This document shows, in pieces, positions 1-54,239 of a stretch of DNA of 54,239 nt; the stretch's first letter is position 1; every line of letters starts with the position of its first letter. Under the pieces are notes generated by a model. The model did not search any database. It worked only from the letters and a program-made list of their open reading frames with translations, and was not told the DNA's origin. Both the position numbers and the translations under genes were made by a program. This stretch comes from Ignavibacteria bacterium (GTDB lineage: Bacteria; Bacteroidota; Ignavibacteria; Tepidaquicellales; OLB5): positions 1 through 54,239 of the forward strand of contig JACSRQ010000156.1 of assembly GCA_014879675.1 (NCBI GenBank). The letters are read 5' to 3'.

Positions 1-1
1 A

Positions 2-817
2 CCTTGGGCTTTGGTTTTAGGCGCCTCCAGCGGATTTGGCGGGGCAGTTTCATTAGAACTAGCGAAACACGGATATAATATATTTGGTGTTCATCTAGAT
101 AGGGCTATTACGATTCCGGATGTGAAGAGCCTGATGAGAAAGATTGAACATACTAAACAACATGCAGTTTTTTTCAATATCAATGCTGCTGATGATATCA
201 AAAGAAATGAAGTTCTTGATGAAATTACTGAAAGATTGCACGGTCATGAAAAAGGAAGCGTAAAAGTACTGGTGCATTCGCTGGCTTTCGGTACCCTCAA
301 GCCTTTTATCGCGAAATCGCAGTCTAACTGTATTTCGCAGGCCCAAATGGAAATGACTCTTAACGTTATGGCTAATTCACTGGTTTACTGGACACAGGGA
401 CTGATATTCCGTAATTTGCTTGCCGAAGGCGGCAGGATATTCACATTAACCAGTGCAGGTGCTCACTCTGTAATTCCTTCATATGGTGCGGTATCCGCAG
501 CTAAGGCAGCTTTGGAATCACATACCAGGCAGCTTGCTTATGAACTTGCCCCTATGAATGTTACTGCAAACTCGATCATGGCAGGTGTTACCGATACGCC
601 CGCGCTTCAAAAGATCCCCGGCGCAAAGAATATGATTGAAGCTACTAAACTGAAAAATCCAAGAGGCAGATTAACGCATCCTGAAGATGTTGCCAAAGCA
701 ATATTGATGCTTTGTTCGGAAGAAGCAAGCTGGATATCAGGCAATATGATAGGCGTTGACGGCGCTGAAGATATAATTAACTTCACAGGCGAGAGAGTGG
801 CTCACCACATAAAGTAA
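2..817 (+). CDS. SDR-family enoyl-ACP reductase-like protein (5' partial)
   Basis: Short-chain dehydrogenase/reductase, probably an enoyl-ACP reductase of the FabL/FabI type that reduces trans-2-enoyl-ACP with NAD(P)H in fatty-acid elongation. The reading frame is open back to base 2 (Pro-Trp-Ala-Leu-Val-Leu-Gly), so the true start lies outside the window; the TTG at 11 is an internal Leu codon. The nucleotide-binding motif GASSGFG is at the very N-terminus. The catalytic Tyr and Lys are spaced Y-X6-K (SYGAVSAAK, Tyr158/Lys165 counted from the Leu at base 11), which is the enoyl-reductase spacing; ordinary SDRs have Y-X3-K. The following gene is an acyl-CoA dehydrogenase 46 bases downstream, so a shared lipid role is plausible. 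It could instead be a divergent SDR acting on another acyl substrate. Confidence 0.8.
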   Translation, partial: PWALVLGASSGFGGAVSLELAKHGYNIFGVHLDRAITIPDVKSLMRKIEHTKQHAVFFNINAADDIKRNEVLDEITERLHGHEKGSVKVLVHSLAFGTLKPFIAKSQSNCISQAQMEMTLNVMANSLVYWTQGLIFRNLLAEGGRIFTLTSAGAHSVIPSYGAVSAAKAALESHTRQLAYELAPMNVTANSIMAGVTDTPALQKIPGAKNMIEATKLKNPRGRLTHPEDVAKAILMLCSEEASWISGNMIGVDGAEDIINFTGERVAHHIK

Positions 818-863
818 TTTTAAACTCACTCTATTTTTAAAACACATCTAAATTATATAGTTT

Positions 864-2006
864 ATGTTCGAATTTGGATTTACTGAAGAGCAGCTTATGC
901 TGCGCGAGATGGTTCGTGATTTTGCAAACAATGAATTAAAACCTATTGCACAACAGATCGATGTACAGGAAAAGATCCCTGACGATATAATCAAAAAACT
1001 TGGCGAAATCGGGCTGCTTGGAGCTTCGATCCCGGAACAATATGGGGGCGGAGGTTTTGGCGAAGTTGGCTACTGTATAATGCAGGAAGAAATTGGACGT
1101 GCGTGTTTATCAACGGCCACATTCATAGGGGCACATCAATCCATAGGTACCAATGCAATTTTTATTGGCGGAAGTGAAGAGCTTAAACAGAAATACGTTG
1201 TTCCGCTTGCAAAAGGAGAAAAGATCGGCGCATTCTGCCTGACAGAAGTACAGGCCGGCTCAGATTCTTTCAACGTGAAGACAACTGCTGTTTTAGATGG
1301 CGATGAATGGGTAATTAACGGTGATAAGATGTGGATAACAAACGGCGGAATTGCTGATATTATTTCAGTCTTTGCCCGAACCTCAAAAGGAGTGACCGCT
1401 TTTGTTGTAGAAACAAGCATGCCCGGATTCACAGCCGGTCCGCCGGAAAAGAAAATGGGTATAAGAGGAAGCACTACCAATGCCATTACTTTTGATAACG
1501 TCAGGGTACCAAAAGGAAATATGATCGGCACGGAGGGAAGGGGATTTCTCGTAGCCATGAAAACACTTGATGCCGGCAGGCTTGGCCTTGGCGCGGCATG
1601 CCTTGGCGCAGCCAAAGAAATGCTGGAAATGTCTTCGAAATACGCAAAAGAACGCGTGCAGTTCGATCATCCAATAAGTCACTTCCAGGCAATACAGTTC
1701 ATGCTTGCTGAAATGGCTGCTACTATTTATATCATGGAATCAGTTGTGTACAGAACTGCTGTTGATTATGACCTGAAAAAAAATATCAGCATGCATTCGG
1801 CTATGGTAAAACTGATATGCTCTGAGGGCCTGGATAAAATTGTGGACTATGCGGTTCAGATCCACGGCGGTATGGGATATTCCCGTGAATACCCGATCGA
1901 AAGATTCTACCGCGACTCGCGTATCAACAAGATTTTCGAAGGTACAAATGAGATACAAAAAGGCATAATAGCCCGTGATGTTTTGAAACATAACGGTGTA
2001 ATGTAG
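864..2006 (+). CDS. acyl-CoA dehydrogenase
   Basis: FAD-dependent acyl-CoA dehydrogenase of 380 residues, the normal family length, catalysing alpha,beta-desaturation of acyl-CoA in beta-oxidation and passing electrons to ETF. The N-terminal helical domain begins FGFTEEQLMLREMVRDFA. The mid beta-domain carries the FAD/substrate motif FCLTEVQAGSDS. The C-terminal domain has the QFMLAEMA and IHGGMGYSREYPIERFYRD motifs. The probable catalytic base is Glu359 in IFEGTNEIQ, the position used by short-chain enzymes. The ATG at 864 gives the standard N-terminus; no strong SD is visible. A second member lies at 21102-22244 (-), so two paralogues with possibly different chain-length preference occur in this window. 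Confidence 0.93.
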   Translation: MFEFGFTEEQLMLREMVRDFANNELKPIAQQIDVQEKIPDDIIKKLGEIGLLGASIPEQYGGGGFGEVGYCIMQEEIGRACLSTATFIGAHQSIGTNAIFIGGSEELKQKYVVPLAKGEKIGAFCLTEVQAGSDSFNVKTTAVLDGDEWVINGDKMWITNGGIADIISVFARTSKGVTAFVVETSMPGFTAGPPEKKMGIRGSTTNAITFDNVRVPKGNMIGTEGRGFLVAMKTLDAGRLGLGAACLGAAKEMLEMSSKYAKERVQFDHPISHFQAIQFMLAEMAATIYIMESVVYRTAVDYDLKKNISMHSAMVKLICSEGLDKIVDYAVQIHGGMGYSREYPIERFYRDSRINKIFEGTNEIQKGIIARDVLKHNGVM

Positions 2007-2036
2007 TTAACTTTTTCTGCAAGAAAATATAAAACA

Positions 2037-2591
2037 ATGAAAAGATCATTAATATACATATTCTTATTTATGGTTTCAATCAGCCTCATCGGCTGCTTAA
2101 CCGTTGAAACAAAAGAATATTCATTCAAGCTTAAGGATGGCAAATCAGGCAGCGGCAAGATAAAATACATCAATATTATGCATACTATGGATTCCGCTTC
2201 AACTGTTGAGGCTGAATACCAGGACTTGATGACAAACTACCTGAACGGAAAAAAACCGGAGGATGAAATGCCGGGTGTGAAAAATGTGAAGAAACGTTTG
2301 TTTGAAGAAGATAACCATCTATGCGGCGAGATAACATTTGATTTTGATGACATTACGGCACTCAAATTCTACAGTTACAAAGATAAAGTCTGGGCTTATT
2401 CGCTCGCCGGCGGAAGCTTGTTTGGCGGCAGTGAAGCATTTTTCTCTTCTAACGGAACATTTGGCGGCGAGAATATGAATGTGATATTCTGGGATGGCAA
2501 TGAAAAGGAGTTTAAGCTTAAGACTACGGTTGCTTCTAATGATAAAAAAAATGAAAGCCTTCTGGATATCTGGAAGAAAAAGGGAAACTAG
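2037..2591 (+). CDS. predicted lipoprotein, unknown function
   Basis: Protein of 184 residues with a lipoprotein signal peptide: basic MKR, a hydrophobic stretch and a lipobox ending SLIGC with the lipidated Cys at residue 20. The mature part is soluble, Gly/Ser/Lys-rich and mixed alpha/beta (SFKLKDGKSGSGKIKY; ITFDFDDITALKFYSY). I do not recognise a named domain. The theme of an N-terminal beta strand plus a Gly-Ser-Gly-x-Lys-Ile motif resembles the lipoprotein at 35148-35819 (DGSGTMKIHYW), so the two may be distant relatives. It follows the acyl-CoA dehydrogenase by 30 bases and is followed by a terminator. Confidence 0.75.
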   Translation: MKRSLIYIFLFMVSISLIGCLTVETKEYSFKLKDGKSGSGKIKYINIMHTMDSASTVEAEYQDLMTNYLNGKKPEDEMPGVKNVKKRLFEEDNHLCGEITFDFDDITALKFYSYKDKVWAYSLAGGSLFGGSEAFFSSNGTFGGENMNVIFWDGNEKEFKLKTTVASNDKKNESLLDIWKKKGN

Positions 2592-2680
2592 ATTCAAATA
2601 GCAACTTTCAAAAAACGAAAGTCAGGAATAACAAATAACAGATAACAAATTTCAGCTAGTTATTAGTTGTGAATAAAGTT

Positions 2681-2718
2681 AGAGACGTCGATCTGAAAAA
2701 GTGACGTCTCTTTTTTTT
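2681..2718 (+). terminator. rho-independent terminator
   Basis: Perfect 9-bp stem AGAGACGTC (2681-2689) / GACGTCTCT (2703-2711) with a 13-base loop, running straight into eight T. It lies 90 bases after the lipoprotein stop and should end the SDR/acyl-CoA dehydrogenase/lipoprotein transcript. Confidence 0.85.
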
Positions 2719-2762
2719 ACTGTTTTTTTTATACTATTCTGTACACTGGAACAAAAACCATT

Positions 2763-2834
2763 TAAGTGAATTCACTTATACCCCTCTCTTTCTTGACTGC
2801 ATTAGCAGTTCAGGAGAGTGGGTTAGGGGGTGAG
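2763..2834. repeat. 16-bp perfect palindrome and degenerate intergenic repeat
   Basis: TAAGTGAATTCACTTA (2763-2778) is a perfect 16-bp palindrome, suited to a dimeric regulator but with no promoter visible beside it. It is followed to about 2834 by a degraded inverted repeat (CCCTCTC ... GGAGAG, then GGGGGTGAGG) resembling a distant relative of the dispersed element described at 35.9-43.8 kb. It sits between the terminator at 2681 and the 3' end of the minus-strand gene at 2857. Confidence 0.4.
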
Positions 2835-2856
2835 GTCGTACATGTAATTGTACCTG

Positions 2857-3312
2857 CTATTTTACAGCCAGCGAAGTTTCAAGTTTTTCTACCCTGCGGC
2901 GCAGGTCGCCCGCCCTGTAAATTAGCTGGAAGATAACCGCAGATAACAAAACAATTACACTGATGAAAAAATACCCTATCCTGTAAAAAGCTATCAGCAG
3001 CTCATTTACTGGATTATATATATTCTTCGCGAATACCTCACTTTTTGTGCGCTGGAACTTGCTTTCATCAATCTGATCGCTTGAGAAAATATTTTTGATC
3101 TTCTCTATCTGCAATTGAACTTTTTTAACCGTGTACAGCATATCATCAATTCTGCCATCGAGGGAGTCAATAGATGACTTTCTGATTCCCGCGGTTTCCA
3201 TAGTTCGGGTGGAAAAGTTATTGAATACCGGCTTGGTTAATGATCCTCCAAGGAGCACAATCAGCAGCATCAATCCCGCAACTCCGTACAAAACCTGGTA
3301 TAAATTCTTCAT
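2857..3312 (-). CDS. small membrane protein with periplasmic coiled coil
   Basis: Protein of 151 residues with two predicted membrane segments, about residues 5-24 (LYGVAGLMLLIVLLGG) and 108-130 (IGYFFISVIVLLSAVIF), enclosing roughly 80 residues of polar helical sequence (SLDGRIDDMLYTVKKVQLQIEKIKNIF). A short charged coiled coil follows the second segment (DLRRRVEKLETSL). The topology suggests an inner-membrane protein with an extracytoplasmic helical hairpin. I do not recognise the family. It stands alone between a terminator region and the tRNA locus. Confidence 0.65.
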   Translation of the reverse strand: MKNLYQVLYGVAGLMLLIVLLGGSLTKPVFNNFSTRTMETAGIRKSSIDSLDGRIDDMLYTVKKVQLQIEKIKNIFSSDQIDESKFQRTKSEVFAKNIYNPVNELLIAFYRIGYFFISVIVLLSAVIFQLIYRAGDLRRRVEKLETSLAVK

Positions 3313-3388
3313 TTTTTGCGTTTTATCTTAAATTTTGCAGCACTTTATATAACAATAAAACAGTTGGAATTTATCCAGCCTAATGCAA

Positions 3389-3419
3389 TTGAATAACTCA
3401 GAAAAATTAGGTAAATTTG
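3389..3419 (+). promoter_or_regulatory. FCB-type promoter of the tRNA locus
   Basis: TTG (3389-3391), 20-base spacer, TAAATTTG (3412-3419) matches the Bacteroidota -33/-7 consensus (TTTG, 19-21 bases, TAnnTTTG). Transcription would begin near 3424, about 28 bases before the tRNA remnant and 145 bases before tRNA-Arg, implying a tRNA operon. The same 20-base spacing recurs at three other sites in the window. Confidence 0.6.
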
Positions 3420-3451
3420 TATAAATAAGGGAAAATTGCATATTTTCTCAT

Positions 3452-3545
3452 GCTTTTGTAGCTACTGCCTGCGATGCGCTTCGGCAGTCAGGCAACCGGA
3501 TAGAGCATCTCACGGTTTTTGATGGTAGTTTGGAATTTGAGTCTT
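3452..3545 (+). pseudogene. decayed tRNA interrupted by a palindromic element
   Basis: Removing bases 3464-3492 joins TTTTGTAGCT to CAACCGGATAGAGCATCT. The result aligns closely with the D-arm of the intact tRNA-Arg downstream (TGTAGCTCAATTGGATAGAG). The rest is degraded: the anticodon stem has a mismatch, the base before the anticodon is not T, the T-arm (TTGGAATTTGAGTCTTG) pairs poorly and no 3' acceptor strand is found. It lies directly downstream of the tRNA-locus promoter, so it was probably once the first tRNA of the operon. The original identity cannot be read. Confidence 0.5.
3464..3492. repeat. palindromic mini-element inside a tRNA remnant
   Basis: A 29-base insert with a perfect 6-bp stem ACTGCC (3464-3469) / GGCAGT (3483-3488) and a GC-rich loop. 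It resembles the CCTGCCTG-CGG-CAGGCAGG hairpin at 43859-43877. It sits in the D-loop position of the decayed tRNA. Confidence 0.5.
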
Positions 3546-3569
3546 GACATTTGAAATTACGTTTTACCT

Positions 3570-3643
3570 GCACCTGTAGCTCAATTGGATAGAGCATCTG
3601 ACTACGGATCAGAAGGTTTGGGGTTCGACTCCCTACAGGTGTA
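3570..3643 (+). tRNA. tRNA-Arg (anticodon ACG)
   Basis: A complete 74-nt cloverleaf: acceptor GCACCTG/CAGGTGT (first pair G-U) with discriminator A at 3643; bases 8-9 TA; D-arm GCTC-AATTGGATA-GAGC; anticodon arm TCTGA-CTACGGA-TCAGA with anticodon ACG; variable loop AGGTT; T-arm TGGGG-TTCGACT-CCCTA with one G-U pair. The 3' CCA is not encoded. ACG is normally edited to ICG and reads the CGN arginine codons, so this is likely an essential tRNA. Confidence 0.95.
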
Positions 3644-3654
3644 CAGATATTAGA

Positions 3655-3674
3655 ATCCCCGCGAAAGCGGGGAT
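3655..3674. repeat. GC-rich hairpin with GAAA loop
   Basis: Perfect 8-bp stem ATCCCCGC / GCGGGGAT closed by a GAAA tetraloop, 11 bases after tRNA-Arg. There is no T-run, so it looks like a dispersed palindrome or a 3' processing or stability structure for the tRNA precursor, not a terminator. Confidence 0.5.
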
Positions 3675-3741
3675 CTCTATTATGAATTGTAGATTTCATA
3701 TTCAAGCCTGAAGTAATTTTATAGATTTCTAAATGCTGTAC

Positions 3742-3769
3742 AAAAAGCCTGCTTTTTAGCAGGCTTTTT
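3742..3769. terminator. bidirectional terminator between tRNA-Arg and pgl
   Basis: AAAAAGCCTGCT (3742-3753), a TTTT loop and AGCAGGCTTTTT (3758-3769), with a T-run on each strand (six T ending at 3770 on the plus strand, five on the minus strand). It can end both the tRNA transcript (+) and the gnd-zwf-pgl operon (-), whose last stop codon adjoins it. Confidence 0.85.
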
Positions 3770-4501
3770 TCATAACTCTTTCCCGGCTTCGCTATCAAGA
3801 AACCATGTCACACTTCCATCTTTAGGCTGGACTTTCGCAGCGGGCAACAGCTCGCTCTCAGTTGTTTCCTCAATGATACTTTTAACCATGCCGGATTTCT
3901 TACTGCCGCTTACAATAAAATATATCCGTGCTGCGTTGTTGATGACATTACCCGTTAAGGTAATACGGTTTTGCCCTGATTCAGGGTGAACTGTATGGGC
4001 TGTTATATCCTGCGTTGCAAACAAGTCGAGCCTGTCCGGAAATATTGACGCGGTGTGGCCATCTTCGCCCAATCCCAGCAATATCATATCAAAGCAGGGG
4101 ATACCATCCTTCAACTGCACATACTTCAATATAGCATCTTCATAGCGGTGTATTTCATCATCTGGATCTGTTTCACCGTAAATTGGGTGAAGCTGCTCGG
4201 CAACGATTCCTGTTTTTTCAAACAATACGCGCCATGCATTGCCATAGTTGCTCTCCACTGAATTCATCGGCACACATCTTTCATCTACCCAGTAGAAGTG
4301 TATTCTATTCCATTCAATTATGTCTTTAAATTTTCCGGCAAGATTCTCAAATACTTTTGTTGGAGTATTACCGCCGGAAAGGGCAACTGTGATGAATTTC
4401 TTCTCCCTCAGCAATGTCCTTACCTCTTCCGCAAAGAACTCAGCGAAGCCTTCTGCAAGCAGCTCAGCTGAATCAAATATTAATACTTTTGGATATTCCA
4501 T
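3770..4501 (-). CDS. pgl: 6-phosphogluconolactonase
   Basis: Hydrolyses 6-phosphoglucono-delta-lactone to 6-phosphogluconate, step two of the oxidative pentose phosphate pathway. Its 243 residues match the DevB/SOL family. Family motifs seen are VALSGGNTPTKVFENLA near residues 38-54, FYWVDERCVP near 69-78 and the LGLGEDGHTASIFP phosphate-site loop near 140-153. Its ATG overlaps the zwf stop by one base (TAATG), indicating translational coupling. It is the last gene of gnd-zwf-pgl and abuts a terminator. Confidence 0.95.
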   Translation of the reverse strand: MEYPKVLIFDSAELLAEGFAEFFAEEVRTLLREKKFITVALSGGNTPTKVFENLAGKFKDIIEWNRIHFYWVDERCVPMNSVESNYGNAWRVLFEKTGIVAEQLHPIYGETDPDDEIHRYEDAILKYVQLKDGIPCFDMILLGLGEDGHTASIFPDRLDLFATQDITAHTVHPESGQNRITLTGNVINNAARIYFIVSGSKKSGMVKSIIEETTESELLPAAKVQPKDGSVTWFLDSEAGKEL

Positions 4502-6033
4502 TATAGTTCACAGTATATGCCGTCATCGGCGAGATTTTTACAGGGATAGCGCCATGTTCGTTTTTCACCTTCGATAAGATTATCGGCCACATCAGGTCCC
4601 CATGTGCCGGCGGGGTAGCCGTAGATCTTAATGTTCTCATTTTCGGCCCATGCCTTCTGGATCGGCTCTACAAATCTCCATGCAGCTTCCACGGCATCAG
4701 CCCTTAGAAATAAGGTGGAGTCACCCACCATACAATCATAAATCAACCTCTCATACGCTTCGGGAATGTGAATATTGCTGATATCCTTATAATGGAAGTC
4801 CATATTTACATTGTGAACTTTGAAGCCTTTTCCGGGTTCCTTCATGCCAAATTTCAGCACAACACCTTCATCGGGCTGAATGCGCATTATGAACTGGTTA
4901 TCAGAAATATCGCGGCTTTCTTTGAAAAGGAAATGCGGCGTTTTTTTGAAATGGATAACCGCTTCAGTTACCCTTGTTGGCATATGCTTGCCTGTACGGA
5001 TATAAAAAGGCACGCCGCCCCAGCGCCAGTTATCGATATAAAATTTAATTGCAGCGTAAGTTTCTGTGCGTGAGTTAGTGTCAACGCCTTTTTCTTCACG
5101 GTAGCCCTTTACAAAGCTGCCGCGAATCGACGAAGCTATATACTGTCCGCGGATTACCTGCTTTTCCACATCTTCAGGTGTAAGCTGTCTGAGCGATTGC
5201 AGCACCTTTAACTGCTCATTTCGTACGGCGTCTGAATCGAATGAAGAGGGCGGTTCCATTGCCATAAGTGTTACAAGCCTGAGCAGGTGGCTCTGCAGCA
5301 TGTCACGCAGTGCGCCTGAACCGTCATAATAGGCGCCGCGGTTTTCTATGCCGATATTTTCTGCAGAGGTTACTTCTACGTGATGCACATAGTTCCTGTT
5401 CCATACCGGTTCGAATATCCCGTTAGCAAATCTTGTTACAAGTACATTCTGAACAGTCTCTTTGCCCAGGTAATGATCTATCCTGTATATCTGCTCTTCG
5501 GTAAAAACGGTATGCATAACATTGTTTAGCTTTATTGCTGATTCAAGATCGTACCCAAAAGGCTTTTCCACAATTATGCGGGTGAAGCCGCTGGTATTAA
5601 CGTTCAATCCTGCTTTGCCCAGATTAATAGAAATCGATTCAAACAGTGATGGTACCGTAGCCAGGTAAAATATATAATTGCATCCTGAGCCGCACGTACC
5701 GCCAAGTGATTTGATCCTTGACGCAAGATCATTATATGCCTGCTCATTTTTGAAATCCATTGCGTAATAGTTCAGCTTAGCTGCGAACTTTTCGGCAATG
5801 TCTGCTGAATCCTGAAAAACTTTTAATACTGCTTCCTTCATCTGTGAGCGGAACTCATCATCCGTAAATTCCGAGCTTGCGGTTCCGAGTACTGCGAATT
5901 TTTCTGGAAGGTTATCCTGTTTGAAGAGCTCAAAGATCGCGGGAATGAGTTTGCGTTTCGTCAGATCGCCGGAAGCGCCGAAAATTATGATAACGCAGTT
6001 ATCGGGTTTTGTCATTTTGTTTGTATCCATCAT
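4501..6033 (-). CDS. zwf: glucose-6-phosphate 1-dehydrogenase
   Basis: Oxidises glucose 6-phosphate to 6-phosphogluconolactone with reduction of NADP+, the entry step of the oxidative pentose phosphate pathway. At 510 residues it has normal length. The coenzyme motif GASGDLTKRK is at 19-28, EKPFG at 156-160 and the substrate-binding/catalytic RIDHYLGKE at 184-192. The start overlaps the gnd stop by four bases (ATGA) and the stop overlaps the pgl start by one, so all three genes are tightly coupled. A Met-Met start gives two adjacent start choices with no consequence for the domain. Confidence 0.97.
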   Translation of the reverse strand: MMDTNKMTKPDNCVIIIFGASGDLTKRKLIPAIFELFKQDNLPEKFAVLGTASSEFTDDEFRSQMKEAVLKVFQDSADIAEKFAAKLNYYAMDFKNEQAYNDLASRIKSLGGTCGSGCNYIFYLATVPSLFESISINLGKAGLNVNTSGFTRIIVEKPFGYDLESAIKLNNVMHTVFTEEQIYRIDHYLGKETVQNVLVTRFANGIFEPVWNRNYVHHVEVTSAENIGIENRGAYYDGSGALRDMLQSHLLRLVTLMAMEPPSSFDSDAVRNEQLKVLQSLRQLTPEDVEKQVIRGQYIASSIRGSFVKGYREEKGVDTNSRTETYAAIKFYIDNWRWGGVPFYIRTGKHMPTRVTEAVIHFKKTPHFLFKESRDISDNQFIMRIQPDEGVVLKFGMKEPGKGFKVHNVNMDFHYKDISNIHIPEAYERLIYDCMVGDSTLFLRADAVEAAWRFVEPIQKAWAENENIKIYGYPAGTWGPDVADNLIEGEKRTWRYPCKNLADDGIYCEL

Positions 6034-6929
6034 TTATCTTTAATTACCCTGTGACCGCCGAATTGGTTCCGAAGCGCTGACAGCATTTTCATCGCGAATG
6101 AATCTTCCTGTCTTGAGCGGAATCTGGTATATAATGAATCGGTAATAACATGCGCGGGAACATTCTGTTCAATAGCCGCTTCAATTGTCCATCTGCCTTC
6201 GCCGCTGTCTTCAACATACCCTTTAATTGATTCGAGGTTTGGATCTTCCTTCAGAGCTTTGGCGGCAAGCTCCAGCAGCCATGACTGCACTACACTTCCG
6301 TGCTGCCAGCCGCTTGCAACGGCAGTCACATCAATGTTAAAAGGAGAAGTTTTTAATATCTCAAATCCTTCGGCGTAAGATTGCATCATTCCGTATTCGA
6401 TGCCGTTATGTATCATCTTAACATAATGACCCGCTCCGCCGGTGCCGCAATAGGTATAGCCGCCTTCAGGAGCGAGTGATTTAAATATTGGATAGGTATA
6501 TTCAACCGCTTCTTTATTGCCGCCCGTCATTAAACTGTATCCGTTTTTGAGTCCCCAAACTCCGCCGCTTGTACCGCAATCAATGTAGTGTATGCCAATT
6601 TTTTCCAGCGCCTCACCCCTGATACGGGTTTCTTTCCAGTATGAGTTGCCGCCGTCTATGATAATATCATTACCTTTAAGCAATTCGGCCAAACCCGCAA
6701 TATTTTCGTCAACAGGCCTGCCAGCGGGCACCATAAGCCACACAATTTTTCTTTCAGGCAGTAACGAGACCAATTCCGCAAGCGACCCTGCTCCAACTGC
6801 GCCCTTTTTAACAGCCTCTTCAATTTCAGGTTTTGTTAAGTTGTATACTACAACTTCGTGCCCGAATTTTAGCAGCCTTTCAACCATATTGCCGCCCATT
6901 TTGCCGAGACCAATAAACCCTATTTTCAT
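6030..6929 (-). CDS. gnd: 6-phosphogluconate dehydrogenase, short decarboxylating type
   Basis: Oxidatively decarboxylates 6-phosphogluconate to ribulose 5-phosphate. At 299 residues it belongs to the short GndA/YqeC class (about 300 residues), not the 470-residue enzyme. The Rossmann motif GFIGLGKMGGNM starts at residue 4. The substrate motifs CGTSGGVWGLKNGYSLMTGG and the catalytic-Lys region KMIHNGIEYGMMQ (near 171-183) are intact. It is the first gene of gnd-zwf-pgl. Short enzymes are often NAD+-preferring, but coenzyme choice cannot be read with certainty here. Confidence 0.95.
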   Translation of the reverse strand: MKIGFIGLGKMGGNMVERLLKFGHEVVVYNLTKPEIEEAVKKGAVGAGSLAELVSLLPERKIVWLMVPAGRPVDENIAGLAELLKGNDIIIDGGNSYWKETRIRGEALEKIGIHYIDCGTSGGVWGLKNGYSLMTGGNKEAVEYTYPIFKSLAPEGGYTYCGTGGAGHYVKMIHNGIEYGMMQSYAEGFEILKTSPFNIDVTAVASGWQHGSVVQSWLLELAAKALKEDPNLESIKGYVEDSGEGRWTIEAAIEQNVPAHVITDSLYTRFRSRQEDSFAMKMLSALRNQFGGHRVIKDK

Positions 6930-7076
6930 TTCCTTATCCTTAATTTTGTTTATTTGCTTACAAGAATGATAATATAGATGAACTTTCCAAACGATAAAAG
7001 TCAGTTAAGAAAGTTCCGGGGATAAATATCAGTTATCTAGTTGCCGTGCGTCATTTTTTTGAATGACATTCATATT

Positions 7077-7084
7077 TATATTTG
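7077..7084 (+). promoter_or_regulatory. possible -7 element for the ferredoxin gene
   Basis: TATATTTG fits the FCB -7 consensus 60 bases upstream of the ferredoxin start. The matching -33 position is TTT, not TTG, so support is partial. The inverted repeat GAATG-A-CATTC lies just upstream, in the spacer region. Confidence 0.35.
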
Positions 7085-7144
7085 AGGTATTCAGGTTATA
7101 ATCTGTAGTTCCGGTTTAATGTTGTTAAAAGGGAAGGAGTTCCT

Positions 7145-7486
7145 ATGCCGGTCAGGATAACAAACTTCTGCAATAACTGCGGAGTCTGTGAAATTATATG
7201 TCCCTATAACGCAATATACAAAGGCGGCTCAAATTGGAGGAAGATCCAAAACCGGTATTTTGTTTATTGCGATGAAGGCCTTGAGTATGATATGTTCTGG
7301 TCGAAAGAGCATTATTACGTAGTGCCTGATAAATGTACCGAGTGCATTGGCAAATACCCCGAACCGATATGTATGGCAGCCTGTACAAGGAATTGCTGCA
7401 TAATAGATGAATCAAACAGGGAAAGTGAAGATCACCTTATTGCAAAAAAAGAATACCTTGAGTCACTATCAGGCAATCGTGAATAG
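7145..7486 (+). CDS. 2[4Fe-4S] ferredoxin, FdxN/Alvin-like
   Basis: Small electron carrier of 113 residues. The first cluster motif is C9-X2-C12-X2-C15-X3-C19-Pro. The second has the long spacing C64-X2-C67-X8-C76-X3-C80 typical of FdxN/Alvin-type ferredoxins (TECIGKYPEPIC). About 45 residues separate the motifs, longer than in minimal ferredoxins. Two odd points: C80 is followed by Thr where Pro is usual, and two extra cysteines (C84, C85) follow. The SD (AAGGAG, 8 bases before ATG) is good. It is monocistronic and convergent with glgP; the redox partner is unknown. Confidence 0.85.
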   Translation: MPVRITNFCNNCGVCEIICPYNAIYKGGSNWRKIQNRYFVYCDEGLEYDMFWSKEHYYVVPDKCTECIGKYPEPICMAACTRNCCIIDESNRESEDHLIAKKEYLESLSGNRE

Positions 7487-7516
7487 CCGAATAAACTAAC
7501 AATAGATCAATCGTAT

Positions 7517-9994
7517 CTAATCAATAGCTTTCGGGTTCACTTTCCAGATATCCCGTGCATATTCTCTAATAGACCGGTCGCTTGAGAATTTTTCCATCCT
7601 TGCAGAGTTAATAATTGACATCCTTGTCCAAAGATCAGTGTTCATGTAAGCAAGCTCAACTCTTTTTTGAGCAGTGCAATAGGCTTCAAAATCTGCCATT
7701 ACAAAGTAATAGTCCTTGTACAATAACTCATTTACGATGGTATCAAAGATACCGGGTTCGTCCTTATTAAAGTGATTTGACTTAAGCATGTCAATTATTT
7801 GTTTCAGCTTTGGGTTTGATTCATAATATGAAATTGGAGTATAGCTTTGTTTCCGCATGTTCTGTATCTCATCTGCGGTAAGCCCGAATATAAATATATT
7901 ATCATCACCCACTTCGCTTTTGATTTCAACATTTGCTCCATCAAGTGTACCTATTGTAAGCGCACCGTTAAGAGCGAACTTCATATTGCCGGTACCGGAT
8001 GCTTCAAAGCCCGCAGTTGAAATCTGCTCAGATAGATCGCTTGCAGGGATAATACGTTCTGCAAGTGTAACGCCGTAATTTTTTATGAAAAGGATCTTTA
8101 GCTTGTCGCCTACTTCAGGGTCATTATTCACTTGCCCGGCTACTGAATTGATCAGTTTAATAATGGTTTTTGCCATCTGGTATGAAGGAGCGGCCTTACC
8201 GCCGAATATCACTGTGCGTGGTATAAACATCTCACCCGGCGCAGATTTGATCCGGTTGTATAATGATATTACATGCAGGATATTCAGAAGCTGCCTTTTG
8301 TATTCATGGAAACGCTTCACCTGGCTATCGAATATAGAATCAGGATTGATCTTCACACTATGGCTGTTCGCGATGAAATCTATCAGCCTCAGCTTATTTT
8401 TCAGCTTTATCTCGCGCCACTTGTTCTTGAACTTCTCATCTTCGGTGTACTTTTCTATCTTTCTTAACTCAGCCAGATCTGTGATCCATTTACTGCCGAT
8501 CTTAGATGTTATCAGCTCCGAGAGCTCAGGGTTAGCCTGCAAAAGGAACCGCCTGATAGAAATGCCATTTGTTTTGTTATTGAATTTATCCGGGTAATAA
8601 GCATTCAGGTCAGGAAAGATGTATTTCTTCAGAATATCTGTATGAAGCTGCGCTACACCGTTTGTTGAGTGGCTACCGATTATTGCCAAATTTGCCATCT
8701 TAACATTGTTTCCGTTTGGATTTTCATGTATCAATGACATTTTGGATAAAACACTTTCATCCTGTGAATATGAGATTCGGGCTGATTCCGTAAACCTTCG
8801 GTTTATCTCGCGGATGATCTGCATATGGCGGGGTAGCAGGGAACTCAAAAGATTTTCCGACCATTCTTCCAATGCTTCAGGTACGATTGTATGATTTGTG
8901 TATGCGAAGACTTTTTGAGTAATTTCCCATGCTGCATCCCACTCCAATCCTTCATCATCCATCAGTATCCGCATAAGGTCAGGGATAGCGATTGCGGGAT
9001 GAGTATCATTGAGCTGAATAGCAGCTTTATCCGGCAGCAGGCTGAAATCGGTATTCTGCATCTTGAAATTATAAATGATATCCTGCAGCGTTGCCGATAC
9101 AAAAAAGTACTGCTGCCTCAGGCGGAGAATTTTTCCCTGGGGGATCGAATCATTTGGATACAGGACCTTTGATATCGTTTCGGAAAGATTTTTGTTCTCA
9201 ACCGCAGATAGATAATTTCCCTGGTTGAAATTGTTCAAATTAAACTCATCGGTTGATTTTGCCTGCCATAGCCTTAGTGTATTAACGGTTTTATTCTGGT
9301 AGCCAGGAACAGGAACATCGTTCGCAATAGCCAGCACATCATCTGTATTTACCCATTGGTAGCGGGTCCTGCCTGTTTCATCAAAATAGTTCGTTACTTG
9401 ACCGTTGAACTTCACTTTGTAAGTAAATTCCGGCCTCACGATCTTCCAGGGATTTCCATACCTGAGCCAATGATCGGGTTTTTCTATCTGGTAACCATTT
9501 TCAATACCCTGCTCAAATATGCCGAATTCGTAAAGTATGCCATATCCGTAAGCGGGCAGTTCAAGCGTGGCAAGAGACTCCATGTAACATGCCGCCAGTC
9601 TGCCTAATCCGCCATTGCCAAGCCCCATATCAGGCTCTTCGCGCATGATGCGATCGAGGTCATAATCAAAGCCGGCAAGCATTTTTTTGCATTCCTCATA
9701 TAATCCAAGATTAATGAGCGAGTTTCCCAATAGGCTTCCCATCAGGAACTCAAGCGATAGGTAGTGTACTTTTTTAACATTGCTTTCATTATACTCACGC
9801 TGGGTTTTAAGCCAGTTGCGCGTAAGCCTATCCCTGACAGCAAGTGAAATTGCTTCGAGGATATCGTGATCGGTAACAGTGGTGCGGTCCTTAACGAGGT
9901 CAAACTCCAGCCTTTCCGCAAATTGTGTAACAAGAGAGCTTGGTTTTACTTTAGCGCCATCGGTAAAAAATAGTGATTTAATGTTCTTTGACAT
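7517..9994 (-). CDS. glgP: glycogen/starch phosphorylase
   Basis: Releases glucose 1-phosphate from alpha-1,4-glucan by phosphorolysis. The 825 residues match GT35 phosphorylases. The N-terminal part has YLSLEFLMGSLLGN and NGGLGRLAACYMESLATL; the C-terminal PLP-binding motif EASGTGNMKFALNG has the Schiff-base Lys at about 672. It is the last gene of a minus-strand run rfbA-rfbC-glgP with gaps of 10 and 30 bases, so glucose 1-phosphate production is co-transcribed with the thymidylyltransferase that consumes it. No obvious terminator separates it from the convergent ferredoxin gene. Confidence 0.97.
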   Translation of the reverse strand: MSKNIKSLFFTDGAKVKPSSLVTQFAERLEFDLVKDRTTVTDHDILEAISLAVRDRLTRNWLKTQREYNESNVKKVHYLSLEFLMGSLLGNSLINLGLYEECKKMLAGFDYDLDRIMREEPDMGLGNGGLGRLAACYMESLATLELPAYGYGILYEFGIFEQGIENGYQIEKPDHWLRYGNPWKIVRPEFTYKVKFNGQVTNYFDETGRTRYQWVNTDDVLAIANDVPVPGYQNKTVNTLRLWQAKSTDEFNLNNFNQGNYLSAVENKNLSETISKVLYPNDSIPQGKILRLRQQYFFVSATLQDIIYNFKMQNTDFSLLPDKAAIQLNDTHPAIAIPDLMRILMDDEGLEWDAAWEITQKVFAYTNHTIVPEALEEWSENLLSSLLPRHMQIIREINRRFTESARISYSQDESVLSKMSLIHENPNGNNVKMANLAIIGSHSTNGVAQLHTDILKKYIFPDLNAYYPDKFNNKTNGISIRRFLLQANPELSELITSKIGSKWITDLAELRKIEKYTEDEKFKNKWREIKLKNKLRLIDFIANSHSVKINPDSIFDSQVKRFHEYKRQLLNILHVISLYNRIKSAPGEMFIPRTVIFGGKAAPSYQMAKTIIKLINSVAGQVNNDPEVGDKLKILFIKNYGVTLAERIIPASDLSEQISTAGFEASGTGNMKFALNGALTIGTLDGANVEIKSEVGDDNIFIFGLTADEIQNMRKQSYTPISYYESNPKLKQIIDMLKSNHFNKDEPGIFDTIVNELLYKDYYFVMADFEAYCTAQKRVELAYMNTDLWTRMSIINSARMEKFSSDRSIREYARDIWKVNPKAID

Positions 9995-10024
9995 TCAGAT
10001 TTTTCCGGAGATGTAATTTGAGAG

Positions 10025-10582
10025 TTATTTGCCGCTGTAGGTGAAATCCTGTCCAATATCCCTGAAGGCGGGAGCTTCAAGATCTTTAGCCGATACAAGG
10101 GGATCGGTAATGTTCCAGTCGATGCTCAGGTTCTTATCAGAAAAAAGGATCGCCCGTTCATCTTTCTTGCTGTAGTAATTGGTGCACTTGTAGTGAAAGA
10201 TCGCTTCTTCGGATAACACAGAAAATCCATGCGCAAAACCCGGCGGTATCCACAGAACTTCGTGATTGGTTTCAGAAAGCTCGGCAGCAATATATTTGCC
10301 GAAGGTTGATGAGCCGAAGCGGATATCCACCGCAACATCAAGCACCCTGCCATACACAACCTGGCACAGCTTTCCCTGGGCAAAATCGCCAACCTGGTAA
10401 TGCAGACCCCTTATGGTGTTCTGTTTTGACTTCGAAATATTATCCTGTACAAAATCATATTTAATACCGCGTTCTTCAAATATCTTTTTTTTGAATGACT
10501 CGAGGAAGTAACCTCTTTCATCCGAAAAAACGCTTGGAGTTATGATGAGTACATCTTTTAACTTGGTTTCGTGTATTTCCAT
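10025..10582 (-). CDS. rfbC: dTDP-4-dehydrorhamnose 3,5-epimerase
   Basis: RmlC-family cupin of 185 residues that epimerises C3 and C5 of dTDP-4-keto-6-deoxyglucose on the way to dTDP-L-rhamnose for surface polysaccharides. The catalytic His61 lies in NTIRGLHYQ. The cupin motif WIPPGFAHGF is at 111-120 and is followed by the usual YKCTNYYSKKDER region. It follows rfbA by 10 bases. RfbB and RfbD are not in the window, so the pathway is split or completed elsewhere. Confidence 0.95.
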   Translation of the reverse strand: MEIHETKLKDVLIITPSVFSDERGYFLESFKKKIFEERGIKYDFVQDNISKSKQNTIRGLHYQVGDFAQGKLCQVVYGRVLDVAVDIRFGSSTFGKYIAAELSETNHEVLWIPPGFAHGFSVLSEEAIFHYKCTNYYSKKDERAILFSDKNLSIDWNITDPLVSAKDLEAPAFRDIGQDFTYSGK

Positions 10583-10592
10583 AAATTACTTT

Positions 10593-11462
10593 TTACCTGC
10601 TCTTATCGTGAAGAATTTTCTGCAGGTATTCCCTGTATGCGCATTTGGGCATATTGCTTATTACTTTTTCAAATCCCGCCATATCAATGAAATTCATGTG
10701 AAGCGATATTTCTTCTAAGCAGGCAACTTTTAAGCCCTGCCTGTCTTCAATTGCGCCGAAGAAATTTGATGCCTGCAGCAGCGATTCCGGCGTGCCTGTA
10801 TCAAGCCACGCAACTCCACGGCTGATCTTCTCAACATTCAGCGCGCCCTGGTTAAGATAGACCATATTCACATCGGTTATTTCAAGCTCGCCGCGCGGGG
10901 AAGGCTTAAGGTTCTTTGATATCTCAACTACTTTATTATCGTAAACGTAAAGCCCGGGGACCGCGAAATCAGATTTGGGTTCTTTTGGTTTTTCTTCAAT
11001 TGAAATGGCCTTGCCTGTTTCATCGAATTCAACAATACCGTATCTTTCCGGATCAGTTACCCTGTAGCCAAAAACAGTTGCTCCATCTTTTCTTTCCAGC
11101 GCACGGTGAAAAAAATCCAGCTTGCCGTAAAAAATGTTATCACCCAATACAAGTGTAACACCATCATTACCGATAAATTTATCACCGAGTATAAATGATT
11201 CAGCAATTCCATTCGGGGCAGATTGTAATGCATATTCAACATTCAGCCCGAGATGCGAACCATCGCCGAAAAGCTTTTTATAGAATGGTATAGTTTCCTC
11301 GTTGGAGATGATCAAAATATCTTTGATACCGCCCAGCATAAGTATAGAGAGCGGGTAGTATATCAGAGGCTTATCATAGATCAAAGTAAGCTGCTTGCTG
11401 TAGAGCTGAGAAATTGGATACATCCTTGAACCGGCGCCGCCGGCGAGTACAATACCTTTCAT
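10593..11462 (-). CDS. rfbA: glucose-1-phosphate thymidylyltransferase
   Basis: Makes dTDP-glucose from dTTP and glucose 1-phosphate. The 289 residues match RmlA. The nucleotide-binding loop reads LAGGAGSRMYP, where most family members have GGSGTRLYP; Arg is kept. SKQLTLIYDKPLIYYPLS, LGDNIFYG and WLDTGTPESLLQAS are all present. It is the first gene of the rfbA-rfbC-glgP unit and has an FCB promoter at 11501-11531, 39 bases before its ATG. Confidence 0.96.
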   Translation of the reverse strand: MKGIVLAGGAGSRMYPISQLYSKQLTLIYDKPLIYYPLSILMLGGIKDILIISNEETIPFYKKLFGDGSHLGLNVEYALQSAPNGIAESFILGDKFIGNDGVTLVLGDNIFYGKLDFFHRALERKDGATVFGYRVTDPERYGIVEFDETGKAISIEEKPKEPKSDFAVPGLYVYDNKVVEISKNLKPSPRGELEITDVNMVYLNQGALNVEKISRGVAWLDTGTPESLLQASNFFGAIEDRQGLKVACLEEISLHMNFIDMAGFEKVISNMPKCAYREYLQKILHDKSR

Positions 11463-11500
11463 AAAACACTTAATCCTTTGTAATTTATTAATGTAGAAAA

Positions 11501-11531
11501 CAAAGATAAATCGCCATTTCTATTATTACAA
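11501..11531 (-). promoter_or_regulatory. FCB-type promoter of rfbA-rfbC-glgP
   Basis: On the minus strand: TTG (11531-11529), 20-base spacer, TATCTTTG (11508-11501). This fits the -33/-7 consensus and places the start of transcription about 35 bases before rfbA. Confidence 0.65.
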
Positions 11532-11580
11532 TGAAATTAATTAAATATTGAAAGTAGTATTTTTTTGCTATTTTCGTAAT

Positions 11581-12342
11581 ATGAAAACAGTGAAAGTTGA
11601 ATTTTTGAATCATGATGGCTTGAAGCTATCAGGCTCAATCGATATGCCCGTACATCCCCATGAAGACGGCCCATTTGCCACTTTTGCACATTGTTTCACC
11701 TGTTCTAAAGAGCTTAAAGCTATACAAAATATAAGTTTACCGTTAACAAGGCGGGGGATTTCGGTACTTAGGTTCGATATGTCAGGAATCGGCGAGAGTG
11801 AAGGCAGCTTTCCGGAAACAAATTTTACCACACAGATTAGCGATTTCTTATCGGCTGCAGAGTTCTTAGAGAAGGAATACAAATCTCCTGCTTTGCTGAT
11901 GGGGCATTCATTGGGAGGATGTGTTGCGCTTTATGCCGCATCAAAGCTGCCGGGGACTAAGGCAATAGTTACAATTGCGTCACCGGAAGAGCCTGCAAAT
12001 CTTGCTGTAAAGCTGAAGCGTACAAAGCAACGTGCCATTAAGTATGGAGTAGCAGAAGCAGAGATTGGCGGTGTAAAGTTTAACTTTAAGCCGCAATTCT
12101 TTAGTGATATAGAAACATACAACTTAAAGGCTGCTCAGAAGTCAATTCACATTCCTTATTTAGCCATGCACTCAGTGGCTGACACATATTCGGATTTCGA
12201 AAATGCCGAAATCCTTTTTGAACATGCTAATCAGCCCAAAAGTCTCATTTCTTTGGATGATATTGATCACTTGATGCTGGATAAAGAAGATGCGGCTTAT
12301 GTGGGTGAGCTTATTGCTGTTTGGAGCAAAAAGTACATATAA
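11581..12342 (+). CDS. alpha/beta hydrolase, OsmC-associated subfamily without the OsmC domain
   Basis: Serine hydrolase of 253 residues. The nucleophile is Ser110 in GHSLGG; the oxyanion/lid motif AHCFTCSKE is near 36-44; the likely acid and His are in the DTYSDFENAE and DDIDHLM regions near the C-terminus. The AHCFTC motif is characteristic of hydrolases fused to, or paired with, OsmC peroxiredoxin-like domains, yet this protein ends after the hydrolase domain. I chose the ATG at 11581; an upstream TTG at 11548 adds eleven atypical residues (KVVFFCYFRN). A TATTTTCG element ends just upstream of the ATG, so the message may be almost leaderless. The substrate is unknown. Confidence 0.85.
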   Translation: MKTVKVEFLNHDGLKLSGSIDMPVHPHEDGPFATFAHCFTCSKELKAIQNISLPLTRRGISVLRFDMSGIGESEGSFPETNFTTQISDFLSAAEFLEKEYKSPALLMGHSLGGCVALYAASKLPGTKAIVTIASPEEPANLAVKLKRTKQRAIKYGVAEAEIGGVKFNFKPQFFSDIETYNLKAAQKSIHIPYLAMHSVADTYSDFENAEILFEHANQPKSLISLDDIDHLMLDKEDAAYVGELIAVWSKKYI

Positions 12343-12518
12343 AAAACCCGTCAATCAGAAGAATTGACGGGTTTAGCATGAAAAAAATCGGCTGACTGCA
12401 GGTTTCTAAAGGAGAAAACAATACAGGAGGAAATCTGCAAAAAGCAGAGATTTCACAGTGCTGAACACCAGGAGGCAGTTTAGGTGCTCAGCTATTTTGT
12501 TTCTTCCTGCAGCCTGCC
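12341..12518 (-). ncRNA. candidate trans-acting structured small RNA
   Basis: Read on the minus strand, a long-range stem closes the RNA: GGCAGGCTGCAGG (12518-12506) pairs with CCTGCAGTCAGCC (12402-12390), 11 of 13 pairs. It encloses two hairpins: GCTGAGCACC/GGTGTTCAGC (12492-12483/12469-12460) with a CTGCCTCCT loop, and GAAATC(TC)TGC/GCAGATTTC (12454-12444/12438-12430) with a T5 loop. CU-rich segments CCTCCT (twice) and TCTCCTTT are exposed. A T7 run follows the closing stem, and a second hairpin (12374-12344) ends in a T6 run. A near-consensus -7 element (GATATTTG, 12525-12518) overlaps the 5' end. The unpaired segment 12422-12406 is a perfect 17-nt complement of the SD/start region of the gene at 18562. 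No protein frame explains the region. Strand is inferred from the T-runs. Confidence 0.5.
12344..12374. terminator. terminator hairpin between hydrolase and sRNA
   Basis: Perfect 12-bp stem AAACCCGTCAAT (12344-12355) / ATTGACGGGTTT (12363-12374). The plus strand has only three T, but the minus strand has six, so it works best for a minus-strand transcript (the candidate sRNA) while also placed to end the hydrolase message. Confidence 0.75.
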
Positions 12519-12630
12519 AAATATCATAACACAACCTGACTTAAAAAAATTGCACTCACGTTATATTTTTTTCCCGCTTATCTCTTTTGTTTTGAATATC
12601 TAATCAAAATTCGGTATATTTATCAAAATT

Positions 12631-13716
12631 ATGCAGGAAAATGAGTTTTTTGTAGATAAGGATAAGTTTTCGGAAGCCGAAAAACAGCGCGCTTCCCATA
12701 GCTTATGGTATTATTCCTGGATAAGATTTAAAAGAAACAAGCTTGCAATGGCAGGATTGGTTACTATCACCCTTTTGATAATAATTGCTATTACTGCACC
12801 AATATTGGCGCCCTACGAACCAAATGATCAAACACTTGAATATGCGACCAAGCCGTCCGGATTCAAAGGTAATGTGCTTGTAAAAAAGGCGCTTGAAGGT
12901 ACTGATTTTATTCCAATTAAGGGCATCACAAATGTACGTTCCGATTCAGTTTTTTACAACGATTACAGCGGGAGTCCAAAGGTAATTTCAAAAGCCGATC
13001 TGGTTGAAGGCGGCGAATCCGATTGGCATAAGGAGCCGGAATACCTGCTTGGCACTGATAGGTATGGCAGGGATATTTTGAGCAGGCTCATTTACGGCAG
13101 CAGAATAAGCTTATCAGTGGGTGTGATATCAGAGAGCATTGCTATATTTATTGGTGTAATTCTCGGCGCGCTTGCAGGATATTTCCGCGGCAAAACCGAT
13201 GCGGTTATAATGTGGTTTATCAACGTTGTTTGGTCTTTTCCCTCTATACTATTCATCATTGCGCTTTCCGTTGTGCTGGGCAAAGGATTCTGGCAGTCGT
13301 TTGTGGCGATTGGCCTGACCGGCTGGGTTGAAATTGCGCGAATTGTGAGGGGGCAGTTCTTCTCGCTGCGCGAAACAGAGTATGTTGAAGCAACCAGGGC
13401 GCTTGGTTACAGGCCAACCAGAATAATCTTCCGCCACATTTTGCCAAATACCATTGGCCCGATCATAGTTACAGGTACTGCAGGACTCGCAACATCGATA
13501 ATTTTTGAAGCAAGCTTAAGCTTTCTCGGGCTTGGTGTACAGCCTCCAACAGCAAGCTGGGGGCAGATGGTATTTGACGGCTACAAATATATAGTGGCAG
13601 GCACAAATTACGGCTTGGCTTTATATCCCAGTATTGCGATTATGATAACAGTTTTCGCGGTAAATCTGATTGGCGACGGTTTGCGCGATGCATTTGATCC
13701 TAAAATGCGAAGATAA
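12631..13716 (+). CDS. ABC transporter permease, DppC/OppC type
   Basis: Inner-membrane subunit of a peptide/nickel-type ABC importer, 361 residues. The first membrane segment (AGLVTITLLIIIAITAPILAPY, near 41-62) and five more at 165-350 flank the family motif LGTDRYGRDILSRLIYGSR and the EAA loop EATRALGYRPTRIIFRHILPN. About 60 residues between the first segment and LGTDRYGRD (FKGNVLVKKALEGTDFIPIKG onward) are extra relative to 300-residue DppC proteins and would be extracytoplasmic. No binding protein, DppB or ATPase gene is adjacent, so the partners are encoded elsewhere. The substrate is not predictable. Confidence 0.9.
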   Translation: MQENEFFVDKDKFSEAEKQRASHSLWYYSWIRFKRNKLAMAGLVTITLLIIIAITAPILAPYEPNDQTLEYATKPSGFKGNVLVKKALEGTDFIPIKGITNVRSDSVFYNDYSGSPKVISKADLVEGGESDWHKEPEYLLGTDRYGRDILSRLIYGSRISLSVGVISESIAIFIGVILGALAGYFRGKTDAVIMWFINVVWSFPSILFIIALSVVLGKGFWQSFVAIGLTGWVEIARIVRGQFFSLRETEYVEATRALGYRPTRIIFRHILPNTIGPIIVTGTAGLATSIIFEASLSFLGLGVQPPTASWGQMVFDGYKYIVAGTNYGLALYPSIAIMITVFAVNLIGDGLRDAFDPKMRR

Positions 13717-13764
13717 TTCAATTTTTTGAGAACATTTTTCACTTTTAATCCGTTACTTAGTTAA

Positions 13765-14910
13765 ATGAACGACCTGAAACATCTGTATTTCCTTACAAAG
13801 ATCGAAGGATTAGGATCAGTCAGAATAAAGCGGCTGATAGAAAGATTCGGAACAGCCGAAAAAGTCTTTGGAGCCACAGCGCGCGAGATCTCTTCAGTAG
13901 AAAATATCAGCAGTAAAACTGCCGAAATAATTCTATCGGCATTTAAAGAATTCAGCAGCTTCGATGACGAATTCAGCAGGTTTAAAGAAAAGGCTGATAA
14001 GCAGGATATACGTATAGTAACACTCAGCGATGATGATTATCCCGACTTGCTCAAGAAGATTTATGATCCGCCAATTATGCTGTATGTAAGAGGCAAATAC
14101 AGCAGAAACATTCTGAATAACTCAATTGGCTTAGTAGGCACACGTAAACCTACTGACTATGGCAGGAAAATGGCAGAGCAGTTTGCCTCAGAACTCTCAT
14201 CGGCAGGCATCGCAATAGTGAGCGGATTCGCCAGGGGAATAGATACAATGGCGCATAGAGCTGTATTGAATAATCCCTCAGCCAAAGCAATTACAGCCGG
14301 GGTTTTTGGATGCGGCGTTGATGTTGTTTATCCCCCCGAAAACAAAGCCTTGTATGCTGAGATGCTTGAAAAGGGATTGCTGATCTCGGAATATGAAATT
14401 TCTGCGCCGCCTGACGCGGTGAACTTTCCGAAAAGGAACAGAATAGTAAGCGGATTAACACTTGGTACAATTGTAATTGAAAGCGATATAGATGGCGGTG
14501 CGCTCATAACAGCGCGAACTGCTTTAGATCAATCGCGGGAAGTTTTTGCGGTACCCGGGTACATAACCTCCAGGTACAGCAGCGGCACCAACGCGCTGAT
14601 CAAGAATTCGCAGGCAAAGCTGGTAGAAAACATTGATGATATACTTGTGGAAATTACCAGCGGCATTGAAAGTATTGAGCTTGACCTGTTCCATGGCGCA
14701 GCCGCTTCTAAAAAGCCGGCTCCCGTTTTGCAGGGAAATGAAAAAATGATATATGAGCTGCTGGCTGAGCAAAGTGAACCTATGCATATTGATGGTATAT
14801 CAGAGAAAACGGGACTGAATATTTCAGATTCACTTGTTACACTGTTAAACCTTGAGTTCAAAGGATGTGTTAACCAAATTGCCGGCAAGAGATTCAAAGT
14901 GAGCAGCTAA
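13765..14910 (+). CDS. dprA: DNA processing protein DprA
   Basis: Binds incoming single-stranded DNA and loads RecA during natural transformation. 381 residues in three parts: an N-terminal helix-hairpin-helix-like domain (residues 1-65, IEGLGSVRIKRLIERFG), the Rossmann-like DprA core (GLVGTRKPTDYGRKMA at 122-137, IVSGFARGIDTMAHRAVL at 151-168, FPKRNRIVSGL, GALITARTALDQSREVFAVPG) and a C-terminal winged helix (residues 310-380). All core motifs are intact. Gaps to the flanking permease and rpoN are 48 and 27 bases, so it may be co-transcribed with rpoN. Confidence 0.96.
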   Translation: MNDLKHLYFLTKIEGLGSVRIKRLIERFGTAEKVFGATAREISSVENISSKTAEIILSAFKEFSSFDDEFSRFKEKADKQDIRIVTLSDDDYPDLLKKIYDPPIMLYVRGKYSRNILNNSIGLVGTRKPTDYGRKMAEQFASELSSAGIAIVSGFARGIDTMAHRAVLNNPSAKAITAGVFGCGVDVVYPPENKALYAEMLEKGLLISEYEISAPPDAVNFPKRNRIVSGLTLGTIVIESDIDGGALITARTALDQSREVFAVPGYITSRYSSGTNALIKNSQAKLVENIDDILVEITSGIESIELDLFHGAAASKKPAPVLQGNEKMIYELLAEQSEPMHIDGISEKTGLNISDSLVTLLNLEFKGCVNQIAGKRFKVSS

Positions 14911-14937
14911 CTAAAATCTACAGGAAAAAATTATAAT

Positions 14938-16320
14938 TTGTTAAGGAACACACAGGGACAAATACTTCAGCAGAAACTTTCACCGCAGGCAATACAGGCG
15001 CAATTGCTGCTTGCCATACCTACAATGGCGCTTGAGCAGGAAATAAAAAAACAGCTTGAAGAGAATCCTGTGCTCGAAGATAGTGTTGAAGAAACACAAA
15101 GCAATGAAGAATTGGCTGAAGATGATTATGCGCAGGATAGCTGGAATGATTACCCAACACAACGCCGGAACAGCGACATCAGTGATGAAGACAGGACCGA
15201 GTACCTTATAAATAAGCAGGCTAAATCCAGGGAAACACCGATCGAGCAGGTTCACAGGATGGGGCTTGAACCAAACGAGCTGATAATTGCTGAAGAGATA
15301 ATTGGCAGTATCGAAGATGACGGCTATTTGCGGATACCGCTCGACGAGATCGCCGAAGATATATCTGAAAAATTCGGTTTCTCGCCCTCGCATGAAGAAA
15401 TGGAAAGTGTTTTGACAACTGTGCAGAGGCTTGACCCGGTAGGTATTGCAGCACGGAATCTGGAGGAGTGTTTATCAATTCAGTTGAAAGAGCCCGGCAG
15501 CGGATTGGAAGAGACGGATCGTGACCTGTGCCTGAAAATGATCAACGAGCATTTCGAAGAATTTAAGCTAAAGCATTTTGAAAAGCTGGCAAAGCTGCTT
15601 AATGTACCGTTGGAAAAAGTGAGCGAGCTGTTCGAGATCATACATAAGCTGAATCCCGCACCCGGGAAACAGGATACCGCTGCAGATTATATCTTCCCCG
15701 ATTACCTTGTCAAAGAAATTGAGGGCAAGATCGTCGTAGAACTTAGCGGCGACTCTCGCAGCCCGGTTAGGATCAGTAAGAAGTACATGGAAATGCTGAA
15801 AGATAAAACTACTGAAAAAGATACCAAAGATTTCCTCAGGAATAAATTTGATGCCGCTAAATGGTTCATCAATGCAATTCAATCACGAAGAGATACCATG
15901 CTTAAGGTTATGAATGCAATTGTTGAGAGGCAGATGGAGTTCTTCAAAACTCACGGCGAGGGGCTGAAACCAATGTTCGAAAAAGATATTGCCGAGGCTA
16001 TCAACATGGATATATCAACTGTGAGCAGGGTAGTGAGAGGTAAGTATGTGCAAACGGATTTTGGAATTTACGAGCTGAAGTACTTCTTTTCAACCGGTAT
16101 GAGGTCAGATTCAGGTGAAGATGTATCCAACAAAATTCTTAAAGAGAAGATCAGGGATTTGATCGAAAATGAGGATAAATCAAAGCCTTTGAGCGATGAT
16201 AAGCTTGCAGAATTGATGAATAAAGAGGGTTTTGGGCTGGCACGAAGGACTGTTGCAAAATACAGGGAAGCTATGAAAATTCCCAAAGCTACATTGCGCA
16301 GAAAAATTATACTGAATTAA
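14938..16320 (+). CDS. rpoN: RNA polymerase sigma-54 factor
   Basis: Alternative sigma factor for -24/-12 promoters, activated by AAA+ enhancer-binding proteins. 460 residues: a Gln/Leu-rich region I (QGQILQQKLSPQAIQAQLLL), an acidic region II near 50-90, the core-binding domain, an HTH (DISTVSRVVRGKYVQT) and the RpoN box ARRTVAKYRE at 435-444. The best start is TTG at 14938, since the conserved region I begins directly after it and no ATG lies upstream in frame. No enhancer-binding protein and no convincing -24/-12 promoter is seen in the window. Confidence 0.96.
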   Translation: MLRNTQGQILQQKLSPQAIQAQLLLAIPTMALEQEIKKQLEENPVLEDSVEETQSNEELAEDDYAQDSWNDYPTQRRNSDISDEDRTEYLINKQAKSRETPIEQVHRMGLEPNELIIAEEIIGSIEDDGYLRIPLDEIAEDISEKFGFSPSHEEMESVLTTVQRLDPVGIAARNLEECLSIQLKEPGSGLEETDRDLCLKMINEHFEEFKLKHFEKLAKLLNVPLEKVSELFEIIHKLNPAPGKQDTAADYIFPDYLVKEIEGKIVVELSGDSRSPVRISKKYMEMLKDKTTEKDTKDFLRNKFDAAKWFINAIQSRRDTMLKVMNAIVERQMEFFKTHGEGLKPMFEKDIAEAINMDISTVSRVVRGKYVQTDFGIYELKYFFSTGMRSDSGEDVSNKILKEKIRDLIENEDKSKPLSDDKLAELMNKEGFGLARRTVAKYREAMKIPKATLRRKIILN

Positions 16321-16379
16321 CGGGAATTATTTCGTTATTTACATTATTTTAGAGAATAAACGGAGACTTTTCGAATAAA

Positions 16380-16916
16380 TTGGAAAACAAGATATTTAGT
16401 ACAACAGTGATAGGCCTGATCAGGGATGGAAAAGCTGCAATGGGCAGCGATGGCCAGGTAACGGTTTCGAACACAGTATTGAAGCACAATACTAAAAAGG
16501 TCAGAAAAATTTATAATAATAAAGTACTGGCAGGTTTTGCCGGTTCAACCGCGGATGCGCTGACATTATTCGAAAAGTTTGAAGCCAAGCTTGAACAGTA
16601 CAAAGGCAATTTGCCGCGTGCTGCCGTAGAACTTGCAAAAGACTGGCGGACAGACAGGTATTTACGCAGGCTGGAAGCCTTGCTTGCTGTAATGGATAGC
16701 ACTCACGCATTTATAATTTCCGGCAACGGAGATGTAATTGAACCGGATGACGGAATTGTCGCGATCGGTTCAGGCGGAAGCTTCGCCACAGCCGCCGCAA
16801 GAATGCTTACGAAATACTCTGAGCTTTCTTCAGCCGAGATAGTTAGGGAATCACTCAACACAGCGGCGGATATCTGCATATACACAAATCACAGTATTAC
16901 AATTGAAGAGCTTTAA
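16380..16916 (+). CDS. hslV: ATP-dependent protease subunit HslV
   Basis: Proteasome-like peptidase of the HslUV complex, 178 residues, with an N-terminal-nucleophile threonine. Aligning [10 protein letters not shown] with the mature start of E. coli HslV puts the catalytic Thr at residue 8, preceded by a seven-residue propeptide (MENKIFS) that must be removed. The [25 protein letters not shown] and [13 protein letters not shown] motifs are intact. The start is TTG; no in-frame ATG is nearby. It precedes hslU by 46 bases and follows rpoN by 59. Confidence 0.96.
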
Positions 16917-16962
16917 ACCTTATATTTTGTCAAAATAAAAGAAAAGGAACATAACAGTTACA

Positions 16963-18495
16963 ATGGAAGATAAATCAGAAGATAACATAGTTATCTCAAC
17001 AGAAAAGAGCAGCGGCGAAGTTAAACAGCCCGCAAAACCGGTAAACGGCAAGAGCGAGCCAAAGAAACCCAGGCAAAAGAAGGAAGTTAAAACAGAGGTT
17101 AACCCGCTTTCAAAGGAATTGACACCTTCACAAATAGTTGCAGAGCTTGATAAGTATATCATTGGTCAGGATAACGCTAAGAAGTCGGTAGCAATTGCAC
17201 TAAGGAACCGCTGGCGCAGAAAGAAGATCGAAGAGAGTATTCGCGAAGAAATAATGCCGAATAATATTATTCTTATCGGTCCAACCGGCGTAGGTAAAAC
17301 TGAAATTGCCAGAAGACTTGCAAAGCTCTCGAATGCGGCATTTATAAAGGTTGAGGCATCTAAGTTCACCGAAGTAGGTTATGTAGGCAGAGATGTGGAA
17401 TCGATTATAAGGGAGCTTACCGATCTTGGTGTAACAATGGTGAAATCAGAAAAGAGTATAGAAGTTCAGAAAAAAGCTGAATACCTTGCAGAAGAAAGAA
17501 TACTCGATATTCTGCTTCCCCCGGTAAAAAAGAAAGCAGATGAAGGCGCAGCAAGCGCGGCAACCTTGGGATTTTCAGCCGCGACACCGGAAACGGAAAA
17601 GGAAGAGAATTTTAAAACCCGAGAGAAGTTCCGCGAAATGCTGCATAAAGGCGAGCTTGATGAAAGAATAATCGAAGTTGATGTAAGCGGCGATGGTATG
17701 CCTATGATGCAGGTGATGGGTCCCATTGGGCTTGATGACATAGGTGTTAACCTGCAGGACTTATTCAGCAGTGTTATGCCGAAGAAGGTTAAAAAGCGCA
17801 AGATGTCGGTTAAAGAAGCGCGTGTAATCCTTGTACAGGAAGAGGCTCATAAGCTTATTGATATGGATTCCGTTATAAAAGAAGCCATCGAACGGGTTCA
17901 GGAATACGGAATTGTTTTTATCGATGAAATAGATAAAATTGCAGGGCCACAGTCAAAATCACAGGGTCCGGATGTTTCGCGCGAGGGAGTTCAGCGGGAT
18001 TTGCTTCCGATAGTTGAAGGCTCCAGCGTTACAACAAAATACGGTATGGTGAAGACTGACCATATTTTGTTCATTGCTTCAGGCGCGTTTCATGTTTCAA
18101 AGCCCAGTGATCTTATCCCTGAGCTGCAGGGCAGGTTCCCGATCAGGGTGGAGCTGAACAGTCTGACCGAAGATGATTTTGTGAAGATACTCACCCAGCC
18201 GCAGAATGCACTGCTCAAGCAGTATGAAGCATTACTGAAGGCGGAAGATATAGATCTAAGCTTTGATGATGACGGTATCCTTGAAATAGCGAGAATAGCG
18301 GCTGAAGTGAATGAACAGGTCGAAAACATTGGCGCAAGAAGGCTTCACACAATACTATCTACACTGCTTGAAGATATTTTGTACAATACCCCCGATAAAA
18401 TAAAGGAAAAGAAAATTGTTATCACCAGGAACATGGTTGACGAGAAACTGAAGGATATCGTTAAGAACAGGGATCTGAGCAGGTATATTTTATAG
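16963..18495 (+). CDS. hslU: ATP-dependent protease ATPase subunit HslU
   Basis: AAA+ unfoldase that feeds substrates to HslV. 510 residues against about 443 in E. coli. Part of the excess is a Lys/Pro/Glu-rich N-terminal extension of about 50 residues ([19 protein letters not shown]) before the family start [18 protein letters not shown]. Walker A GPTGVGKT is at 106-113, the pore motif GYVG at 139-142, the I-domain at about 160-290, and Walker [13 protein letters not shown] follows. The C-terminal tail RDLSRYIL, which docks into HslV, is intact. No internal Met offers a shorter start before the Walker motif, so the extension appears real. Confidence 0.96.
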
Positions 18496-18546
18496 GCAGG
18501 AAAAGCAGCTGCACAAAGTTAGCGAAATTTTAAGATTCAGGTATAA

Positions 18547-18563
18547 CTAAAGGAGAAAACAAT
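18547..18563 (+). promoter_or_regulatory. SD and start region complementary to the candidate sRNA
   Basis: CTAAAGGAGAAAACAAT contains the SD (AAAGGAG) and the first two bases of the ATG at 18562. It is identical to plus-strand 12406-12422, so the minus-strand sRNA could form 17 uninterrupted pairs here and block ribosome binding. A strong SD is uncommon among genes of this window. Confidence 0.45.
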
Positions 18564-19413
18564 GAAGAACATTTTAATGATGTTTTTTTTACTGGCAGCA
18601 ATAACAGGCAGTTTGCTCAGCCAGCAAAGCCCGGTAATGAAGCTTGGCGAAAAGAGAAATGCGCTGAAGGATTTCAACGTGCTTCAAAATACGGTTGAAA
18701 AACAAGACCCGGTACTCAACAGGCTCGAAAAACCGGTCCAGCTTAAAAAAAGGAAAACAGTTACTTCGTATTTCGGTGCGGGCTATTCATTCATGATCTT
18801 CACGAATAGCTTTATGAGCGCCGCTTTCCCAGTGCTTGATACCAGGAACGGCAGCTTTTTGACAAATATAAACCTGTTCTTCGGATTTTCAATTGCAAAG
18901 GCAATTACGCTTGAAATTTCACCTTCAATACTTTTCACAAGCAATAATAAACAGGTTAACTATTACTTCCCCAATAGGTACAGCACAGGCTCCGGAAGCT
19001 ACCTGTACGGACATACTTATACTAACGGTATCATTGCGCTGCCGATAGCTTTTAATGTAAGATTCTTTCCGCTCTATAAGCAAAAAGGATTCGGAAGGCT
19101 GTTCTTTGTTGGAGGCGGCATTGGTGCTGCATGGGTAAGGGAAGAAAATGATCTGTATTTTAATGATAATCCTAACAGTATTGTAGTAAGCGGAAACCAG
19201 GAGTATATCCCCGGACTTTCAACGAGCCAGTGGACACCATTATTCAGAGCGTTAACCGGATTTACCGGTACAGGCGGCCAGTTTGGCTTTGGGGGAGAGG
19301 TCAGCTACAATTTCCTGCCATTAAAACAGACATCTACTGAACCATTTGCTACCAGGTTTGCTAAAGATATGAACAGTGTTGATCTAACACTGAGATTTTA
19401 TTTTAGCTTATGA
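18562..19413 (+). CDS. outer-membrane beta-barrel protein
   Basis: 283 residues with a cleavable signal peptide (MKNILMMFFLLAAITGSLLSQQ). A short Lys-rich linker follows, then alternating amphipathic strands (YFGAGYSFMIFTNSF, NINLFFGFSIAKAITLEISPSI, GRLFFVGGGIGAAWV, GQFGFGGEVSYNF) ending in an aromatic-rich C-terminal strand VDLTLRFYFSL, which fits insertion by the BAM complex. Similar barrels occur across Bacteroidota with diverse roles; the ligand is unknown. It follows hslU by 66 bases with its own strong SD. That region is perfectly complementary to the candidate sRNA at 12341-12518. Confidence 0.8.
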   Translation: MKNILMMFFLLAAITGSLLSQQSPVMKLGEKRNALKDFNVLQNTVEKQDPVLNRLEKPVQLKKRKTVTSYFGAGYSFMIFTNSFMSAAFPVLDTRNGSFLTNINLFFGFSIAKAITLEISPSILFTSNNKQVNYYFPNRYSTGSGSYLYGHTYTNGIIALPIAFNVRFFPLYKQKGFGRLFFVGGGIGAAWVREENDLYFNDNPNSIVVSGNQEYIPGLSTSQWTPLFRALTGFTGTGGQFGFGGEVSYNFLPLKQTSTEPFATRFAKDMNSVDLTLRFYFSL

Positions 19414-19432
19414 TCAAATAATTGATTCAAAA

Positions 19433-19458
19433 AGCGGAGATAATTCTCCGTTTTTTTT
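19433..19458 (+). terminator. rho-independent terminator
   Basis: Stem CGGAGA (19435-19440) / TCTCCG (19445-19450) with a TAAT loop, extendable by a G-T pair, followed by eight T. It ends the transcript of the beta-barrel gene. Confidence 0.85.
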
Positions 19459-19497
19459 ATGATTTTTATATTTAGTTGCTATTAGCGACAAAAGTCA

Positions 19498-19528
19498 TTG
19501 TTCTGGTTTATTTCATACCGTATATTTG
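19498..19528 (+). promoter_or_regulatory. FCB-type promoter of the multihaem cytochrome gene
   Basis: TTG (19498-19500), 20-base spacer, TATATTTG (19521-19528), about 56 bases before the ATG at 19584. This is an exact match to the -33/-7 arrangement, in a stretch with no other gene. Confidence 0.65.
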
Positions 19529-19583
19529 CGTTATCCCCATTAGCTCCGGAATTAATTTCTCTAATTTCTGAAAGGAGTTACAT

Positions 19584-21023
19584 ATGCTTAAACCCAAAGT
19601 ATTCCTCTTCGTATTATCGGCATTAACAGCAATAACAATTCAAATCAGTGCTCAGCAATATGTTTTGCTCGGGTGGAACGATCTTGGTATGCATTGTTCC
19701 AATAAAGATTTTTCTAAAATGGCAGTCTTGCCGCCTTATAACAACGTATTTGCGCAGCTTATTAAGAAACAAACCGGGCAGCTTCCGCAGATTGTTACGA
19801 ACGGATTTTCCATAGAGTATTCAATCCCGGGCAATACCTATTCTGTGGGTAAAACTAATTTCTGGAGCTATGCACAGCAGCTATTCGGCCTGCCTAATCC
19901 GCTGCCCAACAATATTGGACTCACCGGAAAAGGTTTAACGGGTGTACTGGATGCATCTACGGGCTATTTCAGTGTGCATGGTATTCCAAACACTCCTTAT
20001 GCTGATAATGACCTGGTAAATGAAAAGCCATTTCAAACCTTCCGCATTGAAGCGAAACAGAACGGCAACATGGTTGCTTTCTCAGAAAATGTAATACCTG
20101 TCAGCAATGAGATAGGCTGCGTTCAAAGCGGCTGCCATTCGTCAGAGCAATCGATCAAGAATGAACACCCCGGCGTTACTGGATTTCAGCAGAACAGCCC
20201 GGAACTATGCGCCAGGTGTCATGCATCCAATGCACTTGGAACAGTTGGCGACCCAGTTGCAAAGTCATTTTCTTACAGGATCCATGAAAAGCACAAAGAT
20301 ATTCAGCCGGTTAACAGCATTAATACATGTTATAAATGCCACCCCGGGCCAAATACACAGTGTTTCAGAGACATAATGAAATCGAATAATATGAAATGCC
20401 AGGATTGTCATGGTACCATGAATACGATCGCTAGCTCGATCAATTCAGGCAGAAGGCCCTGGCTTGATGAGCCGAAATGCGGAAGTTCAGGTTGCCACGG
20501 CAGTAATTACGCCGAAGAGCCTAATAAACTTTACAGGGATTCGAAAGGGCATGGGGGATTGTATTGCTCGTCATGTCATGGAAGTCCGCATGCAATTTAT
20601 CCAACTACACAGCCTAACGATAACCTGCAAAGCATCAGGATACAGGGACACGCAGGAGCGATAGATGACTGTATGGTTTGCCATTCTTCACCACCACCGG
20701 GACCGGGTCCGCATGGTATCACTTACCTAGGTATAGTAAAAGTTGAGGGCGAAGTTCCACAGAAATTTGCACTTGGGCAGAACTATCCGAATCCTTTCAA
20801 TCCATCAACTTCAATCAAGATTGATATTGCGGAAAAGACGCATGTTGAGCTGAAGGTTTACGATGCTATGGGCAGGGAAGCGGCTACACTTGTAAATGGC
20901 GTGGTTGAGCCCGGAGTGTATCTCGCAAAGTGGCAGGCGGAAGCAATTGCATCCGGTGTGTATTTTTATGTGTTAAAAACCGATAAATACCGCGAAACAA
21001 AAAAGATGATATTATTGAGATAA
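19584..21023 (+). CDS. seven-haem c-type cytochrome with T9SS sorting domain
   Basis: 479-residue secreted protein. A signal peptide (about 1-23) leads into a domain starting LLGWNDLGMHCSNKDF; I associate this with multihaem cytochromes but know no name or function for it. Seven haem-binding motifs follow: CX4CH at 179 and 299, CX2CH at 209, 249, 272, 328 and 363. A T9SS domain begins QNYPNPFNPST (399-409) and ends ETKKMILLR. Haem would be attached in the periplasm before export through the outer membrane, placing the protein at the cell surface or outside. A role in extracellular electron transfer is inference. SD AAAGGAG; own promoter and terminator. Confidence 0.9.
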   Translation: MLKPKVFLFVLSALTAITIQISAQQYVLLGWNDLGMHCSNKDFSKMAVLPPYNNVFAQLIKKQTGQLPQIVTNGFSIEYSIPGNTYSVGKTNFWSYAQQLFGLPNPLPNNIGLTGKGLTGVLDASTGYFSVHGIPNTPYADNDLVNEKPFQTFRIEAKQNGNMVAFSENVIPVSNEIGCVQSGCHSSEQSIKNEHPGVTGFQQNSPELCARCHASNALGTVGDPVAKSFSYRIHEKHKDIQPVNSINTCYKCHPGPNTQCFRDIMKSNNMKCQDCHGTMNTIASSINSGRRPWLDEPKCGSSGCHGSNYAEEPNKLYRDSKGHGGLYCSSCHGSPHAIYPTTQPNDNLQSIRIQGHAGAIDDCMVCHSSPPPGPGPHGITYLGIVKVEGEVPQKFALGQNYPNPFNPSTSIKIDIAEKTHVELKVYDAMGREAATLVNGVVEPGVYLAKWQAEAIASGVYFYVLKTDKYRETKKMILLR

Positions 21024-21045
21024 GAGTTAGCATTGAGGCAAAAAG

Positions 21046-21072
21046 GAAAAGGGAGCTAAAGGCTCCCTTTTC
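21046..21072. terminator. bidirectional terminator
   Basis: Perfect 11-bp stem GAAAAGGGAGC (21046-21056) / GCTCCCTTTTC (21062-21072) with a five-base loop, between the convergent cytochrome gene (+) and acyl-CoA dehydrogenase (-). T tracts on both sides allow use from either direction. Confidence 0.75.
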
Positions 21073-21101
21073 TATTCAATAAATCTAAGTGAAAGTTGCG
21101 A

Positions 21102-22244
21102 TTAATCTTTCAGCAGCGCCCTTGAGATAACTACTTTCTGAATTTCCGAAGTACCTTCGTATATTTCAGTGATCTTAGCATCTCTTAGATATCTTTCAAC
21201 CAAATATTCTCTTACATATCCATAACCGCCGTGAATTTGAATTGCTTCGAGTGCATTGTTTACAGCCGTTTTGCTTGCAAGCAGCTTGCCCATTGCGGCT
21301 TCTTTTGCATAAGGCATGTCATGATCTTTTTTCCATGCAGCTTCCAGCACAAGTATCCTGGCGGCTTCAACATTTGTTGCCATATCAGCAAGCTTGAACT
21401 GAATTGCCTGCAGGTGTGAAATAGGATTGCCAAAAGCTTTCCTTGTTTTCGCATAGCGTGTTGCTGCTTCAAGTGATGCCTGTGCGATTCCTAGTGCCTG
21501 CGCAGCTATCCCGATCCTGCCGCCATTGAGTGTATCCATTGCGATCTTGAATCCGGTACCTTCGCCACCCAGAAGCTGATCTTTGTGCACCCTGCATCCG
21601 TTAAAGCTCACTGTGCATGTATCTGAGCTTCTGATTCCAAGCTTATCTTCCTTTATGCCGGTTTCGAGTCCGGGTGTATCTTTATCAACGAGGAATGTAG
21701 ATATACCTTTATGGCCTTTTGATTTATCGGTCATAGCCTGGACAAAATATGTATCAGCATTTTTGCCGTTGGTTATCCAGTTCTTAATGCCGTCAAGAAT
21801 GTAATAGTCGCCATCTTTAACCGCTTCTGTCTTCTGCTGTGTAGCGTCGCTTCCGGCTTCCGGTTCTGATAAGCAGAAGCAGCCAAGCTTTGCGCCTGAT
21901 GCCAGCGGTTTGAGAAAGCGTTCTTTCTGCTCATCAGTACCCCAGTGATTTATGCCGTAGCAAACCAGCGAGTTGTTTACTGACATTATTACTCCTACCG
22001 ATGCATCGACTTTGGATATTTCTTCCATAGCCAATACATAACTTACTGCGTCAAATCCTGCGCCGCCCCATTCAGGCGGGACCATCATACCCATAAATCC
22101 GAATTCGCCAAGCTTCTTAATGATCTCGAACGGAAACTCAGCTTTGATATCCCTCTCAATTGTTGTTGGCGCAATTTCGTTTTGCGCGAAATCCCTGGCA
22201 GTATCTCTTATTGCAATTTGTTCTTCTGTGAAATTAAAATCCAT
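21102..22244 (-). CDS. acyl-CoA dehydrogenase, short-chain (butyryl-CoA) type
   Basis: FAD enzyme of 380 residues desaturating acyl-CoA. Motifs: DFNFTEEQIAIRDTARDFAQ at the N-terminus, FCLSEPEAGSDA (FAD/substrate), WITNGKNAD, IQIHGGYGYVREYLVERYLRD and the catalytic Glu363 in YEGTSEIQ. The sequence fits butyryl/short-chain enzymes. It is the last gene of a run with 3-hydroxyacyl-CoA dehydrogenase (21 bases upstream) and thiolase, forming most of a beta-oxidation or butanoate module; a crotonase and ETF are not in the window. Confidence 0.95.
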   Translation of the reverse strand: MDFNFTEEQIAIRDTARDFAQNEIAPTTIERDIKAEFPFEIIKKLGEFGFMGMMVPPEWGGAGFDAVSYVLAMEEISKVDASVGVIMSVNNSLVCYGINHWGTDEQKERFLKPLASGAKLGCFCLSEPEAGSDATQQKTEAVKDGDYYILDGIKNWITNGKNADTYFVQAMTDKSKGHKGISTFLVDKDTPGLETGIKEDKLGIRSSDTCTVSFNGCRVHKDQLLGGEGTGFKIAMDTLNGGRIGIAAQALGIAQASLEAATRYAKTRKAFGNPISHLQAIQFKLADMATNVEAARILVLEAAWKKDHDMPYAKEAAMGKLLASKTAVNNALEAIQIHGGYGYVREYLVERYLRDAKITEIYEGTSEIQKVVISRALLKD

Positions 22245-22265
22245 TATAGTAGTATTTAGTTGAGA

Positions 22266-23123
22266 TTATTTTTTTGCGTAATCGTAAAAACCTTTTCCTG
22301 ATTTTCTGCCAAGGTATCCAGCTGCAACCATTTTTTTCAGCAGGGGACAGGGGCGGTACTTAGAATCACCCAGCCCGTCATGCAGTACATTCATAATTGA
22401 AAGGCATACATCCAGACCGATAAAATCGGCAAGTGTAAGCGGACCCATCGGGTGCGCCATGCCAAGTTTCATAACGTTATCTATTGCTTCAGGCTCGGCA
22501 ACGCCTTCCATAACACAGTACATTGCCTCATTAAGCATAGGAAGCAGTATTCTGTTCGAGATAAAGCCCGGGTAGTCGTTAACTTCAACGGGGATCTTAT
22601 CGATCTTTTCCGAAAGCTCTTTAATTGCTGCGTAAGTTTCGTTGCTTGTGGCTAAGCCGCGTATAACTTCGATAAGCTTCATGACTGGTACGGGATTCAT
22701 AAAATGCATGCCGATTACCTTATCAGCGCGTTTAGTGAATGAGGCGATCTCTGTAATAGAAATTGATGATGTATTGCTGGCAAGGATCGCTTCGGGCTTG
22801 CAGCTTTCATCAAGTGTGGTGAATATATTCTTCTTGATATCAAAATTCTCTGTTGCGGCCTCTATTACCAGGTCAGAATCTTTGGAATCAATCAGATTTG
22901 TGCTTGTTTTGATATTGGTCAGTGCTGAATCCATTTTCTCTTTTGTAATGGCTTCCTTCTTTAGCTGGCGTTCCAGGTTTCCTTTGATCGTGTTAAGCGA
23001 CTTATCGAGGAATTCCTGCTTTATATCTATCAGCAAAACGTTATAACCATACAAAGCAAATACATGGGCAATTCCATTACCCATTGTTCCGGAACCGATA
23101 ACAGCTATATTTTTGATGCTCAT
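22266..23123 (-). CDS. hbd: 3-hydroxybutyryl-CoA dehydrogenase
   Basis: NAD-dependent dehydrogenase of 285 residues oxidising (S)-3-hydroxyacyl-CoA. The Rossmann motif [14 protein letters not shown] is at 7-20, SNTSS at 116-120 and the catalytic His140 in GMHFMNPVP. The C-terminal domain has DYPGFISNR and [19 protein letters not shown] place the start at the ATG at 23123, which has an SD (GGAG) 12 bases upstream. A longer frame to 23183 adds 20 residues read from a hairpin-rich spacer. Confidence 0.95.
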
Positions 23124-23153
23124 TAGATTTTGATCTCCGTAGAATTGTTTAAT

Positions 23154-23215
23154 CCCTGAACCCGTTTCAGGGAATGTACTCACCGTAATAGTAGATGCTG
23201 AAACGAGCTCAGCAT
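23154..23215. repeat. two adjacent palindromes between thiolase and hbd
   Basis: CCCTGAA (23154-23160) / TTCAGGG (23166-23172) and ATGCTGA (23195-23201) / TCAGCAT (23209-23215) are perfect 7-bp stems. The second has the TGCTGAAAC-type core of a palindrome common in Bacteroidota intergenic DNA. Within the operon they could act as processing or stability hairpins. Confidence 0.55.
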
Positions 23216-23231
23216 AAGAACAGCAGTTGAA

Positions 23232-24410
23232 CTATATCTTTTCGATAATGATAGCAGTTGCTTCGCCGCCGCCATTGCACAATGTTACAAGTCCGTAGCG
23301 TTTGTTCAGTCTGTGCAGATTGTACATCAATGTTATTAGCAGCCTTGTTCCCGAAGCGCCAATTGGGTGACCGAGCGCAATTGCGCCGCCGGTTACGTTA
23401 ACCTTTGCCGGATCAATTCCTGCGATCTGGTTAACTGCGCAGCTTACTACTGCAAATGCTTCGTTAATTTCGAACAGGTCAATATCATCTTTAGTAATTC
23501 CGGCTTTTTTGCAAACCTTATCTATAACGTATCCCGGTGCAGTTGTGAACCACTCCGGCGCCTGTGAATGTGTTGCCTGCGCAACAATTCTTGCTAATGG
23601 TTTTGCGCCGTGTTTTTCGGCTGCTTCTTTTGACATCAATACAACTGCACCTGCGCCATCATTTATGTTTGAAGCATTAAACGCTGTGATAGTACCATCT
23701 TTCGTAAATACCGGTTTGAGCGAAAAAGCTTTTTCAAAATTAACTTTGCCGGGGTCTTCATCAGTATCAAACAGTGTGACATTACCTTTCCTGTCCTTCA
23801 TTTCTACCGGAACTATAGCATCTTTGAAATGCCCGTTCTTAATTGCATCAAGTGCTTTTTCATAAGAAGCTTTAGAAAATTCGTCCTGTGTTTCGCGGCT
23901 TACTTTGTATTCTGCTGCGCATTGCTCACCAAGCATGCCCATATGTTTATTGCCGTATGGATCCCAGAGCCCGTCGTGTATCATCAAGTCGAACAGCTCG
24001 CCATTACCCATCCTGTAGCCGTTGCGGGCTTTTTTAAGGATATAGGGTGCATTGGTCATTGATTCCATGCCGCCCGCTACAATTATCTCAGCATCACCGG
24101 CTTTGATCTCCTGCTCGCCGAGCATAACAGATTTTAGACCCGAACCGCACACTTTGTTAATTGTAGTAGCAGAAACTGAATCCGGTATCCCTGCTGCAAG
24201 AGCAGCTTGTCTCGCAGGTGCCTGGCCAATTCCGCCCTGCAGCACATTGCCCATCAAAACTTCATCTATCTCTTCGGGTTTAATGCCTGCTCTTTTAACC
24301 GCTTCTTTAATGGCAATGGCACCAAGCTGCGGCGCTGAAAATCCGGCAAGGCTTCCATTAAATGCTCCAACTGCTGTCCGTGCTGCTGATACTATTACAA
24401 CTTCTTTCAT
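23232..24410 (-). CDS. acetyl-CoA C-acetyltransferase (thiolase)
   Basis: Thiolase of 392 residues, cleaving or forming acetoacetyl-CoA. All catalytic residues are present: Cys88 in NKVCGSGLKS (acyl-enzyme), His348 in GGAIALGHPIGASG, and Cys378 in LCNGGGEAT. The INEAFA motif is intact. The next gene downstream is hbd, 108 bases away across two hairpins. Direction (degradative or biosynthetic) cannot be fixed from sequence. Confidence 0.96.
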   Translation of the reverse strand: MKEVVIVSAARTAVGAFNGSLAGFSAPQLGAIAIKEAVKRAGIKPEEIDEVLMGNVLQGGIGQAPARQAALAAGIPDSVSATTINKVCGSGLKSVMLGEQEIKAGDAEIIVAGGMESMTNAPYILKKARNGYRMGNGELFDLMIHDGLWDPYGNKHMGMLGEQCAAEYKVSRETQDEFSKASYEKALDAIKNGHFKDAIVPVEMKDRKGNVTLFDTDEDPGKVNFEKAFSLKPVFTKDGTITAFNASNINDGAGAVVLMSKEAAEKHGAKPLARIVAQATHSQAPEWFTTAPGYVIDKVCKKAGITKDDIDLFEINEAFAVVSCAVNQIAGIDPAKVNVTGGAIALGHPIGASGTRLLITLMYNLHRLNKRYGLVTLCNGGGEATAIIIEKI

Positions 24411-24457
24411 ATTATGTGATCGCTTTGTTTTATAAATTCTGGAATTATTTTTCTTTT

Positions 24458-25222
24458 TTAGTGAGCCGAGTTTATTATTGCAACAAATTTATCAACTTCC
24501 AGCGAAGCCCCGCCTATGAGTCCGCCGTTTACCGTTTGCGGAGCAAACAGCTCTTTCGCGTTTTCGGGGGTAACACTTCCGCCGTAAACTATTTTAGTGT
24601 TCTTTGATATCTCTTCGTTATACATTTTCTTCAGCTTTTTGCGGAGGAAATTATGAACGCTTTCCACCTGGTGGGCGGTAGCATTTTTTCCGGTACCGAT
24701 AGCCCATACTGGCTCATATGCAATTGTAACATTTGCCATTCCTTCTTCGCTTACATGCTGCAGGCATACGGAGATCTGTTCTTCGATAACCGGCTCAGTG
24801 AGCTTGTCATCATGCTCCTGGAGGTTTTCGCCGATGCATACTATAGGCTTTAAGCCTTCATCAAGCGCTTTGAGTACTTTTTTGTTGATGAGCGCGTTTG
24901 TTTCATTGAAATACTGCCTGCGTTCGGAGTGGCCGAGTATAACAAACTCGCATCCGCATGATTTCAGCATTCCCGCAGATATCTCGCCGGTATATGCGCC
25001 AATAGATTCCTGGTGCATGTTTTGCGCGCCAAGCTTAACGGCAGTACCGTTGAACTTTCTGTTCACAGCTTCGAGTGAAGTGAAGGGCGGGCAAAGAATT
25101 ATCTCTGCATCAATAACCTTATGCTTTTCTATATATGATTTCAGCTCATCTGAAAACTGCTGGGACTGAACCAGCCCTTTATTCATTTTCCAGTTTGCAA
25201 TAATAAGTTTTTTGCTGGGCAT
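24458..25222 (-). CDS. tpiA: triose-phosphate isomerase
   Basis: Interconverts dihydroxyacetone phosphate and glyceraldehyde 3-phosphate. 254 residues, a TIM barrel with Lys12 in NWKMNK, catalytic His98 in LGHSERR, catalytic Glu170 in AYEPVWAIGTG, and the phosphate-binding GGSV and GGLIGGASL loops. I chose the ATG at 25222 (SD GGAG) because homologues start a few residues before NWKMN; a GTG at 25261 would add 13 residues derived from a hairpin. It lies between gatB and the thiolase in a dense minus-strand cluster. Confidence 0.97.
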   Translation of the reverse strand: MPSKKLIIANWKMNKGLVQSQQFSDELKSYIEKHKVIDAEIILCPPFTSLEAVNRKFNGTAVKLGAQNMHQESIGAYTGEISAGMLKSCGCEFVILGHSERRQYFNETNALINKKVLKALDEGLKPIVCIGENLQEHDDKLTEPVIEEQISVCLQHVSEEGMANVTIAYEPVWAIGTGKNATAHQVESVHNFLRKKLKKMYNEEISKNTKIVYGGSVTPENAKELFAPQTVNGGLIGGASLEVDKFVAIINSAH

Positions 25223-25241
25223 TTTTTTGTTCTCCGTTAAA

Positions 25242-25255
25242 CCGGCTTTAGCCGG
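25242..25255. repeat. small hairpin between gatB and tpiA
   Basis: CCGGC-TTTA-GCCGG. On the minus strand it follows the gatB stop by nine bases and is followed by only three T, so it is a weak attenuator or processing site at most. Confidence 0.4.
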
Positions 25256-25263
25256 ATGCACAA

Positions 25264-26718
25264 TTATCCTAAATGTTTAATTACTAATTCGTTTGCAACT
25301 TTCGGGTTAGCCTTGCCTTTGCTTTCTTTCATCACTTTACCAACGAAGAAGCCTAACAGCTTGGTTTCACCGCTTTTGTATCTTTCGGTTTCTTTTGGAT
25401 TTTCTGAGATAACTTTTTTGATGATGCTCTCTATCTCAGAACTATCCGAAACCTGGAGCAGATTTTTTTCTTTTACAATATATGCAGGATCCTGTTTCGG
25501 ATCAGTTTTAGAATCAGAAAGCAGCATTGCCGCATAAACTTCTTTCGCGATATTATTCGAAATACTTCCGCCTGCGATCATATTGATCAGCGCTGCCAGA
25601 TTTGCTGCACTGACGTTAAACTCTTCAATTGAAATTTTCCTGTCGTTAAGTACCCGCATAACTTCTGTCATTACCCAATTGCTCGCAGTTTTGTAGCTTT
25701 CTTTTTTCACCTTGGAACATATCTCTTCAAAGTATGCTGCAATTCCGCGGCTCTGTGTAAGTACTTCCGCATCGTATTCTGGAATACCAAACTCTGTCCT
25801 GAATCTGTTAAACTTCTCGCGCGGAAGCTCGGGCAGGCTTTGTTTAACTGAATTTTTCCACTCTTCATCTACATAAACCGTAACCAGATCAGGTTCCGGG
25901 AAGTAGCGGTAATCATGTGCTTCCTCTTTTGAGCGCATCGGGATAGTCTTTTTATCCCTGGCATCATATGTCATGGTCTGGTGGCTGACCTTGCCGCCGG
26001 ATTCGATAAGCTCAATCTGTCTGAGTATCTCGTAATCAATAGCGTCAGATACATTCCTGAATGAATTGAGGTTTTTCACTTCGCATTTGGTGCCGAATTT
26101 ATCTGCACCCTTAAGCCGAACTGAAATATTCGCATCACATCTTAGGCTGCCTTCTTCCATGTTGCCATCGCAAATATCGAGATAAACCACAAGCTGTTTG
26201 AGCATTGTGAGGTAGTCGTATGCTTCCTTCGGTGTGCGCATATCGGGCTCGCTTACGATCTCAATCAGCGGCACGCCGCAGCGGTTGAGATCAACCAGTG
26301 ATTCATCAGATGAGAGGTCATGTATTGATTTACCTGCATCTTCTTCCATATGAATACGTGTAATACCGACCTTCTTGCCTTCAATTTCAACGCTGCCTTC
26401 GCTGCAAATGGGCTGGTCAAACTGTGAGATCTGGTAGCCTTTAGGCAGATCAGGATAGAAGTAATTCTTACGGGCAAATATAGATTTTTCTCTGATACTG
26501 CAATCTGTAGCAGTGCCAAGTCTGAGAATATACTCTACAAGGTTCCTGTTCAGAACAGGCAATGTACCCGGGTGGCCAAGGCATACCGGGCAAACATTTG
26601 TATTAGGCGCAGTGTTGAATTCCGTTGAGCAGTTGCAAAAAGCTTTACTTTTTGTCTTTAGCTGTGCGTGAACTTCAAGCCCGATTACCGCTTCGTATTT
26701 GTTATGAGAATTATTCAA
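25264..26718 (-). CDS. gatB: Asp/Glu-tRNA amidotransferase subunit B
   Basis: GatB of the GatCAB complex, which amidates Glu-tRNA(Gln) and Asp-tRNA(Asn). 484 residues with the family start YEAVIGLEVHAQLKTKSKAFC, zinc-site cysteines (CNC and CPVC near 27-42), ARKNYFYPDLPKGYQISQ, DLNRCGVPLIEIVSEPD and a C-terminal YqeY-like domain. The start is TTG at 26718, the codon right after the toxin stop TAA, so there is no intergenic space. GatA and GatC are not in the window. Confidence 0.95.
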   Translation of the reverse strand: MNNSHNKYEAVIGLEVHAQLKTKSKAFCNCSTEFNTAPNTNVCPVCLGHPGTLPVLNRNLVEYILRLGTATDCSIREKSIFARKNYFYPDLPKGYQISQFDQPICSEGSVEIEGKKVGITRIHMEEDAGKSIHDLSSDESLVDLNRCGVPLIEIVSEPDMRTPKEAYDYLTMLKQLVVYLDICDGNMEEGSLRCDANISVRLKGADKFGTKCEVKNLNSFRNVSDAIDYEILRQIELIESGGKVSHQTMTYDARDKKTIPMRSKEEAHDYRYFPEPDLVTVYVDEEWKNSVKQSLPELPREKFNRFRTEFGIPEYDAEVLTQSRGIAAYFEEICSKVKKESYKTASNWVMTEVMRVLNDRKISIEEFNVSAANLAALINMIAGGSISNNIAKEVYAAMLLSDSKTDPKQDPAYIVKEKNLLQVSDSSEIESIIKKVISENPKETERYKSGETKLLGFFVGKVMKESKGKANPKVANELVIKHLG

Positions 26719-27063
26719 TTACTTTGAAATCTTTTTGTTGAGCATTTCTATTAGCGCGTCATTTATATTTTTTAGTCTAACGCTTGATAACTTGCATAAT
26801 TTACGGTGGAAAATAGATTCGTTTGCTGAAAACAACTTCAATGGCCTCACATAACTTATCATTTCCAACGAACCCTCCAAACAATCTGCGGGATTGACCT
26901 GAATGGCATTTTTATCTGAATAATCTTTGCTTGTGATCTGGCATAAAATATGGTCATTGTTCGAGTCATCAATAATTATTACTGCTGGCCTCAACTTAAA
27001 ATCAGTGAGGTCTGAAAACGGGAACTTGACCAGGATGACGTCACCTACTGTAAATGAGCCCAT
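26719..27063 (-). CDS. MazF/PemK-family toxin
   Basis: Predicted type II toxin, an mRNA endoribonuclease, 114 residues. The N-terminal FTVGDVILVKFPFSDLTDFKLRPAVIII has the MazF SH3-like fold pattern with the DxKLRPAVI motif; ITSKDY and LEGSLEMISYVRPLKLF correspond to the second half. It overlaps the upstream antitoxin by 19 bases and gatB starts immediately after its stop. The order antitoxin-toxin is usual. Confidence 0.85.
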   Translation of the reverse strand: MGSFTVGDVILVKFPFSDLTDFKLRPAVIIIDDSNNDHILCQITSKDYSDKNAIQVNPADCLEGSLEMISYVRPLKLFSANESIFHRKLCKLSSVRLKNINDALIEMLNKKISK

Positions 27064-27251
27064 GCCTTGTCTTCTTCTGTATTATTCCAGTCAATGCCCA
27101 ATGCACTTTGACTGACCAGGGTGATCTCATTTACTACATCATCCTCATCCAGAATAGTGACCAGAGCTTTCCTAGAATTTTTCAGCTTTATCGATTCTTT
27201 CAGATGAACATTACCGTCTTTGTCGATCGAGGCTTCAATTGTTTTTAACAT
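27045..27251 (-). CDS. antitoxin partner of MazF-type toxin
   Basis: 68 residues. The N-terminal half (MLKTIEASIDKDGNVHLKES) resembles small antitoxins with an AbrB-like beta fold, followed by LKNSRKALVTILDEDD. The acidic, presumably disordered C-terminal half, ending TEEDKAWAHLQ, should wrap the toxin. It precedes and overlaps the toxin by 19 bases and lies eight bases downstream of sucC, so transcription from the sucC side could reach the pair. Autoregulation is likely but no operator could be singled out. Confidence 0.8.
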   Translation of the reverse strand: MLKTIEASIDKDGNVHLKESIKLKNSRKALVTILDEDDVVNEITLVSQSALGIDWNNTEEDKAWAHLQ

Positions 27252-27259
27252 AACGAAAT

Positions 27260-28474
27260 TTATTTGCTTAATACTTGTGTGATCTTCTCTGCTGCATCTT
27301 TGAATCCCTCTGCGCTGAGAATAGCAAGGCCTGATTCATCAAGCATCTGTTTTGCTATATCAGCATTTGTACCGGCAAGCCTTACTACAATAGGTACCTG
27401 TATATTGATATTTTTCGCAGCTTCAATTATACCACCTGCAACCCTGTCACACCTTACAATACCGCCGAAGATATTCACCAGAATAGCTTTTACATTGGGA
27501 TCGCTCAAAATTATCTTAAAGCCGTTCTCAACTGTTTCCTTAGAAGCTCCACCGCCAACATCCAAAAAGTTTGCCGGCTCTCCGCCTGCAAGCTTGATTA
27601 TATCCATTGTAGCCATTGCAAGTCCGGCGCCGTTTACCATACATCCCACATTGCCATCAAGCTTAACGTAATTGAGATCATATTTTGATGCTTCAACTTC
27701 AAGAGGGTCTTCTTCGTTTACATCCCTTAATACAGGATAATCTTTATGCCTGTACATTGCGTTATCATCAAGCGTCATCTTTGCGTCAAGAGCAACAATG
27801 CGGTTATCGTTCAGTATTGCCATCGGGTTTATCTCGATCAGCGAAGCATCGCTTTGCTCGTAAGCGTGGTAAAGGGTTTTCATGAAGCCAACAAAGTTCT
27901 TGAATACTTCGCCTGAAAGGCCGAGTCCGAATGCAAGCCTCCTTATCTGGAAACCCTGCAGCCCGATATTGGGATCAACCCACTCTTTGATAATTTTTTC
28001 GGGTGTCTCTTCTGCAACTTTTTCAATTTCCACGCCGCCTTCGGTAGACGCCATTATGACATTTTTGCCAACAGTTCTATCAAGCAATATACCTATATAA
28101 AATTCATGTGTGTAATCAAGCCCTTCGGTAATGAATAAGGTTTGCACAAGCTTTCCTTCTTCGCCTGTCTGGTGGGTCACAAGCAGGTTGCCGAGAATTT
28201 TACCTGCATACTCTCTTGCCTTTTCGGCATCGGTTGTGAACTTTACTCCGCCTTCAAGAATAAGTTCTTCGCGGTTGTTCGGATTGTAAACATGGCCCTT
28301 GCCTCTGCCGCCTGCGTGGATCTGTGATTTTACCACGTACTGGTTTATTCCGCGGGATTGAAGTGTTGAAAGCGCACTTTCAAATTCTGATATGTGCTTA
28401 ATTGGAATTCCATTCTGTACGGGAACGCCGTATTTCAGAAGGATCTGCTTTGCCTGGTATTCGTGTATTTTCAT
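27260..28474 (-). CDS. sucC: succinyl-CoA ligase, beta subunit
   Basis: ATP-grasp subunit of the TCA-cycle enzyme converting succinyl-CoA to succinate with ATP/GTP formation, 404 residues. MKIHEYQAKQILLKYGVPVQ opens the protein. SQIHAGGRGKGHVYNP (nucleotide binding), LIEINPMAI, ALDAKMTLDDNA, FLDVGGGASKETV and IFGGIVRCDRVAGGI are intact. The partner alpha subunit sucD is absent here. It begins a tight run with the antitoxin (8-base gap). Confidence 0.96.
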   Translation of the reverse strand: MKIHEYQAKQILLKYGVPVQNGIPIKHISEFESALSTLQSRGINQYVVKSQIHAGGRGKGHVYNPNNREELILEGGVKFTTDAEKAREYAGKILGNLLVTHQTGEEGKLVQTLFITEGLDYTHEFYIGILLDRTVGKNVIMASTEGGVEIEKVAEETPEKIIKEWVDPNIGLQGFQIRRLAFGLGLSGEVFKNFVGFMKTLYHAYEQSDASLIEINPMAILNDNRIVALDAKMTLDDNAMYRHKDYPVLRDVNEEDPLEVEASKYDLNYVKLDGNVGCMVNGAGLAMATMDIIKLAGGEPANFLDVGGGASKETVENGFKIILSDPNVKAILVNIFGGIVRCDRVAGGIIEAAKNINIQVPIVVRLAGTNADIAKQMLDESGLAILSAEGFKDAAEKITQVLSK

Positions 28475-28490
28475 TTTTAGAAAATTAAGA

Positions 28491-28769
28491 TTATTTTTTG
28501 TTTTTCAAATTCTGTATGCTGTTTTCCAGTACTTTTTTTAAGGAGTCGGTACTGCGTTTAATTGAATCCATTTCAGAGCCGTATTTGCGGGCAGAGTCAT
28601 TCAACTGCCTGTAATTCTGCCGCCTTATCGAATCAAGCATCTTGTCATTTTCTTCCTGCTGTTTCATCAGCTCTTTGTAAGTATCAGTATCTTCAAAATT
28701 CTTCTTGCCAAACAGGCCGCACCCTGAAAGAAACATTAACGCTAAAAGGATGACGGTTTTGGCTTTCAT
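28491..28769 (-). CDS. small coiled-coil lipoprotein
   Basis: 92 residues with a signal peptide and lipobox LSGC (Cys17). Nearly the whole mature part is charged helix (YKELMKQQEENDKMLDSIRR; MDSIKRSTDSLKKVLENSIQ) likely to form a coiled coil. No domain name can be given. It shares design with the next lipoprotein, 55 bases downstream. Confidence 0.65.
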   Translation of the reverse strand: MKAKTVILLALMFLSGCGLFGKKNFEDTDTYKELMKQQEENDKMLDSIRRQNYRQLNDSARKYGSEMDSIKRSTDSLKKVLENSIQNLKNKK

Positions 28770-28824
28770 CGGCTCAATTTTTGTGAGTTTACCGGTTCAA
28801 AATTAAACAGGTATAAAACAGGAT

Positions 28825-29076
28825 CTATTTCGTTTTCCGGGTCTGCCTGTCGTTCAACAGTGAATCAGCCTGGTTTTTCAGCGTGTCTAGTGATTTCATC
28901 AATGAATCGAGCTTATTCCTGTCGAGTGTTGAATCGACCTTTTTGAGGTTCTCATCGATCTTCTCGTTAACCTTCTCATTAACTTTCTGTTCAACTTTTT
29001 CGGATATTTTGCTGCAATTGAGAACCAATCCAAGAATGACCAGTGAACCAAAATATTTAAATATCGTCAGCTTCAT
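28825..29076 (-). CDS. small coiled-coil lipoprotein
   Basis: 83 residues: signal peptide, lipobox LVLNC (Cys21), then a helical mature region with strong heptad character (VEQKVNEKVNEKIDENLKKV; LDSLMKSLDTLKNQADSLLN). The KVNEKVNEKI stretch is a short internal repeat. Its start overlaps the lhgO stop by four bases (ATGA), so it is translationally coupled to lhgO. Function unknown. Confidence 0.65.
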   Translation of the reverse strand: MKLTIFKYFGSLVILGLVLNCSKISEKVEQKVNEKVNEKIDENLKKVDSTLDRNKLDSLMKSLDTLKNQADSLLNDRQTRKTK

Positions 29077-30272
29077 ATTTTAGAAATTATTTTTTTCGCT
29101 ATAGTTTCGCCAATTGCCAGGCTTGAAGTGGCAGCAGGGGAGGGAGCATTAAGAACATTTACAATGCTTCCGTTATCATGTATCAGGAAATCATCTATCA
29201 ATCCGCCGCTGCTGCTGATAGCCTGAGCCCTGACGCCCGCGCCACCGGGTGAAAGATCTTCTTCCCTGATCTCAGGCATAAGTTTCTGCAGCGCCTTAAC
29301 AAATGCTTTTTTACTGAAAGAACGGTGAAACTCGCCGAAACCCGTTTTATAAAACTTTGATGCTATTTTATAAAATCCCGGCCATGTGAAAGTTTTGAAT
29401 GTATCATAAAACCCAAAGCTTGTTTTTCTGTATCCTTCTTTTCTGAAGGAAAGTACCGCGTTTGGACCTGCCTCAACTTCACCATCTATCATCCTTGTGA
29501 AGTGAACACCAAGGAACGGAAAAGCCGGGTCAGGCACGGGGTATATCAGATTTTTTACAAGGTAACTTTTCTCCGGTCTGAGCTTGTAATACTCGCCCCT
29601 GAATGGAATTATCCTCGTATCAATTTTCTTTTCGCTGTACCCCGCAACTTCATCAGATTGCAGCCCGCAGCAATTGATAAATACCTTTGAAGAGAAAGAA
29701 CTGTTATGAGTAACTGTTTCGCACTTGCTGCCTGAACTTCTGAGGCGGGAGACTTTTTCATTAAACTTAATTTCGCCGCCCAGCTGCCGTATCTTATTCG
29801 CGTATGCAGCAGATACAACTTTATAATCTATAATTCCTGTATATGGAACATGTATTGCTTTAAGTCCCTGCGCATGCGGTTCAAGCTCTTTGAGCTCGTT
29901 TTTATCGATCATGCGGATCTTATTCAGCCCGTTATCCAGTCCGCGCTGGTAGATGCTTTCCAGTCTCGGTAATTCTTCGGTGCCGGTTGCGGAAATAACC
30001 TTGCCGCAAATTTCATACGGTACTGAATTTTCATCGCAGAACTCCAAAAGCATCTTATAGCCGTGAATACAATTAGTGGCTTTCAGGCTTCCGGGTTTGT
30101 AATAAATACCGGAGTGTATAACACCGCTGTTATGTCCGGTTTGGTGCCTTGCAGTGCCTGGTTCTTTTTCGAGTACAAGCAGTTTAACACCGGGTTTTGC
30201 TTCAAGTATTTTTAAAGCCGAGGCAAGGCCAACAATTCCTGCCCCGGCAACAATTACATCGTAATTTTGCAA
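29073..30272 (-). CDS. lhgO: L-2-hydroxyglutarate oxidase/dehydrogenase
   Basis: FAD-dependent DAO-family enzyme, 399 residues, oxidising L-2-hydroxyglutarate to 2-oxoglutarate. The dinucleotide motif VAGAGIVGLASALKI is at 8-22. The family motif RHQTGHNSGVIHSGIYY (near 42-58) and the C-terminal FAD loop GGAGVRAQAI are present. Eight bases separate it from pruA upstream; both feed carbon to 2-oxoglutarate/glutamate, consistent with amino-acid catabolism. Confidence 0.93.
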   Translation of the reverse strand: MQNYDVIVAGAGIVGLASALKILEAKPGVKLLVLEKEPGTARHQTGHNSGVIHSGIYYKPGSLKATNCIHGYKMLLEFCDENSVPYEICGKVISATGTEELPRLESIYQRGLDNGLNKIRMIDKNELKELEPHAQGLKAIHVPYTGIIDYKVVSAAYANKIRQLGGEIKFNEKVSRLRSSGSKCETVTHNSSFSSKVFINCCGLQSDEVAGYSEKKIDTRIIPFRGEYYKLRPEKSYLVKNLIYPVPDPAFPFLGVHFTRMIDGEVEAGPNAVLSFRKEGYRKTSFGFYDTFKTFTWPGFYKIASKFYKTGFGEFHRSFSKKAFVKALQKLMPEIREEDLSPGGAGVRAQAISSSGGLIDDFLIHDNGSIVNVLNAPSPAATSSLAIGETIAKKIISKI

Positions 30273-30280
30273 TTTGTTTT

Positions 30281-31831
30281 CTAGTAGATCTTTTCAGCAG
30301 TAATTTTTGTCTGCATGAAAAGGAGCAGGTAATCAAATCCGCCTGCTTTAGAGCATGTACCGCTCATGTTATATCCGCCAAAAGGATGAACGCCAACCAG
30401 CGCGCCCGTGCATTTCCTGTTAAGGTATAAGTTACCTACAAAAAATTCTTCTGCGGCTTTTTTGATCTTCTTTTTATCTTTTGAATATGCCGCGCCGGTT
30501 AATCCGTACTCGGTATTGTTTGCAACCTGCAGACCTTCATCAAAATCTGCGACTTTAATTACTGCAAGCACCGGTCCGAATATTTCTTCCTGCGCTATAG
30601 TATCGTTTGGTTTGACATCGGCAATGATAGTAGGCTGAACAAAAAAACCTTCGCCAGATGCTTTAGCTCCGCCGAACACAATTCTTCCGCCTTCTTCAGT
30701 TGCCTTTTGGATATACTTAAGTATATTCTCTTCGCTGCGTTTATTAATTATTGCAGCCATGCCCGGATTGGTTTCAGCCGCACCCACTTTGATTGCCGAT
30801 GCCTTATCAACAAGCAGGTCGATAAATTTATCGTATATCTTCTCGTGGACAATCACTCTTGAGCATGCCGAACATTTCTGTCCCTGGAATCCGAATGCGG
30901 ATGAAACAACACCTGCCGCAGCTTCTTCGATTGACTTTAGCTCACCATCAACAAGGATTGAATCTTTTCCTCCCATTTCAGCAGTAACGCGTTTTATCCA
31001 CTTCTGACCGGGCTGCGGTTTTGCCGCAAGCTGGTTAATGTGAAGTCCAACTTCTCTTGAGCCGGTAAATGAAATGAATCTTGTGAGCGGATGCTCAACC
31101 AGCATATCACCAATGTGTCCGCCTGAACCCGGCAAAAAGTTTACAACGCCGGCAGGAAGCTTTATTTCTTCAAGCAGTTCCATGAACTTCCATGCAATCA
31201 CAGGTGAGTCGCTGGAAGGCTTGAGCACAACTGTATTGCCAGTAACAAAAGCAGCGGTTGTCATACCCACAAGTATAGCGAGCGGAAAATTCCATGGCGG
31301 AATAACTACTCCAACGCCAAGCGGGATGTAACGCTGTTTGTTATCTTCACCTTTTATCTTAACAAGTTTGATGCTCTTTTCGTATCTGAGCATTTCGCGT
31401 GCATAAAACTCCATGAAGTCAATTGCTTCTGCAACATCGCCATCGGCTTCTGCCCAGTTCTTGCCAACTTCATACACCATCCATGCTGCAAATTCAAATT
31501 TTCTTTTGCGCATTATTTTAGCTGCTTTAAAAAGGAACGCGGCGCGTTTTTTGGCAGGAACTCTTTTCCACTCATCAAACTTTGAATATGCTGTTTCGAT
31601 TGCGCGGTTAGCAAGCTCGGGTGTTGCTTTGGAAACCAGTCCGATAACTTCGCTGGTTTTGGAAGGATTGATGGATGATATCTTATCTTCCGTAAATATT
31701 TTTTCACCGCCAATAACGAGGGGATACTCTTTGCCAAATTCGCTGTAAACTTTGGCAAGGGCCTCTTTGAATTTTCTGGAATTCTTCGGGGTTGAAAAAT
31801 CTGTAAATGCTTCGTTTTTGAAAGCCTTCAT
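30281..31831 (-). CDS. pruA: L-glutamate gamma-semialdehyde dehydrogenase
   Basis: NAD-dependent 1-pyrroline-5-carboxylate dehydrogenase, 516 residues, last step of proline degradation to glutamate. Asn181 in IPPWNFP, Glu285 in AEMGGKD and catalytic Cys320 in GFQGQKCSACSR are present. The C-terminal HPFGGYNMSGTCSKAG motif fits the PruA group. It is the stand-alone form without the PutA proline dehydrogenase domain. It lies 49 bases after the serine hydrolase gene and 8 before lhgO. Confidence 0.95.
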   Translation of the reverse strand: MKAFKNEAFTDFSTPKNSRKFKEALAKVYSEFGKEYPLVIGGEKIFTEDKISSINPSKTSEVIGLVSKATPELANRAIETAYSKFDEWKRVPAKKRAAFLFKAAKIMRKRKFEFAAWMVYEVGKNWAEADGDVAEAIDFMEFYAREMLRYEKSIKLVKIKGEDNKQRYIPLGVGVVIPPWNFPLAILVGMTTAAFVTGNTVVLKPSSDSPVIAWKFMELLEEIKLPAGVVNFLPGSGGHIGDMLVEHPLTRFISFTGSREVGLHINQLAAKPQPGQKWIKRVTAEMGGKDSILVDGELKSIEEAAAGVVSSAFGFQGQKCSACSRVIVHEKIYDKFIDLLVDKASAIKVGAAETNPGMAAIINKRSEENILKYIQKATEEGGRIVFGGAKASGEGFFVQPTIIADVKPNDTIAQEEIFGPVLAVIKVADFDEGLQVANNTEYGLTGAAYSKDKKKIKKAAEEFFVGNLYLNRKCTGALVGVHPFGGYNMSGTCSKAGGFDYLLLFMQTKITAEKIY

Positions 31832-31880
31832 ATTATGGTATTGCTATATTATTAATTAGAAAAATATTGTGAACAATGTA

Positions 31881-33113
31881 TTAAAATCCAAGTATCCTGC
31901 AGACCTCATCATGAACCTTTGGCCTGATGCTTCTCACTTCTTCATTACCGCGGGTGGGGTAAACCCTGTTGGTAAGAAAAATTACTATAAGATCCTTTTC
32001 CCTGTCACACCAAACAGATGTGCCTGTATAGCCAGTATGCCCGAAACTATTATTTGAAAACCTTGTACCGCACGGCGGCGGATATTTTGTTGCTTCCGGC
32101 TTTGTATCCCAGCCAAGCGCTCTTGAATTGGCATAACCAAGTCCTGTAGCTTTTGCAGTAAACAGCTCAACGGTCGCAGGGCTGTAGAGAGTATCCTGAA
32201 GCGCCTGCGGAGACATTCTTCTTTCATCAGTATATCTTCCGTTGTTAAGCATCATCTGCATAAATTTGAAGAGGTCGGGTCCGGTTGAAAACAGCCCGGC
32301 ATTTCCTGAAACACCTTCAAGTATAGCGGCTAGCTCGTCGTGAACATAGCCCACAAGAAGCTGGTTTCGCCAGTATGTATCGTTTTCAGTGGGTGCGATC
32401 CGGTAATCTTCGCTCATCGGCTGCAGGAAGTCCGTATCGGTCATATTCAGCTTGCTGTAAATATTTTCTTTGCAGAATTTATCCAGCGGAAGTCCGCTGA
32501 TACGCAGCACTATTTCTCCAAGAAGAAAGGCATTGTAATCGCTGTATAAAGTTCGGCTGCCTGTTTCATACTCTTTGCTGCAGTTGTAGATCGCATCCTT
32601 AACCTTCTGAGGTGTATCCAGATTCGGATCCTGGTAGAATGGGGTCCACGCTGTTAATCCGGAATTATGAACCAGCAGGTTATATACGGTAATATCTGAT
32701 TTGCCATTATTGTTAAATTCGGGAATATATTGATAGACCGGCGCGTTCAGGTCAAGTTTTCCGTCATCATAAAGCTTCATTATCGCCGCTGTTGCAGCTA
32801 TAACTTTTGTAACCGAAGCGAGGTCGTAAATTGTACGCAGGGTTGTAACCTGTGATTCTTCGCCATAGGTCAATCTGCCGTATGCATTTTGGTAAATTAT
32901 TCCTTTTGAATTTCCAACAACCAATACTGCCGATGGATATGCCTGGGAGCGAACACCATCTTCTATCAGTTTATCAACAACAGAAAAATCATATGTCTTT
33001 TGCTGCGAGAAAACCAGTGCTGCATGTAATAAAAGAACTGTTAACCCAATAGCCGGAAAAATAAAACTTTTCCTCAAAAAAAGGCTGTAATTTAGCACTT
33101 TGCGTTCTGGCAT
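31881..33113 (-). CDS. serine beta-lactamase-like hydrolase, exported
   Basis: Class C beta-lactamase/AmpH-like fold, 410 residues. An N-terminal hydrophobic segment (near 17-36, ending VFSQQ) exports it. Catalytic Ser100 and Lys103 are in ASVTK; the Tyr motif is YSD at 190-192 within TLYSDYNAFLLG; the third box is FGHTGYTG. Such proteins act as peptidases, esterases or in cell-wall turnover; the sequence does not show beta-lactam hydrolysis specifically. It has an FCB promoter 20 bases upstream that may also drive pruA and lhgO. Confidence 0.9.
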   Translation of the reverse strand: MPERKVLNYSLFLRKSFIFPAIGLTVLLLHAALVFSQQKTYDFSVVDKLIEDGVRSQAYPSAVLVVGNSKGIIYQNAYGRLTYGEESQVTTLRTIYDLASVTKVIAATAAIMKLYDDGKLDLNAPVYQYIPEFNNNGKSDITVYNLLVHNSGLTAWTPFYQDPNLDTPQKVKDAIYNCSKEYETGSRTLYSDYNAFLLGEIVLRISGLPLDKFCKENIYSKLNMTDTDFLQPMSEDYRIAPTENDTYWRNQLLVGYVHDELAAILEGVSGNAGLFSTGPDLFKFMQMMLNNGRYTDERRMSPQALQDTLYSPATVELFTAKATGLGYANSRALGWDTKPEATKYPPPCGTRFSNNSFGHTGYTGTSVWCDREKDLIVIFLTNRVYPTRGNEEVRSIRPKVHDEVCRILGF

Positions 33114-33132
33114 TTGGATTAAAATTGTGTTA

Positions 33133-33163
33133 CAAATATACCTATAAGGCAGTTAAGTCTCAA
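33133..33163 (-). promoter_or_regulatory. FCB-type promoter of the serine hydrolase gene
   Basis: Minus strand: TTG (33163-33161), 20-base spacer, TATATTTG (33140-33133). Transcription would start about 15 bases before the ATG at 33113. No promoter of this type is evident for the divergent histidine kinase. Confidence 0.7.
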
Positions 33164-33333
33164 TGAATTACACAGTATAGTTGAGCTATATTATACCTCA
33201 TTTCAAAAGAGTATCTTATTCTAACAAAGTTAATAATTTAGGTTATCCAAAATCACTTATTCGGGTTATACCATATGAGCCAACACAAAGCTATTTTGAT
33301 ATTAAGGAAAATATTGATAAGTAATGTATCCTT

Positions 33334-34440
33334 ATGGAACAATCTGAAATATCCGGCACTTATACAAGCATCATACCCATACTGCTAAACAACATCGAAA
33401 ATCCGATTATAACAGATAGCCTTCTCTGGAATCTGCTCGAGTCTGTTCCAACGAATATTTCAATTTGGGATGGCGGCAAGATCGTTTATGCCAATCCGGC
33501 ATTCTACAACGCTCTTGGTTTAAAACGCGGAAGCATAGATGAGCTTAACAGGCTGGTAGAGTTTGAAGGCTATTTCTCTGTGCATCCTGATGACTTTGAT
33601 TTTTCACCTGATAACACATCGAATCTTAAGGATGAACTTGGAAATGGAGTAGTATTCCATCGTGAAATGCGTATGAAAAGCAGGCTGGATGCTGAGTACA
33701 GATGGTACAATACATATATTGTTAAAGGTAAAGAACCCGAGAGCAGGGTAATCATTGAAATTGATGAAGATATCAACGATAAAAAGCTTGCGAATGAAGA
33801 ATTGCGTAAGGCCCTCGAAGAAAAAGAACATCTTCTTAAAGAAAAAGAAATTTTACTTAAAGAAGTTCATCACCGTGTAAAGAATAATTTCCAGGTGATT
33901 TCAAGCCTTTTAAGCCTGCAATCAAAAAGGAGCATTAACCCTGAGCTTAAGTTGATACTGGATGAATCACGGGGCAGGATCAGTTCAATGGCTAAAATTC
34001 ATGAAAAGCTTTACCGCTCTGATGAGATTGAGATAGTGAATATGAAAGAACACATGCGCGATGTAATAGAAGGCCTCGTAGAGCTTTATAACGGCAAGAC
34101 CCGCCTGGTGAAATTCTGTTATGATATTGAAGATGTGATGCTGCCGCTGGATAAAGCCATACCCTGTTCGCTTATCTTAAATGAACTGGTAAGCAATTGC
34201 CTCAAGTATGCATTCATAAGTACTGATAGCGCCGTGATCTCGGTTTCGCTTAAGAAAACAAATTCAGCTTATGAGTTTTCGGTTAGCGATAACGGCATTG
34301 GCCTGCCGGCCGGGTTTAAACTCACAGGTGGTGATACGCTTGGGATGCTTATTGTTAGTACACTTGCCGCGCAGATCAATGGAGATGTAACTTTTGCAAA
34401 TAGTAATGGTGCTTCGTTTAAAATAACATTTTCAATGTAA
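33334..34440 (+). CDS. PAS sensor histidine kinase, HisKA_2 family
   Basis: Soluble kinase of 368 residues, no membrane segment. A PAS-like domain covers about 35-150 (ISIWDGGKIVYANPAFYNALG). A charged linker helix (LRKALEEKEHLLKEKEILLK) leads to the HisKA_2 motif EVHHRVKNNFQVISSLLSLQ with the phospho-acceptor at His180. The HATPase domain has the N-box NELVSNCLKYAF (283-294) and DNGIGL (319-324). No response regulator is adjacent, so its output is unknown. Confidence 0.92.
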   Translation: MEQSEISGTYTSIIPILLNNIENPIITDSLLWNLLESVPTNISIWDGGKIVYANPAFYNALGLKRGSIDELNRLVEFEGYFSVHPDDFDFSPDNTSNLKDELGNGVVFHREMRMKSRLDAEYRWYNTYIVKGKEPESRVIIEIDEDINDKKLANEELRKALEEKEHLLKEKEILLKEVHHRVKNNFQVISSLLSLQSKRSINPELKLILDESRGRISSMAKIHEKLYRSDEIEIVNMKEHMRDVIEGLVELYNGKTRLVKFCYDIEDVMLPLDKAIPCSLILNELVSNCLKYAFISTDSAVISVSLKKTNSAYEFSVSDNGIGLPAGFKLTGGDTLGMLIVSTLAAQINGDVTFANSNGASFKITFSM

Positions 34441-34448
34441 GCCGGTTC

Positions 34449-34477
34449 AAAAAAAAGCCCCTGCCGGAAGCAGAGGC
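34449..34477 (-). terminator. terminator of the DUF1579 gene
   Basis: On the minus strand GCCTCTGC-TTCCG-GCAGGGGC (one mismatch) is followed by eight T, 22 bases after the stop at 34499. On the plus strand there is no T-run, so it serves the minus strand. Confidence 0.75.
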
Positions 34478-34498
34478 CTTGTAATGCCAAACTTATTG

Positions 34499-35068
34499 TT
34501 ACTTTGTGCTTATGATTTCCATGTTTTTGTATTCTTTACCATCCGGCCCCGGCCCGTACATTTCCATTTTAGTCGATGTTTCTGAAGTATAGGTTACAAC
34601 CTGCCTTACATCAATCCAATTGCCTGTCAATGGATCTACAGCTTTTCCGCTATATGAGATTGATTTGGTTGTTTCATCCCATTTACCGGTCATATACATC
34701 ATTCCGGTACCCATGTTATCGATCCATGAAGTAATGAAAACATTGGCCGCATTATCGTATGCTTCGGTAGAAATACCTTCAAAGGGCATACCCATCATAT
34801 TGCCGGATATTTTGGTTGAAAGATACCTGCCGCCAAGTATCATTTCTGATACAGCTGTGGCATCAGAGATCATCGGTTCTGTTCCCGGTGCCATCCAGAA
34901 CGTAGTTTTCATCTTCCATGTACCTACACCTTTGGCGAGCATTTTCTGCATATCACCCGGTGTCATGTAGTCCATCCATTTTTTCATGGATTCATCCTGT
35001 GTAAAAACCCTGCCAGTTACCGCAATTACCATAAACAGCGCAAAAAAAACCTGAAGTGTTTTTTTCAT
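34499..35068 (-). CDS. DUF1579 family secreted protein
   Basis: 189 residues with a signal peptide (MKKTLQVFFALFMVIAVTGRVFTQ). The mature domain has the DUF1579 pattern: GTWKMKTTFWMAPGTEP, the SEMILGGRYL motif, FEGISTEAYDN and KWDETTKSISYSGKA. A lipocalin-like beta-barrel is likely; no enzyme activity is assigned to the family. It is Met-rich (KISGNMMGMPF, GTGMMYMTGK). Located 79 bases downstream of a lipoprotein gene, with its own terminator. Confidence 0.8.
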   Translation of the reverse strand: MKKTLQVFFALFMVIAVTGRVFTQDESMKKWMDYMTPGDMQKMLAKGVGTWKMKTTFWMAPGTEPMISDATAVSEMILGGRYLSTKISGNMMGMPFEGISTEAYDNAANVFITSWIDNMGTGMMYMTGKWDETTKSISYSGKAVDPLTGNWIDVRQVVTYTSETSTKMEMYGPGPDGKEYKNMEIISTK

Positions 35069-35147
35069 AGCTTTGTTGTTTTGTTAGTTTGTTGGTTTAG
35101 TTTGTTTATTTGATTTAGTTAATATATCCCAATCCGTTTTGGACCGG

Positions 35148-35819
35148 TCATTTCTTTTTCCGTTGCCTGTAAAATGCAAATCCTATTAACATAGTACTCA
35201 TTACGAGCCCAAACATTCCGCAAAGCTTACCCTTGGGCTTCTTTACGACCGTGGTCATTTCGATATCTTTGCCAAGATCGCCGAGCGTATGTGAATACTT
35301 AACTGTTTGTCCATCTTTTGAGCCGTTAGTAGAAACTATATCGGCAGGCATTGTAAATTCATAAATTACCTTGTAATCGGACGCATTGAAAAGATTTGCG
35401 GCAGTAGTATCTTTCAGCAGGGTGTATTTCAGCTCCATGCCGTCGGTAACTTCTTTCCACGAAGAGTTTACGCCTTCAAATCCTTTGGCATCTTTCAGCT
35501 TGTTAACATCTTTAAATGTCAGATCAATGTAAACATGTTTGGTTGAGTCATCAAGCTTATCTTCAATCTTAATTGAAGTTACTTCGCTGTTTGAGCTTTT
35601 GTACTTATCTTTAACTTTTGGTTCTTCGAATTCAAACTTTCCAAGGGTTGTGCCCATGGAAAAATTCTTTATGTTTGACCAATAGTGGATCTTCATCGTA
35701 CCCGAGCCGTCTTCTTTTATTGTGGTTTTCTGGTCGTAGTTAACGCAGCCTGCCACAAATATTAAAGCGGTAAAAATAAATGCCGTAAAAACAGTCATCA
35801 ATTTAAACCTGTTATTCAT
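35148..35819 (-). CDS. lipoprotein with C-terminal membrane anchor
   Basis: 223 residues: signal peptide with lipobox VAGC (Cys25), a beta-rich domain starting VNYDQKTTIKEDGSGTMKIHYW, and a C-terminal hydrophobic segment (GMFGLVMSTMLIGFAFY) ending in basic residues RQRKKK. The layout resembles LppM-type or DUF3153-like proteins, but I cannot assign a family. The dual lipid and transmembrane anchor would hold the domain close to the inner membrane. Confidence 0.65.
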   Translation of the reverse strand: MNNRFKLMTVFTAFIFTALIFVAGCVNYDQKTTIKEDGSGTMKIHYWSNIKNFSMGTTLGKFEFEEPKVKDKYKSSNSEVTSIKIEDKLDDSTKHVYIDLTFKDVNKLKDAKGFEGVNSSWKEVTDGMELKYTLLKDTTAANLFNASDYKVIYEFTMPADIVSTNGSKDGQTVKYSHTLGDLGKDIEMTTVVKKPKGKLCGMFGLVMSTMLIGFAFYRQRKKK

Positions 35820-36188
35820 CAGTATTGCCTTCCTGTATTATTCTTAGTTTACAAATATAATAAATAAAAAAAGATATAATTACTATAAGCGGGTATTTTT
35901 GTGAGTGCATTCTGCAATTTCCTCCATTCCCTCTCCTGTTACAGGAGAGGGTGCAAGAACGTCAATTTCATGGAGGTTCGGAGGTGAAGCTATTTAATCA
36001 AAATTCCCGGGTTCATGCCTGCAAACGATTTCAATGTTTCAGCAGTCAAAAATAGAGAGAATAGGAGTAAAACATTAATATAACTTTTCAAGATCAAGAT
36101 CGAGTTTTTTTGTAATTGTTTTTAAATGCTCCCCAATGCGGCAATCCGGTCTAGCGAGCAGGTATACTTTTGTCTATTTTAGAATATG
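35820..36188. other. gene-free stretch with repeat copy A
   Basis: 369 bases with no credible gene. It holds repeat copy A (35921-36008) and, from about 36009 to 36188, AT-rich sequence in which I see no gene or clear signal. A TATATTTG element occurs on the minus strand about 35 bases before the lipoprotein start at 35819, without a good -33 partner. Confidence 0.6.
35921..36008 (-). repeat. dispersed repeat, copy A
   Basis: Plus-strand order: CCTCCATTCCCTCTCCTG, short loop, CAGGAGAGGG, a 19-base spacer containing GAACGTCAATTTCA, TGGAGG, TTC, GGAGGTGAAGCTATTTAATC. On the minus strand the right end reads GGA ATT TTG ATT AAA TAG (Gly-Ile-Leu-Ile-Lys-stop), like the tail of a T9SS sorting domain with no gene attached. 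Confidence 0.8.
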
Positions 36189-36998
36189 TTACTTCACGTA
36201 TAATTTATATAAAACACAGCTTCCGCCCGGGCAAATAGCTATCTCGTTTTGCTGATTGGTTACCTTAATTGAAAAAGAGTAATCATTTCCCGAGGCACTT
36301 GAGAGTGGAGTTCCCCGAACAATCCCTGAGTGCTGGTCTATTGTCAACCCGGAGGGCAAATCTCCGCTTGCAAATTCCCATTTCAGCGGTAAATAGACAT
36401 TACTTGAAACGGGACCTGAACTTCCTACGGTTACGAATAAACTGCTCCCGTAACTTTTACCTGCTATGGCTGTATCAAGACGAAAAACCAATGGTGAAGG
36501 CTGCTGGAACAGAGCAGTTGGAACTATTGAATATTCAGTAACAACTAAAACATAATTCCCGGTAGCTGTTGTAGATCCGTCTGAAACAGACATAGAAAAA
36601 GGATAGGATCCTGCCGAAACAGGCATTGAAGTTCCGTTCCATTTAAAAATGCCGGTCAAAGGTTCAACAGTTGTTCCCATAGGGAATGCTGACAAATTAG
36701 CTAATGACCAGGTATAACCTGAATTAGGCGAGCCACCTACAGCCGTCAACACCTCTGAATTTATTCTAAAATCATTTGGATTACCCTGCTTTACTGAAGC
36801 ACTCAGTATTCTAGGTTGACCGTTTGGCGGACCCAGAATACGCAGAGGAACACCGGGATCACCTGTAAGAATAGTCGGGTCTAACGCTTTATCATCATCT
36901 GAACCGCAATGAAAAACAATAATGCTTAGAAAAAGAATTAATGATAGCAAAAGCGCAAATCTCTTTTTACTCTTAAGTTGAGAATTTAATTTTTCCAT
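36189..36998 (-). CDS. secreted or lipid-anchored protein with putative Ig-like domains
   Basis: 269 residues from the ATG at 36998; a longer frame to 37067 adds 23 residues of poor quality before the signal region. The N-terminus has a basic stretch and a hydrophobic core (RFALLLSLILFLSIIVFH) then Cys31, with an unusual His before the Cys, so lipidation is uncertain. Two cadherin/He_PIG-like modules follow: SGYTWSLANLSAFPMGTTVE with GIFKWNGTS and YPFSMSVSDGS; then KWEFASGDLPSGLTIDQHSG with GTPLSSASGNDYSFSIKVT. Likely surface adhesion or structural role. Confidence 0.7.
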   Translation of the reverse strand: MEKLNSQLKSKKRFALLLSLILFLSIIVFHCGSDDDKALDPTILTGDPGVPLRILGPPNGQPRILSASVKQGNPNDFRINSEVLTAVGGSPNSGYTWSLANLSAFPMGTTVEPLTGIFKWNGTSMPVSAGSYPFSMSVSDGSTTATGNYVLVVTEYSIVPTALFQQPSPLVFRLDTAIAGKSYGSSLFVTVGSSGPVSSNVYLPLKWEFASGDLPSGLTIDQHSGIVRGTPLSSASGNDYSFSIKVTNQQNEIAICPGGSCVLYKLYVK

Positions 36999-37163
36999 GT
37001 TTATATTTATAATTACTGCAGTTTTAAAAAATATGTTAGTAATTTTACTGCCCGTACAACTTATCACTGTTTTTTTTGCATATTGACTGATGAGAATCTG
37101 GCTTCCCCGGGTGTGTAGATACTCCGTTTAAGAACAACAGGTCTTTTATTAAATTAATTGTTG

Positions 37164-39491
37164 TCATTTTAACAAAATCATCTTCTTCGTCTCAACAAAT
37201 TCACCGGAAATCAACTTGTAATAATACACTCCGCTTGCAAAACTGAGGCCGTCCCAATCAACTTCATATGTGCCCGGTTTTAGCTGTACATTTACGAGGG
37301 TTGATACTTCGCGGCCAAGAATATCAAATATTATGAGCTTTGCGTTTGACGTTTCACCTTTCACGTTTGACGTTATAGCAAAGCGGATCTTTGTTGATGG
37401 GTTGAATGGATTTGGATAGTTTTGCTGTAATGAAAATACAGAAGGAACTTCTGTGCTGATGTTTTGAATGCCAATCGATTCAGGAATATCACGTCGCCAG
37501 ACACCTGATGTGGTCCCGGCAAATATATAATTATTAATTATAGATAATCTATTTATACCAGGTATAGTATTAAAACCTTGATTCATTGCTGCCCAGTTTC
37601 CACCTTTATTAGTTGAAATGAACATACCCCCGCTTGTACCCGATAATCCTGCATATAAAGCAGAATCTTTTGAAACAACTTTCATGTCACCGTTATATAT
37701 CAAGCCGTTATTGACAGCATTCCAAATATCACCATTGTTTGTAGTCAGAAATATTCCTCCGTTTCGGGTACCAGCAAATAAATTATTAGCAATCGATGTG
37801 AACCCATAAAATACAGGATAATTAATACCATTATTAATGGAGACCCAGTTAGAACCGTTATCAGTTGAACGAAAAACTCCATTATAATGAGTGCCGGCAA
37901 ATATATTACTTCCCATTACATAAAGGTCGTAAATACGCGGAGTATTTAAACAGTTAATCCAAGTATTACCATTATTAGTTGAACGGAAGATACCATAATC
38001 ATAAGTTCCTGCATATAGATCATTACCTTTTACTGCTAAGTTTAAAATTTGAATATCAGTTAAACCATTGTTTACTTGTGTCCAGTTCGTACCATTATTG
38101 GTTGATTTGAAAACACCGTATTGCCCGGTTGCTGCGAATAAATTATTTTCGTTTACAGCAAAATTATAAATATAGATTGGTAAACCATTACTGTAGGAAA
38201 TCCAGTTGTCTCCATAATTAGTTGATAGATAAACTCCATCGCCCCAGGTCCCGGCGAATAGATTCGTACCATTTAGTATAAAGCAGACCACTGGAATATT
38301 TGTTGGCAGGCCGTTCGACTTTTGAACCCATACTCCTGTTGGAGGGATGCCCGTAGGATTTTTTTTATAATAAATTTCGAAGTTACCATCCCGAGTGTCA
38401 GACCATACTACATGCAAAGATGAACCGGATACATGTATTTGTGGCAGCTTAACATTGTCAGTTGTATTCGTTGTCGTTAGCCGTGTATCTGCCCCCCAAG
38501 TGAGACCACTATTTGTAGAGTTCTTGTAGTATATTTCATATTTCCCGTCACGATTATCCTGCCATACAACATTAACATTTGAGCCTGATACTGTTATATC
38601 TGGTTGTGATGAATTTGCTGAATTATTTGACAGCCGTGTGTTTGCTTCCCAGTTTGTTCCACCATTTGTCGAGCGTTTATAATATATTTCATAATTTCCT
38701 TCAAAGTTATCATACCACACTACATGTACAACTTGTCCGGATGCTGAAACAGCTCCCAATTCAGACACGCTGGTATTATTGCTTAGGCGAGTATCTGTTC
38801 CCCAAGTTATCCCTGCGTCTGTAGAGCGTTTGTAGTATATCTCATTGTTCCCGTCTCTGCCGTCATACCATACAACATGCAGAGTAGAACCTGAAATTGA
38901 TACATCAGGAAACAGTGAATTTCCAGCAGCATTAGTCAGGCGAGTATCATTTCCCCAAGTCGTTCCTCCGTCAGTAGAACTTTTATAATAAATCTCTTGA
39001 TTCCCATCACGGTTATCATACCATATCAAATGCAGAAGGGAGGCTGATTCTGATAAACTTGCACCTGAAGAATAACTGGAAGCATTTGTCAGCCGTGTAT
39101 CTGCCCCCCAGGTTGTTCCGTAATCAGTTGAGCGTTTATGATAAACCTCGCTTCCATTCCCATCACGATAGTCACACCAAACAACTTGTAAATTTGAACC
39201 AGATGCTAACAAACTGGGATTGTGTGAATTCGAAGAATTATTTGTTAGCCGTGTATCAGTTTCCCATGTTACACCACCATCAATTGAGCGTTTATAATAT
39301 ATCTCATTATTTCCATCACGGTCATCATACCACACGAAGTGTAATATATTACCATTTGATTTTAAGCCTTCCTTTGTCCATGATGTATAAGAATAGCCTG
39401 AAGCATTTGTAAGCCTCGCATCGGGCTGCCACTGGGCACTTGTCATACTTGTAAATGCTAAAAGAATTAATGTGTAAACTATTTTTTTCAT
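37164..39491 (-). CDS. BNR/sialidase-like and YCF48-like beta-propeller protein, T9SS-exported
   Basis: 775 residues. The signal peptide is MKKIVYTLILLAFTSMTSAQ. Residues ~20-385 hold about seven repeats of roughly 50 residues with LHVVWYDNRDGNNEIYYK and STDGGTTWGADTRLTN cores (BNR/Asp-box type). Residues ~390-660 hold YCF48-like blades (LYAGTYDYGIFRSTNNGNTW). The T9SS domain starts QNYPNPFNPSTKI and ends ETKKMILLK. Catalytic sialidase residues are not evident, so it is more likely a structural or binding propeller. The sorting domain contains a small repeat insertion (37343-37374). Signal peptide and sorting domain resemble those of the next gene, which is also 775 residues. Confidence 0.85.
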   Translation of the reverse strand: MKKIVYTLILLAFTSMTSAQWQPDARLTNASGYSYTSWTKEGLKSNGNILHFVWYDDRDGNNEIYYKRSIDGGVTWETDTRLTNNSSNSHNPSLLASGSNLQVVWCDYRDGNGSEVYHKRSTDYGTTWGADTRLTNASSYSSGASLSESASLLHLIWYDNRDGNQEIYYKSSTDGGTTWGNDTRLTNAAGNSLFPDVSISGSTLHVVWYDGRDGNNEIYYKRSTDAGITWGTDTRLSNNTSVSELGAVSASGQVVHVVWYDNFEGNYEIYYKRSTNGGTNWEANTRLSNNSANSSQPDITVSGSNVNVVWQDNRDGKYEIYYKNSTNSGLTWGADTRLTTTNTTDNVKLPQIHVSGSSLHVVWSDTRDGNFEIYYKKNPTGIPPTGVWVQKSNGLPTNIPVVCFILNGTNLFAGTWGDGVYLSTNYGDNWISYSNGLPIYIYNFAVNENNLFAATGQYGVFKSTNNGTNWTQVNNGLTDIQILNLAVKGNDLYAGTYDYGIFRSTNNGNTWINCLNTPRIYDLYVMGSNIFAGTHYNGVFRSTDNGSNWVSINNGINYPVFYGFTSIANNLFAGTRNGGIFLTTNNGDIWNAVNNGLIYNGDMKVVSKDSALYAGLSGTSGGMFISTNKGGNWAAMNQGFNTIPGINRLSIINNYIFAGTTSGVWRRDIPESIGIQNISTEVPSVFSLQQNYPNPFNPSTKIRFAITSNVKGETSNAKLIIFDILGREVSTLVNVQLKPGTYEVDWDGLSFASGVYYYKLISGEFVETKKMILLK
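37343..37374. repeat. direct repeat inside a T9SS sorting domain
   Basis: CGTTTGACGTT occurs at 37343-37353 and 37364-37374, 21 bases apart, so the frame is kept. It encodes the loop NVKGETSNAK between two strands of the sorting domain, where other T9SS proteins in the window have a short turn. Confidence 0.7.
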
Positions 39492-39518
39492 ATCAGTTAG
39501 TATTAAGTTTACTTTTTT

Positions 39519-39608
39519 CCTCCAGTCCCTCTCCTGAAAACAGGAGAGGGCGCAAGAACGTCAATTTCATGGAGGTTCGGAGGTAAAGCTACTTGATCAA
39601 TATCATCC
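39519..39608 (-). repeat. dispersed repeat, copy B
   Basis: CCTCCAGTCCCTCTCCTG, AAAA loop, CAGGAGAGGG, spacer, TGGAGG, TTC, GGAGGTAAAGCTACTTGATC. The right end overlaps the last codons and stop of the T9SS gene at 39589-41916 (Met-Ile-Leu-Ile-Lys-stop). The left end lies 27 bases before the start codon of the next gene (39491). It thus fills the whole junction between two cargo genes. Confidence 0.85.
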
Positions 39609-41916
39609 GTTTTGTTTCTGTGTAGCCTTCGGTTCTCATAGTATAAAAATATACACCGCTTGGATAGTTTGATGCATTCCAATCAACTTCATATGTGCCT
39701 GGTTTAACCTGCTCATTTATGAGGGTTGCAATCTCGCGGCCCAAAACATCAAATACTTTTAGTGTAACTATATTTGATCTCAATACATCGAATTTTATTT
39801 TTGTTGATGGGTTAAATGGGTTGGGATAGTTTTGACTTAAAGAATATGTTTTGGGAACATGGTTAGAAATTGTAGAAATGCCAATTACCTCAGACAAAAC
39901 ATGACGCCAAACAGAATTATTTGTTCCTGCGAAAATGTGATCATTATTTATCAAATAAGAATAGACGTTAGTTACCGATACGAATCCAAAGTTGATATTT
40001 ATCCAGCTCAAACCATTATCAAATGATACAAGTGAGCCAATATTTGAACCTATAAATATTCTGTTATTACTAGCTGCTAAAGAATAAATTGTTTGATTTG
40101 TAAGCCACCCTGCAGTCCAATTCAATCCATTGTTTGTTGAAAGAAATATACCGCCTTCCGTACCTGCAAATAAATTATTTCCATTAACTGTAATTGAAAG
40201 AACCCTCATGTTCCCTAAACCACTGTTTCGAGCCATCCAGCTTGTTCCGTTATCTGTTGATATATGTAAACCACCGAGATAGGTTCCTGCGTATATCGTA
40301 TTCCCATTCAAGAATAAAATTCTTGTATCCCATGTCAAACCGGACTGTGTCCATAAACCACCGTTATTAGTTGTCACGTAAACACCTGATGCAGTACCCG
40401 CATATATTGAAGTACCCTTTGTAAGAAGTGTATTTACTTTTGCATTATTCCCTAGTCCATTACTTACAGCTACCCAATAATCACCATTGTTAGTTGATTG
40501 GTAGATTCCTCCAAGCGATGTTCCGGCATATAAGAAATTGTTGTAAGATGTTAAAGATAAAATATTCTGGTTTGAAAGCCCATTGTTTACACTTATCCAG
40601 TTAAGGCCATTGTCAGTAGATTTGTAAACACCGTTGGATTGAGTTCCTGCAAAAATATTATTTCCTATCGTTGTAAAAGCTCTTACTATTTGACCATTAC
40701 TTAAACCATTATACATGGGTATCCATGGTGAACCTGTTCTGAAAGTGAAATAATCACTAAATGGACCCCAATCTGAAATGATCTTTACCCTGACCTTCCA
40801 GTAATAATTTGTAAAAGTGCTTAAGTTTGCAATAGCCAAAGTCGTGTCTGTTAACAACGTATCAATAATAGTATTATTGAAAGACGCATCAGATGCAAAC
40901 AGAACATTATATAACATTGCATATTGTGTTTTATTCCAAACCAAATTAAGATTTAATGGATTATCTATTGAGTTATCAGAAGGGCTAAGAAGTTGCGAAG
41001 GTTCAGGCAAAGGATAATTCAAGTCAAGCCGCCAAGCAGAGTTTGCACCTGCGAAAATGTAATTGTTTGTTATATATAGCGTTGTGATATTTTGTTGACC
41101 GGTAAAGCCATGACTTTTTTGATACCAAATTGTGCCATTATTTGTTGATAAAAATACCCCGCCGCCATAAGTACCTGCAAATAGATTGTTCCCTGTGACT
41201 GCAAGTGCACGCACATCTAAATTCGTTATTCCGTTGTTAACAGCAGTCCAGCTTATGCCATTATTAGTTGAGAAAGATACTCCGCCGCCATAAATCCCTG
41301 CAAAGATATTTGTTCCTGAGACTGCAAGTGATTGAACAATAGAATTCGTTAATCCCGAAGCAACCCAGTTTGTACCGTTATTGGTTGATAAATAAACTCC
41401 GCTGCCATAAGTTCCTGCAAAGATATTTGTGCCTGAGAATGCTAATGTACGCACATTTAAATTCGTTAAACCACTATTGACTTGAGTCCAGTTTGTGCCA
41501 CTATTAGTTGATTTATAAATACCGCCATCAGTCATTGCAAAGATGTTTGTTCCTGATACTGCAAGTGAGATAACATATAAATGCGTTAACCCGGTATTGA
41601 CTTGAGTCCAGTTTGTGCCGTTATTTGTTGTTTTAAATACTCCTTGACCATAAGCCCCTGCAAAAATATTTGTGCCTGAGACTGCAAGTGCATAGACATT
41701 TAAACTTGTTAATCCACTGTTAATTGCTGTCCAGTTTGTACCATTATTTGTTGATAAATATACTCCATCGTTGGTACATGCGAAAAGATTTGTTCCGTTT
41801 ACAGTAAAACAATAGACTGTTCTATTTGTCCCAATCGTATTTGACATTTGCACCCACTGAGCATTTGCCGAAATTGTTATTGCTAAAAACATTAATATAT
41901 AAACTATTTTTTTCAT
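39589..41916 (-). CDS. YCF48-like beta-propeller protein with Fn3-like insert, T9SS-exported
   Basis: 775 residues. Signal peptide MKKIVYILMFLAITISANAQ. Six or more blades of 39-41 residues (VSGTNIFAGTYGSGVYLSTN, NGTNWTQVNTGL) come first, then an Fn3-like module at ~305-395 (PSQLLSPSDNSIDN, YYWKVRVKIISDWGPFS), then a second blade set to ~675, then the sorting domain QNYPNPFNPSTKIKFDV to ETKRMILIK. Blades in the 5' half are highly similar at DNA level (period about 117-123 bases), which suggests recent amplification. Its stop codon lies inside repeat copy B. A surface role is inferred; the ligand is unknown. Confidence 0.85.
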   Translation of the reverse strand: MKKIVYILMFLAITISANAQWVQMSNTIGTNRTVYCFTVNGTNLFACTNDGVYLSTNNGTNWTAINSGLTSLNVYALAVSGTNIFAGAYGQGVFKTTNNGTNWTQVNTGLTHLYVISLAVSGTNIFAMTDGGIYKSTNSGTNWTQVNSGLTNLNVRTLAFSGTNIFAGTYGSGVYLSTNNGTNWVASGLTNSIVQSLAVSGTNIFAGIYGGGVSFSTNNGISWTAVNNGITNLDVRALAVTGNNLFAGTYGGGVFLSTNNGTIWYQKSHGFTGQQNITTLYITNNYIFAGANSAWRLDLNYPLPEPSQLLSPSDNSIDNPLNLNLVWNKTQYAMLYNVLFASDASFNNTIIDTLLTDTTLAIANLSTFTNYYWKVRVKIISDWGPFSDYFTFRTGSPWIPMYNGLSNGQIVRAFTTIGNNIFAGTQSNGVYKSTDNGLNWISVNNGLSNQNILSLTSYNNFLYAGTSLGGIYQSTNNGDYWVAVSNGLGNNAKVNTLLTKGTSIYAGTASGVYVTTNNGGLWTQSGLTWDTRILFLNGNTIYAGTYLGGLHISTDNGTSWMARNSGLGNMRVLSITVNGNNLFAGTEGGIFLSTNNGLNWTAGWLTNQTIYSLAASNNRIFIGSNIGSLVSFDNGLSWININFGFVSVTNVYSYLINNDHIFAGTNNSVWRHVLSEVIGISTISNHVPKTYSLSQNYPNPFNPSTKIKFDVLRSNIVTLKVFDVLGREIATLINEQVKPGTYEVDWNASNYPSGVYFYTMRTEGYTETKRMILIK
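41100..41830. repeat. intragenic tandem repeats (about 120 bp) coding for propeller blades
   Basis: The segment around CCTGCAAAGATATTTG recurs at about 41297, 41414, 41534 and 41657 (117, 120 and 123 bases apart) with similar flanks. All spacings are multiples of three, so unit gain or loss keeps the frame and changes blade number. Confidence 0.8.
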
Positions 41917-41943
41917 GTCAGTTAATATTTAAGTTTCTTTCTA

Positions 41944-42031
41944 CCTCCAGTCCCTCTCCTAAGATCAGGAGAGGGGATAACAATGTCATTTTTGGAGGTT
42001 TGGGGGTAAGCTACTTTTTCAAAAGTATTCT
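41944..42031 (-). repeat. dispersed repeat, copy C
   Basis: CCTCCAGTCCCTCTCCT, loop, AGGAGAGGGG, spacer, TGGAGG, TTT, GGGGGTAAGCTACTTTTTC. The minus strand of the right end reads ACG AGA ATA CTT TTG AAA AAG TAG (Thr-Arg-Ile-Leu-Leu-Lys-Lys-stop), a T9SS tail stub closed upstream by TAA. It separates the lipoprotein gene at 42052 from the T9SS gene starting at 41916. Confidence 0.8.
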
Positions 42032-42051
42032 CGTTGTTTAAATTTGAGAGA

Positions 42052-42420
42052 TCAATTATCACACCAATACCAATGTACGCTGCATTTTGCCAGAATTGGC
42101 TGAGACTGACTGCAGGCCGGAGTATTAGTCCCGGATATTTCGAATACCAAAGTGTGTTCAATTTGTGCAGCAACCGTCATTGTATCGCTTTGCATTCCCG
42201 GAGCTATGGTATATACCCGGGAACCGTCCCAAATTACATCATAGGATTTTCCTGAATTACTTCTGTTTTGGAAGAATACTCTGGCTGTATTGTATGTTTC
42301 GCATGCTGCGGGAGGCGGTTCATAGACTGTTGGCAATTGGGTCTTTTCCTCATCGCAATTCAGACAGATAAGTGAAATTAAACCCGAGATAATAATTAAT
42401 GTGTATAATTTTGTTTTCAT
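42052..42420 (-). CDS. small lipoprotein, unknown function
   Basis: 122 residues: signal peptide and lipobox CLNC (Cys22), then a Pro-rich linker (PTVYEPPPAAC) and a beta-rich domain (ARVFFQNRSNSGKSYDVIWD; HTLVFEISGTN) with five cysteines in the mature domain (beyond the lipid Cys) that could form disulfides. No family recognised. It is flanked by repeat copies C and D, so it is a single-gene cassette of the array. Confidence 0.65.
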   Translation of the reverse strand: MKTKLYTLIIISGLISLICLNCDEEKTQLPTVYEPPPAACETYNTARVFFQNRSNSGKSYDVIWDGSRVYTIAPGMQSDTMTVAAQIEHTLVFEISGTNTPACSQSQPILAKCSVHWYWCDN

Positions 42421-42445
42421 TTTTTTATTTTTTAGATCATTCTTT

Positions 42446-42512
42446 CCTCCAGTCCCTCTCCTGAAGACAGGAGAGGGGATAAGAACGTCAATTTCATGGA
42501 GGTTCGGAGGTG
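42446..42512 (-). repeat. dispersed repeat, copy D
   Basis: CCTCCAGTCCCTCTCCTG, AAGA loop, CAGGAGAGGGG, spacer with GAACGTCAATTTCA, TGGAGG, TTC, GGAGGTGAA. This copy lacks the TAG/T9SS-tail stub. It lies 26 bases after the stop of the Cys-rich lipoprotein (42539) and 25 bases before the start of the gene at 42420. Confidence 0.85.
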
Positions 42513-42538
42513 AAAATTAAACCCGGAAGTGCTGCACT

Positions 42539-42796
42539 TTACTCGGCAGAACAGTCATCCATTGAAACAGTTCCCGAAGGACATTCCCCTGAGTGGCAGT
42601 TTCCATCGCAGTAATGTGCATATCCCCTGGGACAGCAGACTTTCGCATCTGGGCACCATAGAGGATATGTCGCATCGGTGCAATTTTTAGTTGGCCCTGT
42701 TATATCTTCTTTATCACAGCCTACAATAATTGAAAAAGTAAGCAATGATAACGCCATAACAATGGGAAAAATAAATTTAGAGATTTTCGATTTCAT
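42539..42796 (-). CDS. cysteine-rich small lipoprotein
   Basis: 85 residues: signal peptide with lipobox IIVGC (Cys27), then a mature region of about 58 residues with eight further cysteines (NC, WC, VCC, YC, NC, EC, DC), enough for four disulfides. The PDAKVCCPRGYAHYC core resembles Cys-rich lipoproteins with CCPxGYxxYC motifs seen in various bacteria. It starts seven bases after a MauE/thioredoxin membrane protein gene, a natural candidate for its oxidative folding. Function unknown; it could be a small surface-exposed disulfide-knot protein. Confidence 0.75.
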   Translation of the reverse strand: MKSKISKFIFPIVMALSLLTFSIIVGCDKEDITGPTKNCTDATYPLWCPDAKVCCPRGYAHYCDGNCHSGECPSGTVSMDDCSAE

Positions 42797-42803
42797 GATA
42801 TTT

Positions 42804-43721
42804 TCAATTAGATTTTGAGTTATTGATTTGTTTACTGAATGTTACAGGAGATGGCAGAACCGTTTTTATAACTACTTTCACAGTATCATTTACAGTGTAA
42901 AATGCTGTTGGATATGAGTCAGTTAACTTACCCATTTCTTCATCAGGGATGTTTCTTATTTCAAAATCAGGCTTGAAACTTTTTTCAAATGAAAGCCTGT
43001 CCTTTTCTTCTCCGGTTGCAAGAACCAAAACACTATCAACGATATTTTTATTGTGAATAAACTGTCGTAAATTTTCTATTGAATTCCAGCAGTGCGGACA
43101 TGTATAAGAAAAGCAAAAAACTAAATATTTCCTGTCGGGTGTAGTATCGATATATTTCGAAAGTTCAGTATCCTTTATGCTCGAATCCTGAAAGTCATGA
43201 GATTGTCTGTTGAATTTCAGATAACCAGGCAGGTTAAATGTATATCCGGCAATGAATATTGAAATGCACATGACCGAAAGCACCAGCCGTTTTTTCAGAA
43301 TTGATTTGGTAAAGCCGACACTGGGGTATTTGATCCAAACTATAAGTGACATAGATAGTAAAACAAAATTCCTAATGAATGAATAAACCGGAGATATATT
43401 GACATGAATCAATGTTCCGAAACATCCGCAATCGTTTATTCCATGAAAAAAATGAGCATAACCAAAGGAAACGGTGAAGATGATCAGCAGTATAAATGCG
43501 TATAACGAATTTCGTTTAACATTGATGTTCAGGAGCAAATAAAGTCCCAATAAGATCTCCACGATAGCTATAACCGGTGATAGTACCGTAAAGTATTCAA
43601 AACCATATTGGTATATCAGATAACTGAATGCCGATGTATCTAGAGCTTTTCCTGCGCCAGAGATTATAAAGAAAAGTCCGATTATTGCTGAATACAAATT
43701 CAAAACGCTTTTATCAAACAT
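42804..43721 (-). CDS. MauE/DoxX-like membrane protein fused to a thioredoxin-like domain
   Basis: 305 residues. Four membrane segments in the first ~130 residues and a fifth near 145-162. The pair CGCFG (Cys98, Cys100) lies between segments 3 and 4, as in MauE/DoxX-type redox proteins. A periplasmic thioredoxin-like domain (about 185-300) has the active site CPHC (Cys208, Cys211) in CFSYTCPHCWNSIE. The MauE part would exchange electrons across the membrane with the thioredoxin part. The next gene, seven bases away, encodes a Cys-rich lipoprotein, so a dedicated disulfide-forming or -isomerising role is likely. The gene lies between repeat copies D and E. Confidence 0.85.
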   Translation of the reverse strand: MFDKSVLNLYSAIIGLFFIISGAGKALDTSAFSYLIYQYGFEYFTVLSPVIAIVEILLGLYLLLNINVKRNSLYAFILLIIFTVSFGYAHFFHGINDCGCFGTLIHVNISPVYSFIRNFVLLSMSLIVWIKYPSVGFTKSILKKRLVLSVMCISIFIAGYTFNLPGYLKFNRQSHDFQDSSIKDTELSKYIDTTPDRKYLVFCFSYTCPHCWNSIENLRQFIHNKNIVDSVLVLATGEEKDRLSFEKSFKPDFEIRNIPDEEMGKLTDSYPTAFYTVNDTVKVVIKTVLPSPVTFSKQINNSKSN

Positions 43722-43760
43722 GGTTGTTTGTTATAATTTATTTTATGTTTAGTATCCTTT

Positions 43761-43848
43761 CCTCCATTCCCTCTCCTTTTTACAGGAGAGGGCAAACATA
43801 TATCATTTTCATGGAGGTTCGGGGGTAAAGCTATTTATTTAAAATTCC
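43761..43848 (-). repeat. dispersed repeat, copy E
   Basis: CCTCCATTCCCTCTCCT, TTTTT, ACAGGAGAGGG, spacer, TGGAGG, TTC, GGGGGTAAAGCTATTTATTT. The minus strand of the right end reads GGA ATT TTA AAT AAA TAG (Gly-Ile-Leu-Asn-Lys-stop), a degenerate tail stub. It lies 39 bases before the start of the MauE-thioredoxin gene. Confidence 0.8.
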
Positions 43849-43858
43849 ACCATTCTCG

Positions 43859-43877
43859 CCTGCCTGCGGCAGGCAGG
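43859..43877. repeat. perfect GC-rich palindrome
   Basis: CCTGCCTG-CGG-CAGGCAGG, an 8-bp perfect stem with a three-base loop between repeat copy E and the gene at 43970. Similar in core to the insert in the tRNA remnant at 3464-3492. Confidence 0.7.
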
Positions 43878-43969
43878 GGATTTCTGATTAAGCGATGATA
43901 TCACTTAATCATCAACATTTATTTTTGTATCTGTGTAACTCTCTGTGTAGTTTATCAAACAGTGAATGT

Positions 43970-44824
43970 TTAGAACGAATATCCTAGTCCAAAACCGATG
44001 CTGCCAATGGGAACAGTTGAGCTTTCATCACCTTTATCACCCCAACCTGAGGCAAATCCTACACCTGCTCCAAGGGTCCATAGAATTGTAAATCCGCTTT
44101 GTTTGCTTGAGAGCTTAATTCTGTTCCCGATCTCAAATTCAAGTCTTATTAATCCTATATCAACTTCCTTTTTCACGCCTTCACCAGTCAAATCATCACC
44201 GCTCATAGAGATCTTCTCAATAGCCAAACCTACAAAGAAACCTTCTACTGCTTTGCCGCCTGTGTATAGCCTCATGTGAGTTCCAATGCCCCAGGCCGAA
44301 AGGGATTCCTTCATCAGCTCAGCTTTTCTTACATCATCCGGATCACCGGTAAATGTGATCGCATTTCTGAGCAGAAATGTCATAAAACTGATCTTTAAAC
44401 CCATGCTGAAACTGCTTGTGAGAGCTCTGTCGTACTCAATATTAGTAAGCAGGGTAGCCAGCCCGAGGGGCTGAAGCGTGAGCGAATTTTCGGCTGTCGG
44501 GATCTTCTTCTTTTTCTTATTTATTTCAGACTTTAACTTATCAAGTTTGATTTGTGTGCTGTCAATTTCAACTTTTTTAATTTCTTCCTTTTTAATTACT
44601 ATTTCTTCCTTGGTTATTTTCTTAACTTCATTCATCTTAAAGAAAAAAGTGTTCCCGTCTTTAGTCTGGATCTTTATTGATTCTTCCGGTACCAGTTCCA
44701 GAATTACACCATGTATAATACTGCCGTTCTTAAGATACACTACATCCTCATACTGCTGGGCAAAAAGAACTAAAGTTGAAAATGTAAATATTATCGCCGA
44801 TAAGTATAAAATTGCTCTGTTCAT
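43970..44824 (-). CDS. secreted protein, likely outer-membrane beta-barrel
   Basis: 284 residues from the ATG at 44824, which has a strong SD (AAGGAGG) inside the end of the upstream gene; a longer frame to 45010 has no signal peptide and overlaps that gene. Signal peptide MNRAILYLSAIIFTFSTLVLFAQ. A small beta domain follows (EDVVYLKNGSIIHGVILELV, KIQTKDGNTFFFKMNEVKKI), of a type common in Bacteroidota. A Lys/Glu-rich helix comes next, then a probable barrel of alternating strands ending IGFGLGYSF. Role unknown; translation appears coupled to the lipoprotein one base upstream. Confidence 0.75.
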   Translation of the reverse strand: MNRAILYLSAIIFTFSTLVLFAQQYEDVVYLKNGSIIHGVILELVPEESIKIQTKDGNTFFFKMNEVKKITKEEIVIKKEEIKKVEIDSTQIKLDKLKSEINKKKKKIPTAENSLTLQPLGLATLLTNIEYDRALTSSFSMGLKISFMTFLLRNAITFTGDPDDVRKAELMKESLSAWGIGTHMRLYTGGKAVEGFFVGLAIEKISMSGDDLTGEGVKKEVDIGLIRLEFEIGNRIKLSSKQSGFTILWTLGAGVGFASGWGDKGDESSTVPIGSIGFGLGYSF

Positions 44825-44825
44825 T

Positions 44826-45506
44826 TTAGTATTCCTCCTTTGTTGTAAAGCTCCATATACTGCCTTCTGTTTCGCCCAGGTAGTTTTTGGCTTTAATTTT
44901 CCAGTAGTATGTTGTGTTTCCCTGAAGTGATGAAAAAACCGTGTGATTAGTGGTATATAGATTGAATGCAACAATGTTTTCCGGAGGATATAATACGTCC
45001 AGGTACACATCGAACGTCAAGTCAGGTGCATCGCATAACCAGCTAAGCTGCGGTCTTAATACAATTCCGGATGCTCCATTTTGGGGAAGAAGATTCACCG
45101 GGGCAGGCGGCAATCCTTGTGCAGTTCTGAATCTCCATATGCTGCTTATTGATTCACCGCTGTCATAACGGGCACGTATCTTCCAGTAGTATATTTTATT
45201 TGAAAGCAGGGGATTCGAAATGAAATAAGATAGATAATTTGTTTCGTCAATAAAATTCAATGGAGGGTTTAATGTATCAAGGAAAATTTGATAAACAACA
45301 CTGTTGACGTTTTGACTGTTAATATTCCAGCTTAAAGAGGTAAGGCACTGAATGTTTGTTTCGCCGTCAAAAGGCTGAGGTGAGTTTATCTCAAGAAATG
45401 ACTGATTGCCATTTCCGTCCCCATCACCATCGGAGACATTTATTTCACATGAAAACTGAAATATAACAAAGATAAATAGTAATGAAGTGCAAAATATTTT
45501 TTTCAT
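44826..45506 (-). CDS. lipoprotein with two Fn3-like domains
   Basis: 226 residues: signal peptide and lipobox QFSC (Cys20), an acidic Gly/Asp linker (VSDGDGDGNGNQ), then two modules of the same plan (SPQPFDGETNIQCLTSLSWN ... YYWKIRARYDSGESISSIW; PVNLLPQNGASGIVLRPQLS ... YYWKIKAKNYLGETEGSIW). These resemble the Fn3-like insert of the T9SS protein at 39589-41916. A strong SD (CGGAGGAATTATG) starts it. It forms a two-gene unit with the barrel protein downstream. Confidence 0.8.
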   Translation of the reverse strand: MKKIFCTSLLFIFVIFQFSCEINVSDGDGDGNGNQSFLEINSPQPFDGETNIQCLTSLSWNINSQNVNSVVYQIFLDTLNPPLNFIDETNYLSYFISNPLLSNKIYYWKIRARYDSGESISSIWRFRTAQGLPPAPVNLLPQNGASGIVLRPQLSWLCDAPDLTFDVYLDVLYPPENIVAFNLYTTNHTVFSSLQGNTTYYWKIKAKNYLGETEGSIWSFTTKEEY

Positions 45507-45566
45507 AATTCCTCCGAGTTATTTTTTACATCGTTTAAGATATTTCGATAGCTGGTTTAATACTAT

Positions 45567-45812
45567 TCAAACCACGGCATGTTTTGAATTTTTTGTGTGT
45601 TTTCTTTTCTTAATTACTGCTGCTTTGATCTTCTCTCTGATCTCAGGGGTATCTTTATAATCATGCTCTTTTATGATTATTTTTTTCCCTGTAAGATGTG
45701 CTATAACCATTTCATTCAATACATCATAGTCTTCATTCTCACATTTCCATGCACAGCCGCCTGCTGGGTCGAATATCATACAGTCAAAAAAGTACATAGA
45801 TTTCCTGTTCAT
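45567..45812 (-). CDS. small DUF1059-like protein
   Basis: 81 residues, no signal peptide, cytoplasmic. The pattern FDCMIFDPAGGCAWKCENED, then MVIAHL, EHDYKDTPEIREKIKAAV resembles DUF1059 proteins (paired Cys, a His-bearing helix, EIREKIKAAI tail), although the family assignment is weak. It is a tandem paralogue of the gene at 45901 (MNxKSxYxF start, KC, DYD, MAHL, EHxYxD). The leader TTAACTGATATG is shared with the T9SS genes starting at 39491 and 41916. Confidence 0.55.
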   Translation of the reverse strand: MNRKSMYFFDCMIFDPAGGCAWKCENEDYDVLNEMVIAHLTGKKIIIKEHDYKDTPEIREKIKAAVIKKRKHTKNSKHAVV

Positions 45813-45900
45813 ATCAGTTAAGGATATGTTTAATTATAACTTATCAGTTTATCAAGCTTACTTAAGGGTTTTCAGAATTACCTTTCAGCCGATTTACTTG

Positions 45901-46155
45901 TCACTCGGAAATTGTACCGTAATTTATTAAATAATCGTCAACATCTGCTTCTACGTTTAAATTTGGGCAATCCTGGTAGTGATGTTCTGCGATTTCTTTT
46001 GGCTTTCGCTGCATCAAGTGTGCCATAGCCCCGGCTTTAACTGAATCGTAGTCAACGGATTCAATATCAAAACTACATTTTTTCGTATCGAGATAATCAC
46101 TCCGTTTGCTGTGAAAGTTTGCACAGTTAAATTTGTACGTTGATTTTTCATTCAT
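45901..46155 (-). CDS. small DUF1059-like protein, paralogue
   Basis: 84 residues; tandem copy of the 45567 gene, 88 bases upstream of it in the same orientation. Shared positions: MNEKSTYKFNC, KKCSFDIESVDYD, AMAHLMQRK, AEHHYQDCPN; the C-terminus differs. On the minus strand TAATTTTG (46199-46192) could be a -7 element but lacks a clear -33 partner. Function unknown. Confidence 0.5.
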   Translation of the reverse strand: MNEKSTYKFNCANFHSKRSDYLDTKKCSFDIESVDYDSVKAGAMAHLMQRKPKEIAEHHYQDCPNLNVEADVDDYLINYGTISE

Positions 46156-46263
46156 GATGGCTTGTATTAATTAGTGTCGGAATTGACATAACAAAATTAA
46201 GTGTATTACAGATATAATGTTAAAGAAAAGATAACAGAAATTCATTGCATTTCACCCCCTATT

Positions 46264-46295
46264 ACGGTATATTTTGACTGAAAAATACCGTTTTT
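46264..46295 (+). terminator. hairpin with T-run upstream of gene 46373
   Basis: ACGGTAT (46264-46270) / ATACCGT (46285-46291) with five T. No plus-strand gene lies upstream, so it could be an attenuator or 5' UTR element of the following gene, or a chance structure. Confidence 0.35.
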
Positions 46296-46372
46296 GAGTG
46301 TTTTCTTGAGAAAGAAAGCCATTAGAGCAGCCTGAAATTTCATTACGATAATTAATCAATTAGGTTAATAAT

Positions 46373-47860
46373 ATGGAATACAAGAAGCTGTATCTGATAC
46401 TCCAAACATTCAATAAAGAAGATATCTCAGATTTTAAAAGATTCATCAATTCTCCATTTTATAATCAAAATGAAAATGTTCAAAAACTCTTTAGCGTGAT
46501 TTCCGCATATCACCCTGATTACAGCTCACGAAATTTAACCGCAGAAAAGTTTCATAATATTATCAGTCCCGGTACTCCTGTAAACAATGGAAGTATAAAT
46601 AATCTGATTACTAAGATCATTAACCTGGCTGAAAAGTATCTTGTTGTAAAAGCTTTTGAAAAGAATGAAACTATATCCAATAGGCTGCTGCTGCAGGAAT
46701 ATGATAAAAGAAAGCTTGATACAAGGTTTGCTTCGGCACTAACTAAAATCAAACAGGATCTTAAAAAGCAGAAAATACTTGATGAAACATATTATGAAAA
46801 TATGTATCATCTCAGCGAGATCGAAATGTCTTTCAATAAAAGAAGGAAACCGCTAGGAAAGCTTAAGGCGGAGTTTGACAGAGGATTGATCACAATGCAA
46901 TACCTGCTTTATAGTTTTTTTCTCAGGTTATTGCATGACCAGATAAGGCTGTTTGATTCCGAACTTACGGTAAAACTCGATGAGAATAATCTGTGGGTCA
47001 AAAAAACCGCGGCAAATATCCTGCAGTATTCACATACCCTGCCATATAACCTGCTGATGGATATTTACCAGCGCACACTGAAGTATGCCGAGTTTAAAGA
47101 GGACTATGATATCGATGAATCCATTAACTTGATCTTTGATAATAAGGATTTCCTTCCTGCAGATAAGCTTAAATTTATCTTGTCGCCCGTGTACAATCAC
47201 TGCAAGGATAAGGAATTTGCCGGTGATAAAAGCTATGGTTTAAAAAGCCTGAAGATCATTAAGTTGATGGTAGAAAAGAACCTTATGCTTGATGTTAATG
47301 GTACTATAAGCGACCATGAATATGTTAATTTTTCTTCTGCTGCAGTTAAAGAAAAAGATTATGAATGGGCTGATGATTTTACAGAAAAGTTCAGAAAACA
47401 TGTTTCCGAAGATAGAAGAGAAGACTCATATAACTATAATAAGGCTGTAATAAATTATATCCGCGGCTGTGATGAAAATAAAAAAGTGTATTTTGAAGCA
47501 GCTCTTAAATACCTCACAAAAGTGAACGCACCTGATTTTTATTATAAAACGAGGATATTCCTGCTTTCGCTGAATATATTCTACGAGCTGCGTGAAACGG
47601 ATACACTTATCTCGCTGGTTGATTCATTCAAACATTACCTGAGCGCACATAAGAAAGAAATACCTCCTGCACTGGAGGAAAGATACCTGAACTTCGCGAA
47701 TTTTCTGATTAGGCTTGTCAATCTTTCTGAAAAACCGCAGCTGCTAAATGCGATTAAGCTGAAAAACAGCATCATGGAAAAGGAACGAGTGGAGTTTAAA
47801 AAGAGGCTTATCGGCAAAACCGACGAAATAATTTCCTCACTGCAGAGTCAGGTTTCCTGA
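46373..47860 (+). CDS. large helical protein, unknown function
   Basis: 495 residues, no signal peptide, almost wholly alpha-helical and rich in Lys, Glu, Asn and Tyr. The start MEYKKLYLILQTFNKEDISDF and the segment RLLLQEYDKRKLDTRF look like a protein-interaction scaffold; a TPR-like solenoid is possible (paired helices such as YNKAVINYIRG, FEAALKYLTKVN). No catalytic motif is seen. It stands alone between divergent small genes and the SIMPL gene. Confidence 0.7.
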   Translation: MEYKKLYLILQTFNKEDISDFKRFINSPFYNQNENVQKLFSVISAYHPDYSSRNLTAEKFHNIISPGTPVNNGSINNLITKIINLAEKYLVVKAFEKNETISNRLLLQEYDKRKLDTRFASALTKIKQDLKKQKILDETYYENMYHLSEIEMSFNKRRKPLGKLKAEFDRGLITMQYLLYSFFLRLLHDQIRLFDSELTVKLDENNLWVKKTAANILQYSHTLPYNLLMDIYQRTLKYAEFKEDYDIDESINLIFDNKDFLPADKLKFILSPVYNHCKDKEFAGDKSYGLKSLKIIKLMVEKNLMLDVNGTISDHEYVNFSSAAVKEKDYEWADDFTEKFRKHVSEDRREDSYNYNKAVINYIRGCDENKKVYFEAALKYLTKVNAPDFYYKTRIFLLSLNIFYELRETDTLISLVDSFKHYLSAHKKEIPPALEERYLNFANFLIRLVNLSEKPQLLNAIKLKNSIMEKERVEFKKRLIGKTDEIISSLQSQVS

Positions 47861-48059
47861 AGTTTTTCTGTTGTGAATAGTACTGAAGAGCGTTTGCTCT
47901 GTTATACACAAGTAAAGTTTATTATTAATTTGAGAGTGTTCTGAAACAGCAGTTTTTTCGAAAACAACCCGATACTATTCATATGCTTCTCCTTGTGAAT
48001 GAAAGCATAATATTTTTTTTAATCAGAATTAAACTATCTAAAACTAAAATTCAATTACA

Positions 48060-48746
48060 ATGTTCAGGGTGAAAGCAACAGCAGTGTTATTGTTAATATC
48101 CACATTTGTTTTATTTGGGCAGGATAAACCCCCGGTTATCGAAGTAACCGGCAATGCGGAAATCAATATTGAACCGGATCTGATGGAAATGACAGTAAAT
48201 ATAAATGTGGAAAATGATGATCTTGCTTCTGCAAAAAAGATGAACGATGAATCAACTTCCAAAGTTCTCGACTTGCTGAAAAAGATCAATATTGAGGATA
48301 AAGATGTAAGGACTTCAGGTGTTAATATGCAAAAAATAAAAGATACCTATAAGAAGACGGTATATTATACCGTTAACAACACTATTGTGTTCAAAACTCC
48401 TTTTATCAATCAGTATGAATTTATCTCACAGGAATTGATAAAAATTGATGATGTATATATACTAAATACACAGCTTACCTCTTCGAAGGCGATTGAAACC
48501 AGGGGGAAAGCCAGGGAAGATGCGCTGCTTGCAGCAAAGAAAAAAGCGGAAGAGATGGCTGCAGTGCTCAATATGTCGCTTGGCAATCCGGTACTGATAA
48601 CAGAAAATCCCGGCTCATATTATCCAAATCCGTTTAACAATATAACTTATAATATGCAGCCTCTGCAGGAAAGTACCAATGAAATTTTCAGATCAGGAAT
48701 GATCAGTATTTCGGCCAGTGTTAAAGTCGTCTTCCTGCTAAAATAA
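48060..48746 (+). CDS. SIMPL (DUF541) domain protein, exported
   Basis: 228 residues. Signal peptide MFRVKATAVLLLISTFVLFGQ, then the SIMPL/DUF541 domain: VIEVTGNAEINIEPDLMEMTVNI (the family VxGxGxxxxxPD opening), KVLDLLKKINIEDKDVRTSGVNMQ and AREDALLAAKKKAEEMAAVLN. Family members are periplasmic or outer-membrane proteins linked to stress or signalling, without a defined activity. Convergent with the GH3 gene, only 11 bases between stops. Confidence 0.88.
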   Translation: MFRVKATAVLLLISTFVLFGQDKPPVIEVTGNAEINIEPDLMEMTVNINVENDDLASAKKMNDESTSKVLDLLKKINIEDKDVRTSGVNMQKIKDTYKKTVYYTVNNTIVFKTPFINQYEFISQELIKIDDVYILNTQLTSSKAIETRGKAREDALLAAKKKAEEMAAVLNMSLGNPVLITENPGSYYPNPFNNITYNMQPLQESTNEIFRSGMISISASVKVVFLLK

Positions 48747-48757
48747 TGACGTCTGAG

Positions 48758-50518
48758 CTATTTTAGTATAGATGTCCCCGTTTTGTGATTCTCATCTATC
48801 GATATTGGTAATTTTCCTTTGAATTTAACCATGCCCGAAATTGCCTTCAATGCTGCGGTTATGGAAAAATCTGAATCACCGTAGGCGCAAATGTATGATG
48901 CGATACCCGGGAATTCTTTTAGCAGGTATGGATTTCCCAATGATACTGCCACTGTGTTCCTGTTTATGGAATTGATATCCTGTATCAGCGAAACATTTGA
49001 TGAAGAAATTGAAATCTTGCCCGTTCCGTATCGTATCTTGGCATAAATAGCAATGATAACCCTGTCGTATGATGCCAGTTCTCCGGTGTTGTTCGCGAGG
49101 AATGGATCCATACCGGATGATGTTGCAGTATAGAAGCTGCACCCCGGGAAATACTCTCCAGCGGTTGATTTTAGAAAACTTGTGTTATCAACATCGCCGC
49201 CTTCACTTATAATCACAATTGCAGTTTTATCGCCATCCTTCTTTTTGAACGGCAGCACATTGTTATCATCTTTAACAAGTGTGATGGATTCATCCGCAAT
49301 TTGCTGAGCTATTGTTCCCGCTTCGCCCGTATTTATTGATTTGTACAGATCTGTTTCATTTACATTCCTGTTTTCAAACAATCCCAGCCATTGTTTGGCT
49401 TTCAGGATCTTTTCAACAGAACGGTCGATGCGTTCGACGGAGATCTCATTATTCAACACAGCGCTTTCAATAGCATTAACCGATTTAACTTCGTCAAGCG
49501 GCATTAGTATAAGGTCAATTCCGGCATTTACACACATTACAGCAACCTGGGAAGTAGAGAAATATTTGGTAATGCCCTTCATGTTAAGTGCATCTGTAAC
49601 AACCAGCCCGTTGAATCCCATTTTGTCTATAAGTAAACCCTGTACTATGGCGGGGGAGAGTGATGCCGGAATATTCGGTGAGCTTTCAAGCTCCGGGAAT
49701 GCCAGGTGCGCTATCATTACCGACATTACATTGTTTTCAATGGCTTTTTTAAAAGGAACAAGTTCTATAGTGTTCATTCGTTCCATTGTGAAATTGAGCT
49801 GGGGCAGGTCATTATGTGAATCTATATCGGTATCGCCGTGACCGGGGAAGTGTTTTGCAGTTGCTATGACCTTGCCATCCTGGAGCCCTTTTATCATTGC
49901 TACCGACATCCTTGAAACCAGATCAGGGTCTTCGCCGAATGAGCGTACGTTTATTATAGGATTTTTCGGATTATTGTTCACATCGCAAACAGGCGAGTAG
50001 TTCTGGTGCACTCCCATCAGCCGCGTTTCATTTGCTATCTCTTTTCCCATTTTGTAACACAGGTCGGGATTATCGGCAGCGCCAATAGCCATGTTGGTTG
50101 GAAACAAAGCGCCATCTGTAACACGCATCCTTGTTCCTCTTTCAAAATCTGAACTAATTAGAAGGGGTACCTCTGAAAATGACTGCAGTTTGTTTGATAG
50201 CGCTGCATAATCAGAGCTGCTTCCCTTGAAAAAAATAAAGCCGCCAACTTTAAGGTCTTCGCAAAGCCTTTTTGCCTTTTTGAAGTCTGCAGAACCTTCA
50301 GAAAAATTTTCAGGAATTATGTTCGCAACGATCATCTGTGCGATCTTTTCCCTGAGTGTCATTTCCTGGAGCATCTTCTTTACCTTTTCATCTGTTGTTT
50401 TAGAAAAGGGGTAATCCCTGTTTTCAGAACCGGACTCATGTTTGGAATGATTCTTATTGGTGGCAACACACGAAAAACAAATTAATACCAGGATTGCGGC
50501 TGAAGTGGCTATTTTCAT
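48758..50518 (-). CDS. beta-N-acetylhexosaminidase-like GH3 lipoprotein
   Basis: 586 residues. Lipobox ICFSC (Cys17). The GH3 N-terminal domain contains the NagZ-type motif KHFPGHGDTDIDSHNDLP (222-239), whose His is typical of the general acid in this subgroup, and nucleophile Asp309 in VTDALNMKG. A GH3 C-terminal domain covers about 395-580. It removes N-acetylglucosamine from muropeptides or other glycans. Unlike cytoplasmic NagZ it is lipidated, so it acts in the envelope. A perfect inverted repeat lies 15 bases before the start. Confidence 0.88.
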   Translation of the reverse strand: MKIATSAAILVLICFSCVATNKNHSKHESGSENRDYPFSKTTDEKVKKMLQEMTLREKIAQMIVANIIPENFSEGSADFKKAKRLCEDLKVGGFIFFKGSSSDYAALSNKLQSFSEVPLLISSDFERGTRMRVTDGALFPTNMAIGAADNPDLCYKMGKEIANETRLMGVHQNYSPVCDVNNNPKNPIINVRSFGEDPDLVSRMSVAMIKGLQDGKVIATAKHFPGHGDTDIDSHNDLPQLNFTMERMNTIELVPFKKAIENNVMSVMIAHLAFPELESSPNIPASLSPAIVQGLLIDKMGFNGLVVTDALNMKGITKYFSTSQVAVMCVNAGIDLILMPLDEVKSVNAIESAVLNNEISVERIDRSVEKILKAKQWLGLFENRNVNETDLYKSINTGEAGTIAQQIADESITLVKDDNNVLPFKKKDGDKTAIVIISEGGDVDNTSFLKSTAGEYFPGCSFYTATSSGMDPFLANNTGELASYDRVIIAIYAKIRYGTGKISISSSNVSLIQDINSINRNTVAVSLGNPYLLKEFPGIASYICAYGDSDFSITAALKAISGMVKFKGKLPISIDENHKTGTSILK

Positions 50519-50532
50519 TCTTTTCTATGGGT

Positions 50533-50547
50533 AATTTGTTACAAATT
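50533..50547. promoter_or_regulatory. inverted repeat upstream of the GH3 gene
   Basis: AATTTGT-T-ACAAATT is a perfect 7-1-7 palindrome, with a related half-site ACAAATTT at 50573-50580. On the minus strand it overlaps TAAATTTG (50549-50542), a possible -7 element, though the nearest TTG is 24 bases upstream. It could be an operator on the GH3 promoter. Confidence 0.35.
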
Positions 50548-50702
50548 TAACACATTTTTATTTGAATTGGTAACAAATTTGCAATAATCTGAACTTTTGT
50601 TAAGGAAATAATAGCGATTTACAGTAACCAATTCCTGTATTGACATAGTGTTTTAAGTTAGTTAATTTATGGTAATCACACAATCCAGTTTCATCAATTA
50701 AA

Positions 50703-50718
50703 ATCCGCAATAGCGGAT
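50703..50718 (+). promoter_or_regulatory. hairpin directly before the SD of gene 50730
   Basis: ATCCGC-AATA-GCGGAT, a perfect 6-bp stem, ends three bases before the purine-rich SD GGGGGAAAG. It may stabilise the 5' end of the message or tune initiation. Confidence 0.4.
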
Positions 50719-50729
50719 AAGGGGGAAAG

Positions 50730-52367
50730 ATGAACAAGATCGTATTCATATTTCTGTTCATTGCAGCAAATGTGACAACTGCATTTTCATCTGTAGGTCT
50801 TCAGTGGGCCTCCAGATATAATGGTGGAGGCAACAGCCTTGACTGGTCTTATGCAATCGCAATGGACCCGGCGGGCAATGTTGTTGTGACCGGCTACAGT
50901 ACGGGCGCCGGCACGGGTAAAGATTACAAGACCATAAAATACAATCAGGCCGGTGCGATTTTATGGGAAGCAACATTTAACGGTCCAATAAACGGAGGCG
51001 ATTATTCCAATGCGTTGACCATCGATGCTTCCGGGAATATCTATGTAACGGGGAGAGTTGATTACGGAACTTCCTCAGACATGGTAACCATCAAATACAA
51101 TTCCCAGGGAGTTCAGCAATGGCTTGCCCGTTACATTGGAGCATCAAATCTTTTGGATGAAGGCAAATCAATCAAAGTTGATGGAAGCGGAAACGTATAC
51201 GTAGGAGGAAAAACTACATCTTCTGTAACAGGTATAGATTGCATTACCGTTAAATACAATCCGGACGGAAGTGAAGCATGGGTAAAAACATATTTTGCTT
51301 CAGGCGCAAATGAAGATTATATCGTAAGCATTGATGTTGACGCTGCCGGGATTGTTTATGCCGGCGGATGCAGTGTTGGCGCCACTACCGGTCAGGATCT
51401 GGTAGTTATAAAATACAATCCCGATGGAAATGAAGAATGGGTTAGAAGGCAGAATGGCGCGGGAAATGGCGGAGATGCACTTGTTACCATTAAGATATCT
51501 CCGAACGGGAGCGTTGTTGCAGCAGGCTATGTATACAACGGCTCTGAACAAAGCCACAATACCTATACCATTAAGTATGATGAGAATGGCAACGTATTAT
51601 GGCAGCAGGAGTATAACGGTTTGGGAAGTAAGATCGATTTTGCAACAGCTATGACAATAGATAACAATGATTTCATTTATGTTACGGGATTAACAACACA
51701 GATAATCAATTCAAGACCTGACTCTAACTATGCTACTTTGAAATATGATCCTGCAGGGCATCTTCTCTGGGTTGCAACGTATGACGGCCCGAGTAATTCT
51801 GTTGATGTATCACGAACTATTTTTGTAGATAATGCATCAAATGTATACATAAGCGGAAGCAGCAAGGGTGTTGGTTCAGATGACTATGCTACCATAAAAT
51901 ATAACACATCGGGCGCAGTTCAGTGGATCATGTCTTATAACGGTACGGGTAATTCAAATGATTACAGCTCGTCAGTTGTAGCTGATGCACAAGGTAATGC
52001 ATATGTAACCGGGAGGAGCACAGGAAGCTCGACTGACTTTGACTATGCAACCCTGAAGTACGGAGATATTGTTGGTGTGAATCCGGTTTCCGGCATAATA
52101 CCTGATAAATTTGGATTGTACCAGAATTATCCGAATCCGTTCAATCCGTCAACAACGATCAAATTCGAGATTCCCGAAAGATCAGGAGTTTCATTGAGCG
52201 TATATAATTCAGCCGGTATTGAAGTATTTCAGAAGAAATTCGGTGACCTTCAGCCTTCGGTTTATGAATACAGTTTCACAGGCTTAAACCTGCCAAGCGG
52301 TGTTTACTTCTACAGGCTGAATGCGGGAAGCTTTGTATCTACCAAAAAAATGATACTACTTAAATAG
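50730..52367 (+). CDS. SBBP-repeat beta-propeller protein, T9SS-exported
   Basis: 545 residues. Signal peptide MNKIVFIFLFIAANVTTAFS. About eight SBBP repeats of ~50 residues, each with GNVYVTG-type and ATIKYNxxGxxxW cores (KYNPDGSEAWVKTYFASGA, IDASGNIYVTGRVDYG), form a beta-propeller. A linker NPVSGIIPDKFGLY leads to the sorting domain QNYPNPFNPSTTIKFEI to STKKMILLK. A surface or released structural protein is expected. It is a tandem paralogue of the next gene, with the same linker. A terminator follows. Confidence 0.88.
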   Translation: MNKIVFIFLFIAANVTTAFSSVGLQWASRYNGGGNSLDWSYAIAMDPAGNVVVTGYSTGAGTGKDYKTIKYNQAGAILWEATFNGPINGGDYSNALTIDASGNIYVTGRVDYGTSSDMVTIKYNSQGVQQWLARYIGASNLLDEGKSIKVDGSGNVYVGGKTTSSVTGIDCITVKYNPDGSEAWVKTYFASGANEDYIVSIDVDAAGIVYAGGCSVGATTGQDLVVIKYNPDGNEEWVRRQNGAGNGGDALVTIKISPNGSVVAAGYVYNGSEQSHNTYTIKYDENGNVLWQQEYNGLGSKIDFATAMTIDNNDFIYVTGLTTQIINSRPDSNYATLKYDPAGHLLWVATYDGPSNSVDVSRTIFVDNASNVYISGSSKGVGSDDYATIKYNTSGAVQWIMSYNGTGNSNDYSSSVVADAQGNAYVTGRSTGSSTDFDYATLKYGDIVGVNPVSGIIPDKFGLYQNYPNPFNPSTTIKFEIPERSGVSLSVYNSAGIEVFQKKFGDLQPSVYEYSFTGLNLPSGVYFYRLNAGSFVSTKKMILLK

Positions 52368-52391
52368 CCTGAAACAGTTATGGATTTTTAT

Positions 52392-52420
52392 AAAACGGGT
52401 GCCTAAAACACCCGTTTTTT
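52392..52420 (+). terminator. rho-independent terminator
   Basis: AAAACGGGTG (52392-52401), a seven-base loop, CACCCGTTTT (52409-52418) and six T in all. Ends the transcript of the SBBP gene at 50730. Confidence 0.9.
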
Positions 52421-52527
52421 GTACTTCATGGCATCTACTAATTTTTTGAAATAGTTTCATCCGTTGTTTTTCCACTATAGTTTATATATATTAATAGTAG
52501 TGCATCTTTAATTCATTTTATTTTGTT

Positions 52528-52576
52528 TATATTTGAGAAAGGCATTCACGTTTAGACGGTATTGCAACGCTACCGT
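52528..52576 (+). promoter_or_regulatory. possible promoter element and leader hairpin of gene 52627
   Basis: TATATTTG (52528-52535) fits the FCB -7 element but lacks TTG at the usual distance. It is followed by a perfect 6-bp hairpin ACGGTA (52556-52561) / TACCGT (52571-52576) in the presumed 5' leader. Confidence 0.35.
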
Positions 52577-52626
52577 GTAAGAAGTATTTTATTGGAAGAT
52601 CAAAGAAACTTAATAGTATATTTAAT

Positions 52627-54239
52627 ATGAACAAAACTTTTCCTTTGTTGTTTTTATTATCGGTAGTTTTAGGATTATCATATCAACCCACATTACACTC
52701 TCAGCCAAGTACAGTTTGGGCAAAGCTCTACAACGGACCTGCAGTACAGCAGGATTCATCTGTGGGAATTTGCGTAAATTCTCTGGGCATGGTTTTCGTT
52801 ACAGGATGGAGCATAGGTTCAGGATCTGCGGCCGATATTGTTACCATCAGGTATAATCCGGATACAGGAGATACTCTTTGGGTTAACCGGTATAACGGGG
52901 TTTCGAGTCTGGAAGATAAAGTCAGTGCAATAACCTGCGATAATAATGCGGTTTATGTTACAGGCTGGTCATTTGTTCCTTCACGGGATATTGTTACCAT
53001 AAAGTATGATGCTGCCACAGGAAACCGCCTTTGGGTAAAAACATATAACGGCACAGGTAACGGCGGGGATTATGGTTTTGCTATTGCTGTCGATCCTACC
53101 GGGAATGTTTATACAACAGGCAGAAGCGATGTTGGCAGCGGACAGGGGCAGAAGTTTACAACTTTAAAATATGATGTTTCCGGGAATGTAGTTGTCGGCT
53201 GGCCTTATATTTATACAGGGCCGCTTTCAAATACAGTTGACCAGGCACAGGCAATAAAACTGGACGGTTCTTCAAATGTTTATGTTACAGGCAAATCAGG
53301 CACAGGCTCTTTCGGCTCCGAAGATTATCTGACTATTAAGATCAACACAAATGCTACTCTTGGATGGGCTAAAAAACACAATGGTACCGGAAACTCAGAA
53401 GATAACGCAGTTGCGCTCGTGATCGATAATACGTTTACCAATGTTTACGTAGGCGGATACAGCTTCAGGTTTGGCGGCGTTCAGGATTATATGACAATAA
53501 GATATTCATGCGCAACTGGCGATAGCAACGCCGTTGCATCCTATAATGGACCATATGGAAGCACCGACCAGATGACACAAATGACAATTGATAATTCTAA
53601 CAATGTCTATGTTACAGGGTACAGTTCCGGTGCTGGAACAAGTTATGATTTTGCCACAATAAAATACAATTCGGCTCTTGCCCAGCAATGGGTGCAGAGA
53701 ACAACCAATTCAGGTACCGATATTCCGTTCAGCATTTCTGTCGATAACGCATCAGGTAATGTTTATGTGGCTGGTTCCAGTATTGGAACAGGTTATGACT
53801 ACCTGACTATTTCATACAGAAATAACGGAACATTTAACTGGGAGAAAAGGGAAAGCGGAACTGCAAACGGAAACGACTATATATCCGGTGTTGCTGTGCA
53901 GGATACCGACAGGATCTATGTTACCGGCTCTGCTAATTTTTCGGGTACAGGTATCGCATTTTATACTTTAAGATATTCCAAAATATCAGCAATAAACCCT
54001 GTTAGCGGAGTTATTCCGTCATCTTTCCAGTTAAGGCAAAATTATCCAAATCCGTTTAATCCTTCAACTTCGATCAGGTTTGATGTTCCGAATGCATCAT
54101 TTGTCAGAGTATCTGTTTATGATGTAATGGGACGCGAGTTAGAAAATCTGGTGAATGAACAGCTTAAGGCGGGAGAGTACATGGTTAAATGGGATGCTGC
54201 AAGGTTTGCAAGCGGAATTTATTTCTACAGCATTGCTGC
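52627..54239 (+). CDS. SBBP-repeat beta-propeller protein, T9SS-exported (3' partial)
   Basis: Open from the ATG at 52627 to the window end with no stop; 537 residues are visible. Signal peptide MNKTFPLLFLLSVVLGLSYQ, then about eight SBBP repeats (DIVTIRYNPDTGDTLWVNRY; GNVYTTGRSDVGSG). The linker NPVSGVIPSSFQL and sorting domain QNYPNPFNPSTSIRFDV match the upstream paralogue. The frame breaks off within ASGIYFYSIAA, so only about 15-20 residues (the ETKKMxLxK end) should be missing. It probably arose with gene 50730 by tandem duplication. Confidence 0.88.
   Translation, partial: MNKTFPLLFLLSVVLGLSYQPTLHSQPSTVWAKLYNGPAVQQDSSVGICVNSLGMVFVTGWSIGSGSAADIVTIRYNPDTGDTLWVNRYNGVSSLEDKVSAITCDNNAVYVTGWSFVPSRDIVTIKYDAATGNRLWVKTYNGTGNGGDYGFAIAVDPTGNVYTTGRSDVGSGQGQKFTTLKYDVSGNVVVGWPYIYTGPLSNTVDQAQAIKLDGSSNVYVTGKSGTGSFGSEDYLTIKINTNATLGWAKKHNGTGNSEDNAVALVIDNTFTNVYVGGYSFRFGGVQDYMTIRYSCATGDSNAVASYNGPYGSTDQMTQMTIDNSNNVYVTGYSSGAGTSYDFATIKYNSALAQQWVQRTTNSGTDIPFSISVDNASGNVYVAGSSIGTGYDYLTISYRNNGTFNWEKRESGTANGNDYISGVAVQDTDRIYVTGSANFSGTGIAFYTLRYSKISAINPVSGVIPSSFQLRQNYPNPFNPSTSIRFDVPNASFVRVSVYDVMGRELENLVNEQLKAGEYMVKWDAARFASGIYFYSIA

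Follow-up and report, generated by a model that had tools for sequence, protein, structure and literature searches.

A conserved structured RNA in a family of Ignavibacteria that probably switches off two related lipoprotein genes

We describe a conserved RNA in a family of Ignavibacteria that is in all likelihood a free-standing, trans-acting sRNA, one that would base-pair independently of Hfq and block the translation of two envelope lipoproteins, here called T1 and T2. The core of the RNA is an invariant 29-nt block complementary to the ribosome-binding sites of both genes. Complementarity to specific mRNA start regions, by which trans-encoded base-pairing sRNAs are recognised, is conserved across the family; it speaks for the sRNA role that an earlier note on this DNA had inferred, and suggests that the RNA probably switches off these two related genes. 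The RNA lies in a contig of 54,239 nucleotides (the window, meaning the whole stretch analysed), to which all coordinates refer. G000 is the window's own genome; other genomes are numbered likewise.

Results

Structure and strand of the RNA

Folded from the minus strand, the RNA yields the multi-branch structure proposed earlier, with a closing stem, two enclosed hairpins, a T7 run and a terminator.

12341..12518, minus strand: sRNA gene (fold z = -7.1; orthologues in 15/15 family genomes; covariation)
12506..12518, minus strand: closing stem, 5' arm (helix 1: 97.6% of cells paired, both-side changes in 5/13 pairs)
12390..12402, minus strand: closing stem, 3' arm, followed by T7 at 12381-12387
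12460..12492, minus strand: hairpin 1 (helix 2: both-side changes in 6/10 pairs)
12430..12454, minus strand: hairpin 2, with a GAAATC/GATTTC stem (helix 3: 98.9% paired, both-side changes in 1/7 pairs)
12344..12374, minus strand: terminator hairpin, with T6 at 12341-12346 (helix 4: both-side changes in 6/13 pairs)

The minimum free energy was -65.2 kcal/mol (z = -7.1), a value equalled by none of 200 shuffles. The RNA runs from 12518 to 12341, about 178 nt; its 5' end would lie near 12518 and its 3' end falls within the T-run at 12341-12346. The closing stem comprises 13 positions with one mismatch, and the 13-base loop of hairpin 1 presents the motif CTGCCTCCT (12470-12478). The invariant block has its first five bases in the 3' arm of hairpin 2; in the consensus fold the rest of the block is unpaired, and the minimum-energy fold has an extra small 5-bp hairpin within it which the consensus fold lacks. 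In G013 and G014 the second terminator was not evident by eye, and the RNA seems to end at the T-run of the closing stem.

Compensatory changes in relatives, proposed earlier as a check on this fold, were abundant. Across 13 full-length sequences, 18 of the 43 base pairs were changed on both sides and 94.9% of 553 cells were paired in the consensus structure. No shuffle out of 500 reached any of five measures, and shifting the stem partners by 1-3 columns dropped pairing to 49% or less. The covarying elements are the closing stem, hairpin 1 and the terminator; hairpin 2 is nearly invariant and is therefore weakly tested by covariation.

The choice of the minus strand was likewise upheld. The stem cells hold 66 G-U against 6 A-C combinations, which favours a minus-strand RNA, and the plus-strand fold is the weaker (z = -4.4). 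The T-run is also better on the minus strand, as had been observed (T6 against T3), and a conserved promoter-like element (see below) is found there. A plus-strand RNA presenting GGA motifs, acting as a sponge for a CsrA-like protein or as a decoy for an sRNA or the 30S subunit, would display AAAGGAG and two copies of AGGAGG, and its fold does beat shuffles; however, the G-U excess, the stronger minus-strand fold, and the T6 tail and promoter-like element of the minus strand make it barely credible.

That no protein frame accounts for the structure was borne out, since no ORF is consistent across the 13 sequences. Of these, 6/13 have ATG-started plus-strand ORFs of at least 15 aa (20-43 aa) that end within the RNA, and 2/13 have such ORFs on the minus strand; in the window's own genome there are none on either strand.

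CCTCCT occurs twice on the minus strand of the RNA (12425-12430 and 12470-12475) and a third C-rich motif, TCTCCTTT, once, just as the earlier note had it. In the 54-kb window CCTCCT was seen six times against 14.7 expected by chance, and two of the six lie in the RNA. Among these three C-rich motifs, one sits in a hairpin loop of the consensus fold.

Promoter-like element and neighbouring genes

12526..12554, minus strand: promoter-like element TGCAATTTTTTT-N11-TGTTAT, ending 7 bases before the RNA 5' end
11548..12342, plus strand: convergent alpha/beta hydrolase gene (Pfam PF12146)
12631..13716, plus strand: divergent oligopeptide permease gene, OppC-like (Pfam PF00528 and PF12911)

The near -7 element first read at the 5' end was not sustained: the Bacteroidota consensus TAnnTTTG, as given in the accessible part of PMC9723704, was found at the RNA 5' end in 0/15 loci. 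Instead, the pattern TGMAATTWTTTT-N11-TGTTAY was present in 14/15 loci (L015 lacks it), 7 bases from the RNA 5' end in 13 loci and 8 bases in L009. In the seven genomes scanned, the sole zero-mismatch occurrence per genome is at this RNA; at two mismatches the pattern gave 116 matches against 59 for the control. The TGCAATTTTTTT-N11-TGTTAT element presents itself as a putative promoter from which the sRNA would be transcribed.

A homologue of the hydrolase adjoins the RNA in 12/15 loci, and in the other three the contig ends within ~700 bases on the hydrolase side. The OppC-like permease adjoins it in 14/15. The terminator is probably common to the sRNA and the convergent hydrolase gene. Promoter-like element and terminator are both conserved, and the T1 and T2 targets lie on other contigs. 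In many loci a TTGAAT-N17-TATATT sequence, noted by eye at ~12594-12620 (plus strand), points toward the OppC-like gene, divergent to the putative sRNA promoter.

Distribution of the RNA

The RNA was present in all 15 genomes of the family, with one copy found per genome. A blastn search of 59 genomes, including the window's own, gave long matches throughout the genus (13 genomes, G000-G012); in G013 and G014, which represent the family's remaining two genera, the matches were to the core. A covariance model built from the 15 sequences and run with strict filters on 294 genomes of the class gave matches in 16, comprising the 15 of the family and one rejected as false. The latter (G028, outside the family, 30 bits) has many broken pairs in the closing stem and hairpins and sits in sequence that is coding-like and repetitive by eye. 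A blastn match in the sister family (L016 in G038; 93% over 28 bases, E 7.6e-4) scored 16.8 bits with the model and was not counted because a wrong-strand match in the same search scored 20.2 bits. By blastn and covariance model, the RNA was not found in the listed sister-family genomes.

A pattern of 20 specified bases was also scanned over 84,980 species genomes. It returned 15 stretches, of which 13 scored at least 62 bits with the model, all from Ignavibacteria or Chlorobi MAGs (e.g. UBA2360 and OLB5). Rejected were a Parabacteroides stretch, which at 21.8 bits scored less than a wrong-strand match (23.4 bits), and a Methanosarcina stretch, which gave no model score.

The earlier note had allowed that the structure might prove to be a known plus-strand element; no Rfam family reaches its cut-off here, 6S included. 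Rfam 15 at curated cut-offs, searched over the whole window, gave nothing at the RNA and only tRNA elsewhere (a tRNA gene matched at 3570-3643), and the best hit of a relaxed local search was ncr1175 with 22.5 bits against a cut-off of 60. 6S RNA (RF00013) had no match in the window, and none in G000 even with E values up to 10, in a search that detected 6S in 8/14 known genomes. Chlorobi motifs having Rfam entries are named in the structured-RNA list of Weinberg 2010, in the part available (PMC2864571).

Complementarity to T1 and T2

12406..12434, minus strand: invariant 29-nt block ATTTCCTCCTGTATTGTTTTCTCCTTTAG, the pairing region (identical in 15/15 sequences)
12415..12435, minus strand: segment antisense to the T2 ribosome-binding site (by complementarity)
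12403..12421, minus strand: segment antisense to the T1 ribosome-binding site (by complementarity)

Directly before the start codons of orthologous genes sit stretches of 16-21 bases that complement the block; these sites were first met as short matches in the initial blastn search. The 3' half of the block complements the ribosome-binding site of T1 and the 5' half that of T2, with TTGTTTT shared between them. The C-rich motifs pointed out earlier as anti-Shine-Dalgarno segments are therefore present, but as parts of a specific double antisense block rather than as loose motifs.

The T1 product is an exported protein of ~180 aa (MLNNHKLKFLIALMVMFAVGYVCSS...) that contains a charged repeat as well as a C-terminal domain; it is lipoprotein-like, but a canonical lipobox was not apparent by eye. 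The T2 product (135 aa, ...FSGCGRIKQI...), a paralogous lipoprotein, has a lipobox by eye and a related domain (36-42% identity). Searches of Pfam and NCBIfam with T1, T2, a third paralogue (T3) and a secreted-protein family (T5, below) gave nothing above cut-off.

Pairing was scored as the run, the longest uninterrupted Watson-Crick stretch in the start region, using each genome's own sRNA. T1 runs were 12-19 nt in 12/12 family genomes where T1 was found, the run in the window's own genome being only 12 nt; in G003, G005 and G007 only T1 paralogues were found. T2 runs were 16-22 nt in 12/15 family genomes. In G006 and G009 the T2 run was 7 nt, and in G014 the sole T2-like gene seen, a more distant paralogue, gave 10 nt; in all three the block is still invariant. 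Runs were 7-14 nt for T3 and 6-8 nt for a fourth paralogue without a Shine-Dalgarno sequence. Upstream of T3 (L102, L103, L106, L108, L109, L112 and L113) the purine-rich AAAGGGGAAAA was seen by eye in tandem with AAGGAGA or AAAGGAGA. The invariance of the block leaves no room to observe compensatory changes between the RNA and its targets.

For comparison, 316 mechanical reading frames were taken from a 400-kb sample of G008, with one best-energy start each. The longest background run to the block was 11 nt, against 19 for T1 and 17 for T2 in the same genome, while the duplex energies were -26.0 for T1 and -29.0 for T2 against -25.1 for the best background frame. T1 energy barely beats the background, and it is run length rather than energy that separates T1. 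In the 15 genomes, the exact T2-type 15-mer ACAATACAGGAGGAA gave 27 matches (15 in the RNA, 11 at the T2 site and 1 other) and ten further copies at one mismatch; the reversed pattern gave none even at one mismatch. The exact T1-type 14-mer TCTAAAGGAGAAAA gave 31 matches (15 in the RNA, 9 at T1 and 7 others), compared with 1 for its reversed control. The window's own genome holds an extra exact copy of the T2 15-mer (L263, G000:C207:33123-33137) with no ORF start close behind, possibly a decoy or a chance occurrence.

The complementarity is absent from the sister family, in which the RNA was not found: all 18 T1 homologues examined had runs of 7 nt or less. This contrast represents one evolutionary split and is confounded by the Shine-Dalgarno sequence itself, as GGAG, GAGG or AGGA occurred in the last 20 bases before the start in 0/18 of these homologues (GGGG in 2/18). 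A strong T1 Shine-Dalgarno was seen in the 12 homologues of the window's family (L061-L072), against no GGAG, GAGG or AGGA in the 18 of the sister family (L073-L090). This hints that the use of Shine-Dalgarno sequences changed between the lineages.

The invariant block begins and ends close to the outer limits of the combined complementarities to T1 and T2, as selection on pairing predicts. This bears on whether the RNA instead serves mainly a protein partner, as 6S or another housekeeping RNA does, the target matches being secondary. A strong multi-branch fold, conservation throughout the family, fixed synteny and a block that stays invariant even where T2 pairing is lost would suit such an RNA; its most conserved part, however, is a largely unpaired block with these borders, and neither 6S in the window's own genome nor any other Rfam family here was matched, so that we regard a protein-partner role as very improbable.

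Exposure of the C-rich segments, also claimed earlier, holds fully for the loop and only in part for the block. The loop motif CTGCCTCCT had an unpaired probability of 0.99-1.00 in 13/13 sequences. In single-sequence folds, the two C-rich segments of the block had mean unpaired probabilities of 0.38-0.74 and 0.48-0.74, and TATTGTTTT between them 0.24-0.68; the block is thus predicted to be only partly open. Opening costs in the 13 sRNAs were 3.2-8.2 kcal/mol for the T1 segment and 4.6-7.5 kcal/mol for the T2 segment; such costs of 3-8 kcal/mol compare with duplexes of about -26 (T1) and -29 (T2).

Other candidate targets

Six of the seven further exact T1-type sites lie directly upstream of genes whose N-termini look signal-like under a crude hydrophobicity rule, which 89/316 background frames also satisfy, as do 19/40 of those with GGAG. 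These six sites precede genes for T5 secreted proteins (G002 and G013), an outer-membrane barrel-like protein by eye and a secreted protein (both G003), a lipoprotein (G004) and a membrane protein, cytochrome-like by eye (G007); the seventh site, in G008, has no ORF of at least 60 aa.

T5 runs were 19 nt in G013, 16 nt in G002, and 13 and 15 nt in G000. Among 24 T5 homologues scored (5 more gave no start), runs reached at least 13 nt in 3/16 and were 11 nt or less in 13/16 from the family, and exceeded 7 nt in 0/8 from the sister family. With only 3/16 family homologues at 13 nt or more, T5 was set aside as secondary. Individual species may have additional targets among their envelope or secreted proteins.

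For the hairpin loop, a search of the 15 genomes with CAGGAGGCAGTTTAG at two mismatches gave 113 matches, including 12 at the RNA, whereas the reversed control gave 67. CAGGAGGCA placed 2-14 bases upstream of ATG gave 107 matches against 10; 43 loci examined included several candidate genes, and several matches fall inside genes. No firm, specific conserved target of the loop motif emerged in the 15 genomes. Cytochrome oxidase subunit III was rejected, its site being in coding sequence and only partly conserved (12 nt in 7 of 13 family genomes, 10 in G008, 9 in G009 and 8 or less in four). In L244-L250 its ribosome-binding site sits, by eye, within the final codons of the gene before it, start and stop overlapping as ATGA.

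The loop result would be expected of a general anti-Shine-Dalgarno RNA, whose C-rich segments, three in number here, bind any strong site, T1 and T2 being merely strong ones. The minor matches upstream of several exported proteins fit this as well, as does the excess of CAGGAGGCA before ATG, which Shine-Dalgarno bias alone would raise. Yet complementarity at T1 and T2 extends far beyond the Shine-Dalgarno core, where the 316 background frames do not pass 11 nt, and in each genome the extended 14- and 15-mers scarcely occur elsewhere. General binding is accordingly an unlikely account, and dedicated pairing with T1 and T2 is the reading we prefer.

Discussion

The mechanism we propose for this dedicated sRNA is as follows. 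Covarying stems frame the invariant 29-nt block and the C-rich hairpin loop, and the block would act as a fused double antisense, pairing with the T1 and T2 ribosome-binding sites. The predicted pairing covers the Shine-Dalgarno and in T1 stops only a few bases short of the start codon, so that a block of translation initiation is the expected outcome, perhaps followed by mRNA decay. A promoter-like element and a terminator of its own appear to serve the locus; stress on the envelope or on export would be a fitting inducing signal.

The sRNA would presumably work without Hfq. Hfq (PF17209) was found in 0/15 family genomes, some of them incomplete, by a search that detected it in 5/14 known genomes. 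Pairing in the cell would then have to proceed without it, which long perfect pairing fits. More tentatively, and with the odds somewhat against it, the 29-nt core might have evolved into a pair of overlapping, almost perfect antisense sequences arranged head to tail and acting without Hfq; as T1 homologues in the sister family lack a Shine-Dalgarno, that of T1 and the sRNA would have arisen together as an envelope control.

Single sRNAs dedicated to a lipoprotein or to outer-membrane proteins are known from E. coli (MicL, RybB/MicA); they depend on Hfq and sigma-E and use short seeds. The RNA described here would likewise be dedicated to lipoproteins, whereas no Hfq was found.

From its sequence features, the RNA is best placed as a new family of a known kind, the anti-Shine-Dalgarno sRNAs, with an unusually long, target-specific double seed. 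In the accessible part of PMC10746234, the αr14 or 'cuckoo' sRNAs of Alphaproteobacteria (NfeR1) are Hfq-independent, expose several ultraconserved anti-Shine-Dalgarno segments on variable stems, and silence mRNAs, some of them for components of periplasmic transporters, by pairing where translation starts; the motif CCUCCUCCC is present in three identical, redundant copies in three hairpins, and an 8-nt interaction is predicted at ntrB. As far as that description goes, the RNA of the Ignavibacteria is similar in its anti-Shine-Dalgarno segments, variable stems and predicted pairing at translation starts. However, it does not have three hairpins each with an identical CCUCCUCCC; its segments are unlike one another and are joined in a single 29-nt block, which matches two genes over 12-22 nt.

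The LhrC sRNAs of Listeria, in the section of PMC4132741 at hand, are induced by envelope stress and are multicopy, with three redundant CU-rich sites that block translation of a surface-protein mRNA, Hfq not being required. To that extent C-rich sites, surface or envelope-protein targets, a translation block and independence of Hfq (both predicted here) are in common, in contrast to the one copy per genome found here. Rfp18 of Flavobacterium is, in the accessible pages of PMC9723704, a conserved structured sRNA predicted to pair with secreted-protein mRNAs; its third stem-loop is predicted to pair with metalloprotease mRNAs, two of which fall on deletion of Rfp18. Both are conserved structured sRNAs from Bacteroidetes with predicted targets among mRNAs for secreted or exported proteins, whereas those pages describe no long conserved antisense for Rfp18.

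No paper on sRNA regulation in Ignavibacteria was found among the open-licence papers searched and, as far as these go, this would be the first predicted sRNA regulon in the class. As exact target sites are named, the prediction is directly testable. It bears on how envelope proteins may be controlled in bacteria in which Hfq was not found and which are kin to groups that avoid Shine-Dalgarno sequences. Finally, because the T1 and T2 lipoproteins match no Pfam or NCBIfam family above cut-off, the sRNA may offer a clue to their role.
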